NCBI GenBank assembly: GCA_026706345.1
Contig: JAPOYX010000198.1
Location: forward strand, 1-41,191
Direction: 5' to 3'
DNA from: Gemmatimonadota bacterium
Lineage (GTDB): Bacteria; JAAXHH01
Length of the DNA stretch: 41,191 nucleotides
Shown here: positions 1 to 41,191 of the stretch, piece by piece
How the letters are laid out: each line of letters opens with the position of its first letter
Position numbering within the stretch: position 1 is the first letter of the stretch
The notes under the pieces: generated by a model
The model's input: only the letters and a program-made list of their open reading frames with translations
Database searches by the model: none
What the model was told of the DNA's origin: nothing
Program-made: the position numbers and the translations under genes

Positions 1-307
1 TCCCATCCTCCTGCCTGACGATACATCCAATATATACCCCTTCCTCATGGGACGCGGCTCCCTGTGCATATTCTCTGGACCGCTCCCTGACGGCGAGCGC
101 GAAGTCCTCAAGGGTGGCACTGCCGTCTTCCACTTGTTGGGCTGTCACAGCCGGGTTCGCAGGAGGCGTTGCTCCTTCAGGTAGTGGACAGGGTATCCGC
201 GATTGCGCATGCGCCGGGCGCATATTGGTAAAGACGCCGTCGAGCGCGAGCAGGCCAAACACAACGACGAGGAAATTCAGGGTCTTCCAAATGACATGCT
301 GTGTCAT
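1..307 (-). CDS. Secreted protein of unknown function, N-terminal part only
   Basis: This reading frame starts with ATG at 307 and runs off the left edge without a stop, giving 102 residues. An AGGAG (complement of 315-319) sits 7 nt upstream of the ATG. The first ~36 residues form a classical signal peptide: a basic start, a hydrophobic stretch (LNFLVVVFGLLAL) and an AHA-Q cleavage site. After it comes a proline-rich linker, then a soluble segment containing VEDGSATLEDFALAVRER. That segment resembles the start of periplasmic sensor (Cache-like) domains, but this is a weak impression and too little is visible to name a family. The product is exported; its function is unknown. Confidence 0.7.
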   Translation of the reverse strand, partial: MTQHVIWKTLNFLVVVFGLLALDGVFTNMRPAHAQSRIPCPLPEGATPPANPAVTAQQVEDGSATLEDFALAVRERSREYAQGAASHEEGVYIGCIVRQEDG

Positions 308-566
308 AGGAGTTCTCCTGCGCGAGGTGGAGATAGGTGGCAAGTATATACCGCAGTTAGCGTGGTCTTTCTGATCAACCCGGTTGTCCGGTCAAGGGGT
401 ATGATTCGAGTCTTTTCAAAGGACAATCATATTGAAAATAGTATAAATTTGAAAGTTTTTTTTTACGTAAGCATGCAAGATGTTTTCCGGCTGTGGGCGG
501 GTCTCAGACAAGCCTCTTTTTCCCGGTTCGGGCCGGGTCAGGACGCACGGGCTCCTTGCCAAGCCG
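308..566. other. Intergenic region with AT-rich tract
   Basis: No gene was found between the secreted protein start and the SelA-like stop. The stretch 415-470 is much more AT-rich than the rest of the window and contains a T9 run (456-464). On the minus strand it contains TATACT (complement of 440-445), a plausible -10 element for the leftmost gene, though I see no convincing -35. A short GC hairpin (CCCGG-loop-CCGGG, about 522-537) lies just downstream of the SelA-like gene but has no T-run after it in that gene's direction of transcription. Confidence 0.35.
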
Positions 567-1682
567 CTACCCGCCTGTAAGCACCTCGCGGCACCGTGCC
601 GCCACGATCCGTTCCTGGCCGTCCTGCAGGTTATGGGGATTGATGGAGAATCCTTCCTCGCCCCTTTCCTGCACGATGATCCTGGGATTGCCGTCGAGCA
701 GTGCTTTCACCGCATCGTCCCCGGATATACCGGTTTCCGACTCGATGGTAACCATGAGCTGGGGCACGGCGTAGGTTTCCTCCGGATCGAGCCGGCTGAG
801 GGAAACGTGGGGTATGCCGGCCAGTTCCTCTTCGATGTAGCGCACCTTTTCTTCCCAGCCCGTCGCATCCGCCCCATGGTCCCGGTTCAGGTAGATCTCG
901 AGGGCCTTGATGAACGCGAAGATCTCCTCCCGGCTCACCTTCATCGGCCGGCCGACCGTCGCGAAGGGTGTTCCGTTCACCGCGCAGGCGCTGATCAGGT
1001 CCTTCCGCCCGACAATGAGGCCCGTCGACTGCGGGCCCTGGAGGCTCTTGCCGCCGCTGAATATGACCAGGTCGGCGCCGGCCTCCGTGAACCGGGTCAG
1101 CGTGGACACCGGCGGACATTCCGAGGCGGCGTCGACGATGACGGGCACGTCCGCGGCATGGGCCATGGCCACAGTCTGTTCCAACGGGACGGCATTGGCG
1201 TTTTTGAAGTTCTTGCCCAGATAGAAGACCGCCGCCGCACGTGCTCCGTCGCCGATGGCGGCCTGCATGGCCTCCACCGGTGGACCGTCCGAATCGTCAA
1301 GTTCTATCAGCTTCGCGCCGGTCAGCCGAATGGCCTGGTCGTAGGCGATCCGGTGCGTCTTCTGGACGACCACCTCGTCACGCATGCCCGTCGTGTCCGG
1401 CAACTGGCGTATTCTGTCCTGATCCGTCCCCGTCATGCAGGCCGCGGTGGTGATGACCAGTCCGCACGCGGCGCTGGCGGTGACGTAAGCCGCTTCCACG
1501 CCGAGCATTCCTGCGACTTTCTCCCCGGCTTTCTCGTGCAGTTCGTCCAGGGGACAGAACTCCCGGGATGCCACGCGCATGGTCTCCATGATTTCCGGGT
1601 CCAGGAGGGCGCCTCCGTAACGCGTAGCCGTGCCAATGGCGTTTATGACCGGCCTAACGCCGATATCTTCATATATGCCCAT
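567..1682 (-). CDS. SelA/DgaE-like PLP-dependent enzyme
   Basis: This 371-residue fold-type I PLP enzyme belongs to the L-seryl-tRNA(Sec) selenium transferase-like group, which also contains D-glucosaminate-6-phosphate ammonia-lyase (DgaE). The opening GVRPVINAIGTATRYGG is the usual start of that group. D184 (VIVDAASE) should bind the pyridine nitrogen, and K212 in FSGGKSLQGPQSTGL is the likely Schiff-base lysine. The ATG at 1682 was chosen because a GGAAGGGG lies about 10 nt upstream and family homology begins right after it; the frame stays open to 1763. No tRNA(Sec), selB or selD is nearby, so a metabolic beta-elimination or ammonia-lyase role on a small hydroxy-amino substrate is more likely than selenocysteine synthesis. 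It lies divergent from the PhyH gene at 1838, so the two could share a control region. The substrate is unknown. Confidence 0.85.
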   Translation of the reverse strand: MGIYEDIGVRPVINAIGTATRYGGALLDPEIMETMRVASREFCPLDELHEKAGEKVAGMLGVEAAYVTASAACGLVITTAACMTGTDQDRIRQLPDTTGMRDEVVVQKTHRIAYDQAIRLTGAKLIELDDSDGPPVEAMQAAIGDGARAAAVFYLGKNFKNANAVPLEQTVAMAHAADVPVIVDAASECPPVSTLTRFTEAGADLVIFSGGKSLQGPQSTGLIVGRKDLISACAVNGTPFATVGRPMKVSREEIFAFIKALEIYLNRDHGADATGWEEKVRYIEEELAGIPHVSLSRLDPEETYAVPQLMVTIESETGISGDDAVKALLDGNPRIIVQERGEEGFSINPHNLQDGQERIVAARCREVLTGG

Positions 1683-1837
1683 GGTTGCGAACCCCTTCCC
1701 TTTCACTTGCGATGCAGGCGGCCGATCGGAAAAGCCTTGTCCCACCGGCAAATCGCACTGCATATTTTACTGTTGATTTCAAGACAGGCCTGTACTGGAA
1801 ATTGACTCCGCGCAATCTCATAATCAAGGATTAAAAC

Positions 1838-2749
1838 ATGGATTACGACGCGTCCCGCCGGTCCTTCGACTGCGAGCCGACGCTCTCGGACTCGGAGGTA
1901 CTGCGCTTCTGCAGGGACGGATACCTTCATTTCGAGGGCATCGTCCCCGACGAGATCAACCGGCGCACCTGTGATTACCTGAACGGGAAGCTCCCGATCA
2001 ATCCGTGTTACATGCCCGACGGCATGACCCGGGAAGACCTGGTTCGTATCCGCGGCACCCATGAGCCGAGTTCGATTCTGCTCGAGGACTGGTTCATCGA
2101 ACACGTCCTGCTCAACCCGGTGCTGTGCGGCGCACTGCGCTCGCTGCTTGGCCGGCACGTGGGCCTGCCCGTGCTGGTCAGCAACCACCGGGTGGAGTGT
2201 CCCGAAGGTCCGCAGAACTGGCACCACGACGCCGATCACGTGTTCGGTCCGGAGGTCCATTTCGTCGAGGTGTTTTATTTTCCCCAGGATACCCCGGATG
2301 AAATGGGGCCCACCGAATTCACGCCCGGTTCCCATCTCCGAACGACCCGGCGAGGGCAGGAGGAGAACGGCGTGCTGTGTTCGGGTCCCGCCGGCACCAT
2401 CGGCCTGCATTCGCAGAGCATCCTCCACCGACGGGGTACGTCCACGGCGACCGGCCTGCGGCACATGCTGAAATACAGCTACTGGCGTACGGTACCGCCC
2501 GCGCGGGACTGGATCGCCGAAGCCGATTTCGACTTCAGGCACGCCGATTACGGGGGACATGGATCCGCCCGTTACGTGGCCCACATGTTCTACTGGCTCT
2601 GTGGCAAGGGAGACGAATACCGTCTTATCGGCGGCCAGGCGTGGCCCTGGAAAACGATCAACCAGATCGGGCCCTCGTACGGTTTCGGACATACGGAGGG
2701 ATATCTTCCCGACTGGCGCGGGAACAACGACGACGATTATGCCCGGTAG
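1838..2749 (+). CDS. PhyH family Fe(II)/2-oxoglutarate dioxygenase
   Basis: The 303-residue product is a phytanoyl-CoA dioxygenase (PhyH) family oxygenase, a double-stranded beta-helix enzyme that couples 2-oxoglutarate decarboxylation to hydroxylation. The metal site is visible: H129-x-D131 in WHHDADHVFG, distal H197 in SILHRRG, and R208 a little further on as a possible 2-oxoglutarate anchor. FTPGSH at 161-166 is the usual PhyH signature. There is no signal peptide, so it acts in the cytosol. ATG at 1838 has AAGGA upstream. It is 106 bp upstream of the kinase/phospho-lyase fusion on the same strand and probably cotranscribed. It may hydroxylate or otherwise oxidise a substrate feeding that enzyme, but this is inference. 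Substrates of bacterial PhyH proteins are rarely predictable from sequence. Confidence 0.88.
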   Translation: MDYDASRRSFDCEPTLSDSEVLRFCRDGYLHFEGIVPDEINRRTCDYLNGKLPINPCYMPDGMTREDLVRIRGTHEPSSILLEDWFIEHVLLNPVLCGALRSLLGRHVGLPVLVSNHRVECPEGPQNWHHDADHVFGPEVHFVEVFYFPQDTPDEMGPTEFTPGSHLRTTRRGQEENGVLCSGPAGTIGLHSQSILHRRGTSTATGLRHMLKYSYWRTVPPARDWIAEADFDFRHADYGGHGSARYVAHMFYWLCGKGDEYRLIGGQAWPWKTINQIGPSYGFGHTEGYLPDWRGNNDDDYAR

Positions 2750-2855
2750 ACCTGTACGTCGGGCATGGATGAGCGATCGCACGGGGACAGGCGCGCAGTG
2801 GCCTGTGCGCATCCTGCAGTTGTTTTCATGACATCTCAATCGCAGAAGGTCCGAT

Positions 2856-5800
2856 TTGTCCGTCATCTCCGAAAAACGGCCCCGTTTCACGCCTGAAGAG
2901 GCCGCCGAACTCGCCCTTTCCCTGTACGGTGTGACCGGCACGCTGAGCCCATTGCCCAGCGAACGGGACCAGAATTTCCGGCTGACCGCCGATAACGAAG
3001 AGGTTTTCGTCCTGAAGATCTCCGGGGCTGGCGAGAAGCGCGGCATTCTCGAACTGCAGCACGACGCCCTCGACCACCTGGCCGGGCGGTTCGACGAAAC
3101 CGAGTGGCCGCGGGTCTGCCGGACAAAGGACGACAGCGGCATCACACGGATCGACGGGCGGAACGGACTGCGACACCTGGTCCGGATGCTCACGTACATC
3201 GACGGCTGGCCCCTGTGCGACGTCAAGCCGCACAGTCCCGGCCTGCTGCGGGACCTGGGCGTCTTTCTGGCCCGGCTTACCCGCGCATTAGCCGACTTCT
3301 CCCACGTGGAAAAACAGCCTGATCTCATCTGGAACATGGACAATGGCCCGGAAGTCGTTCATCGATTCGCCGACCTGATCCCCGACTCCGGCCGCCGCCG
3401 GCTGGTCACAGGCTTCTGCGAAGCGTACGAAAGCGCCGTCGGTCCCCATCTCGCATCGCTTCCGCGCCAGGTCATACACAACGATGCGAACGACCAGAAC
3501 GTACTGGTCCGCCTCGCCCATCCCGATGATCCCGCGTCCAGTGAACACAGGATAGCCGGACTGATCGATTTCGGCGACATGGCTCAGTCCTGCGCGCTCT
3601 ACGAGCCGGCCGTCGCCGCCGCCTATGTCATGCTCGGCAAGTCGGAGCCTCTGTCGGCCGCCGCGCACGTCGTAGCCGGGTACCATGCCGAGCACCCGTT
3701 GACGGACTTGGACCTGAAACTGCTCTACCACTGCGCCGTGATGCGGCTGTGCATGAGCGTGGCCATATCGGCCCATCAGCAAGTCGCCGAACCGGAAAAT
3801 ACCTACCTCTCCGTCAGCGAGAAGAACGCCTGGGATCTCCTCAAAAAACTCGAGGGCACGTCCCCATCCTTCGTCGAATACCTGTTTCGGGACGCCTGCG
3901 AACTGCCGCCGTGTCCGCAGACCCCGGGTATCGAAGCGTACCTTGCCTCGAAGCGCGGCAGCTTCGCGCCGGTCATGGGCCCCGACGTGGACCTTTCCAC
4001 CGCCGTCGCGTTCGATCTCAGCGTGGGCAGCCCGGACCGGGCCCTGCTGGGAGGTTCGGTCAACGCGGACGAACTTGCCGCGGATGTCTTCCGGAAAATG
4101 GAAAACGCGAAGGCAGAAGCGGGGATCGGCCGATACAACGAGGCCCGCCAGGTCTATACGGCCGATCAATTCATGCTCGACTCCGACGAGATGCCGGAAC
4201 GTCGGACCATACACCTCGGGATGGATGTTTTCCTGCCCGCCGGATCTCCGGTCTACGCCCCACTGGAGGGAAAGGTCCACAGCTTCCGGAACAACACTCA
4301 GCCGCTGGATTACGGGCCGTGCATCATTCTTGAGCACACCGCGGAAGTAACGGACGGTTCAGCAGGTTCCGCCCAGGCGCTCTACACGCTGTACGGCCAC
4401 CTGAGCGTGGAGTCGCTGACCGGTCTATACGAAGGAAAGCAGATAGAGAAAGGTGAACGGTTCGCATCCCTCGGCGACCCGACGGTCAATGGAGGCTGGC
4501 CGCCCCACCTGCACTTTCAGATCGTCACGGACATGCTTGGCAACGCGGGAGACTTCCCCGGCGTGGGAGGACCGAGCCAGCGGAACGTCTGGCTGAGCCT
4601 GTCTCCGGATCCGAACGTCATCCTGGGCGTACCCGCGGAGGTATTTCCACGGGAGCAACGGACTACACGGGAGATCCTTGCATCCCGCCGCCACCATATC
4701 GGCAGGTCCCTCAGCATCTCCTACCGGCGTCCCCTGAAGATTGTCCGGGGCCACATGCAGTACCTGTACGACGATGAAGGACGCGCGTTTCTCGACGCCG
4801 TGAACAACGTGCCCCACGTGGGGCACAGCCATCCGGAGGTGGTTCGGGCCGCCCAGCGTCAGATGACGGTGCTGAACACCAACACCCGCTACCTCCACGA
4901 CAATCTCGTCGATTACGCCGAACGCCTCTGCACGAAGCTGCCCGACCCCCTCAGCGTATGCTTCTTCGTGAATTCAGGCAGCGAGGCGAACGACCTCGCC
5001 CTCCGCCTGGCGCGGAGTCATACCGGACAACGCGACCTGCTCATCCTGGACGGGGCCTATCACGGCAACCTGACGTCATTGATCGATATCAGTCCATACA
5101 AGTTCGACGGACCGGGGGGTGACGGTGCGCCGTCCCACGTACACAAAACGCCTCTGCCCGACCCCTACCGTGGTCCGTACAAAGGTTATTCGCCGGAAAC
5201 GGGTGCGTGGTACGCGGAGCACGTACGCGAACGTATCGATTCGCTCGCGGAACACGACCGTGGCCTCAGCGCCTTCATCGCCGAGTCCCTGCCCGGTTGC
5301 GGCGGACAGATCGTACTGCCGGACGGATATTTCAGATCGGTGTTCCACCAGGTGCGCGAAGCGGGCGGCGTGTGCATCGCCGACGAGGTACAGGTGGGAT
5401 TCGGACGCGTGGGTTCGCACTTCTGGGGATTCGAGACCCAGGACGCGGTACCGGACATCGTCACCCTGGGAAAGCCTATCGGCAACGGCCACCCGCTGGG
5501 CGCCGTGGTTACCACCCCCGAGATCGCGGGCGCTTTCGACAACGGCATGGAGTATTTCAACACCTTCGGGGGGAATCCCGTCTCCTGCGCCATCGGCCTG
5601 GCGGTGCTGGACGTCATCGAGAAAGAAGGCCTGCAGGCCAATGCCCTGGAGGTGGGCGGCTACCTGATGGAGGGACTCCGCGCCCTGGCGCCGGACCACC
5701 CGATCATCGGCGACGTCCGCGGCATGGGGCTCTACGTGGGCGTGGAACTCGTGCTGGACCGCGACACGCTGGAGCCGGGCGGACACCAGGCCTCCTACGT

Positions 5801-5972
5801 GGCCAACCGGATGCGGGACCACGGGGTGCTGATCAGCACCGACGGCCCCCTGCACAACGTCCTGAAGATCAAGCCGCCCCTGGTCTTCACCCGGGAGAAC
5901 GCCGACTATCTCCTGCACTGTCTGGGCAAGGTACTGAAAGAAGACTACCTGCGGAATCGGTCCCGGTCCTAG
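2856..5972 (+). CDS. Kinase - M23 domain - class III aminotransferase-fold phospho-lyase fusion
   Basis: This is a 1038-residue three-part protein. Residues 1-345 are an APH/hydroxylysine-kinase-like (AGPHD1/HYKK) kinase with HNDANDQN (catalytic D210, N215) and IDFGD (D238). Residues about 445-595 are an M23/LytM fold with H453-xxx-D457, YGHL (H515) and H551-L-H553, all expected zinc-site residues. Residues about 615-1035 are a class III aminotransferase fold with NSGSEAN at 706-712, D843 (IADEV) and Schiff-base K873 (TLGKPIGNG). The last part resembles the phospho-lyases ETNPPL and PHYKPL, which eliminate phosphate and ammonia from O-phosphoethanolamine or 5-phosphohydroxylysine. Kinase plus phospho-lyase in one chain implies phosphorylate-then-eliminate chemistry on an amino alcohol. 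The nearby ALDH7 favours hydroxylysine. There is no signal peptide, so the M23 part sits in the cytosol and its role is unclear. TTG at 2856 follows AGAAGG. Confidence 0.9.
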
Positions 5973-6838
5973 AGCATCACGCCCCCCACCAGATTGTTCC
6001 CCACGTAGACGCCGCGGTAGAGCGTCTGGCGCAGGGGCGGCATGGAGGCGAGCAGCTCCGGATGGGGATCCCAGTTGTGCCACCTGGAGTTGACGGAGTT
6101 GTAGCAGCTGAAAATGGCGACGCGCGGATACTTCTCGCTGACCCACGGCCTTCCGCTGTGCGTCAGGGCCTCGGTGAAGAACATCAGCGATCCAGCCGGA
6201 CAGGTATATGTATCCCAGATCGGCGAGTCCGGCGACTGGATGGAGGACGGCGTGGGAAAGACGGACTTGTGGCTGCCGGTTACCAGGAGCGTGCCGTTCC
6301 CCTCCTCCACCGGGTTCAACTCCCAGACCACCCGGGTCAGCGCGGAGTTGGCCTTCCCGGGAATGCAGCGGTAGAGATGGGAGTCGCCGGGGAGCCGCAG
6401 CATGCCGTTCCCGTTGTGGGGCCCGAACTCGCCGTCTCCGGCTTCCCGGTAGAACAGAGTGGCCGATTCCTGCCTGAAACCGTAGCAGATCTGGTTGGAC
6501 AGGCCGGGATAGGCCAGGAATTCGTTCATGAACCCCACCACCCGCGGATGATCCGTCAGGCTTTGCAGCGGACCGCCGAGCGCCGACCGCTCTCGTTCAG
6601 GTATGGATTCCGGATCATGGTGCAGTTGCAGGCAGAACGCCCGCATCTCCGCACATTCGGCTTCGGAAAGCACCCCGGGGATCAAAAGCCAGCCGTCCTT
6701 GTCGAACAGGTACTTCTGTTCGTCCGTCGGCGGGATCACGTCCCGACCGTCGGCGTTCACCCTGGTCAGATCGGCCTGGTTCTCATCCAGGCGCGCGCCC
6801 AGGTTCTTGTCGATGATAAACGCTCCGTTGGATGACAT
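5969..6838 (-). CDS. PhyH family dioxygenase with altered metal motif
   Basis: The 289-residue product is a PhyH-type oxygenase. The fold is recognisable from FDKDGWLLIPGVLSEAEC near residue 45, the jelly-roll strand LLVTGSHKSVF and the distal H227 in ALTHSGRPW. The usual HxD metal motif reads H141-N-G-N144 (GPHNGNGML), with no acidic residue at the expected place. The enzyme may therefore bind iron differently (compare halogenases that lack the carboxylate) or be inactive as a hydroxylase. The ATG at 6838 has GGGAGG about 8 nt upstream. It lies 36 bp after the ALDH7 gene on the same strand, so the two are likely one operon. Its TAG overlaps the TAG of the convergent fusion gene in a shared CTAG (5969-5972). 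Confidence 0.83.
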   Translation of the reverse strand: MSSNGAFIIDKNLGARLDENQADLTRVNADGRDVIPPTDEQKYLFDKDGWLLIPGVLSEAECAEMRAFCLQLHHDPESIPERERSALGGPLQSLTDHPRVVGFMNEFLAYPGLSNQICYGFRQESATLFYREAGDGEFGPHNGNGMLRLPGDSHLYRCIPGKANSALTRVVWELNPVEEGNGTLLVTGSHKSVFPTPSSIQSPDSPIWDTYTCPAGSLMFFTEALTHSGRPWVSEKYPRVAIFSCYNSVNSRWHNWDPHPELLASMPPLRQTLYRGVYVGNNLVGGVML

Positions 6839-6874
6839 GCGTATTCCTCCCTGTGGTTGATTTGAGAAGTGCGG

Positions 6875-8413
6875 TCAGTCACCGTCTGATCCGACGGTGT
6901 CGAATTCGATTCCCTGGGCCAGCGGGAGATCGGTGGACCAGTTGACGGTATTGGTCTGGCGGCGCATGTAGGCTTTCCAGGCGTCCGAGCCCGATTCGCG
7001 GCCGCCGCCCGTCTCCTTCTCGCCGCCGAAGGCCCCGCCGATCTCGGCGCCGGACGTGCCGATGTTCACGTTTGCGATGCCGCAGTCCGAGCCCGTCGCG
7101 GAGAGAAACCGCTCCGCCTCGCGCAGGCTGTCGGTGAAGATCGCGCTGGAAAGCCCCTGGGGCACGTCGTTGTGGAGGTCGATGGCCTCGTCCAGGGTTT
7201 CATACTCCAGGATATACAGAATCGGGGCGAAGGTCTCCTGTTTCACGATAGCCGACTGGGCGGGCATGCGTATGATGGTCGGTTCGACGAAGTTCGGTCC
7301 CAGGTCCGGTCGGTGTTTCCCGCCGATGACGACCTCGCCGCCCTCGGCCTTCGCCTGCTCGATAGCCTGCATCATGTCGTCCACCGCGTCGGCCGTGACC
7401 AGCGGTCCCATGAGCGTACCGTCGTCGACGGGATCGCCCATCGGCACCTGCGCGTAAGCGCGGGCCAATCGATCGATCAGCGTCGCCGTCATGCGCTTGT
7501 GCCCGATGATGCGGCGTGTCGAGGTGCACCGTTGTCCCGCCGTCCCCACGGCGCCGAAGACGATGCCGGGCACGGCGAGTTCGAGGTCGGCGTTTTCGGT
7601 GACGACGATCGCGTTGTTGCCGCCCAGCTCCAGTATGCTGCGACCGAACCGGGAAGCGACCCGTGCGGCCACGGTCTTTCCCGTCGCGGTCGAACCCGTG
7701 AAGGATACGAGCGGTATGCGTTCGTCATCGAGGATGAGATTGCCCACGTCACTGCCGCGGCCGATGGCCAGGTTGAATACGCCGTCCACCCCGTGGTCGG
7801 CCATGACCCGGTTGCACAGGTGCTGCGTGGCCACGGCCGTCAGCGGCGTCTGACCGCTCGGTTTCCACACGGTGACGTCGCCGCACACCGAAGCCAGAGA
7901 AGCATTCCACGACCAGACCGCCACGGGGAAATTGAAGGCGGTGATGATGCCGATCACGCCCAGGGGATGCCACTGCTCGCTCATGCGGTGACTCGGCCGC
8001 TCGCTCGCGATGGTCAGTCCATACAACTGGCGGGAAAGCCCCACGGCGAAATCGCAGATGTCGATCATCTCCTGGACCTCCCCCATGCCCTCCACGCGGA
8101 TCTTGCCCATCTCCAGGGAGACGAGTTCGCCCAGCGGTTCCTTGTACGCCCGCAGGATGTTGCCCAGGTCCCTGACCATGTCGCCCCGTTTCGGCGCGGG
8201 CAGCGCTCGCCAGGAATCGAAGGAGACGCGGGCGTGTTCGACCACCCGGTCATAGACCTCCGGAGTCGCCTGCCGCACGCCCGCGATCGGTTCGCCGGAT
8301 GTCGGGTTGTACGACGTCAGGATGGGTCCCTCCCCGTGTATCCAGCCGTCCATCCCCGTACAGGCTCCGGCGTTCAACGCTTCGATGTTCAGTTTTTCAA
8401 GCAGTGCCTTCAT
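6875..8413 (-). CDS. ALDH7-type aldehyde dehydrogenase (2-aminoadipate semialdehyde dehydrogenase-like)
   Basis: The 512-residue NAD-dependent aldehyde dehydrogenase closely matches the ALDH7A1/antiquitin subgroup. Catalytic residues are N161 (AFNFP), E262 (LELGGNN) and C296 (GQRCTSTR). The subgroup signature is the C-terminal run NVNIGTSGAEIGGAFGGEK followed by TGGGRESGSDAWK and LPLAQGIEF. Known members oxidise 2-aminoadipate 6-semialdehyde (in equilibrium with piperideine-6-carboxylate) in lysine and hydroxylysine breakdown; some also accept betaine aldehyde or lipid aldehydes. ATG at 8413 is preferred over the GTG at 8440 because GGAG lies 8 nt upstream. It is 23 bp behind the ANT(6)-like gene and 36 bp ahead of a PhyH gene. 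Its nearness to the phospho-lyase fusion suggests that it takes the product of that enzyme. Confidence 0.92.
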   Translation of the reverse strand: MKALLEKLNIEALNAGACTGMDGWIHGEGPILTSYNPTSGEPIAGVRQATPEVYDRVVEHARVSFDSWRALPAPKRGDMVRDLGNILRAYKEPLGELVSLEMGKIRVEGMGEVQEMIDICDFAVGLSRQLYGLTIASERPSHRMSEQWHPLGVIGIITAFNFPVAVWSWNASLASVCGDVTVWKPSGQTPLTAVATQHLCNRVMADHGVDGVFNLAIGRGSDVGNLILDDERIPLVSFTGSTATGKTVAARVASRFGRSILELGGNNAIVVTENADLELAVPGIVFGAVGTAGQRCTSTRRIIGHKRMTATLIDRLARAYAQVPMGDPVDDGTLMGPLVTADAVDDMMQAIEQAKAEGGEVVIGGKHRPDLGPNFVEPTIIRMPAQSAIVKQETFAPILYILEYETLDEAIDLHNDVPQGLSSAIFTDSLREAERFLSATGSDCGIANVNIGTSGAEIGGAFGGEKETGGGRESGSDAWKAYMRRQTNTVNWSTDLPLAQGIEFDTVGSDGD

Positions 8414-8436
8414 CTTCGATGCTCCAGTGTTTGGGT

Positions 8437-9297
8437 TCACACGAAATCCGCGGCGTCCCGGTCCAGCCGCCTGATCTTCCCCATGTACGCCGTGACGCGC
8501 CGGTCGGTTTCATGAGGATAGTCGAAATCCAACCCGTCGGCGACGGTGACGGCAAGACGCCGGAACAGCCGGGTCGCATTGAACAGGGCATCCCAGTTCT
8601 GATCCAGGTCCGCACCGGAATACGTGGATTCGATTTCCGCCCATGTCCCGGGGTCCAGGTAACGCTTGAACCAGCGGCCGTGTTTGTTGGTCGTAACCGA
8701 CCAGTCGTTTTTCATGCCGATATGCCATTCGATGACTTTTTCAAGAAAGGGGGAATGGACCTTTCTGTTCATGTGCTTTGCCCAGTAGAGCTCATCGCGC
8801 CACAGGGCCTTGGCCACGTAGATGATGTCCCACCAGAAATCGGCCACCAGTTCGTCATATTCGTCCTTCGAAGGTCTTTGAACGTGGTAGGCGCTGTGAT
8901 AGGGCAGTATGGGGTTCTTTACTATCCGGTCCTTGTCCAGCAGCACCCGGTAAGGTTCGGGCTCGCCGTTGAGGTCGTGCATGGATTCGGCATCCGCGAC
9001 ACTCCAGTCGATCCGGATGCCATCGTCATAGATCACCATGCGGCCTATCCTGCCATCATCAAACAAGGTTGGCGAGGGTGGCGAGCGCGTCATCACGGAT
9101 CCGAACGCTTCCAGCCAGTGATCGTCCCGTTTGTAGGGCTCCTGATCCCTGACGTACACGATCACGTCGTAGTCCGACAACAGATCGACCGTATCGTTTC
9201 CATCGACCCGGCCACTCGACAGGACCAGTCCCCTGATCTGATCGTCCGCTTCCGCCCAGCGTTGAATCTCATCGAAAACTTCCGACGGCTTGCGCAT
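8437..9297 (-). CDS. ANT(6)/AadK-like nucleotidyltransferase
   Basis: The 286-residue product belongs to the aminoglycoside 6-adenylyltransferase (streptomycin adenylyltransferase) family, of typical length. The nucleotidyltransferase signature is LVLSSGRVDG followed by LLSDYDVIVYV, with D42 and D44 as likely metal ligands; IRIDWSVAD supplies the probable third acid. The family's GSR triad reads SSGR here. The C-terminal half has the aromatic-rich helices of the family (ADFWWDIIYVAKALWRDELY, KWFKRYL-like GRWFKRYL). Family members transfer AMP to streptomycin, but chromosomal homologues in uncultured bacteria may have other substrates. ATG at 9297 has GGAG about 9 nt upstream. It sits between an FG-GAP protein and an ALDH in a tight run of genes, without integron or transposon signs, which argues against a mobile resistance cassette. 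Confidence 0.82.
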   Translation of the reverse strand: MRKPSEVFDEIQRWAEADDQIRGLVLSSGRVDGNDTVDLLSDYDVIVYVRDQEPYKRDDHWLEAFGSVMTRSPPSPTLFDDGRIGRMVIYDDGIRIDWSVADAESMHDLNGEPEPYRVLLDKDRIVKNPILPYHSAYHVQRPSKDEYDELVADFWWDIIYVAKALWRDELYWAKHMNRKVHSPFLEKVIEWHIGMKNDWSVTTNKHGRWFKRYLDPGTWAEIESTYSGADLDQNWDALFNATRLFRRLAVTVADGLDFDYPHETDRRVTAYMGKIRRLDRDAADFV

Positions 9298-9330
9298 GCC
9301 CTGTTCTCCGGTGATCCATCCGCCGGCCCG

Positions 9331-12054
9331 TCAGCCCGTTTCCAGCCGGACTTCCGTGACCCGTGGGGTGCTTCCCCCGTTTCTTGCGCCCAGCGCGAGC
9401 CGATACTGGACCCATGGCCCCGCGCCCGTCGCCCGCACCGGCTGGGGCGTTTCGTACCAGGTGCCTGCTCCCCCGGCGCCAAGCCATGCCGATCGTGCCA
9501 GCGCCTCCTCCGAGTCCGCCCACCGGACCTGGGCGTGCACCCAGGTGCCCGGTCCGCATTCCGCTTCCCAGTCGATGCCGGTCACGGCCTGTCCCCGGGG
9601 TATCTCGTGCGGCGCCGAGACATAGTATTCTTCCGGACCCGCGTCCAGCATGTTGCCCGTCTGGACGGCGGTCATGCCATGGGGACCGGTCGTGGGCAGC
9701 CGGGTGACCCGCCTGGCGTCGAACCCGCCGGGACCGTTCCACCAGACGGCGGAATGGCCGACGTGGTCGCCCTCGACCTTGTGATAGGCGATGGCGAGGT
9801 CGACGTGGCCGTCTCCGTCGAAATCCGCGGCCACGCAGCCCGACGCGGAATGGGTGAACAGCCGGGTGCGGTCGGCGGCGGAGAATCCCCGGCCGGCACG
9901 GTTCCAGTAGATGTAGGAATCGATGTCCCGCACGCGGTTGTCGTGGTATGAGCAGACGAAGAGGTCTAGCAGGCCGTCTCCGTTGAAATCCATGATGGAC
10001 ATGGCGTTCACCGCGTTGGACGGCAGGAGGGTACGGCGGTCCTCGCGTAGCCCGTCGGGACCGTTCCAGTAGATGTGCACGAAGGAGTCGTGGGGCGCTC
10101 CGATCGACGGCTCGTGTCCGCCGATGACCAGGTCGGGATACCCGTTCCCGCTGAGGTCCGCCGCCCGGGCGCAGGCGCCGTGCCACACGGAAAGCGCCTG
10201 GCACCGGTCCATGCTGAAGCCTTTCGGGCCGCCCAAAAGGATGAAACTGTAATCGTCGGCGATCTGCGGCACGACCAGGTCGAGCCAGCCGTCGCCGTTC
10301 AGGTCGACGAGGAAGATCCAGCGCGGATCCTTGTACACGACGCCCTCGTATTCGAGGCGGATGCGCTCCGTTCGGCCGTTGTCGAAGCCGTCTTGTCCGC
10401 CGTAGAAGATGACGATATCCGGATTATCGAATCCGCAGAAGACGAGGTCCAGGTATCCGTCCCGGTCCAGGTCCGCGCAACAGACCCCGTGGGCCCGTAC
10501 GGTCGGCAGGCGCACGTCCGGTTCGCTTCCGAATCGCCCTTCCCCGTTGTAATACACAAAGGACCCCGGATCCTGGCGGACCGAGTTCTCGGAGGCATTG
10601 GCCAGGATCAGGTCGGGCAGCCCGTCGTCGTTCAGGTCGCACCGGAGCACTTCCACCGCGCCCCATCCCGGCACTTCCTGGCGGCGTTCCGGCCTGAACC
10701 CGTCGGGACCGCCGTGATAGATAAATACGGGGATGTCGCCCCTCAGGTTCCGGCTGAACTGGTTGATGAAAACGGCCTGCGGAAGGGGATCGTCCGATGC
10801 GCGGGCCAGCAGCACCCGCCGGGCGTCATGGGTCTCGAGGACGCGCGGCGGCGCCAGCCCGTCCCGGCCCCAGCGGTACGCCAGGGATTCCGATGTATAG
10901 CTTTCCGGCGTATGGGTCTGACAGATTACGATTTCGGACCGGCCATCCCCGTCCAAGTCCCGGACGGCCGCATCGCAGGCATATCGGCTGGGGATCGCCG
11001 TGCGGTTCTGATCGTTGTACCCGCCCTCGTTCCCGTCGTGGTACAGCCACGAACACTCCTCCCCGCCGTGGCGGTCCCGGCAGGCCACTACCAGGCCGCA
11101 TCGTCCGTCGCCGGCCAGGTCCCCGACGGCAATGGCGAGTGCATTGCGGCAGGACAGACGCACCGGCTCGCCCGCCTCCCGCCCGGCATGGAACGGCGCC
11201 AGGTATATACCGTCCGACCGGGCGACGAAGACGTGGGGCGTGTCGTGGATTCGGAGAACGGATACGAGCGGAACAGCGGGGTCGACGTCTTCGGGATAGC
11301 TGCCAAGGTCCGGATCCGGCTCTTCCGAAGGATCGGTATCGACGGGTATCAGCGATGATCCGCCCGGCTCTATGCCATCCGGACCGCCCCAGAGTATCCT
11401 GACGCTCCCCCCGGCGTCCCGAACGGCCAGGTCGACATACCCATCGCCGTCCAAGTCGTCGGACGCAACCTGGTCGGCCGCTACGTCAAGATCCCGGTAT
11501 CCTTTGAGCTCGAACCCCAACGCGGTCTGGTAGAACAGGCGCAATTTACCATCGGAGACGAAAGCCAGGTCCGGTTTCCCGTCCCCGTCGAAGTCTCCGG
11601 CGGCCACCGAAGTGCAATACGGCGCGGGCAGGTACTGCACCCGCCGTTCGCCGAGTCCGTCCGGACCGCCGTAGTACAGATAGGCGTTGAGATCCCGCCG
11701 GATCCCGTTGTAGAACATGCCGACGACGAGGTCGTCGTATCCATCCCCGTTCAGATCGGCGACGACACCGGTTCTTCCCCCGTCGGACGGGAGGAACCGG
11801 GCGGTGGAATGGCCGAGTACGTCATGATACACGGTGACGGGGGGTTTTTCGCCGTGGTTCTGGCTGTTGCAGAAGACCAGGTCGACGTGGCCGTCCCGAT
11901 CCAGGTCGAACTGGTGAATACGCTGCAGCACGCCAGCCCGGGACACGTAGAGATTCTGGCCGCCGTTGCCGAAAGTTCCCTGCCGGAACGCCTCGAAACC
12001 GCGGGTAGTCCACGATGAAGAAATGGAATTGGAAGGACAGGACGACATGGCCAT
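9331..12054 (-). CDS. FG-GAP/VCBS repeat beta-propeller protein
   Basis: The 907-residue product is built almost wholly of FG-GAP/VCBS repeats. I count 12 calcium-loop motifs of the type D-x-D/N-x-D/N-G followed by a hydrophobic strand (for example DLDRDGHVDLVF, DLNGDGYDDLVV, DFDGDGKPDLAF), implying one or two integrin-like propellers. The last ~90 residues lack repeats and look like a beta-sandwich (WVHAQVRWADSEEALARSAW and a later QYRLAL). No clear signal peptide is visible, which is unusual for this class. The start is uncertain: ATG at 12054 and 12048 both lack a strong Shine-Dalgarno, so a cytosolic protein, a misassigned N-terminus or an unrecognised export route remain possible. It probably binds calcium, and may bind carbohydrate or a surface partner; no catalytic motif was seen. 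Confidence 0.85.
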   Translation of the reverse strand: MAMSSCPSNSISSSWTTRGFEAFRQGTFGNGGQNLYVSRAGVLQRIHQFDLDRDGHVDLVFCNSQNHGEKPPVTVYHDVLGHSTARFLPSDGGRTGVVADLNGDGYDDLVVGMFYNGIRRDLNAYLYYGGPDGLGERRVQYLPAPYCTSVAAGDFDGDGKPDLAFVSDGKLRLFYQTALGFELKGYRDLDVAADQVASDDLDGDGYVDLAVRDAGGSVRILWGGPDGIEPGGSSLIPVDTDPSEEPDPDLGSYPEDVDPAVPLVSVLRIHDTPHVFVARSDGIYLAPFHAGREAGEPVRLSCRNALAIAVGDLAGDGRCGLVVACRDRHGGEECSWLYHDGNEGGYNDQNRTAIPSRYACDAAVRDLDGDGRSEIVICQTHTPESYTSESLAYRWGRDGLAPPRVLETHDARRVLLARASDDPLPQAVFINQFSRNLRGDIPVFIYHGGPDGFRPERRQEVPGWGAVEVLRCDLNDDGLPDLILANASENSVRQDPGSFVYYNGEGRFGSEPDVRLPTVRAHGVCCADLDRDGYLDLVFCGFDNPDIVIFYGGQDGFDNGRTERIRLEYEGVVYKDPRWIFLVDLNGDGWLDLVVPQIADDYSFILLGGPKGFSMDRCQALSVWHGACARAADLSGNGYPDLVIGGHEPSIGAPHDSFVHIYWNGPDGLREDRRTLLPSNAVNAMSIMDFNGDGLLDLFVCSYHDNRVRDIDSYIYWNRAGRGFSAADRTRLFTHSASGCVAADFDGDGHVDLAIAYHKVEGDHVGHSAVWWNGPGGFDARRVTRLPTTGPHGMTAVQTGNMLDAGPEEYYVSAPHEIPRGQAVTGIDWEAECGPGTWVHAQVRWADSEEALARSAWLGAGGAGTWYETPQPVRATGAGPWVQYRLALGARNGGSTPRVTEVRLETG

Positions 12055-12117
12055 AACCTACGGTGCGGCGGACGGTCAGATCAACCCATTTATACCACCT
12101 GCGGGTCGAACTGCCGC

Positions 12118-13371
12118 CTACGCATCGAACAGACTCAAGTTCTCCTGTGATCGGCCGGAGGCGCTATCCACCATGGCATCAAGAATGCCGAGGATATCGC
12201 GCGCCACGGGCGTTCGCCGGTACCTGTACACCTCGCCGGGAATATCCGTCGATGCTTCTTCATCCACACCGAGCTCCGCGGAAATCGCCAGGATCATGTT
12301 GGGGGGACCGTACCTGCTCAGCAGGTCCAGGCGCGTCCGCACGCCTCCGGAGCGCCAATAACCGAGGAAGTCCAAGTATACCCTGGTACCGGTCGGGGGA
12401 TGGGTAAAAACATATTCAGGCACCAGCACACCCTGACCGCCCAAGTCGACGACATCCGTCCCGGCCGCTATGCGCCAGACCGAATTCAACCGGGCGAAGC
12501 GCTCTTCGAGCCAGACCACCTCCTCGGGTACCCACTGGCCCGCGGTAGGACCGATCGGTTTCAGGCCCGTTTCGGGGGTCAGGCGAAACACCCCCTTCCG
12601 GCGACGGGCGCCCCATACGACGGAAGCGGCGACGCGCCAGTGCGCGCAGTGCAGGACCGCGGGAAGAAACTGGGCGATCTGCAGACCGTAGCGCTGGGAC
12701 GACTTGAAGAGCGACATGGGGCCGTCTATGCGTATGTGGTATTCCCCCGGTCCCGTCTGTCGGATCTCGTGGAGGAGCCGGAAGAACTTCATCTTCCGGA
12801 AAAGGTCCCGGTAGCGGGCCGGACTTTCCCCCTCGATGTACAGGTCCAGTTCCGACGCCCGCAGCAGGACGGCCTGCGCGAGGGCGACATTATACCGGCT
12901 CAACAGCCATTCGGCCTTACAGGGCTTGAAAGATTCCAGCCGCTCGGCCGCCCTGAGATCGGCGTAGAAGGCGCCTTCGACTGCCTCCGCGCCTATGGCG
13001 GCCGACTTTGCCGCTTCGGTCAGAATGGCTTCCCGGTCGATACGGACCTGCTCTGTGTCCCGGTACGCCGCGGCCGCGCCTTCGAATATCCGCCGGCGCA
13101 GTTCCACCGGGTCTACGGGCGAAGCAGACGCGAACGTACAGCGATCTTTCAGCAACTTGCTCAGTCCGCGGTGAAAAAGGAATCCCGTCCCGGCGCCCGT
13201 CGTATCCGTCAGCTCCTCGTCGAGTTCCTGCCGGGTCCCGCCTTCATGGCGCTCGAAGATGCGGATCAGCGTTTCGGCAACCCCGAGGTGATCCCGGTCC
13301 AGCTCATCGATATAGGGAAGATGGATCTCGTCCTTGCGGAACCGGACGCGGAGCAGGTCGCCCGTCAGCAT
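12118..13371 (-). CDS. DUF790 nuclease, Bax1-like XPB partner
   Basis: The 417-residue protein is of the DUF790 family, known in archaea as Bax1, the endonuclease partner of the XPB helicase. The N-terminus (MLTGDLLRVRFRKDEIHLPY) and the RYNVALAQAVLLRAS segment are typical. The C-terminal part has the PD-(D/E)XK-like nuclease order, with VPEYVF then VYLDFLGYW as likely core. ATG at 13371 was chosen because it lies one base after the TGA of the upstream XPB gene, with GGGAGG just ahead. The open frame extends to 13467 but would overlap the helicase. The pairing with XPB is decisive for the call. In archaea the pair unwinds and incises at damaged DNA bubbles; a similar repair role here is inferred. 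Confidence 0.88.
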   Translation of the reverse strand: MLTGDLLRVRFRKDEIHLPYIDELDRDHLGVAETLIRIFERHEGGTRQELDEELTDTTGAGTGFLFHRGLSKLLKDRCTFASASPVDPVELRRRIFEGAAAAYRDTEQVRIDREAILTEAAKSAAIGAEAVEGAFYADLRAAERLESFKPCKAEWLLSRYNVALAQAVLLRASELDLYIEGESPARYRDLFRKMKFFRLLHEIRQTGPGEYHIRIDGPMSLFKSSQRYGLQIAQFLPAVLHCAHWRVAASVVWGARRRKGVFRLTPETGLKPIGPTAGQWVPEEVVWLEERFARLNSVWRIAAGTDVVDLGGQGVLVPEYVFTHPPTGTRVYLDFLGYWRSGGVRTRLDLLSRYGPPNMILAISAELGVDEEASTDIPGEVYRYRRTPVARDILGILDAMVDSASGRSQENLSLFDA

Positions 13372-13372
13372 G

Positions 13373-14761
13373 TCACCGCCTCCCTGCCGGGTTTTTCCGG
13401 TAGGCGCTGTGCTGTCTCCGCCGGGAACTCGCGTACTCCTCGCCCGTCCGTTCGGCCACGAGCTCATACAGCACCGCGTGCTTGCCCTCGACGCGCCGAA
13501 GGATCCGGCCGAGACGCTGTACGTGTTCCCTTACGCTGCCGGAACCGGACAGCACCACGGCCACATTGGCTTCGGGGACGTCCACGCCTTCGTTCAACAC
13601 ACGGGAGGTGACCAGGAAGGGATAATCGCCGGCGTTGAACGCCGCCAGGATTTCCCGGCGCTCCTTCACCTTGGTCTGGTGCGTGATGGCGGGAACGAGG
13701 AACCGGCGCGAGATCCGGTATACCGTTTCGTTGTCGCTGGTGAAGATGAGCATGCGATCGCGGCGGTGCTGCCGGATCAGCCGCTCCAGGACGCGCAGCT
13801 TGGCCTGCGAACCCTGGGCGATGGCCTTCTGGGTCCGGTAGGCCGTGAAGGCCCGGCGCCCTTCTTCGCTGCGGGACGTCGCCGACAGGAATCGGACCCA
13901 CCCGTTGGGACCGGACAGCGAGATCCTGTTATTGTCCAGGAACGTACGATAGATATCCCGCTCCTCCTGGTACTCGATCCGTTCTTCCGGTGAAAGCCGG
14001 ACGTTGATCTTGATCGTCTCATAGCCGGACAGATACTCCCCGCTCAGGGAACGGATCTCCTGGCGGTAGACCGTCTCCCCGACCGCGTCCAGCAAGAGGT
14101 GTTCCGCGCCGTCCTCCCGCTCGAGGGTGGCCGTCAGCCCGAGGCGGTACGGCGCCAGCGACAGGTCCGCGGTCATGAGGTAGGACGGCCCGGGCAGGTG
14201 GTGGCATTCGTCGAAAATCACCAGTCCGAACTGGTGGCCGAGCCGCTCCATGTGCAGGTACGCGGAATCGTAGGTGGACACGGTAACCGGTTCGATATCG
14301 TAATACCCCCCGCCGATCAGGCCCACTTCGACGTCGAACTGGCTGGAGATCACGCCGTACCACTGTTGCATCAGGTCGATGGTGGGAACGACCACCAGGG
14401 TGCTGCGCTGGACGCGGGCCATGGACATGAGGGCGACGAAAGTCTTGCCCGACCCGGTCGGCAACACGACCACACCACGGCCTCCAGCCTTCCACCAGGC
14501 GTCCACGGCTTCCTGCTGGTAAGGAAAGGGGGACCGGTCAGACTGGAGGGAAAGGTCCAGTTTCCCGTAGGAACGGGCGTCGTCCCGGTACGGGATGTCC
14601 CGGTCGGCGAGCAGCGTGATGATATCGCGGTAATGCCGCGCCGGAGCGCGGTACAGGGCCACTCGCTGGTCAAACGCGCAACCGGGCAACGACAACCCGT
14701 CCACCTGGTCCCGGTCGCCGTGCACGAGGATGGTCCCACGGTCGAATTCGAGTCTGAGCAT
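13373..14761 (-). CDS. XPB-family DNA helicase
   Basis: The 462-residue SF2 helicase belongs to the XPB/Rad25 group. Motifs in order are PYQQEAVDAWW, Walker A LPTGSGKT (100-107), TTL-like motif VVVPTIDL, DECHH at 184-188, TAT at 210-212 followed by R215-E216-D217 (the RED motif of XPB), and motif VI QRLGRILRR near the C-terminus. The short N-terminal ~75 residues match the damage-recognition domain of archaeal-type XPB rather than the long eukaryotic one. Its stop codon is one base from the start of the Bax1-like nuclease, so the two are translationally coupled. ATG at 14761 has TAAGG about 9 nt upstream. The function is DNA unwinding at lesions or bubbles, probably in nucleotide excision repair. 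Confidence 0.92.
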   Translation of the reverse strand: MLRLEFDRGTILVHGDRDQVDGLSLPGCAFDQRVALYRAPARHYRDIITLLADRDIPYRDDARSYGKLDLSLQSDRSPFPYQQEAVDAWWKAGGRGVVVLPTGSGKTFVALMSMARVQRSTLVVVPTIDLMQQWYGVISSQFDVEVGLIGGGYYDIEPVTVSTYDSAYLHMERLGHQFGLVIFDECHHLPGPSYLMTADLSLAPYRLGLTATLEREDGAEHLLLDAVGETVYRQEIRSLSGEYLSGYETIKINVRLSPEERIEYQEERDIYRTFLDNNRISLSGPNGWVRFLSATSRSEEGRRAFTAYRTQKAIAQGSQAKLRVLERLIRQHRRDRMLIFTSDNETVYRISRRFLVPAITHQTKVKERREILAAFNAGDYPFLVTSRVLNEGVDVPEANVAVVLSGSGSVREHVQRLGRILRRVEGKHAVLYELVAERTGEEYASSRRRQHSAYRKNPAGRR

Positions 14762-14809
14762 GGGTTCAGAACCTTACACGCGGCGGCAAGCGGGGGTTTA
14801 TCCTTCGGC

Positions 14810-16027
14810 CTATTCCCCGTCTTCGAAGACCTCGTCGCGCCGGGTGGCAAGCACGGTCTTCAAGGCCTCGATGAACCGGTCGATGTCCTCGTAACAGTCG
14901 TAGAAATGGGTAGAAATGCGGAAGACGGGCTGATTGCCCGCACGGGTTGCGGCGATCTGAATGCGGTACTCCTCCCACATGAGCCCCACGACTTTGTGGA
15001 GGTTGCAGCCATCGATGGTGAAGGAGGTCAGGAATCCGGACATTTCGGGCCCGGGCGGTACGGTCATTCGCGCGCCTTCAATCTCGTCCATGACCAGTTC
15101 ACGCAAGTATCGGGCCAGGCCCAGGCAATAGCGCCGTATCCGGTCTTCCCACCCGATGCCCAGCTGATAATCGATAGCCGCACCCAGGCCGGCGAAATGG
15201 GTCACGTCGTGGGTACCCGTCACGTCGAACCGGGCGGCATGGCCGTACGGCGCGGTATTGTATCCCAGAATGGGCGCCGGCAGCGCGCTCAGGTACGGAT
15301 CCGCGACATAACAGATACCCGTCCCCTTGGGCGCCAGCAGCCATTTGTGCGTGCTGCTGGCGTAGAAATCGCATCCCCAGGCTTCGATGTCTACCGGCAC
15401 CATGCCGACCGCATGTGCGCCGTCCACCACGGCCACGGCGCCGTGCTCATGGGCCAGGGCGGTCAGCTCATCGACAGGCGCCACGAGACCTGTGGTGCAG
15501 TAGACGTGGGAGAAGATCATTACCTGGGTACGTGGCGTGATATGGGCGGCGAAGGCGTCGACGATCTCCCCCGGTGACTCGGGCGGCGTCGGCAGGGGAA
15601 CCTTGCGGATCAGGACGTGCTGTGTCTTTGCCATGTGTTCCCACATGCGCTGGACCGAGGGATATTCCTGGTCGCTCATCAACACCTCGCCGCCGGGCTG
15701 CAGGGGCAATCCGCGGGCGGGAACGTTCATGCCCATCGTGGTGTTGAGTACCAGGGCCACATTTTTCGCGGAAGCCCCGGTGAACCGTGCGACCTTTTCG
15801 CGGGCCGACTCGACCAGGGGTCCCATGAGCCGGTCACCCTGGTTGTGCAACGGATTCGCCTCCACCTGCCGCAGCCACTCGATCACCTGCTCGATGACGG
15901 GTCTCGCGGACGGACCCACCGAGCCGCCCTGGAGGAAAGTCACGCCGTCCTCGAGGTAGAACTGGCGCCGAATGTCCGCCCAGAACACCCTCTCATCATC
16001 GGTAATGGGTTTGTCGCGCGCGGCCAT
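14810..16027 (-). CDS. Class V aminotransferase-fold PLP enzyme
   Basis: The 405-residue enzyme is a class V PLP protein related to isopenicillin-N epimerases and cysteine desulfurases. It begins with the family's FLQGGSVGPS, has D202 and H205 in VVDGAHAVGM for cofactor binding, and K228 in SSTHKWLLAPKG as the Schiff-base lysine. No conserved cysteine loop typical of SufS/IscS is obvious, so a desulfurase is less likely than an epimerase or lyase on an amino acid derivative. ATG at 16027 has AGGAGG 8 nt upstream. It heads the minus-strand run that includes XPB-Bax1, 48 bp ahead of the helicase. It is divergent from the sulfatase at 16260 across a 232 bp region that must hold both promoters. 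The substrate is unknown. Confidence 0.87.
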   Translation of the reverse strand: MAARDKPITDDERVFWADIRRQFYLEDGVTFLQGGSVGPSARPVIEQVIEWLRQVEANPLHNQGDRLMGPLVESAREKVARFTGASAKNVALVLNTTMGMNVPARGLPLQPGGEVLMSDQEYPSVQRMWEHMAKTQHVLIRKVPLPTPPESPGEIVDAFAAHITPRTQVMIFSHVYCTTGLVAPVDELTALAHEHGAVAVVDGAHAVGMVPVDIEAWGCDFYASSTHKWLLAPKGTGICYVADPYLSALPAPILGYNTAPYGHAARFDVTGTHDVTHFAGLGAAIDYQLGIGWEDRIRRYCLGLARYLRELVMDEIEGARMTVPPGPEMSGFLTSFTIDGCNLHKVVGLMWEEYRIQIAATRAGNQPVFRISTHFYDCYEDIDRFIEALKTVLATRRDEVFEDGE

Positions 16028-16246
16028 GGGGCGATTCCTCCTGTGATGGGTCTTTCAGCCTCCGAAACGGGGATCCCGTCATGCATGAAATGTGGAAGAA
16101 ACCGCCCCAATGTCAAGGGGATAAACGGCTTAACGCAGGTCGTATCCCGTGATGCAAGGTGGACTTCAAATCTTGACAGTGGACACCGGACGAGTAAGTT
16201 ATGGATCCTCCTTCGACCAGTTCGATCTTTGGTGTCCGCATCATCC

Positions 16247-16251
16247 AGGAG
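16247..16251 (+). promoter_or_regulatory. Shine-Dalgarno deciding the sulfatase TTG start
   Basis: AGGAG lies 8 nt ahead of TTG at 16260. The frame is open from an ATG at 16149, but the 37 extra residues have no family resemblance and the ATG lacks such a site. The first sulfatase strand (PNVVFIMADQ) begins three residues after the TTG. Confidence 0.7.
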
Positions 16252-16259
16252 CAACCGGC

Positions 16260-17717
16260 TTGTCCCGTCCCAACGTCGTATTCATCATGGCGGACCAGAT
16301 GCGCGGCGACTGCATGAGCTGTGACGGCCATCCGGTGGTGGAAACGCCCAATCTGGATCACCTGGTCGCCCGGGGCGCGCGGTTTTCTCACGCCTACACG
16401 GCAGTCCCATCCTGTATTCCCGCCCGTTCAACCGTGATGACCGGCATGGACCAGTGGCACACGGGCGTCCTCGGCATGGGACGGGGACAGGGACCCATAC
16501 CCGACGACTTCCCCCATACCCTGGCCGGTACGCTCGCGGATGCCGGATATGCCACCCACCTGGTCGGAAAGGGGCATTTCACGCCGCAGCGCGCGGACAT
16601 GGGTTTTCAGTCGGCGGAACTGGACGAATCCGGCCGGCTGATCGCCCAGGGACTGCGGGACGAGTACCGCCAGTGGTTCGACCGGGAGAAAAAACGGGAC
16701 ATTACGCCGGACGACCACGGGGTCAACTGGAATTCGTGGATCGGGCGTCCCTGGCATACAGAGGAGTATCTCCATCCGACGGCCTGGACCATGAGCCGGG
16801 CGATCCACTACATCGCGGGGCGGGATCGATCCAGACCCTTCTTCCTCAACATCAGCTTCGCCCGTCCCCATTCGCCGTACGTACCGCCCGCCTGGTACTT
16901 CAACCTGTACCACGACCGGGAAACTCCGGCCCCGTACATCGGCGACTGGGCGGCGACGCACGACGCGCCCTTCGACGCCACGGACGTCAACGCCTGGCAC
17001 GGAAAGCTGTCGGCCCCGCGCATTCATCGCGGCAGGTCCGGATACTACGGAGAGATCTCGTTCATCGACACCCAGATCGGCCGGCTCAAGAACTGGATGG
17101 AACGCCATGCCCCGGAGGCCTGGACCAACACCTGGGTCATCTTCACGTCCGACCACGGCGACATGGTGGGCGACCACCACCTGTGGCGCAAGACCTACGC
17201 CTACGAGGGCAGTGCGAGGATACCGCTGATCATCTGCCCGCCGGCCCGTTGGGGCGAACGGGTGATGTCGCCCGTTCCGGACGGCGTGGCGGAACTCCGC
17301 GACATTATGCCTACGATCCTGGACGCAGCGGGATTGGAAGTGCCGCCCACGGTGACGGGGCGTAGCCTGCTTCCGCTGATGCGAGGCACAACCGACGGCT
17401 GGCGAGACTATATTCACGGGGAACACTGCTGGTGCTACGCCCCTGAACAGGAAATGCAGTACGTGACGGACGGGCATCGGAAGTTCATCTGGCTGCCGCG
17501 AATCGATGAGAAACAGTACTTCAATCTGGACGAGGATCCCGGTGAGTGCCGCAACCTGGTGGGCGATCCTGCCTATGAGAAGGAAATAGAAAAGTGGGAA
17601 GGCTATCTCGTGGCTGAACTCGAGGCGCGAGACTGCGGTTGGGTGGTCAACGGCCGACTGCACTGCCCGGACGGACCACTGGTGTCTCCCTTCAAAGACG
17701 TCAGGTACAGGGGATGA
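16260..17717 (+). CDS. FGly-dependent sulfatase
   Basis: The 485-residue product is a type I sulfatase of the alkaline-phosphatase superfamily. PNVVFIMADQMRGD at the N-terminus carries the first metal aspartates. SCIPARS (C52-x-P-x-R56) is the cysteine-type site converted to formylglycine. FTSDHGDMVGDHHLW supplies the later metal and substrate residues, followed by the usual GRSLLPLM and the C-terminal FNLDEDPGECRNLV. No signal peptide follows the TTG start, so it appears cytosolic, unlike most polysaccharide sulfatases, and may act on small sulfate, choline-sulfate-like or phosphonate-like esters. A maturase is not in the window. It is divergent from the class V aminotransferase and upstream of other catabolic genes. 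The specific ester cannot be told from sequence. Confidence 0.9.
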   Translation: MSRPNVVFIMADQMRGDCMSCDGHPVVETPNLDHLVARGARFSHAYTAVPSCIPARSTVMTGMDQWHTGVLGMGRGQGPIPDDFPHTLAGTLADAGYATHLVGKGHFTPQRADMGFQSAELDESGRLIAQGLRDEYRQWFDREKKRDITPDDHGVNWNSWIGRPWHTEEYLHPTAWTMSRAIHYIAGRDRSRPFFLNISFARPHSPYVPPAWYFNLYHDRETPAPYIGDWAATHDAPFDATDVNAWHGKLSAPRIHRGRSGYYGEISFIDTQIGRLKNWMERHAPEAWTNTWVIFTSDHGDMVGDHHLWRKTYAYEGSARIPLIICPPARWGERVMSPVPDGVAELRDIMPTILDAAGLEVPPTVTGRSLLPLMRGTTDGWRDYIHGEHCWCYAPEQEMQYVTDGHRKFIWLPRIDEKQYFNLDEDPGECRNLVGDPAYEKEIEKWEGYLVAELEARDCGWVVNGRLHCPDGPLVSPFKDVRYRG

Positions 17718-17764
17718 ACCGTGACTGAAGGAAGAGTATCGGCGAAATCCGTTTTGTGAACTGG

Positions 17765-17968
17765 TTACGAAGTATGACGCTGACTGAGCATGATATCTTC
17801 AATTCGGGCGATCCGGTGCTCTAACTTCCCGATATCTTCCCGAATACGGGTTTCCATGCTATGCATCTCGACCCTCAGTTCCTGCCGGCCCGCCTTGGCT
17901 TCCCGCCAGAAGAAGACGAAGGCCGCCAGCAACACGGCCGGTTGAATCAACAGTCCCGCAAACTCCAT
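17765..17968 (-). CDS. Small single-span membrane protein with coiled coil
   Basis: The 67-residue protein has one N-terminal transmembrane segment (LLIQPAVLLAAFVFFW) followed by a charged helix with heptad spacing (METRIREDIGKLEHRIARIE), ending in a short tail. It is a real gene despite its size: a perfect AGGAGG (complement of 17974-17979) lies 5 nt before the ATG, and the composition is that of a membrane-anchored coiled coil. Similar small proteins are often annotated as hypothetical or DUF1640/haemolysin-XhlA-like; I do not assign it to any of these. It stands alone on the minus strand between the sulfatase and the D-threonine aldolase-like gene. It probably oligomerises at the inner membrane; its role is unknown. 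Confidence 0.7.
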   Translation of the reverse strand: MEFAGLLIQPAVLLAAFVFFWREAKAGRQELRVEMHSMETRIREDIGKLEHRIARIEDIMLSQRHTS

Positions 17969-18150
17969 GATATCCTCCTGCGATTGGGCGCCGATACACT
18001 AAACGTCCTTGACGGAGCGTTGCCGAGGTGGTACACAGTGAACAGTCTGTAATATCATCGAATTCTCGAACGATTTGTCTTTTTCGCTCTCATCTGCCAG
18101 AGACAGCCGTTGGCCTGGCAATCGATGGGACGCACCGCTAACGGAAGGCC

Positions 18151-19257
18151 ATGAGAGGGGAACACACTTTGGACGAGATTGGAATGCGCAAGGAGGATCT
18201 GGATACACCGGTTCTGTGGGTAGACCTGGACCGTCTCGAGGACAATATCTGTACCGTGGGACAACGGCTGAAGAAAGCCGGCGTGGACTGGCGCCCGCAT
18301 ATCAAGGGGGTCAAGATTCCGGCAATCGCCCACAGGTTATTGAAGGCCGGGGCCATCGGGGTCACCTGCGCCAAGCTCGGCGAGGCCGAGGTCATGGTCG
18401 CGGGAGGCATCGAGGACATCCTGATCGCCAACCAGGTGGTGGGACCGCAAAAGTATACTCGTCTGACCCATCTCTGCAGGCAGGCGGACGTGAAGGTCGC
18501 CGTCGACAGCGACGCCACGCTGGAGGAACTCGGCCGTATCGCGCGCGAAACCGGCGTCGAAGTCGGCGTGCTCATCGAACTGAACACGGGGATGGAACGC
18601 GCCGGAGTCCGGCCCGGCGAACCGGTCGTCGAACTCGCCCGAAAGGTCCACCAGGCCCCCGGCCTGCGGTTCCGGGGCGTCATGGCCTGGGAGGGACACG
18701 CCTGCGTGGACGAAAATTCCGACTGGAAGCACGGAGAGATCAGGCGGGCCGTGGGAGATCTCGTGGACTCCGCGCAGCGCTGCAGGGCCGCGGGACTGCC
18801 CTGCGACATCGTGAGCGGCGGAGGAAGCGGCACGCTTTCGGTCACCCCCGACCTGGACGGGATCACCGAGATTCAGGCGGGCGGTGCGATCTTCAACGAC
18901 GTGATGTATACCCTGTGGGGGGTTCGCACCGACCCGGCCATCTTCGTGCAGGTGACGGTCACCAGCCGCCCCGAACCGGACCGCCTGATCGTGGACGCCG
19001 GGTTCAAGACGGTGCCCGCGTGGTTCGGCATGCCCATGCCGGTGGGCGTCGAGGGTGTGGAGACCGTGCGCATGTCCGCGGAACACGGGACCGTGACCTT
19101 CAACGGACCGAATCACGAGATCGCCGTCGGAGACAAACTGGACCTCATGGTGGCTTACACCGACGTCACCCTGTTTCTCCACGATCACCTCTATGGGATC
19201 CGCAACGGGGTCGTTGAAACCGTCTGGCCCATCCTCGGCCGCGGAAAACTGCGCTGA
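18151..19257 (+). CDS. D-threonine aldolase/D-serine dehydratase-like PLP enzyme
   Basis: The 368-residue protein is a fold-type III (alanine racemase-like) PLP enzyme of the D-threonine aldolase/DSD1 family. It has DTPVLWVDLDRLEDNI at the start and RPHIKGVK, where K52 is the likely Schiff-base lysine. GVMAWEGHA and SGGGSGT, a phosphate-binding loop, follow. The C-terminal metal site of known family members is HxD or HxC in a P-x-H-C-D/T-type motif. The corresponding stretch here appears to be VAYTDVTLFLHDHLYG, so the first ligand seems replaced by tyrosine, although other His/Asp follow. The start could also be TTG at 18169, which has GAGAGGGG 8 nt upstream; the ATG has GGAAGG too close to it. 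It likely cleaves or dehydrates a D-3-hydroxy amino acid. It precedes a TauD-like oxygenase. Confidence 0.85.
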   Translation: MRGEHTLDEIGMRKEDLDTPVLWVDLDRLEDNICTVGQRLKKAGVDWRPHIKGVKIPAIAHRLLKAGAIGVTCAKLGEAEVMVAGGIEDILIANQVVGPQKYTRLTHLCRQADVKVAVDSDATLEELGRIARETGVEVGVLIELNTGMERAGVRPGEPVVELARKVHQAPGLRFRGVMAWEGHACVDENSDWKHGEIRRAVGDLVDSAQRCRAAGLPCDIVSGGGSGTLSVTPDLDGITEIQAGGAIFNDVMYTLWGVRTDPAIFVQVTVTSRPEPDRLIVDAGFKTVPAWFGMPMPVGVEGVETVRMSAEHGTVTFNGPNHEIAVGDKLDLMVAYTDVTLFLHDHLYGIRNGVVETVWPILGRGKLR

Positions 19258-19324
19258 ACTGACGGAAGTTCGCCGAATCGAGGCGTCCCTTCAGCCAGAT
19301 CAAACCATCAGGAACGCATCCGGC

Positions 19325-20215
19325 ATGACCACTAAGTCCAAGTACGCCACCCTCACCCAATCCGGCTTCGGAGCCGAACTCGGGGATCTGAATCTCGCGC
19401 GGCTCGATGAAGCCATGGTCAACGAGGCCATGGACGCGTTTCACGAAGCGGGCGGGCTGATCGTCATTCGCGATCAAGCCCACATCGAACCTGCCCATCT
19501 CCGCCGTTTCGTGACCCGGTTCGGGACGCCCGAGGGCAACGAGAAATACGATCCGGCATTCCTGGTTCCGGGTTACCCCGATATACTGCGCATCGGAAAC
19601 ACGAAGGAGAACGGAAAGTACACCGCGCTCTTCATCCAGGCGGACCCGCCACCGCTGCTGTGGCACATGGACGATTCTTTCCGCCATCCCCAGCCGATCG
19701 GGTCCTGCCTGTTCTGCATCCGTACGCCTCCGGAAGGCGGGGAGACCGGCTTCGCGGGCATGACCGCGGCCTATGAGGATCTGCCGGACGATGTCAAAGC
19801 ACGTATCGATTCAATCCAGACCGTCCATTCCTACAACCACCTCAACGAACTGCTCAGGAAGAAGAATCCGCACCGGCCGCCACTCAGCGAGGCGCTGCTC
19901 GAGCAGTTTCCTCCAATCGCCCGGCCCCTGGTCGCGCGGCATCCGGAGACCGGACGGAAATCCCTTTACCTGCCCCTCTGCCACATCGAATCCGTCGAAG
20001 GCATGGACAAAGCCGAAGGAAATGCACTCCTGAACAGCCTGCAGTCCCACGCGACGGGCAGGGATTTCACCTATATGCACCGGTGGCGTCCGGGCGATCT
20101 GGTGGTCTGGGACAACCGGTGCACGCTGCACGCCCCCACGCCCTTCGATGATACACGCTACGAACGGCTTATGTACCGGTTCACCTTCAGCGGCCGACAG
20201 ATCATCGGATTCTGA
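19325..20215 (+). CDS. TauD/TfdA family Fe(II)/2-oxoglutarate dioxygenase
   Basis: The 296-residue enzyme belongs to the TauD/TfdA family. H114-x-D116 in LLWHMDDSF and distal H269 in RCTLHAPTPFDD form the iron triad, and R281 or R285 in YERLMYRFTF should bind 2-oxoglutarate. Family members hydroxylate sulfonates, sulfate esters, phenoxyacetates or amino acid derivatives. ATG at 19325 was chosen because TauD homology starts there; the frame is open from 19193 but overlaps the preceding gene. It follows the D-threonine aldolase-like gene by 67 bp and precedes the RtcB-like gene by 65 bp. The nearby sulfatase makes a sulfur-ester or sulfonate substrate worth considering, but nothing in the sequence proves it. 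Confidence 0.9.
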   Translation: MTTKSKYATLTQSGFGAELGDLNLARLDEAMVNEAMDAFHEAGGLIVIRDQAHIEPAHLRRFVTRFGTPEGNEKYDPAFLVPGYPDILRIGNTKENGKYTALFIQADPPPLLWHMDDSFRHPQPIGSCLFCIRTPPEGGETGFAGMTAAYEDLPDDVKARIDSIQTVHSYNHLNELLRKKNPHRPPLSEALLEQFPPIARPLVARHPETGRKSLYLPLCHIESVEGMDKAEGNALLNSLQSHATGRDFTYMHRWRPGDLVVWDNRCTLHAPTPFDDTRYERLMYRFTFSGRQIIGF

Positions 20216-20280
20216 TCCGCCGGGCCCCTGCGAATTCGATTCGTATTCGACTTGAACCTTGTAACGAGGACGCTGGCTCA

Positions 20281-21513
20281 TTGGCAAAACCTGTACCCTA
20301 CCGGCAGTGGGGACGCGACCTGGACGCGCAGTCGGTTCAGCAGATGGAACGGGCCTGTTCCCTGCCCGTGGCCCTGGCCGGCGCGCTGATGCCGGACGCC
20401 CACGTGGGTTACGGCCTGCCCATCGGCGGCGTGCTGGCCACGGACAACGCCGTCATTCCCTACGCCGTGGGGGTCGACATCGCCTGCCGGATGAAGCTGA
20501 CCGTCCTGGACTTGCCGCTGAATACGCTGCGGCATGACCGGGGAACGGACCGGCTGAAGAAGGCCATCTCCGCCGAGACGCGCTTTGGCGTGGGGGCCCG
20601 GTTCAAGAAACGCCGAAACCACCCGGTCCTCGACCGGAACTGGACCGTCTCCCCCGTGACCAGGAAAGCCAGGGACAAGGCCTGGAGCCAGTTGGGCACC
20701 AGCGGAAGCGGCAACCATTTCGTCGAATTCGGAGAGTTGACCCTGCACGAACCGCTAAAAGGGCTGGATACCGGTACCTACCTGGCGCTGCTTTCCCACA
20801 GCGGAAGCCGGGGGACCGGGGCCATGGTCGCCTCCCATTACAGCAGGCTGGCCATGTCCCTGCGCCCCGAGTTGTCCAGGGAACAGCGGCATCTCGCGTG
20901 GCTGGACCTGGACACCGAGCCGGGACAGGAGTACTGGGCGGCCATGGAGCTCATGGGCCACTACGCGGCGGCCAACCACGCGTGCATACACCGCCACATG
21001 GCCGGCCACCTGGGCGCGGAAGTGTTGCTGGACCTGGAGAATCACCATAACTTCGCGTGGAAGGAAAGGATCGACGTCCCCGGCCAGCCTGGTCAGCCCG
21101 GCCAGACCGGCCAGCACGGGCAATGGAAACCGGACCGGAAAGCGATCGTGCACCGTAAAGGCGCCACGCCGGCCGGCCGTGGCGTACTGGGCATCATACC
21201 CGGCTCGATGGCGAGCCCCGCCTACGTGGTCCGCGGGAAGGGGAGCCGGGACGCCATGAATTCGGCCGCCCACGGCGCCGGCCGCGTGATGAGCCGCAAA
21301 AGGGCGATCCGGAGTCTGAACTGGCAGGACGCCAACCGGATGCTCCGGGAGAAAGGCGTCACGCTCATGTCCGCCGGCCTCGACGAAGTCCCCTTTGTAT
21401 ACAAGAATATCGAAGCGGTGATGGCGGCACAGACCGACCTGGTGGAAGTGGTGGCCCGATTCGATCCCAGGCTGGTGAAGATGGCGCCCGCCGGTGAGAG
21501 ACCGGAGGATTAA
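20281..21513 (+). CDS. RtcB-family RNA ligase homologue
   Basis: The 410-residue protein has the RtcB (3'-phosphate RNA ligase) fold. Metal and active-site residues are in place: D66 and C69 in GVDIACRM, H146 in GTSGSGNHFVE, H173 in LLSHSGSRGTG, H255 or H256 in ENHHNF, and H331 in AAHGAGRVMSR as the guanylated histidine; GATPAGRG and IPGSM are also present. Known RtcB enzymes join 2',3'-cyclic or 3'-phosphate RNA to 5'-OH RNA with GTP in tRNA repair or splicing. At 410 residues it is somewhat shorter than E. coli-like and archaeal RtcB. An odd Gly-Gln-Pro run (about 267-281) sits between two core motifs. TTG at 20281 has GAGG 11 nt upstream. No archease or RtcA is next to it. It ends 5 bp before the enolase-superfamily gene. 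Confidence 0.88.
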   Translation: MAKPVPYRQWGRDLDAQSVQQMERACSLPVALAGALMPDAHVGYGLPIGGVLATDNAVIPYAVGVDIACRMKLTVLDLPLNTLRHDRGTDRLKKAISAETRFGVGARFKKRRNHPVLDRNWTVSPVTRKARDKAWSQLGTSGSGNHFVEFGELTLHEPLKGLDTGTYLALLSHSGSRGTGAMVASHYSRLAMSLRPELSREQRHLAWLDLDTEPGQEYWAAMELMGHYAAANHACIHRHMAGHLGAEVLLDLENHHNFAWKERIDVPGQPGQPGQTGQHGQWKPDRKAIVHRKGATPAGRGVLGIIPGSMASPAYVVRGKGSRDAMNSAAHGAGRVMSRKRAIRSLNWQDANRMLREKGVTLMSAGLDEVPFVYKNIEAVMAAQTDLVEVVARFDPRLVKMAPAGERPED

Positions 21514-21518
21514 CCCCC

Positions 21519-22709
21519 ATGAAGATCTTGAATGTCGAAGCCTTCGCGGTACGAATCCCGAGAGAAGCCGGCCAGGAATTGCGTGAAGTCGGCCCCGGCG
21601 CGCGTGGCGGCGTATCCGCTGAACCCGGCGCGTCCTCCGCGTATTTCATACCGGAGGCCAGGCATGCCTTCAAGTCCGACATGCACGAGACCCTGGTGGT
21701 GCGTGTAATGACCGACGACGGTCTCGTCGGCTACGGCGAGGGGCAAAGTCCCATTTTACCTGATTCTACACGAAACATCGTGGAAGACCTGTGCCGTCCC
21801 GTCCTGATCGGCGCGGACCCGTTCGACGTGGAATACCTCTGGCAATACCTTTTCGAAGGCATGCGGGAAAGGGGACATCCGACCGGCTTCTACGTCGACG
21901 CCCTCGCCGCGTGCGACATTGCGCTGTGGGACTTGAAAGGCAAGGCGCTGGACCTGCCGGTGCATAAACTGCTCGGGGGGCGGTTTCGGGACCGGGTTGA
22001 ACTTTATTCGGGATGCGCCGGCCGCGACCCCGGCACCGCGGCGGACCGAGCCGAAAGCCTCGTGGCCGCGGGCTACCGCGGTCTGAAACTTTCCCCGGCA
22101 AGGGACCGCAAGGGAACAGTGGCCATCGCCGCGGCCGTCCGCGAACGCGTCGGTCCGGACATTGCCGTCATGGTGGACGTGCACACCGAATTCGACGTGG
22201 CCGAGGCGATCAGGCTAGGCAGGGAACTGGAAGCGCTGGACGTCTACTGGCTGGAGGCGCCGACCTTACCCGAAGACCTGGCGGGTCACGCGGCCGTGAC
22301 CCGGGCGCTGGACATGCACGTCGCCAACGGAGAGTGGTACCGCACCCGGTTCGAGATGAAGGAAGCCTTCGAAAGGAGGACCTGCGATGTGGTGATGCCC
22401 GATATCGGCCGTACGGGGCTGACCGAGGGGAAACGTATCGCCGTGCTCGCGGAGACCTACAACATCCCCGTGTCGCCCCACATCGGGGGCGGCGGACTGC
22501 TGTCCATCGCCGCGACCATCCAACTCTCCGCGGCCATCCCCAACTTCCTGATCATGGAACACGGTCACGAATCCTATCCCACGCGGTGCCGCTACGCGCT
22601 GGAAGCCCCGCAACCCACAGGCGGCGCGTTTCCGGTGACGGACCAGCCCGGCCTGGGCGTCCGGATCGACGATGAAGCGCTGGAAGAGTTCTCAACCCCC
22701 CTGCAGTAG
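21519..22709 (+). CDS. Mandelate racemase/muconate lactonizing enzyme family protein
   Basis: The 396-residue enzyme belongs to the enolase superfamily, MR/MLE branch. Magnesium ligands are D220 (VMVDVHTEF), E246 (WLEAP) and E272 (VANGEWY). K190 in RGLKLSP is the base on one face, its usual KxK partner being serine here, and D295 (MPDIGRTG) with H321 (VSPHIGGGG) forms the dyad on the other. This order fits acid-sugar dehydratases or epimerases rather than muconate cycloisomerase. ATG at 21519 has GGAGG close upstream, and the previous stop is only 5 bp away, so expression is coupled to the RtcB-like gene. It probably dehydrates or epimerises a sugar acid or a small hydroxy acid; the specificity is not readable. 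Confidence 0.9.
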   Translation: MKILNVEAFAVRIPREAGQELREVGPGARGGVSAEPGASSAYFIPEARHAFKSDMHETLVVRVMTDDGLVGYGEGQSPILPDSTRNIVEDLCRPVLIGADPFDVEYLWQYLFEGMRERGHPTGFYVDALAACDIALWDLKGKALDLPVHKLLGGRFRDRVELYSGCAGRDPGTAADRAESLVAAGYRGLKLSPARDRKGTVAIAAAVRERVGPDIAVMVDVHTEFDVAEAIRLGRELEALDVYWLEAPTLPEDLAGHAAVTRALDMHVANGEWYRTRFEMKEAFERRTCDVVMPDIGRTGLTEGKRIAVLAETYNIPVSPHIGGGGLLSIAATIQLSAAIPNFLIMEHGHESYPTRCRYALEAPQPTGGAFPVTDQPGLGVRIDDEALEEFSTPLQ

Positions 22710-22753
22710 GTACAGGTCATCGCGCGCAAAACCGCCATTCACCATCATTCACG

Positions 22754-24466
22754 TCAGTCCAGGGCGGATTTCAGCCAGTCCCAGAGGCCGCGGCCGTCCG
22801 GCTGATCCGCCGCCGCACGGTCCGTATCCCTGAAATAGCCGTTCATCCAGGTCAGGTTGGACCAGACTTCCATGCCGAGCCGGTTGGGGAGGAGGGTAGG
22901 GCTGTAGAAATCGGGTTTCCAGAGACGGTGTTCTACCGGAAACCAGAGGAAGATGCCGCCCACGTCCTCCACGAGCCTGCGTTCGGCGGCGTGGTAGATG
23001 GCGTACCTTTCCTCGGGCGGACCCATGAACTCGTTGCCCTCGCGAATAAGCCGTTCGAAGGTATCGTCGTGCCAGGCGTGGCGGCCGCTTGACCGCCAGA
23101 GCCCGAGGAGGTTGGCCGGATCCGGGAAATCCTGGCTGTAGGCCACCAGGGCCAGCGTCACTTCGTGGTTGTTCAGGCCGTCCGTGAACACCTTGCGTTC
23201 GATGACCCGGACCCCGACCCGGACGTTCAGCGCTTCGGCGATCATCGCCTGGATGGCCTCGGCGGGCAGGCGGGTGGTATGGGAATCGTGGGCACGGATC
23301 CAGATGTCGACCTGGGGAAACCCCTTGCCGTCGGGATATCCCGCCTCTGCCATCAACTGCCTGGCGCGATCGGGATCGTAGGGCAGCATATTGCGGAAGA
23401 CCTCCGGTCTCGAGCCCGGGAAACCGGGGGCCAGCATGCTGTAGGCCGAAACGCCCACGTCCTTCAGGGCGGAGTCCATCAGAGCCGTCCGGTCGATGGA
23501 ATGGGCGAAGGCTTTCCGGACGCGCAGGTCGTCGAAAGGCGGATTGTACGTATCCATGGTCATGTAGAACGTAACGAAGTTGACCATGGAATGTAGTTCA
23601 TGGCGGAGCACCGGGTCGCTCTTGACCCTCCCCAGGGACGCCTGCCCATTCAGGAGGATCATGTCCACCTCGTCGGCCGTATATGCCGAGAGCATGAGCG
23701 GCACGGCCGACTGGGAAAACACCCGGATGATCACCTGGTCGAGAAAGGGCGGCATCGAGCCCCGGTACATCGGGTTGGCGTCCAGGATGATGATTTCGTT
23801 CTTGCGCCATTCCGTGAGCTTGAACGGTCCGGAAGACACGTGGGTCTCGGCCCGGGTGGACCACTCCTCGCCGTACTTGGCCACGGCGTGCTCCGGCGAA
23901 GCCCAGCTCATGATGAGGTTATAGGGCAGGTAGGGTACGGGCTGCTCGGTATGGACGGCCAGCGTCGTATCGTCTATCGCCTCCACGCCCAGCGAATCGA
24001 CGGGCAGTTGGCGGGCGACCACGGCGTTCCAGTTCTTGATGATCTGGTAGTGCCATTCGAAATCGTAGGCGTTGTCAGGGTCCGCCCCCCGGCGAAAGGT
24101 AAAGACGTAGTCGTGGGCGGTGAAGGGCCGGCCGTCGTCCCACTGCATCCCGGACCGCAGGTGGAAAAGCCAGGTGTATCCGTCCGGCGTGGCCTCCCAG
24201 GACCTGGCGGCGGCCGGTACCAGATCGTAGTTATGGTCCTGGCGGACCAGCGGCTCGGATATGAGATTCGTGGCCGGACTGCGCTTGTATATGGTCTTGA
24301 ACCACTCCATGTACGTCCCGTCCATCTCGAAAAACCGCAACCGCTGCCGCTCCGGCGGCGCGGCATCTTCGGGCAATTCGACGCCAATGGAGTTGACCCG
24401 CTGGGCGGAGATTTCCGGGGCCGAAAGAAATACGAATACCAAGAGGTATAAGAGGATTCGTCGCAT
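22754..24466 (-). CDS. Family 5 extracellular solute-binding protein (peptide/nickel ABC type)
   Basis: The 570-residue protein begins with a signal peptide (MRRILLYLLVFVFLSAPEIS, then AQ). It continues as a DppA/OppA-type binding protein: ISEPLVRQDHNYDLVPAAAR, HLRSGMQWDDGRPFTAHDYV, VRKAFAHSIDRTAL and AGYPDGKGFPQVDIW are standard family segments. It should bind peptides, oligosaccharides or similar in the periplasm and deliver them to an ABC permease. No permease or ATPase gene is adjacent, so it is an orphan in this window. It converges on the enolase-superfamily gene and diverges from the PhyH gene at 24621. There is no lipobox, so the mature protein is soluble or retained by other means. 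The ligand is unknown. Confidence 0.92.
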   Translation of the reverse strand: MRRILLYLLVFVFLSAPEISAQRVNSIGVELPEDAAPPERQRLRFFEMDGTYMEWFKTIYKRSPATNLISEPLVRQDHNYDLVPAAARSWEATPDGYTWLFHLRSGMQWDDGRPFTAHDYVFTFRRGADPDNAYDFEWHYQIIKNWNAVVARQLPVDSLGVEAIDDTTLAVHTEQPVPYLPYNLIMSWASPEHAVAKYGEEWSTRAETHVSSGPFKLTEWRKNEIIILDANPMYRGSMPPFLDQVIIRVFSQSAVPLMLSAYTADEVDMILLNGQASLGRVKSDPVLRHELHSMVNFVTFYMTMDTYNPPFDDLRVRKAFAHSIDRTALMDSALKDVGVSAYSMLAPGFPGSRPEVFRNMLPYDPDRARQLMAEAGYPDGKGFPQVDIWIRAHDSHTTRLPAEAIQAMIAEALNVRVGVRVIERKVFTDGLNNHEVTLALVAYSQDFPDPANLLGLWRSSGRHAWHDDTFERLIREGNEFMGPPEERYAIYHAAERRLVEDVGGIFLWFPVEHRLWKPDFYSPTLLPNRLGMEVWSNLTWMNGYFRDTDRAAADQPDGRGLWDWLKSALD

Positions 24467-24620
24467 GGGCCTTAACTTGAAGGGGGAGCGTTTACTCGAT
24501 ATCGAAACAGCAGTAAACCTCTTCTCTATATCGTATGGAACCCGTAGATTGTCAATGGATTCACCCGGCTCATCCGGTTCCCCATCGACGGCCGCCGGTT
24601 TGGATGCGAGGTAAGTCCAG

Positions 24621-25406
24621 ATGCCCGATTACTCATATCCCGATCTGAAGGGCATCGGGAAAGACTACGAACGGGATGGATTCGTAATCGTCCGAAATGT
24701 TCTTCCGGCCGACCTTGTTCGAGAAGTCGACCGGCATATCGACTGGCTGATGGACCGCCATCCCGAACTGCCTCCCGAATCGCTGGGACACTGGCTCATT
24801 GCCGGCGATCCCTTCTGGGTCCGTTTCCTCAGCGACCGCAACCTGCTGGACGTGGCGGAAGCCCTGGTCGGTCCGAACGTGGCATTCTTCGCGGCGGACT
24901 ACATCTGCAAGCCGCCCCGAAGGGGCAAGGGCGTCCTGTGGCATCAGGACGGACACTACTGGCCCCTCGAGCCGATGGAAGTCATCACCATCTGGTTCGC
25001 CATCACCGCTTCGCTGCCCTCCAACGGTTGTGTTCGCGTGATCCCCGGATCGCACAGATCCGGTCTGCACAGCCACTCACCGGAGAAAAAAGACAACTAC
25101 ATCCTCAACCGGGCCGATCCGGACGCGTTCGACGAAAACCAGGCGGTCGACCTGGTGCTGTCGCCCGGTGACGTCTCGGTCCATCACCCGCTGCTGTTGC
25201 ATGGTTCCAATCCGAACGAGAGCGACGCGTGGAGGCGGGGCGGCTCGATCCAGTACATGCCCGCGACGACGAAGGTCACGCGGGAATGGCCCTGTCTTTT
25301 CCTGTTCCGCGGCACTCCCGTCGAGGGGATCAATACCTACCGGCGGTTTCCCGCGTACGAGACCGGAACGCACATGGCGTTTTCCGGTTGCGAGGCCTGG
25401 CCGTAG
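24621..25406 (+). CDS. PhyH family Fe(II)/2-oxoglutarate dioxygenase
   Basis: The 261-residue enzyme is a canonical PhyH-type oxygenase with an intact iron site: H108-x-D110 in VLWHQDGHYW, distal H194 in LLLHGSNPN, and R206 in RRGGSIQYMP as probable 2-oxoglutarate anchor. It opens with YERDGFVIVRNVL, the usual first strand, and has IPGSHRSGLH at 141-150. The WHQDGHYWPLEP pattern is that of the ectoine-hydroxylase/PhyH-like group that acts on small soluble substrates, but that does not fix the substrate. ATG at 24621 has GAGG about 9 nt upstream. It is divergent from the solute-binding protein gene across 154 bp. Uptake and oxidation of one compound by these two products is possible but unproven. 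Confidence 0.9.
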   Translation: MPDYSYPDLKGIGKDYERDGFVIVRNVLPADLVREVDRHIDWLMDRHPELPPESLGHWLIAGDPFWVRFLSDRNLLDVAEALVGPNVAFFAADYICKPPRRGKGVLWHQDGHYWPLEPMEVITIWFAITASLPSNGCVRVIPGSHRSGLHSHSPEKKDNYILNRADPDAFDENQAVDLVLSPGDVSVHHPLLLHGSNPNESDAWRRGGSIQYMPATTKVTREWPCLFLFRGTPVEGINTYRRFPAYETGTHMAFSGCEAWP

Positions 25407-25498
25407 GCCCGCCATTTCGATCCAATCACCAGGGCTGCGTCCTTCGGACCACGTAACTGTCATCGCGCAAGATGATTGCCTGGACGATCGCGGATTCG

Positions 25499-26665
25499 TC
25501 AACCCGGGACGGCTGCCAACACCCCCGCAATGGCAAAGAACGCGACCAGCGCCAGAATGGGCAAATGAATCACCCGCAACATGAAAAACCCGATGATGAC
25601 GAGCGAGAGATCCATGGCTGAAAAAACCGCGTTGACGAACACGGGCTGGTAAAGCGCGGCCAGCAGGAGCCCGACCACCGATGCGTTGACGCCCGCGACG
25701 GCGCCGGCCGCGCCTGGTTTTTTCGCCAGGGTCTCCCAGGTATCGTGAAAGGCCACGATCAGCAGGAATCCCGGTAAGAAAATCCCCAGGGCCGCTATCA
25801 GTGCCCCGGTCAGTGCCTGGTCCGGCATCATTTCGGCGCCGAGGAACGCGGACATGGCGAACATGGGACCGGGGATAGCCTGGGCGGCCGCGTATCCGAG
25901 CAGGAAACGATCGATGGAAAGCGCCTCGCCCACCGTCTGCTGAAGCAACGGCAATACAACGTGTCCACCTCCGAATACCAGGCTTCCGGTCTGGTAAAAC
26001 CGGGAAAGCAGGTCGACAGACGGCGACAGGTTTACCAAAAACGGCAGGCCGAGGAGGAGGATAAAGAAGAGCGTCAGCGGAAGCCACGAGAACCGGAGCC
26101 TACCTCCGGGCGGAGCGTCTGGCGCGCGTAGAAAACGCCAGCCGACCAGCGCACCTGTCGCCAGGACCGCGAACTGGGTCGCCATCAAGGGGGCGATCAA
26201 CAGGGCCGACGCGGTCAGTATGCAGAGCGCCCCGGTGAGCCGGCTCCTGCAAAAGTTGGAATACATGCCCAGGACGGCGTCTGCGACCACGACCACGGCC
26301 AGCAGTTTCAACCCCTTGACGAATCCGCCGAAATAGACCGTGTCCGTCAGCGTTCCGCCGGCCGTCGCGAGCAGGAACAGCAGAAGGAAAGACGGCAGCG
26401 TGAAACCCAGGAAGACGGCAGCGCCGCCGGCGACGCCCGCCCGCTGGTATCCGATGGCAAAGCCGACCTGGCTGGATGAAGGTCCGGGAAGGAACTGGCT
26501 CAGGGCGATGAGCCGGCCGTAGGCCGCTTCGTCCAGCCACTTCAACCGCTCCACGAAAACGGCACGGAAGTACCCCATATGGGCGGCGGGACCGCCGAAA
26601 CTGACACATCCCAGGGCCAGGAACCGCCAGAAGAGTTCCCACATGATTCCGGTGTCCCGCGGCAT
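25499..26665 (-). CDS. chrA: ChrA-type chromate transporter
   Basis: The 388-residue membrane protein belongs to the CHR family, full two-domain form. The N-terminal domain carries FGGPAAHMGYFR and LSQFLPGPSSSQVGFAIGY; the C-terminal domain repeats the pattern with LVFGGGHVVLPLL and AQAIPGPMFAMSAFLG. About ten to eleven hydrophobic segments are visible. Characterised members export chromate, possibly in antiport with other anions, and many environmental homologues may move sulfate or another oxyanion instead. ATG at 26665 is one choice, with TTG at 26692 and ATG at 26644 also in frame. It follows pyruvate phosphate dikinase on the same strand after 62 bp. No chrB regulator is seen. Confidence 0.9.
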   Translation of the reverse strand: MPRDTGIMWELFWRFLALGCVSFGGPAAHMGYFRAVFVERLKWLDEAAYGRLIALSQFLPGPSSSQVGFAIGYQRAGVAGGAAVFLGFTLPSFLLLFLLATAGGTLTDTVYFGGFVKGLKLLAVVVVADAVLGMYSNFCRSRLTGALCILTASALLIAPLMATQFAVLATGALVGWRFLRAPDAPPGGRLRFSWLPLTLFFILLLGLPFLVNLSPSVDLLSRFYQTGSLVFGGGHVVLPLLQQTVGEALSIDRFLLGYAAAQAIPGPMFAMSAFLGAEMMPDQALTGALIAALGIFLPGFLLIVAFHDTWETLAKKPGAAGAVAGVNASVVGLLLAALYQPVFVNAVFSAMDLSLVIIGFFMLRVIHLPILALVAFFAIAGVLAAVPG

Positions 26666-26706
26666 GGTGCCGCTACGTCTCCGCGCGGACAATGAAGGTA
26701 CTGAAG

Positions 26707-26729
26707 AGGGCGCGCGAACCAGACGCCCT
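26707..26729 (-). terminator. Possible weak hairpin after ppdK
   Basis: AGGGCG (26707-26712) and CGCCCT (26724-26729) form a perfect 6 bp inverted repeat over an 11 nt loop at the 3' end of ppdK. There is no T-run on the minus strand, so it would be at most a weak terminator or RNA-end stabiliser. Confidence 0.25.
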
Positions 26730-29430
26730 AGTCGGACAGCGCCGCCCGGGCCGCGGCCAGGCAGGCGATGGGCACACGGTACGGGGAGCAGCTGACGTAG
26801 TCCAGGTCCACACCGTGGCAGAATTCGACTGAAGCGGGATCTCCGCCGTGTTCGCCGCAGATGCCCACCTTCATGCCGTCCCGCGTGGTCCGGCCCCGCT
26901 CGACGCCGATTCTCACCAGTTCGCCGACGCCGCTGCCGTCGATGCTGACGAAAGGATCTTCCGGCCAGATCTCGGCGTGCAGATAGTCCGGGATGAATTT
27001 CGCGTCGTCGCGGGAGAGACCGAATGTCGTCTGCGTCAGATCGTTCGTCCCGAAGGAGAAGAACTCCGCCTCCTCCGCAATTTCGTGGGCCGTCAGCGCC
27101 GCCCGCGGCAGTTCGATCATGGTACCGATCTGGTAGTCCACCTCCACGCCGGTCTCATCCTGCACTTCCCGGGCCGTCCGGCGGACGACGTCGGCCTGCA
27201 GACGCAGCTCGTTGATGTGCCCGACCAGGGGGATCATGATCTCGGGAATGGCCTTGATGCCGCGTTTCCGGCAGTCGCTCGCGGCTTCGAAGATGGCTCG
27301 AGCCTGCATCTCCGTGATCTCGGGGTAGGCGATGCCCAGCCTGCATCCTCGATGGCCGAGCATGGGATTGGCTTCCCTCAGGTCCTCCAGCTTTCGCTGG
27401 AAACGCTCGACGGACACCCCGGTCTGCGCCGCGAGTTGCTCAATGGCCCCGGCCTCGTGGGGCAGAAACTCGTGCAGGGGAGGGTCGAGCGTGCGTATCG
27501 TGACCGGATAGCCGTCCATGACCTCGAAAATCCCGATGAAATCGCTTCTTTGAATGGGCAGCAGCCTGGCCAGCGCCTTCCGGCGGCCGGCCTCGTCATC
27601 GGCCAGGATCATCTCGCGGACCGAATCGATCCGGTCCTCCTCGAAGAACATGTGTTCCGTCCGGCACAGGCCGATGCCCTCGGCGCCGAAGGCGCGCGCG
27701 GTGGCCGACTGATCGGGCTGATCCGCGTTGGTCCGCACCCTCAGCCGGCGGGTCCGGTCCGCCCAGGCCATCAGGCTTTCATACCGCTGATAGACCTCCG
27801 AGTCCTCGGCCGGCATGGTTTGCTGCAACAGGACCTGCAACACTTCGGAGGGAATGGTCGGGAGGGCTCCTGCTATAACTTCCCCGGTAGATCCGTCGAT
27901 GGAGATGTAGTCTCCTTCGGCGATCACCCGGTCGCCGACGCGCATCTGCCGCGTGGCGTAGTCGATGTCCAGCTCGCCGCAGCCGGCGACGCAGACCTTG
28001 CCCATCTGGCGGGCGACCAGCGCGGCGTGGCTCGTCATGCCGCCCCGGGCGGTCAGGATACCCGATGCGGCGTTCATGCCCCGTATGTCTTCGGGTGAGG
28101 TTTCGATACGAACGAGGATGACCGGATCGCCGCCGTCCGCCCAGGCCTCCGCATCGCGGGCATTGAACACCACCTTGCCCGCCGCCGCGCCCGGACCGGC
28201 GTTGAGCCCCCGTGCGAGGACGTGTCCCTCGTTCTCGGCCCGGCGCTTTGCCTCCACGTCGAACACGGGACGCAGCAACTGGTCGAGCTGGTCGGGTTCC
28301 ACGCGCCGCAGGGCTTCCCGCTCGTCGATCAGCCCTTCCCTGACCATGTCCACCGCGATGGTGATGGCGGAGAAGCCGGTACGCTTCCCGACACGGCACT
28401 GCAACATCCACAGGGTGCCGCGCTGGATAGTGAATTCGATATCCTGCATATCCTTGTAATGAGACTCCAGCGTATCGCAGATGCGGACCAGTTGATCATA
28501 GGCGTCCGGCATTTCGTCCCGAAGCTGCGCGATGGGCCTGGGCGTCCGAATGCCCGCCACGACGTCCTCGCCCTGGGCGTTGATGAGGTATTCGCCGTAG
28601 AACCGCCTCTCGCCGGTCGCCGGATCGCGGCTGAAAGCGACTCCCGTGGCGCAGTCGTCACCCATGTTGCCGTAGACCATGGCCTGCACGTTGACGGCCG
28701 TGCCCCATTCGTCCGGTATGTTGTTCAGCTTCCGGTACACCACGGCGCGTTCGTTGTTCCACGAGCCGAACACGGCCCCGATAGCGCCCCAGAGCTGCTC
28801 GCGGGGATCGTCGGGGAAATCGGCGCCCGTCCGCGCCTTGATCTCGGCCTTGAACTCGGCGACCAGCGCCTTCAGATCGGCGGCCCCGAGTTCCATGTCC
28901 TGCGTGACGCCCGCGCGGGCCTTCCCGCGTTCCAGCAGCGCTTCAAAGGGATCGTGATCTTCATCGTCCGACGGACGCACGCCCATGACCACGTCGCCGT
29001 ACATCTGCACGAATCGCCGGTAGCTGTCGTAGGCGAAGCGTTCGTCTCCCGACTGCGCGATCAGTCCCTCGACGGTGACATCGTTCAGGCCGAGATTCAG
29101 AATCGTGTCCATCATACCGGGCATGGAGGAACGGGACCCGGACCGAACGGACACCAGCAGCGGGTTGTCCGCGCTGCCGAAACCGGCGTCCATGACGGAT
29201 TCCACCTGCGCCATCGCCTGCCGGATCTGCTCCTCGAGTTCCGCCGGATACCCGCGATCGTGGCCGTAGTAATACGTGCATATCTCCGTAGATATGGTGA
29301 AACCCGCCGGAACGGGAATCCCGAGGTGGCTCATCTCGGCCAGGTTGGCGCCCTTGCCGCCCAGAAGCTCCCGCAAGTCCGCGGATCCGTCCGCCTCGCC
29401 GCCGCCAAAGTAGTATACATGGTTCGCCAT
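26728..29430 (-). CDS. ppdK: Pyruvate, phosphate dikinase
   Basis: The 900-residue enzyme interconverts pyruvate, ATP and phosphate with phosphoenolpyruvate, AMP and pyrophosphate. All three domains are present: an ATP-grasp nucleotide-binding part beginning with [20 protein letters not shown], the swivelling domain with phospho-acceptor H468 in [12 protein letters not shown], and the C-terminal PEP/pyruvate barrel with GTEHMFFE-like [12 protein letters not shown] and catalytic C858 in GICGEHGG. The length is normal. ATG at 29430 has GGAG close upstream. It stands 95 bp downstream of the RlmB gene on the same strand. It supports gluconeogenesis or pyrophosphate-linked glycolysis, consistent with growth on amino acids and organic acids as the neighbouring catabolic genes suggest. 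Regulation by a DUF299-type kinase/phosphorylase is known for the family but that gene is not in the window. Confidence 0.97.
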
Positions 29431-29525
29431 GACGCTCCCGTGCTCCTTTACTCCGTTCAGCCCCTGTCTGCAGGTCGTTTCGCCTAAAAATCAAGGCGTT
29501 AGCATAACACTCCGGGGCCGCCGTG

Positions 29526-30260
29526 TCAACCGATTTGTCGCTGGCGAAAGACCTCGTACAGAACGAGGGCGGCCGCCACGGACGCGTTGAGCGATTCCAC
29601 GTGCCCGGCGAGAGGGAGCCGCACCACCTCGTCGCAGTTGCGCCGGACCAGGGGCCTCAGTCCCTTTCCTTCGCCGCCTATGACGAGCGCCACGGGTACG
29701 GTATAGTCCACCCTGTTGAAAAGAGAAGGACCGTCCGCCGACAGGCCCATGAGCCAGATCCCCTCGTCGCGAAGCGTCTGCATGGCGTTGTTCATGTTCG
29801 CCACTCGCGCGACCGGCATGTGGGCGCTGGTTCCGGCGGAAGCCTTGACCGCTGCCGCCGTCAGGCCCGCCGCGTTACGACGGGGAATCACGACGCCGTC
29901 GGCACGGACGGCATCCGCGGTCCGAATGATCGCACCGAGGTTGTGAGGATCCTGTATGCCGTCCAGCAGGACCAGGAAGGGGGGAGATTCGGCACGCCGG
30001 GCGGATGCCAGGATATCCGCCAGTTCGGCGTACTGGTGTCCGGCCACCGTGGCGATGACGCCCTGATGCCTGCCATCGGTCAAACGGTCCAGCTGGCGCC
30101 GGTTCGTGAACTGGAACACGACACCCTGCTTCCGGGCGAGGTCCAGGATGTCGGCGACATCCTGACGCGATACGCCGTCGGCGATAAGGATCCGGTTGAG
30201 GCTTCGACCTGCTTCCAGGGCCGTCCTGACCGGATTCCGACCGTAAATGATTTCCGACAT
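29526..30260 (-). CDS. rlmB: 23S rRNA (guanosine-2'-O-)-methyltransferase RlmB-like, TrmH family
   Basis: The 244-residue SPOUT methyltransferase begins with IIYGRNPVRTALEAG, the RlmB substrate-binding domain start. It contains the three TrmH motifs: LDGIQDPHNLGAIIRTADA, VIGGEGKGLRPLVRRNCD and LPLAGHVESLNASVAAAL. The last forms the knot and binds S-adenosylmethionine. It most likely methylates G2251 of 23S rRNA; related TrmH-family members act on tRNA, so specificity rests on the RlmB-like N-terminal domain. ATG at 30260 has a GGGGG run just upstream. It precedes ppdK by 95 bp. Upstream lies the longest gap in the window. Confidence 0.93.
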   Translation of the reverse strand: MSEIIYGRNPVRTALEAGRSLNRILIADGVSRQDVADILDLARKQGVVFQFTNRRQLDRLTDGRHQGVIATVAGHQYAELADILASARRAESPPFLVLLDGIQDPHNLGAIIRTADAVRADGVVIPRRNAAGLTAAAVKASAGTSAHMPVARVANMNNAMQTLRDEGIWLMGLSADGPSLFNRVDYTVPVALVIGGEGKGLRPLVRRNCDEVVRLPLAGHVESLNASVAAALVLYEVFRQRQIG

Positions 30261-30684
30261 TGCCGCCCCCGCTCGCTTGTGGTATTAGACCATCCCGAGG
30301 GCAACGGCGCCGCGCTGCCACGACCATGAATTACCGCGACGACCCGTCCCGGCCGCGCGACCGCAGCAACCTGCCACCCGGTACCTCGCCAAGATAAAGA
30401 CCAGCGTTGTGACAACGAACCTTTTTCGCTCGATCGCGTTCAATATCGAAATCAGCCCGCACGTCCGCGACGAGGTTCCCGGGTGGTGAAACCCACCCGT
30501 AAATGCTTGACGTCCCGGACAGCCATCGGTACCATATCGGTGCTCAACGCCTGTATTTCGCTGGTGCGCATGCACCCGGAACGGCCGGTCCGATTCCGGT
30601 TTCCCGAAACGGTGCACAAGGCGAAGCGATCACCGATTCCCTCCATGGGCGACGAGAACCCTGGCCGTCCGCCAATCGCGATCC
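30261..30684. other. 424 bp gap between rlmB and the flippase gene
   Basis: I see no convincing gene here, no tRNA and no mobile element. Short frames exist on both strands (for example a 64-codon minus-strand frame at 30452-30646), but none has a Shine-Dalgarno or recognisable product. The region should contain the divergent promoters of rlmB and the flippase gene; no clear -35/-10 pair was found. A perfect inverted repeat lies at 30480-30499. Confidence 0.4.
30480..30499. repeat. Inverted repeat in the rlmB/flippase gap
   Basis: CGGGTGG (30480-30486) and CCACCCG (30493-30499) are perfect complements around a TGAAAC loop. No T-run follows on either strand, so it could be an operator or RNA hairpin rather than a terminator. 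Confidence 0.4.
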
Positions 30685-32133
30685 ATGTTTCAAGGCCTCA
30701 AACGACTCACCACCCATTCGGCGATTTACGGGCTCAGCGACGTGCTCGGCAGGTCCATGGCCTATCTGCTGGTACCGGTGTACACCCATGTCATGCCCGT
30801 GGAAGAATTCGGCTACTACGGGCTCGTCTATACCTTTATCGCCCTGACGAACGTCGTTTTCCTCTACGGCATGGACTCGGCCTTTCTCAGGTACTACGTA
30901 CTGGAGGAGGGGCGCAAGCGGGACACGCTGAGCACCGGGTATCTCACCATGCTGGTCACGTCGGGCGGGCTCGCCGTGATCATCGTCCTGTTCGCCGCCA
31001 GGATAGCGCCCCTTATCGCCGTCTCCGCTTCCCTGACGTCGTACGTCCAGCTGGCCGCCGCGGTACTGGCGCTGGATGCCTTGAACGCCATTCCCTTCGC
31101 GCGGCTCCGGGGAGAGGGCAGGGCTCCGTTGTTCGCCTCCCTCAAGCTGATGAAGGTGATGATCGAACTGGGTGGAAACTGCTATCTCGTCGTCGTGCTC
31201 GACATGGGGCTGGAGGGGATTCTGATCAGCAACATCGCGGGATCGGGGATCGTGTGCCTCATCCTGGCAGGCATAACCCTGCGGCACCTGTCTTTCTCCT
31301 GGTCTCGCGAAACCATGGGCCGGCTCCTGAAATTCGGCCTGCCCTACGTGCCCGCCGGCGCCTGCATCATCATCATCGAAACCATCGACCGGCTGATGCT
31401 CGAACGGATGGCCGGCACGGAAACCCTCGGTATCTACCATGCGGCCCGGAAGCTGGGCGTCGGCATGCTCATATTCGTCACCATGTTCAGGCAGGCCTGG
31501 CAGCCTTTCTTCCTGGAGACTTCCAGGGAGGAAAACCCCAGGCCGCTCTTCGCCCGCGTGCTGACCTACTTCCTCGCCATAGCAGGCGGCGTCTTCCTGG
31601 CGCTTTCCTTCCTGATCGACGACCTGGTTCGCCTTTCCATCGGAGGCTATACCCTCATCGAGGCGTCGTACTGGGACGGGATCGGCGTGGTGCCGATCCT
31701 GCTGGCGGCTTACGTACTGTACGGTATCTACATCAACCTGACCGTGGGCGTCTACCTGGAGAAGAAGACCATCCTGCTCCCCTTCATCACGACCGCCGCC
31801 GCCCTGGTATGCATCCTCACGAACCTCTGGCTTATCCCGGCAATCGGCATGCACGGCGCGGCAACGGCCTCGGCGACCGCCTACGCGGTGATGGTAACCG
31901 GGTTGTACCTGGCAGGCCGAAAGTACTACCCGATACCCTACGAGTATATACGGCTGCTCAAGGTGATCTTCGTATGCGGGGTGCTGTACGCGGTGGGTGT
32001 CCTCACCGACAGCACCTGGCCCTGGGAAGTCGCCCTGGTCGCGGTCTACCCGGCGGCGCTGGCGGCGACCGGATTCTTCAACGCGGGTGAAGCGGCGTTT
32101 GCGCGACGATTCCTGCGCCTTCGCGGATCGTGA
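30685..32133 (+). CDS. Wzx-like polysaccharide flippase (MOP superfamily)
   Basis: The 482-residue protein has about 12-14 hydrophobic helices and the N-terminus typical of O-antigen/lipid-linked oligosaccharide flippases (SAIYGLSDVLGRSMAYLLVP, then the EEFGYYGLVYTF segment). Helices 7-8 carry LLKFGLPYVPAG and ETIDRLMLERM, where many family members have a D-R pair. It should move undecaprenyl-linked glycans across the inner membrane. No glycosyltransferase gene is adjacent, unlike most wzx loci; other genes of the pathway must lie elsewhere. No good Shine-Dalgarno precedes ATG at 30685. Its 3' end overlaps the convergent FG-GAP/ASPIC gene by 56 bp. Confidence 0.88.
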   Translation: MFQGLKRLTTHSAIYGLSDVLGRSMAYLLVPVYTHVMPVEEFGYYGLVYTFIALTNVVFLYGMDSAFLRYYVLEEGRKRDTLSTGYLTMLVTSGGLAVIIVLFAARIAPLIAVSASLTSYVQLAAAVLALDALNAIPFARLRGEGRAPLFASLKLMKVMIELGGNCYLVVVLDMGLEGILISNIAGSGIVCLILAGITLRHLSFSWSRETMGRLLKFGLPYVPAGACIIIIETIDRLMLERMAGTETLGIYHAARKLGVGMLIFVTMFRQAWQPFFLETSREENPRPLFARVLTYFLAIAGGVFLALSFLIDDLVRLSIGGYTLIEASYWDGIGVVPILLAAYVLYGIYINLTVGVYLEKKTILLPFITTAAALVCILTNLWLIPAIGMHGAATASATAYAVMVTGLYLAGRKYYPIPYEYIRLLKVIFVCGVLYAVGVLTDSTWPWEVALVAVYPAALAATGFFNAGEAAFARRFLRLRGS

Positions 32134-33880
32134 TCCACTGGCCGCCTTCGACTCCGGTAACGACATCGCGCGTGCCGCCGGGCCAGTCCACCATGACCGA
32201 ATCCGCCCCGGCGTAGGCGCCGAGTCCGAAATGGGCCCTGAGATCGTTGGCCGCCAGGTAGCTGTAGGCGCTCCGGATTTCCCGCGATTGTCGCACGGCG
32301 TCCGTTACCACGGTAACCCGTGCCCCGATGCCGTTGCGATTGCTTCGGACGCCCTCCGTGGAGACCAGCAGACTGGCGGGACCGCCGCTTCCGCCGGTCC
32401 CGACGCTTTCGCCGCTTCCGTCAGACCCGCCGCGCACATCGCGCCCCCCGGCGCCGTCGTTTCGCAGCAACAGGGGGACGTCGTTCACCGTGGTGACCAG
32501 GATATCGACATCACCGTCGTTGTCCACGTCGCCGAAAGCCGCGCCGCGGTGCACGCGTTCCACCTGAAAGGCAGCGCCGGCGCCGGCGCTGACGTCGGTG
32601 AAAGCCCCGTTCCCTTCGTTCCGGAACAGCTGATTGGTCTGGGCGTAAGTAATCGTCGGATCGAACAGGGAGATATTGTCGATCACATGGCCGTTCGCCG
32701 CGAAAATATCCAGCCAGCCATCGTGGTCGAAATCCTTGAAGGCCGTGCCGAATCCCAGGAAAAGTAACGTGGGATTGCCTACGCCCGCGCCGAAAGTGGT
32801 TTCGGTGAACGTGCCGTTTCCGTTGTTCCGGTGCAGCGAGTTGGGTTCCAGGGAGAAATTGGTCACGTAGATATCCGGCGACCCGTTCCGGTCGTAGTCT
32901 CCGATATCCACCCCCATGCCCGCCCGGGCGACGCCATCCTCGCCATACGCCACGCCCGCCAGCAGGGCCTGGTCGGTAAACGTGCCGTCGCCGTTGTTCC
33001 GGTACAGGAAGTCCGGCGTCAGGTCGTTGGCCACGAATATATCCGTCCATCCGTCCCCGTCGTAGTCGCCTCCCACGACCCCGAGGCCTTTTCCGCCCGG
33101 ATTGGCGATACCCGCCGCCACGGAAACATCCGAAAAGGTCCCGTCGCCATTGTTCCGGTACAGCAGGTCGGCCACGCCCTCGTAGATATCGGGTCCGCAG
33201 TAGGACTGGATGCCGTCCCGGGAGCAGCGCTTGTTGGTGTCGAAGTCGAATTCGACGTACACGCAGACGTAGAGGTCCAGGTGCCCGTCCCGGTCGTAAT
33301 CCAGGAACGCCGCGCTGGTCGAGAACGTGGGATTTCGGGGTACCGACAACCCCGCCTGGCCGGTCACGTCCCGGAAAGTCCCGTCCCCCTCGTTTCGGTA
33401 GAGGATGTTCTCCCCGTAGTTCGTGACGAACAGGTCATCGTCGCCGTCGTTGTCGTAATCCGCGACGGCCAGGCCCATCCCGTAACCGCCCTCGTTGCCC
33501 ACGCCGGCCTGGCCGGTCACGTCCGCGAAGGATCCGTCGGCCTCGTTGCGATAGAGAACGCTGGACAGGGGCCGAACCGGCTCAAAACCCGGGATGGCCG
33601 CGCCGTTGAGCAGGTAGATGTCGAGGTCGCCGTCCCCGTCGTAGTCGATGAATCCACCACCGGACGCGACCGTTTCCAGGAAGTAGTACCGGCCCGTTTT
33701 TCCGTTGGTATGGCGGAACGAGATTCCGGCGGAAGGCGCGATGTCCGTGAATTGCACCTCCGTCCGGATCGAATCCGGCCGGTTATCGGCAAAATCGCAG
33801 GAAAGGAAGAGGAACAGGAAGAGGAGAAGTGCCGCAACCCGGGGGCATGGGGACGCCGGAACCCGGTATATAGCATGCAT
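32078..33880 (-). CDS. FG-GAP/ASPIC-UnbV lipoprotein (CRTAC-like)
   Basis: The 600-residue exported protein has an N-terminal lipoprotein signal (ALLLFLFLFLSC, lipidated cysteine after FLS). I count seven calcium-loop motifs (such as DYDGDGDLDIYLLNG, DYDNDGDDDLFVTNY, DYDGDGWTDIFVAND) that form an FG-GAP propeller. A C-terminal ASPIC/UnbV domain follows (NRNGIGARVTVVTD, AHFGLG, VDWPGG). Between them lies a Gly/Ser-rich linker of about 30 residues. This matches the CRTAC-like family found in many environmental bacteria, often beside TPR proteins as here; its biochemical role is not established. ATG at 33880 was chosen because the signal peptide starts there; GGAGG lies 12 nt upstream, and the frame is open to 33931. 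It is last in the run of exported-protein genes. Confidence 0.88.
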   Translation of the reverse strand: MHAIYRVPASPCPRVAALLLFLFLFLSCDFADNRPDSIRTEVQFTDIAPSAGISFRHTNGKTGRYYFLETVASGGGFIDYDGDGDLDIYLLNGAAIPGFEPVRPLSSVLYRNEADGSFADVTGQAGVGNEGGYGMGLAVADYDNDGDDDLFVTNYGENILYRNEGDGTFRDVTGQAGLSVPRNPTFSTSAAFLDYDRDGHLDLYVCVYVEFDFDTNKRCSRDGIQSYCGPDIYEGVADLLYRNNGDGTFSDVSVAAGIANPGGKGLGVVGGDYDGDGWTDIFVANDLTPDFLYRNNGDGTFTDQALLAGVAYGEDGVARAGMGVDIGDYDRNGSPDIYVTNFSLEPNSLHRNNGNGTFTETTFGAGVGNPTLLFLGFGTAFKDFDHDGWLDIFAANGHVIDNISLFDPTITYAQTNQLFRNEGNGAFTDVSAGAGAAFQVERVHRGAAFGDVDNDGDVDILVTTVNDVPLLLRNDGAGGRDVRGGSDGSGESVGTGGSGGPASLLVSTEGVRSNRNGIGARVTVVTDAVRQSREIRSAYSYLAANDLRAHFGLGAYAGADSVMVDWPGGTRDVVTGVEGGQWITIREGAGIVAQTPLHPR

Positions 33881-33927
33881 GAGACTACCGATCCTCCCAG
33901 CGTCCATGCGTCCGACCGGCGCCCGCG

Positions 33928-34455
33928 TCAACGGCGTTTTCTCATAAGTACCACGGCCATGGCCGCGAGGACCAGGACACCCAGGCCGATTCCGGTGACG
34001 AGAAAACCCGATACCGGTTCACGGATCAGGGGGACTTCGAAGTTTGCACGGGCGTACTTGCCGCCGCCTAGCGCGAATTCGACGGAGGCATCGTGTATGC
34101 CCGGGACACGGCGCGTCCACGATATCGGCCTGTCTATGGCCTCGCCGACGGTATCGTGGTAGTGCGTGAACATGTTCCCGTTCGGGTCCTCTATGCTGAG
34201 TCGTATGACGCCAGGATAGTACTCGCCCGTGCCTTTCAGCTGCGCGTAAACGACAAACCGGGCATTACCTCCAAGATCGTATGCCTTGAACGTCAGCGTA
34301 TAGGGCGCTTCCATTTCTAAGGAGGCATCGACCACGGCCTGTTCCGAGTAGGTATAACCAACAAACGTACCGCCGGCCACATGGTCTTCGTCAGGCACCG
34401 GACTGCAGCATATAAAGGCGGCCGTCGTCAAGAGTATTGCGAAACGTCCTTGCAC
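33928..34455 (-). CDS. Exported protein with C-terminal membrane anchor
   Basis: Starting at GTG 34455 the product has 175 residues: a hydrophobic signal (FAILLTTAAFICCSP), a soluble beta-rich domain of about 125 residues, and a C-terminal transmembrane helix (GIGLGVLVLAAMAVVLM) followed by RKRR. The topology is that of a periplasmic domain anchored at its C-terminus. The cysteine pair after the signal could be a lipobox, but the residue before it is isoleucine, which is not canonical. The GTG was chosen because AGGAG (complement of 34464-34468) lies 8 nt upstream and the signal begins there. It overlaps the end of the NHL-propeller gene by 28 bp, so the two are coupled. No family was recognised. 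Confidence 0.72.
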   Translation of the reverse strand: MQGRFAILLTTAAFICCSPVPDEDHVAGGTFVGYTYSEQAVVDASLEMEAPYTLTFKAYDLGGNARFVVYAQLKGTGEYYPGVIRLSIEDPNGNMFTHYHDTVGEAIDRPISWTRRVPGIHDASVEFALGGGKYARANFEVPLIREPVSGFLVTGIGLGVLVLAAMAVVLMRKRR

Positions 34456-35588
34456 CGGCTCAACTCCTCGGGAAAAGAAATCGTATACCTTACGACACGC
34501 CCCTCGTCCAATTCCACGAAGTAGATGCGGCCCTGGCGATCCACATGCATGGGAACGCCGCTTACATCCAACTTCGCTGTCATCTCCCACTTTCCTTCCG
34601 ACGTAAAGAAATCGTACCACCGATCCAGCTTCGTTATCTTGAGTCGCGGCGTGCCCAACGCGTTAAGGCCTATCTGTTCGAACTCCTGATACTCTATGGT
34701 GTTCATGATACGACCTTCGGGCAACAAGGCCAATCCACCCGAAATACCCACTGGGGGAGGCCCCAATACGCCGCCCCCCCAGCGCCCCATTGGAACCATT
34801 TTGAAAGGCGTAGTTCGATTGAACTCCATTTCCAGCCCGTTTACGCGATCAAACTTCCGTATCCAGTAGGGGTGTTTCGCTGAAACGAAGACATACCCAT
34901 CCACTGTTGTTTCCATGGCCGCGTCTGAATAAGCAATGAACTGATTGAAGTTCCCTATACGGCGCAGATCCTCGCGAGGATTATAGAATTTGTCTAAAGG
35001 ATCGCCGGATGGACTGAATTTGTAGATCAATTCATGCTGCGTAATGACGAATATGAGTACATTTCCCTCGGCGTCGATGCGTATGCGGCGGGGCTTGGTC
35101 ACCTGCGTGTTCCAGATGTCCGCGAAAGTAAAATCCGGATTCAACACCGTTACACGGTCGAGTTCGCTGTCCAGCACATAGAGTTTCTGGTCGGCATCCA
35201 GCACCATATCCACCGGCGCCGAGAACTGAAGGGGGCCAACTCCTTCCGATCCGACAGAGGCCAGTAAACTGCCATCGTCCGAGAATTTGAGAATCTGTTT
35301 CTGTGCCGCATCGGCGACGTAGATGTTGCCATCCTTGTCCGTAGTCACGCCGAAGACCGAAGAGAAGATCCCTTCAGCTCGACCGTCTATCACCACGTCT
35401 TCGATCAGATTCACGTCAGCCGTCTGATCGGGCGAATGTCTGATCGGTGCGTCGCTGATTACCCGCGAAACACCGGCCACAACTTCAATTCTACCACGCC
35501 ACTGACCATCCTCGGGGACGTCGCCGCAACCCGATACGAGCGCCGCGCCCGTGAGGATCGACAGCACTACGTACTTTAACCGCCTCAT
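34428..35588 (-). CDS. NHL-type six-bladed propeller lipoprotein
   Basis: The 386-residue protein has a lipoprotein signal with a good lipobox (ALVSGC, cysteine 21). A six-bladed beta-propeller of the NHL/6-bladed TolB-like type follows, with repeats such as FGVTTDKDGNIYVADAAQKQ, PVDMVLDADQKLYVLDSE and VDRQGRIYFVELDEGRVVRY. It should be anchored to a membrane on the periplasmic or outer side, and its role (ligand binding or scaffold) is unknown. ATG at 35588 has AAGGAG about 9 nt upstream. It lies 17 bp after the TPR protein gene and overlaps the next gene. Base composition in this gene and the TPR gene is less GC-rich than in the catabolic part of the window. Confidence 0.85.
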   Translation of the reverse strand: MRRLKYVVLSILTGAALVSGCGDVPEDGQWRGRIEVVAGVSRVISDAPIRHSPDQTADVNLIEDVVIDGRAEGIFSSVFGVTTDKDGNIYVADAAQKQILKFSDDGSLLASVGSEGVGPLQFSAPVDMVLDADQKLYVLDSELDRVTVLNPDFTFADIWNTQVTKPRRIRIDAEGNVLIFVITQHELIYKFSPSGDPLDKFYNPREDLRRIGNFNQFIAYSDAAMETTVDGYVFVSAKHPYWIRKFDRVNGLEMEFNRTTPFKMVPMGRWGGGVLGPPPVGISGGLALLPEGRIMNTIEYQEFEQIGLNALGTPRLKITKLDRWYDFFTSEGKWEMTAKLDVSGVPMHVDRQGRIYFVELDEGRVVRYTISFPEELSRCKDVSQYS

Positions 35589-35605
35589 GCGCCTCTCCTT
35601 CTGTT

Positions 35606-37219
35606 CTAAGAACCGTTTCTATCTCTCTTGATTTCTTCCCACTTCTTCAACAGTTGGGCGTTTTCCGGCTTGATCCGGATCGCTTCCCGCATCGCCTCGT
35701 CCGCTGCCCTGTACTCCCCTCTGGCGTTGAGCACAACCGCCTTTGTTTCATAGGAAAGGGAGTTCGGGGCTATCTTCAAGGCCTTGTCAGCCAACTCCAG
35801 TGCGCGGTCCAGGTTTTCACCATGCCGGGTATGGAGCCATGCCAGATTCGTGTAGGCATCCACAAAGGTCGAATCCAGCAGGATAGACTGCTGGTAGGCG
35901 CCGCGGGCTTTCTCGAATTCTCCGAGTTGTAGATAAGTCACACCCAGATTGTTGTACGCCTCCACGAAGCCCGGCGCGAGATCCGTGGCGATCCTGAATT
36001 CACCGACCGCCTCCTTATAGCGTCCGATGCGCGTCAAGGCCGTAGCCAGGTTGTAATGCGCCTCTGCCGTGCGCGGATGCAGCAATACCAGGTCTTCCGC
36101 CTCTTTCACCTCTTCCTGGATGGTCTTGAGCTGCTGAAATCTGTCGAGGAACCCAACCGCTTCACCCTGCCTGCCCAAGGCGTTCAGCGCGTTGCCCAGC
36201 GCCAGATATGGCTCGGAATAGCCGGGGTTTGACTTGATGGCCCGATCGAAAGCGCTCAGCGCTTCTTCATGACGCTGCGCAAGGAAATAGGCCGTACCGA
36301 CATTGTACAGCAGGGAAGCCGATTCAGGATCCAGGGCCAGGGCCTTCTCGTAGAAACCTATCGCTCGTTCCGCCTCTCCAATGCGCATGTTGCTCAGGCC
36401 CAGTCCACCGAGCGCCGCCACCGATGATTCATCCACGCGTAGAGCATTCTCGTAAGCCTGAATGGCCTGGTCCGGTTTCCCCTCGCTCAGCGCGATGACA
36501 CCGAGTTGGATGTAAGCTTCTATAAATCCGGGATCGAGCCGTATTGCTTTTCGAAAGGACTCCCTCGCTTCCTCCAGTTTCCTCTGACCGAACAATACCC
36601 GACCCATCGCGTAATGGGCCTCGACGTAACCGGGATCAACGGTCACGGCATTGCCATAGGAAACGGCCGCCTGGCCCAGAGCGCCGAGTTCCTCCTCCGT
36701 GAATCCGCGGCCAAACTGAAAGAGGGGATTATCGGGCTCGAGCGTAGTCGCCTCCACCAGGGACGCTATCGAATCCACCAGCCTGCCGGTGATCTGATAG
36801 GCCTTCCCCAGGTTGTAGTGCGCATCCGCCCGCTTGGGATCGAGTTCCACTGTACGGCCGAATTCTTCGATCGCCTTTTCGTACTCTTCCTGTCGAGCGT
36901 AAAGCAGTCCGAGATTAAAATGTGCGTCGCCATCCTCGGGCCGCAGTTCGAGGACTACCCTGAAGGCCGATTCCGCTGTAGCCAGCTTTTCAAGAGACAG
37001 GGCGGCAAGCCCCAGGTTAAAGTAGTTATCCGGATCTTCTTTGTTTTCTTCGATCCGTCTCCGGAAATGCATCACGTCACTATGAAGACGGTTTTCGTCC
37101 TCAAGCGTCAGTTGCCTAGGATGTTCCCGGGGAGGATTGTATATGATCGTGGTATAGGGACCGGTATCCGCAAGGAAAGGAATAAACAGGAGAAGAGCGG
37201 AAAAGATGATGTTGCGCAT
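35606..37219 (-). CDS. Exported TPR-repeat protein
   Basis: The 537-residue product starts with a hydrophobic signal or anchor (NIIFSALLLFIPFLA) and then consists of about 13 tetratricopeptide repeats (for example AHYNLGKAYQITGRLVDSI, AHYAMGRVLFGQRKLEEAR, AYNNLGVTYLQLGEFEKAR). One repeat, near the middle, carries an extra ~16-residue helix. TPR superhelices bind other proteins, so this is probably a periplasmic or surface scaffold for the neighbouring exported proteins. ATG at 37219 was chosen because the signal begins there; no strong Shine-Dalgarno is present and the frame stays open to 37312. It follows the cytochrome gene by 96 bp and precedes the NHL lipoprotein by 17 bp. Confidence 0.9.
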   Translation of the reverse strand: MRNIIFSALLLFIPFLADTGPYTTIIYNPPREHPRQLTLEDENRLHSDVMHFRRRIEENKEDPDNYFNLGLAALSLEKLATAESAFRVVLELRPEDGDAHFNLGLLYARQEEYEKAIEEFGRTVELDPKRADAHYNLGKAYQITGRLVDSIASLVEATTLEPDNPLFQFGRGFTEEELGALGQAAVSYGNAVTVDPGYVEAHYAMGRVLFGQRKLEEARESFRKAIRLDPGFIEAYIQLGVIALSEGKPDQAIQAYENALRVDESSVAALGGLGLSNMRIGEAERAIGFYEKALALDPESASLLYNVGTAYFLAQRHEEALSAFDRAIKSNPGYSEPYLALGNALNALGRQGEAVGFLDRFQQLKTIQEEVKEAEDLVLLHPRTAEAHYNLATALTRIGRYKEAVGEFRIATDLAPGFVEAYNNLGVTYLQLGEFEKARGAYQQSILLDSTFVDAYTNLAWLHTRHGENLDRALELADKALKIAPNSLSYETKAVVLNARGEYRAADEAMREAIRIKPENAQLLKKWEEIKRDRNGS

Positions 37220-37315
37220 AGGCCAAGTTGAACTGCGAACCGGGTTAAGCCTCGACGTCGGGACGGCCGGAGCCAGAGCGGGAAAGGTTGAAGAGCTGCA
37301 GTTTCCAGGCACCTG

Positions 37316-39190
37316 TCAGTCGAAATAGGAACGGATGCGGGCGAGAAGGGTCTGTCCTTGTGGCGGCGAGGAAGCTTGGGTCTGATTGCGTGGCCTGAGC
37401 GTAGTCACGTCGGTGGCGACCGTCATGTCTTTCTGCGTCCACTTCTTGAGGTCCGCGAGCGGTTTAAACGCTCTCCTGTAAATCAGGTCTGTATGGACAT
37501 CTACTCGATCGGCGTCGGACGGCATTTCAAACGTATAGACGGAGACATCGTTTTCCAGGGCCTTGATCCGGGTATCTTCGACGATGCGGGTCGCCTGCCA
37601 GTCCATGACATGGGAATTGCCTTTGTCGTCACCGAAAACGAGGGCGAATCCTTTCCCCGGATACCCGGCGTAATTACCCTCTTTCAGGTCGCCTTCTCCG
37701 CCGTAGACGGGTACCCGCTGGTCCCCGGTATAACGCAGGGTATCCCCGTTTTCCAGTACCGGCGTTACCAGGAGCAGCATATTCCGTATCGTAATGCCCG
37801 ATGGAATATGGTGTCCCGTATTAACGTTGCGCACGTTAATGGTGACGGTCAACTCTCCTTGAGACGCCACGGCATCTATGGCCAGGGTGGCAGCGTTCGC
37901 CAGCAGCTTCTCCGTCGCACCCGGAAAGTCGTGGTGTTTTACCGTAGCCGCGTCCCGGTCCGCCACCGGCGTCCAGAACTTATCGGCGTCACCGTCGACG
38001 AAGGTAGCCAGACCGTAACCGAGCTCCGGCTTCATGTGACAGTCCTGACATTCTATTCCCATGGCCGAATAAGGACTTTCCTTCCACTCCCGGTAAGTAT
38101 CCATGAACGGAAGGCCGTGTTCGTTCTTGTGTTGGTGGCAGGCAGAACAGTAGTCACTGCTCTGATACTGGGGATTGTAGCTGGCAATCATTGGCGAGGT
38201 ATGTTCAATACCCGGGATGGGAGAAAAGTTGATCACGTCATCATAGGGCCCGTACACGAACATCGGCGGCAGCCGCCCGGAGATTCGTCGCCGTTCCCTC
38301 TCTTCCGCCATGTTGACTCGATGCAGGGTAATGGATCCATTGACGCCGGCTTTCTCATTGACCTCCACGTTCTGGATCTTATGGCAGAAGTCGCAATGGA
38401 TACCGGCGCCGTCAACCGAACCCGCTTTTCGTTCATATTCCGCCCGTTCGAGTGACTTGTACCCTTGCTCCGTGGGGTAGGCGACGATCGTACGGTTGTA
38501 AACCACCTTCAAATCAGTCTTCCCGGGCGAGTTGATGGCGGCCGTCGGCGCGTGACAGTCGGCACATTCTCCCGGGTCATCTGGAAAATCCAGCCGGAAA
38601 CCCGGACCAACGTTTTCGTTTCCTTCCGCGTCCGTACCATCATAGAGGTTTATCGTCCACGGATTGTCCACGCCCTTGGCGTGTTGCGAAGTGCTCCACT
38701 GGTTATAGAGGTCGCGATGGCACAGGTAGCACGTGGGCTCGAAATGGCATAGGTTGCACCCTTCCTCGAAACCCGTATGCGACTGCATCCGCAAATCCTC
38801 CAGCTCTTCGGGTTCGGTGCGCAGGTCAACCAGTGACCGGTGGGGCGTGATGAAATCGTAACTGCTATCGTCTTCCTCCGGCACCCTTTCCATGATTATC
38901 GTTGTATATGAGGTTTTCGGATCTGCCATGACGCCGCCATTTATCCAACCTTCCTTTCCGGCGGTGATGACGAAATCCTGCACCGGTTCGCCTGGTATTT
39001 CCAGCGTAAACCTTCCGTTTGAATCGGTGACCACAAAATCCGGACTGCCGTGTTCCCGCACGCGAACACCAGGAATCGGCTTCTTTCCATCCGTAACCAC
39101 CCCGCTGACCTGAATAGCTGCGGCGTCCATGCTGAGGAAAGCACAGCACAATGAAGCAAGACTCATGGATATGAAGTACGGGAATCGCAT
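37316..39190 (-). CDS. Hexaheme c-type cytochrome with N-terminal Ig-like domain
   Basis: The 624-residue exported protein has a signal peptide ending near DAAA-IQ. A carboxypeptidase-regulatory-like Ig domain follows at about 27-100 (VSGVVTDGKKPIPGVRVREH, FTLEIPG). It then carries six CxxCH haem-binding motifs: CNLCH 145-149, CYLCH 154-158, CADCH 209-213, CDFCH 266-270, CSACH 348-352 and CQDCH 381-385. The remaining ~240 residues are beta-rich and lack haem sites. The arrangement resembles cytochrome c554/multihaem families involved in nitrogen-oxide or extracellular electron transfer, but the redox partner is unknown. ATG at 39190 is favoured by the signal peptide; AGGA is close upstream. 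A perfect hairpin lies between it and the porV-like gene. Confidence 0.9.
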   Translation of the reverse strand: MRFPYFISMSLASLCCAFLSMDAAAIQVSGVVTDGKKPIPGVRVREHGSPDFVVTDSNGRFTLEIPGEPVQDFVITAGKEGWINGGVMADPKTSYTTIIMERVPEEDDSSYDFITPHRSLVDLRTEPEELEDLRMQSHTGFEEGCNLCHFEPTCYLCHRDLYNQWSTSQHAKGVDNPWTINLYDGTDAEGNENVGPGFRLDFPDDPGECADCHAPTAAINSPGKTDLKVVYNRTIVAYPTEQGYKSLERAEYERKAGSVDGAGIHCDFCHKIQNVEVNEKAGVNGSITLHRVNMAEERERRRISGRLPPMFVYGPYDDVINFSPIPGIEHTSPMIASYNPQYQSSDYCSACHQHKNEHGLPFMDTYREWKESPYSAMGIECQDCHMKPELGYGLATFVDGDADKFWTPVADRDAATVKHHDFPGATEKLLANAATLAIDAVASQGELTVTINVRNVNTGHHIPSGITIRNMLLLVTPVLENGDTLRYTGDQRVPVYGGEGDLKEGNYAGYPGKGFALVFGDDKGNSHVMDWQATRIVEDTRIKALENDVSVYTFEMPSDADRVDVHTDLIYRRAFKPLADLKKWTQKDMTVATDVTTLRPRNQTQASSPPQGQTLLARIRSYFD

Positions 39191-39252
39191 TTTCCTGACA
39201 AACCACCTATGCTCGGTCCGCAAACGGATCCAATCAATTCTTCTATACAAAC

Positions 39253-39284
39253 GGAATCCCTCATCGAACAGACTGAGGGATTCC
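39253..39284 (-). terminator. Perfect hairpin between porV-like and cytochrome genes
   Basis: GGAATCCCTCA (39253-39263) and TGAGGGATTCC (39274-39284) are an exact 11 bp inverted repeat around a 10 nt loop. On the minus strand it is followed by GTTTGTATAG, only partly T-rich. It is therefore a likely terminator or an RNA stabilising/attenuating hairpin that lowers read-through into the cytochrome gene. Confidence 0.6.
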
Positions 39285-39345
39285 TACTGCCCCCTGCTTG
39301 ACCACTACTACTTCATTCCATTAGCGCCTACTACTGGTACCCATG

Positions 39346-40329
39346 CTAGAAGCCAACGCCAACGGAAATGCGATGTAGATCATCAAGGAGGTCGAACTGG
39401 GTGTATGCGTAGTCGATGTTAAGACTCAACTCACCCTGGCTGAATCTCAGGCCGGCACCCGCGGAAAGCCCCTCATCCTGGCCGCCGCTGTATCCGACTT
39501 TCCAACCGACACGACCCGCGAGGTACTCATTTACCCACCATTCGATTCCCGTATTGAGTACGGAATCGAATTCACGGAGCTTCCAGAGTTCGGCACTGAC
39601 CATGACGCTTCCCACCGGAAGTGACGCCGGTTCGCCAGCGAACCCGATCCGGAACGTCGTCGGCAGAATATCTCTGGCATTGGATTCATCAATAAACTGC
39701 ATATCCGGCCCGAAATTCTGAAACGACGCGCCAATACGGAAGTTTCTAAAATCGGTGGTATAAATGGTACCCGCATCGAACGCGACTGCCCTGCTCGTTC
39801 TGTCGACGTCGCCCGCGCCACTCGTACCTTCCGAAATGAACTTTACGGATCCGCCGACCGCGAAGGAATCCGTCAATCGACGCGCGTAGCTCGGACCGAT
39901 CGCCAGGTCGGTGACCGTAAAGTTCTGACCAGCCGTATCAAACTGGTGCGTCGGGTCCGTCGAGGTAGTAAAGGGTATATCGCCGGAAAGCAGCGAATGC
40001 ACACCTAAACCGACGGCACCGTTGTCACCGAGATTCCACACCAGGGCGGCGCTGAACAGTGTCATTTCTGCAAAGTACTTTGTATATGAGACACCTACCG
40101 CGCCTCTGCCCTCTACGAACACCATGGTTGACTGATTCGTCAGTGCGGCGAATGCTCCCAGATCCGTATAGGCTGTGGCAGAAGACGCGAGTCCGGCGGC
40201 GCGCGCGCTAGAATCGAGCGTCAAGAACTTCGTCGCGGCGCTTCCGCTTTTGGAAACCTGGGCATGTGCCGGGACCGACAGGGCCATCAGCAGTCCCGCG
40301 ATCATACCCCATCGAACGAATGCTTTCAT
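39346..40329 (-). CDS. PorV/PorQ family outer-membrane beta-barrel protein
   Basis: The 327-residue product has a clean signal peptide (MKAFVRWGMIAGLLMALSVP, then AHA-Q). It continues as a PorV/PorQ-type (UPF0164-like) barrel: KFLTLDSSARAAGLASSATA is the family's opening, alternating amphipathic strands follow, and it ends in an aromatic residue (ISVGVGF) as outer-membrane barrels do. PorV shuttles cargo in type IX secretion in Bacteroidetes; homologues occur across FCB lineages. ATG at 40329 was chosen because GGAGG lies 7 nt upstream. The adjacent upstream gene encodes a protein with a type IX-like C-terminal domain, which fits a cargo and shuttle pair. Confidence 0.88.
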   Translation of the reverse strand: MKAFVRWGMIAGLLMALSVPAHAQVSKSGSAATKFLTLDSSARAAGLASSATAYTDLGAFAALTNQSTMVFVEGRGAVGVSYTKYFAEMTLFSAALVWNLGDNGAVGLGVHSLLSGDIPFTTSTDPTHQFDTAGQNFTVTDLAIGPSYARRLTDSFAVGGSVKFISEGTSGAGDVDRTSRAVAFDAGTIYTTDFRNFRIGASFQNFGPDMQFIDESNARDILPTTFRIGFAGEPASLPVGSVMVSAELWKLREFDSVLNTGIEWWVNEYLAGRVGWKVGYSGGQDEGLSAGAGLRFSQGELSLNIDYAYTQFDLLDDLHRISVGVGF

Positions 40330-40354
40330 TGGAAATCCTCCCTGAATCAGGTGT

Positions 40355-40400
40355 GTCCTGCACTCCGGCCACCCTACATGGGGCATAGGGAGTGCAGGAC
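40355..40400 (-). terminator. Long perfect hairpin between CTD-protein and porV-like genes
   Basis: GTCCTGCACTCC (40355-40366) and GGAGTGCAGGAC (40389-40400) are exact complements, 12 bp, enclosing a 22 nt loop. It follows the CTD-protein stop by 10 bp and precedes the porV-like start. No T-run follows, so termination may be partial or the hairpin may set mRNA ends. Confidence 0.55.
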
Positions 40401-40410
40401 TTGCCGTTCC

Positions 40411-41191
40411 TTACCGCCGGACGTATAGTTTCAGGGTCTTCGTGAAATTCACGCCGCCAATTTCAGCTTCGATGACGATGATGTAAAGACCGCTGGAAAC
40501 GGGAACGTTCGAATTGTTCTTCAAATCCCATTCGTCTACACCGCCGGTCGTCTTTGCAGTCGGCAACGAGAACTGGTCAACCAGCAATCCCGCCGCATCA
40601 AAGATCGTGACCCGACTCGGAACCGGCATATTGAAGAACTTCACGGACTGCGATCTCGTTGCCAAATCCCACTGGGCCTGGAATACGAAGGGATTAGGCG
40701 CAACGGTGACCAGATCCGCGAATTCCGCCTGACCGCTAACCACGCTGTTTCGAACGATCGTGGTCGGGATGACGTCCTGGCCCGGAACCTGCGGCCCTAT
40801 GGTCAGACCGCGATACGGCCACTGACCATGCCAGCGTCCGTCCGTGCCGTTCGCGTTCATCGTGTAAAAGCTTTCCAGACCGTTGATCGTACGGACGATC
40901 TGCTGCTGCGTCGAACTCTGATCGAGCACATAATTGTCGAAATCATACTGAACAGCGCTCTCGTTGTCCACCGCGGCAACATAGTACCAGTAACTGAAAC
41001 CGATCAGTACGGAAGGATCTTCGAACATGTATCCGCTCTTACCAATCAGGCGAGGATCCACTTTGATACCGCCCACGCTGGTAATCTGCGAATCACCCGA
41101 TCCGATGGCGTCGGCATAACGATCCGGGAAACTACCCATCCCGATAGCCGTAGTCGCGCCAACCTCGACATGAATATCTCCGCTGTGTGCA
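40411..41191 (-). CDS. C-terminal part of a large exported protein with a type IX-like sorting domain
   Basis: The frame is open through the right edge (260 residues visible), so this is the 3' part of a larger gene; the ATG at 41139 is internal. The visible part contains a fibronectin-like strand segment (YWYYVAAVDNESAV). It ends in a domain of about 90 residues starting VAPNPFVFQAQW, with VTIFDAAGLLVDQF, WDLKNNSNVPVSSGLYI and a terminal FTKTLKLYVRR. That order (PNPF, D-x-x-G, W-x-L, S-G-x-Y, K-x-x-K) is typical of FlgD-like/type IX secretion C-terminal domains. The protein is probably secreted and attached at the surface. The adjacent PorV-like gene supports this. The body of the protein is outside the window. 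Confidence 0.82.
   Translation of the reverse strand, partial: AHSGDIHVEVGATTAIGMGSFPDRYADAIGSGDSQITSVGGIKVDPRLIGKSGYMFEDPSVLIGFSYWYYVAAVDNESAVQYDFDNYVLDQSSTQQQIVRTINGLESFYTMNANGTDGRWHGQWPYRGLTIGPQVPGQDVIPTTIVRNSVVSGQAEFADLVTVAPNPFVFQAQWDLATRSQSVKFFNMPVPSRVTIFDAAGLLVDQFSLPTAKTTGGVDEWDLKNNSNVPVSSGLYIIVIEAEIGGVNFTKTLKLYVRR

What the first reader, a model, noticed from the sequence alone, without database searches (positions are those of the whole stretch)
2856..8413. Possible complete hydroxylysine-to-aminoadipate module
The fusion carries a hydroxylysine-kinase-like domain and a PHYKPL/ETNPPL-like phospho-lyase domain. In the known pathway 5-phosphohydroxylysine is converted to 2-aminoadipate semialdehyde, phosphate and ammonia. 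An ALDH7A1-type dehydrogenase, whose known substrate is that semialdehyde, lies within 1 kb on the opposite strand. Two PhyH oxygenases flank the genes. Together they could feed and run a hydroxylysine route, perhaps on collagen-derived hydroxylysine, in an uncultured bacterium. The alternative is phosphoethanolamine, which would give acetaldehyde and would not explain the ALDH7.
Basis: partly seen in the sequence, partly recalled or inferred. Interest (0 to 1): 0.75.

Follow-up and report, generated by a model that had tools for sequence, protein, structure and literature searches.

The report
Common kinase-phospho-lyase fusion beside ALDH7
An uncultured bacterium, probably sponge-associated, carries a widespread three-domain enzyme that probably breaks down small amino alcohols, and its nearness to a lysine-pathway aldehyde dehydrogenase is weak evidence for a collagen-hydroxylysine pathway.

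Summary
The genes are really there. The dehydrogenase (6875-8440, minus strand) passes NCBI's piperidine-6-carboxylate dehydrogenase model and keeps the aminoadipate-binding residues. The proposed module is weakly supported. Fusion and ALDH7 are neighbours in 11 of 11 genomes of this Latescibacterota genus with both on one contig, but there the whole block of seven genes is conserved. Of 73 fusion loci from other lineages, 0 show ALDH7 in the stored flank. ALDH7 is over cut-off in 12 of 50 such genomes (15 with cut or split matches) against 5 of 42 unmatched background genomes (p = 0.18; 0.04 with 15). The pair is convergent, not an operon. In one fusion-bearing Marinimicrobia genome ALDH7 adjoins lysine 6-transaminase instead. 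The lyase pocket shares H654, H879 and N902 with both solved phosphoethanolamine lyases, and the ALDH7-linked genus has no pocket change of its own. Best reading: an amino-alcohol (ethanolamine-type) kinase/phospho-lyase; hydroxylysine is not excluded. Open puzzle: the M23 zinc site, kept in 85-86 of 86 aligned fusions, although one distant relative lacks the domain.

The parts
2856..5972 (+). three-domain fusion, PRK06148/NF004799 family (1038 aa)
   Evidence: ORF; NF004799 1292.7 bits over cut-off 1128
2856..3905 (+). APH-fold small-molecule kinase domain (residues 1-350); D210, N215, D238 of the usual kinase motifs (motif names recalled)
   Evidence: Pfam APH; AlphaFold mean pLDDT 94.3; N-acetylhexosamine kinase Z 28.8, homoserine kinase Z 28.4, aminopropanol kinase Z 25.9; D210, N215, D238 in 86 of 86 rows
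4209..4526 (+). M23 metallopeptidase-fold domain (residues 452-557), zinc-site residues H453, D457, H553 and nearby H551 (motif recalled)
   Evidence: Pfam 46.5 bits over 28.7; fold matches to M23/LytM enzymes; H453 85, D457 86, H551 85, H553 86 of 86 rows
4662..5945 (+). class-III PLP phospho-lyase domain (residues 603-1030), presumed Schiff-base lysine K873
   Evidence: 6TOR human ethanolamine-phosphate phospho-lyase 516.7 bits, 233 of 422 aligned positions identical; K873 86 of 86
1838..2749 (+). PhyH1 oxygenase, 106 bp upstream of the fusion on the same strand
   Evidence: Pfam PhyH 33.8 bits; spacing
5969..6838 (-). PhyH2 oxygenase, convergent with the fusion
   Evidence: Pfam PhyH 32.4 bits; kept near the fusion in sister genus G012
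6875..8440 (-). ALDH7-type L-piperidine-6-carboxylate / aminoadipate-semialdehyde dehydrogenase
   Evidence: NF050084 781.5 bits over 730; alignment to 4x0t human enzyme
8437..9297 (-). ANT(6)-like nucleotidyltransferase overlapping the ALDH7 start by 4 bp (below the cut-offs of all five ANT(6) models it matched)
   Evidence: Pfam PF04439 258.3 bits; NF033387 237.6 vs cut-off 450

Best explanation
The fusion is a self-contained amino-alcohol catabolic enzyme. Its N-terminal APH-fold kinase phosphorylates the hydroxyl of a 2-amino alcohol, most likely ethanolamine or a close analogue such as 1-amino-2-propanol. Its C-terminal PLP domain then eliminates phosphate and ammonia to give an aldehyde. 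The central M23-fold domain keeps a full zinc site; its substrate is unknown. The ALDH7 next door is an ordinary aminoadipate-semialdehyde dehydrogenase of lysine-type catabolism that lies in the same conserved block in this genus. Shown by sequence: the families, the conserved catalytic positions, the residues shared with phosphoethanolamine lyases, and the genus-restricted linkage. Inferred: the substrate, the order of steps, and independence from ALDH7.
For: Best solved relatives of the lyase are the phosphoethanolamine lyase 6TOR (516.7 bits) and the phospholyase 5G4I (340.7 bits; its phosphoethanolamine activity is recalled). Of 165 positions identical in these two, the window matches 137, including H654, H879 and N902, which vary within the fusion family (H654 in 62, H879 in 62, N902 in 52 of 86 rows). 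Among the kinase's fold matches is the solved aminopropanol kinase 6EF6 (Z 25.9, 303 residues, 3.2 A), though homoserine and N-acetylhexosamine kinases score higher (Z 28.4-28.8). The genome has no EutB match, so no other ethanolamine lyase of that kind was found. The fusion has no neighbour family that recurs in more than 5 of 78 loci across phyla, among the 30 largest clusters printed, as expected of a self-contained enzyme. ALDH7 linkage was seen only in the genus, and in Marinimicrobia G096 ALDH7 adjoins L-lysine 6-transaminase (638 bits over 520.8).
Against: Sequence cannot give the substrate. No PHYKPL or HYKK sequence was found in the tools used, so closeness to the human hydroxylysine enzymes was not measured. 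By recall, human hydroxylysine kinase is of the APH type whereas human ethanolamine kinases are of the choline-kinase type, which slightly favours hydroxylysine for the kinase half. ALDH7 lies beside the fusion in 11 of 11 genus genomes with both on one contig. With cut and split ALDH7 matches counted, co-occurrence is 15 of 50 against 5 of 42, p = 0.04.
Confidence: 0.5

Rival explanations
1. Hydroxylysine module: the fusion makes 5-phosphohydroxylysine and then aminoadipate semialdehyde, and ALDH7 oxidises it to 2-aminoadipate. The hydroxylysine comes from sponge collagen or from hydroxylation of lysine by PhyH1.
For: ALDH7 looks like a bona fide aminoadipate-semialdehyde enzyme: NF050084 781.5 over 730, and residues equivalent to human E121, R301, T303, F168, W175, G461, A462 and F468 are kept (mapping by a constant offset, mine). 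The gene pair is conserved in 11 of 11 genus genomes with both on one contig. ALDH7 occurs in 12 of 50 other fusion genomes, or 15 of 50 with cut and split matches, against 5 of 42 background genomes (p = 0.18 or 0.04). PMC9283133 (passage) states that the human paralogues AGXT2L1 and AGXT2L2 act on phosphoethanolamine and phosphohydroxylysine.
Against: 0 of 73 non-genus fusion loci have ALDH7 in the stored flank. Sister genus G012 keeps PhyH2 near the fusion but shows no ALDH7 in about 7 kb upstream or 14 kb downstream. G014, G015 and G016 have the fusion or a shorter form and no ALDH7 over cut-off, though they are 83, 85 and 59% complete. The two genes are convergent. No pocket residue is peculiar to the ALDH7-linked genus. 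M9 collagenase: one match at 21 bits, below the cut-off of 26. By recall, human PHYKPL has Ser at positions 650, 874 and 907, where the fusions have N (86 of 86), P (85 of 86) and N (85 of 86). Known bacterial 5-hydroxylysine breakdown in Pseudomonas fluorescens goes by other routes (PMC12930750, passage).
Confidence: 0.17
2. Another 2-amino alcohol or amino-sugar-like substrate: a kinase/phospho-lyase pair for a compound not yet linked to this family, with the M23 domain releasing the substrate from a conjugate.
For: M23 zinc-site residues are kept in 85-86 of 86 aligned fusions, all 10 Thorarchaeota rows included, so the domain is under selection. The kinase's top structural matches are N-acetylhexosamine and homoserine kinases. 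Several pocket classes exist within the family, for example the mostly acidobacterial Y649/L654/F879/S902 class.
Against: The window's pocket is of the phosphoethanolamine-lyase class; nothing points to a particular other substrate. G016 has a 795-codon kinase-lyase frame without the M23 domain, so the pair can do without it.
Confidence: 0.3

Closest known systems
PRK06148 / NF004799 fusion family (annotated 'hypothetical protein')
   Same: same three domains in the same order over the full length, above the curated cut-off
   Different: nothing distinctive found apart from the genus-level neighbourhood
Ethanolamine-phosphate phospho-lyase (human ETNPPL, 6TOR; Arthrobacter phospholyase, 5G4I, source recalled)
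   Same: class-III PLP lyase family, catalytic lysine, residues H654, H879, N902, N650, P874, N907
   Different: the solved chains are of 499 and 446 residues; here the lyase is fused to a kinase and an M23 domain
Human hydroxylysine kinase and 5-phosphohydroxylysine phospho-lyase (HYKK, PHYKPL; Veiga-da-Cunha 2012, not held, recalled)
   Same: same reaction types, kinase then PLP phospho-lyase
   Different: could not be compared: no sequence in the tools used; recalled PHYKPL serines are not all found in any fusion row (L094 has one of three)
Microcompartment aminopropanol kinase (6EF6)
   Same: APH-fold kinase acting on a 2-amino alcohol; such gene clusters also hold an aminotransferase-like protein (PMC6620236, passages)
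   Different: separate genes in a microcompartment locus; kinase 17% identical to the window's by structural alignment
ALDH7A1 / Pcd / NF050084 dehydrogenases
   Same: over the curated cut-off, substrate-binding residues conserved
   Different: adjacent to the fusion only in this genus, as far as was searched

Membership tests
PRK06148 (NF004799) fusion | score over curated cut-off across the full length | tested here: met
   1292.7 vs 1128 bits, residues 1-1029
class-III PLP phospho-lyase | presumed PLP lysine and aspartate kept, and phospho-lyases as best solved matches | tested here: met
   K873 and D843 in 86 of 86 rows; 6TOR and 5G4I best
phosphoethanolamine phospho-lyase | active-site-region residues common to both solved enzymes | tested here: met
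   H654, H879, N902, N650, P874, N907 shared; these are similar signs only, activity not tested
5-phosphohydroxylysine phospho-lyase (PHYKPL) | closer to PHYKPL than to ETNPPL in sequence and pocket | tested here: inconclusive
   no PHYKPL sequence in the tools used; recalled Ser at 650/874/907 not found in the window (N 86, P 85, N 85 of 86 rows)
hydroxylysine kinase (HYKK) | phosphorylates 5-hydroxylysine, GTP-preferring (recall) | not testable with these tools
   needs assay
hydroxylysine-to-aminoadipate module | linkage of fusion and ALDH7 beyond the genus | tested here: not met
   0 of 73 non-genus loci; flanks of at least 3 kb on both sides in 44 of 77 loci (the 73 plus four relatives)
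hydroxylysine-to-aminoadipate module | genome-level co-occurrence above background | tested here: inconclusive
   12 of 50 vs 5 of 42, Fisher p = 0.18; 15 of 50 with cut and split matches, p = 0.04; background not matched for lineage or genome size
ALDH7 / P6C dehydrogenase | curated cut-off and aminoadipate-binding residues | tested here: met
   781.5 vs 730 bits; residues
M23 metallopeptidase | HxxxD and HxH zinc site | tested here: met
   H453, D457, H551, H553; peptidase activity not tested

The most novel reading that the evidence does not exclude
One polypeptide takes peptide-bound hydroxylysine to aminoadipate semialdehyde. The intracellular M23 domain splits Hyl-Gly-type peptides from host collagen (M23 enzymes are known, by recall, to cut next to glycine), the kinase phosphorylates the freed hydroxylysine, the lyase eliminates phosphate and ammonia, and in this probably sponge-associated genus the neighbouring ALDH7 finishes the route. 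PhyH1 might alternatively make the hydroxylysine from lysine.
Probability: 0.05. Interest if true: 0.75.

Novelty: new member of a known kind. Interest (0 to 1): 0.33.

Why it matters
The fusion family is widespread (431 related stretches in one genome collection) yet is still named 'hypothetical protein' by NCBI's model, so assigning its substrate would annotate many genomes in many phyla. The nearly invariant M23 zinc site inside a kinase/phospho-lyase, present even in Thorarchaeota, is an unexplained combination. If hydroxylysine were the substrate, it would give a defined route for microbial use of collagen breakdown products in sponges.

Tried and rejected
Papers: Veiga-da-Cunha 2012 and an identifier I tried from memory for the 5G4I structure paper are not held. 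Searches for phosphohydroxylysine, phospho-lyases, hydroxylysine catabolism and the M23 fusion listed no paper that, from the titles and abstract starts shown, assays this bacterial fusion. Only the top rows were seen (for example 40 of 153), and the library holds only open-licence papers, so this is no proof of absence. PMC12138971 (passages) says that gene fusions can reveal functions even when both partners are uncharacterised, and lists Veiga-da-Cunha 2012 as ref. 76 directly after the gene-fusion references; the citation mark in the sentence was not visible. A paper on sponge-associated Latescibacterota, PMC12993501, has no occurrence of hydroxylysine, collagen, ethanolamine, 'lysine degradation' or phytanoyl in its main text; PMC9309667 has none of the phospho-lyase terms.

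The idea that two PhyH genes point to a feeding hydroxylase was not upheld: 111 PhyH matches in 4.49 Mb. PhyH1 has no credible solved relative (best E 0.56), PhyH2 only distant ones (best 25 bits). A search for recurrent neighbours of the fusion over 78 loci (80, less six same-genus loci, plus four from relatives) printed the 30 largest clusters: mostly lineage-bound blocks, mainly Acidobacteria, and an aldo/keto-reductase-like gene in 5 of 78 loci.

Lysine 6-transaminase in the window's genome: no match over cut-off. A saccharopine-dehydrogenase-family protein was found at C232; it has no NCBIfam match at E 1e-10, so its role as lysine 6-dehydrogenase is a guess. Kinase sequence search against solved structures: 0 matches at E 0.01, hence the fold search. 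No hydroxylysine kinase is named among the 50 rows shown of each fold search, which excludes nothing.

Full report
What is there. The fusion at 2856-5972 (+) is one open frame of 1038 codons. It is a full-length member of NCBI's PRK06148 family, NF004799, 1292.7 bits over a cut-off of 1128, matching residues 1-1029. Pfam shows three domains: APH kinase (30-277), Peptidase_M23 (452-557) and Aminotran_3 (627-1026). The dehydrogenase at 6875-8440 (-) scores 781.5 bits on the L-piperidine-6-carboxylate dehydrogenase model NF050084 (cut-off 730) and aligns over most of its length with solved ALDH7 enzymes, human ALDH7A1 included. PMC11362210 (passages) names human Glu121, Arg301, Thr303, Phe168, Trp175, Gly461, Ala462 and Phe468 as contacts of aminoadipate. 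With a constant offset of +3 (my mapping) the window has E124, R304, T306, F171, W178, G464, A465 and F471, the same residues.

Where it comes from. The nearest named relatives of the fusion in the genome collection are Candidatus Latescibacterota MAGs; two of the seven genus loci carry the record title Gemmatimonadetes. I take them to be sponge-associated from isolate labels and from literature on sponge Latescibacterota (search listing); this is recall and inference. The fusion itself is not special to them: 442 stretches matched the peptide patterns, 431 encode relatives, and the best 80 kept have titles from Chloroflexi, Acidobacteria, Aminicenantes, Thorarchaeota, Gemmatimonadetes, Rhodothermales, Marinimicrobia and others.

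Does ALDH7 belong with the fusion? Twelve genus genomes were searched (G000-G011). In 11 both genes are on one contig and adjacent; in G005 ALDH7 is on a 4 kb contig and no fusion was found. In the 10 extended stretches taken from the other genus genomes the whole block of seven genes keeps its order, including a PLP ammonia-lyase-like gene, an ANT(6)-like gene and an FG-GAP protein. So the adjacency is shared by genes with no plausible role in such a route and carries little weight. Outside the genus I did not find the link. In sister genus G012 the fusion is split over two contig ends; about 7 kb upstream and 14 kb downstream hold no ALDH7, and the fusion is followed by an aldo/keto reductase and PhyH2. 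Its ALDH7 is on another contig, with neighbours that I did not identify. G013 has both on separate contigs with only 2.2 and 2.5 kb of flank around the fusion; its ALDH7 lies beside an arginase-family gene. G014 and G015 have the fusion and G016 a shorter form, none with ALDH7 over cut-off; they are 83, 85 and 59% complete. Of the 80 genome-collection loci, 7 are of the genus and have ALDH7; of the other 73, 0 have it. Three Anaerolineae loci have a different ALDH at 36-40% identity; the one scanned scores 373.5 on NF050084. Flanks of at least 3 kb on both sides were available in 44 of 77 non-genus loci, and of at least 7 kb in 32, so many could hide a more distant ALDH7.

At genome level, 50 of the 73 non-genus genomes were searched: 12 have NF050084 over cut-off, and three more (G100, G061, G059) have cut or split matches that look real. 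Of 42 genomes of other lineages, none with a fusion over cut-off, 5 do. Fisher p is 0.18 for 12 of 50 and 0.04 for 15 of 50. But the background is unmatched: by the rounded sizes those genomes average about 2.8 Mb against 4.2 Mb, and one search listed only matches at E 1e-90 or better, so fragments there were not seen. I call this inconclusive. ALDH7 also has other partners. In Marinimicrobia G096, which carries a fusion on another contig (L126), ALDH7 is followed directly by L-lysine 6-transaminase (TIGR03251, 638 bits over 520.8). In the window's genome there is no such transaminase over cut-off, but a saccharopine-dehydrogenase-family protein (PF16653 118.4 bits; best solved match 3ABI, 86.2 bits) is present and has matches in 17 of 17 genomes G000-G016, weak in G016. 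Its function as a source of the semialdehyde is a guess.

What does the lyase act on? The two best solved relatives are phospho-lyases: 6TOR, human ethanolamine-phosphate phospho-lyase (516.7 bits; 233 of 422 aligned positions identical), and 5G4I (340.7 bits; 182 of 414), which I recall as a phosphoethanolamine lyase. In an alignment of 86 fusions (11 of the genus, 75 others; G012 and G016 were not included) plus these two, the positions around the presumed PLP lysine K873 are strongly conserved. Some vary between clades: H654 in 62, H879 in 62 and N902 in 52 of 86 rows. The window has the state found in both solved lyases at all three; a mostly acidobacterial class has Y649/L654/F879/S902. 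That these positions line the pocket is inferred from their motifs, not from coordinates. In the lyase domain the only residue fixed in the ALDH7-linked genus and found in at most one other row is C1022, which that one row, the sister L078, shares. So no change in the enzyme accompanies the ALDH7 neighbourhood. From memory, human PHYKPL has serine where the fusions have N650 (86 of 86), P874 (85 of 86; one row has S) and N907 (85 of 86; one row has T); this is a lead, not a test, since no tool used held PHYKPL. [quoted passage not shown]

The kinase. A model of residues 1-350 (mean pLDDT 94.3) matches N-acetylhexosamine kinase (Z 28.8, 318 residues, 2.9 A), homoserine kinase (Z 28.4, 301 residues, 2.9 A) and the microcompartment aminopropanol kinase 6EF6 (Z 25.9, 303 residues, 3.2 A). 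PMC6620236 (passages) describes a 1-amino-2-propanol gene cluster with an APH-family phosphotransferase and an aminotransferase-like protein, and itself proposes other reactions for them. The fold does not decide the substrate.

The M23 domain. Zinc-site residues H453 (85 of 86), D457 (86), H551 (85) and H553 (86) are kept, and all 10 Thorarchaeota rows have the four. The model (mean pLDDT 88.2) matches M23/LytM structures (6SMK E 2.3e-6, LytM, lysostaphin). The fusion has no obvious signal peptide (my reading of the sequence), and Thorarchaeota by general knowledge lack murein. Against a need for the domain: G016 has a 795-codon frame with kinase and lyase joined directly and no M23 part. What the domain cuts, if anything, is unknown. 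I regard this as the most interesting open question here.

Verdict. The 'complete module' is a plausible reading of one neighbourhood that was not found outside the genus and is not favoured by the lyase residues. I commit to an amino-alcohol (ethanolamine-type) kinase/phospho-lyase at about 0.5, hydroxylysine at about 0.17, and another substrate at about 0.3.

Noticed in passing
G000 whole genome; window 1838-2749, 5969-6838, 24621-25406: The genome has 111 PhyH matches, about one per 40 kb, a large expansion; among 14 control genomes only one has any.
   Followed up: partly
L054 (G016:C35), frame of 795 codons on the minus strand: A relative joins the kinase and lyase domains directly, without the M23 domain.
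   Followed up: partly
window 5969-6838 and its orthologues: PhyH2 shows HNGN where an HxD iron motif might be expected (motif recalled); the Asp may be missing. The alignment there is poor, so this is uncertain.
   Followed up: no
fusion family, alignment of 86 rows: Several pocket classes exist among the fusions (for example Y649/L654/F879/S902, mostly Acidobacteria), which may mean different substrates.
   Followed up: partly
L087 11088-12380, L126 6938-7927, L135 6839-7912, L089 4049-4879, L052 1189-2175: An aldo/keto-reductase-like gene lies near the fusion in 5 of 78 loci, of four phyla by record title or kinship, a possible handler of the aldehyde product; three of the five were scanned and only distantly match named reductases or Kv-beta.
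   Followed up: partly
L142, L145, L149: In three Anaerolineae loci an ALDH and a 225-codon ORF without an NCBIfam match lie upstream of the fusion, and an FAD oxidoreductase distantly related to aminophosphonate and pipecolate oxidases lies downstream (only L142 was scanned).
   Followed up: partly
window 8437-9297: An ANT(6)-like nucleotidyltransferase is tightly coupled to ALDH7 by a 4 bp overlap; it falls below the cut-offs of all five ANT(6) models matched and need not act on aminoglycosides.
   Followed up: no
window 567-1763: A DgaE/SelA-like PLP ammonia lyase (197.9 bits on TIGR01437, cut-off 385.3) is divergent from PhyH1 with 74 bp between them.
   Followed up: no
window 12118-14761: A DUF790 protein and an XPB-like helicase are adjacent.
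   Followed up: no
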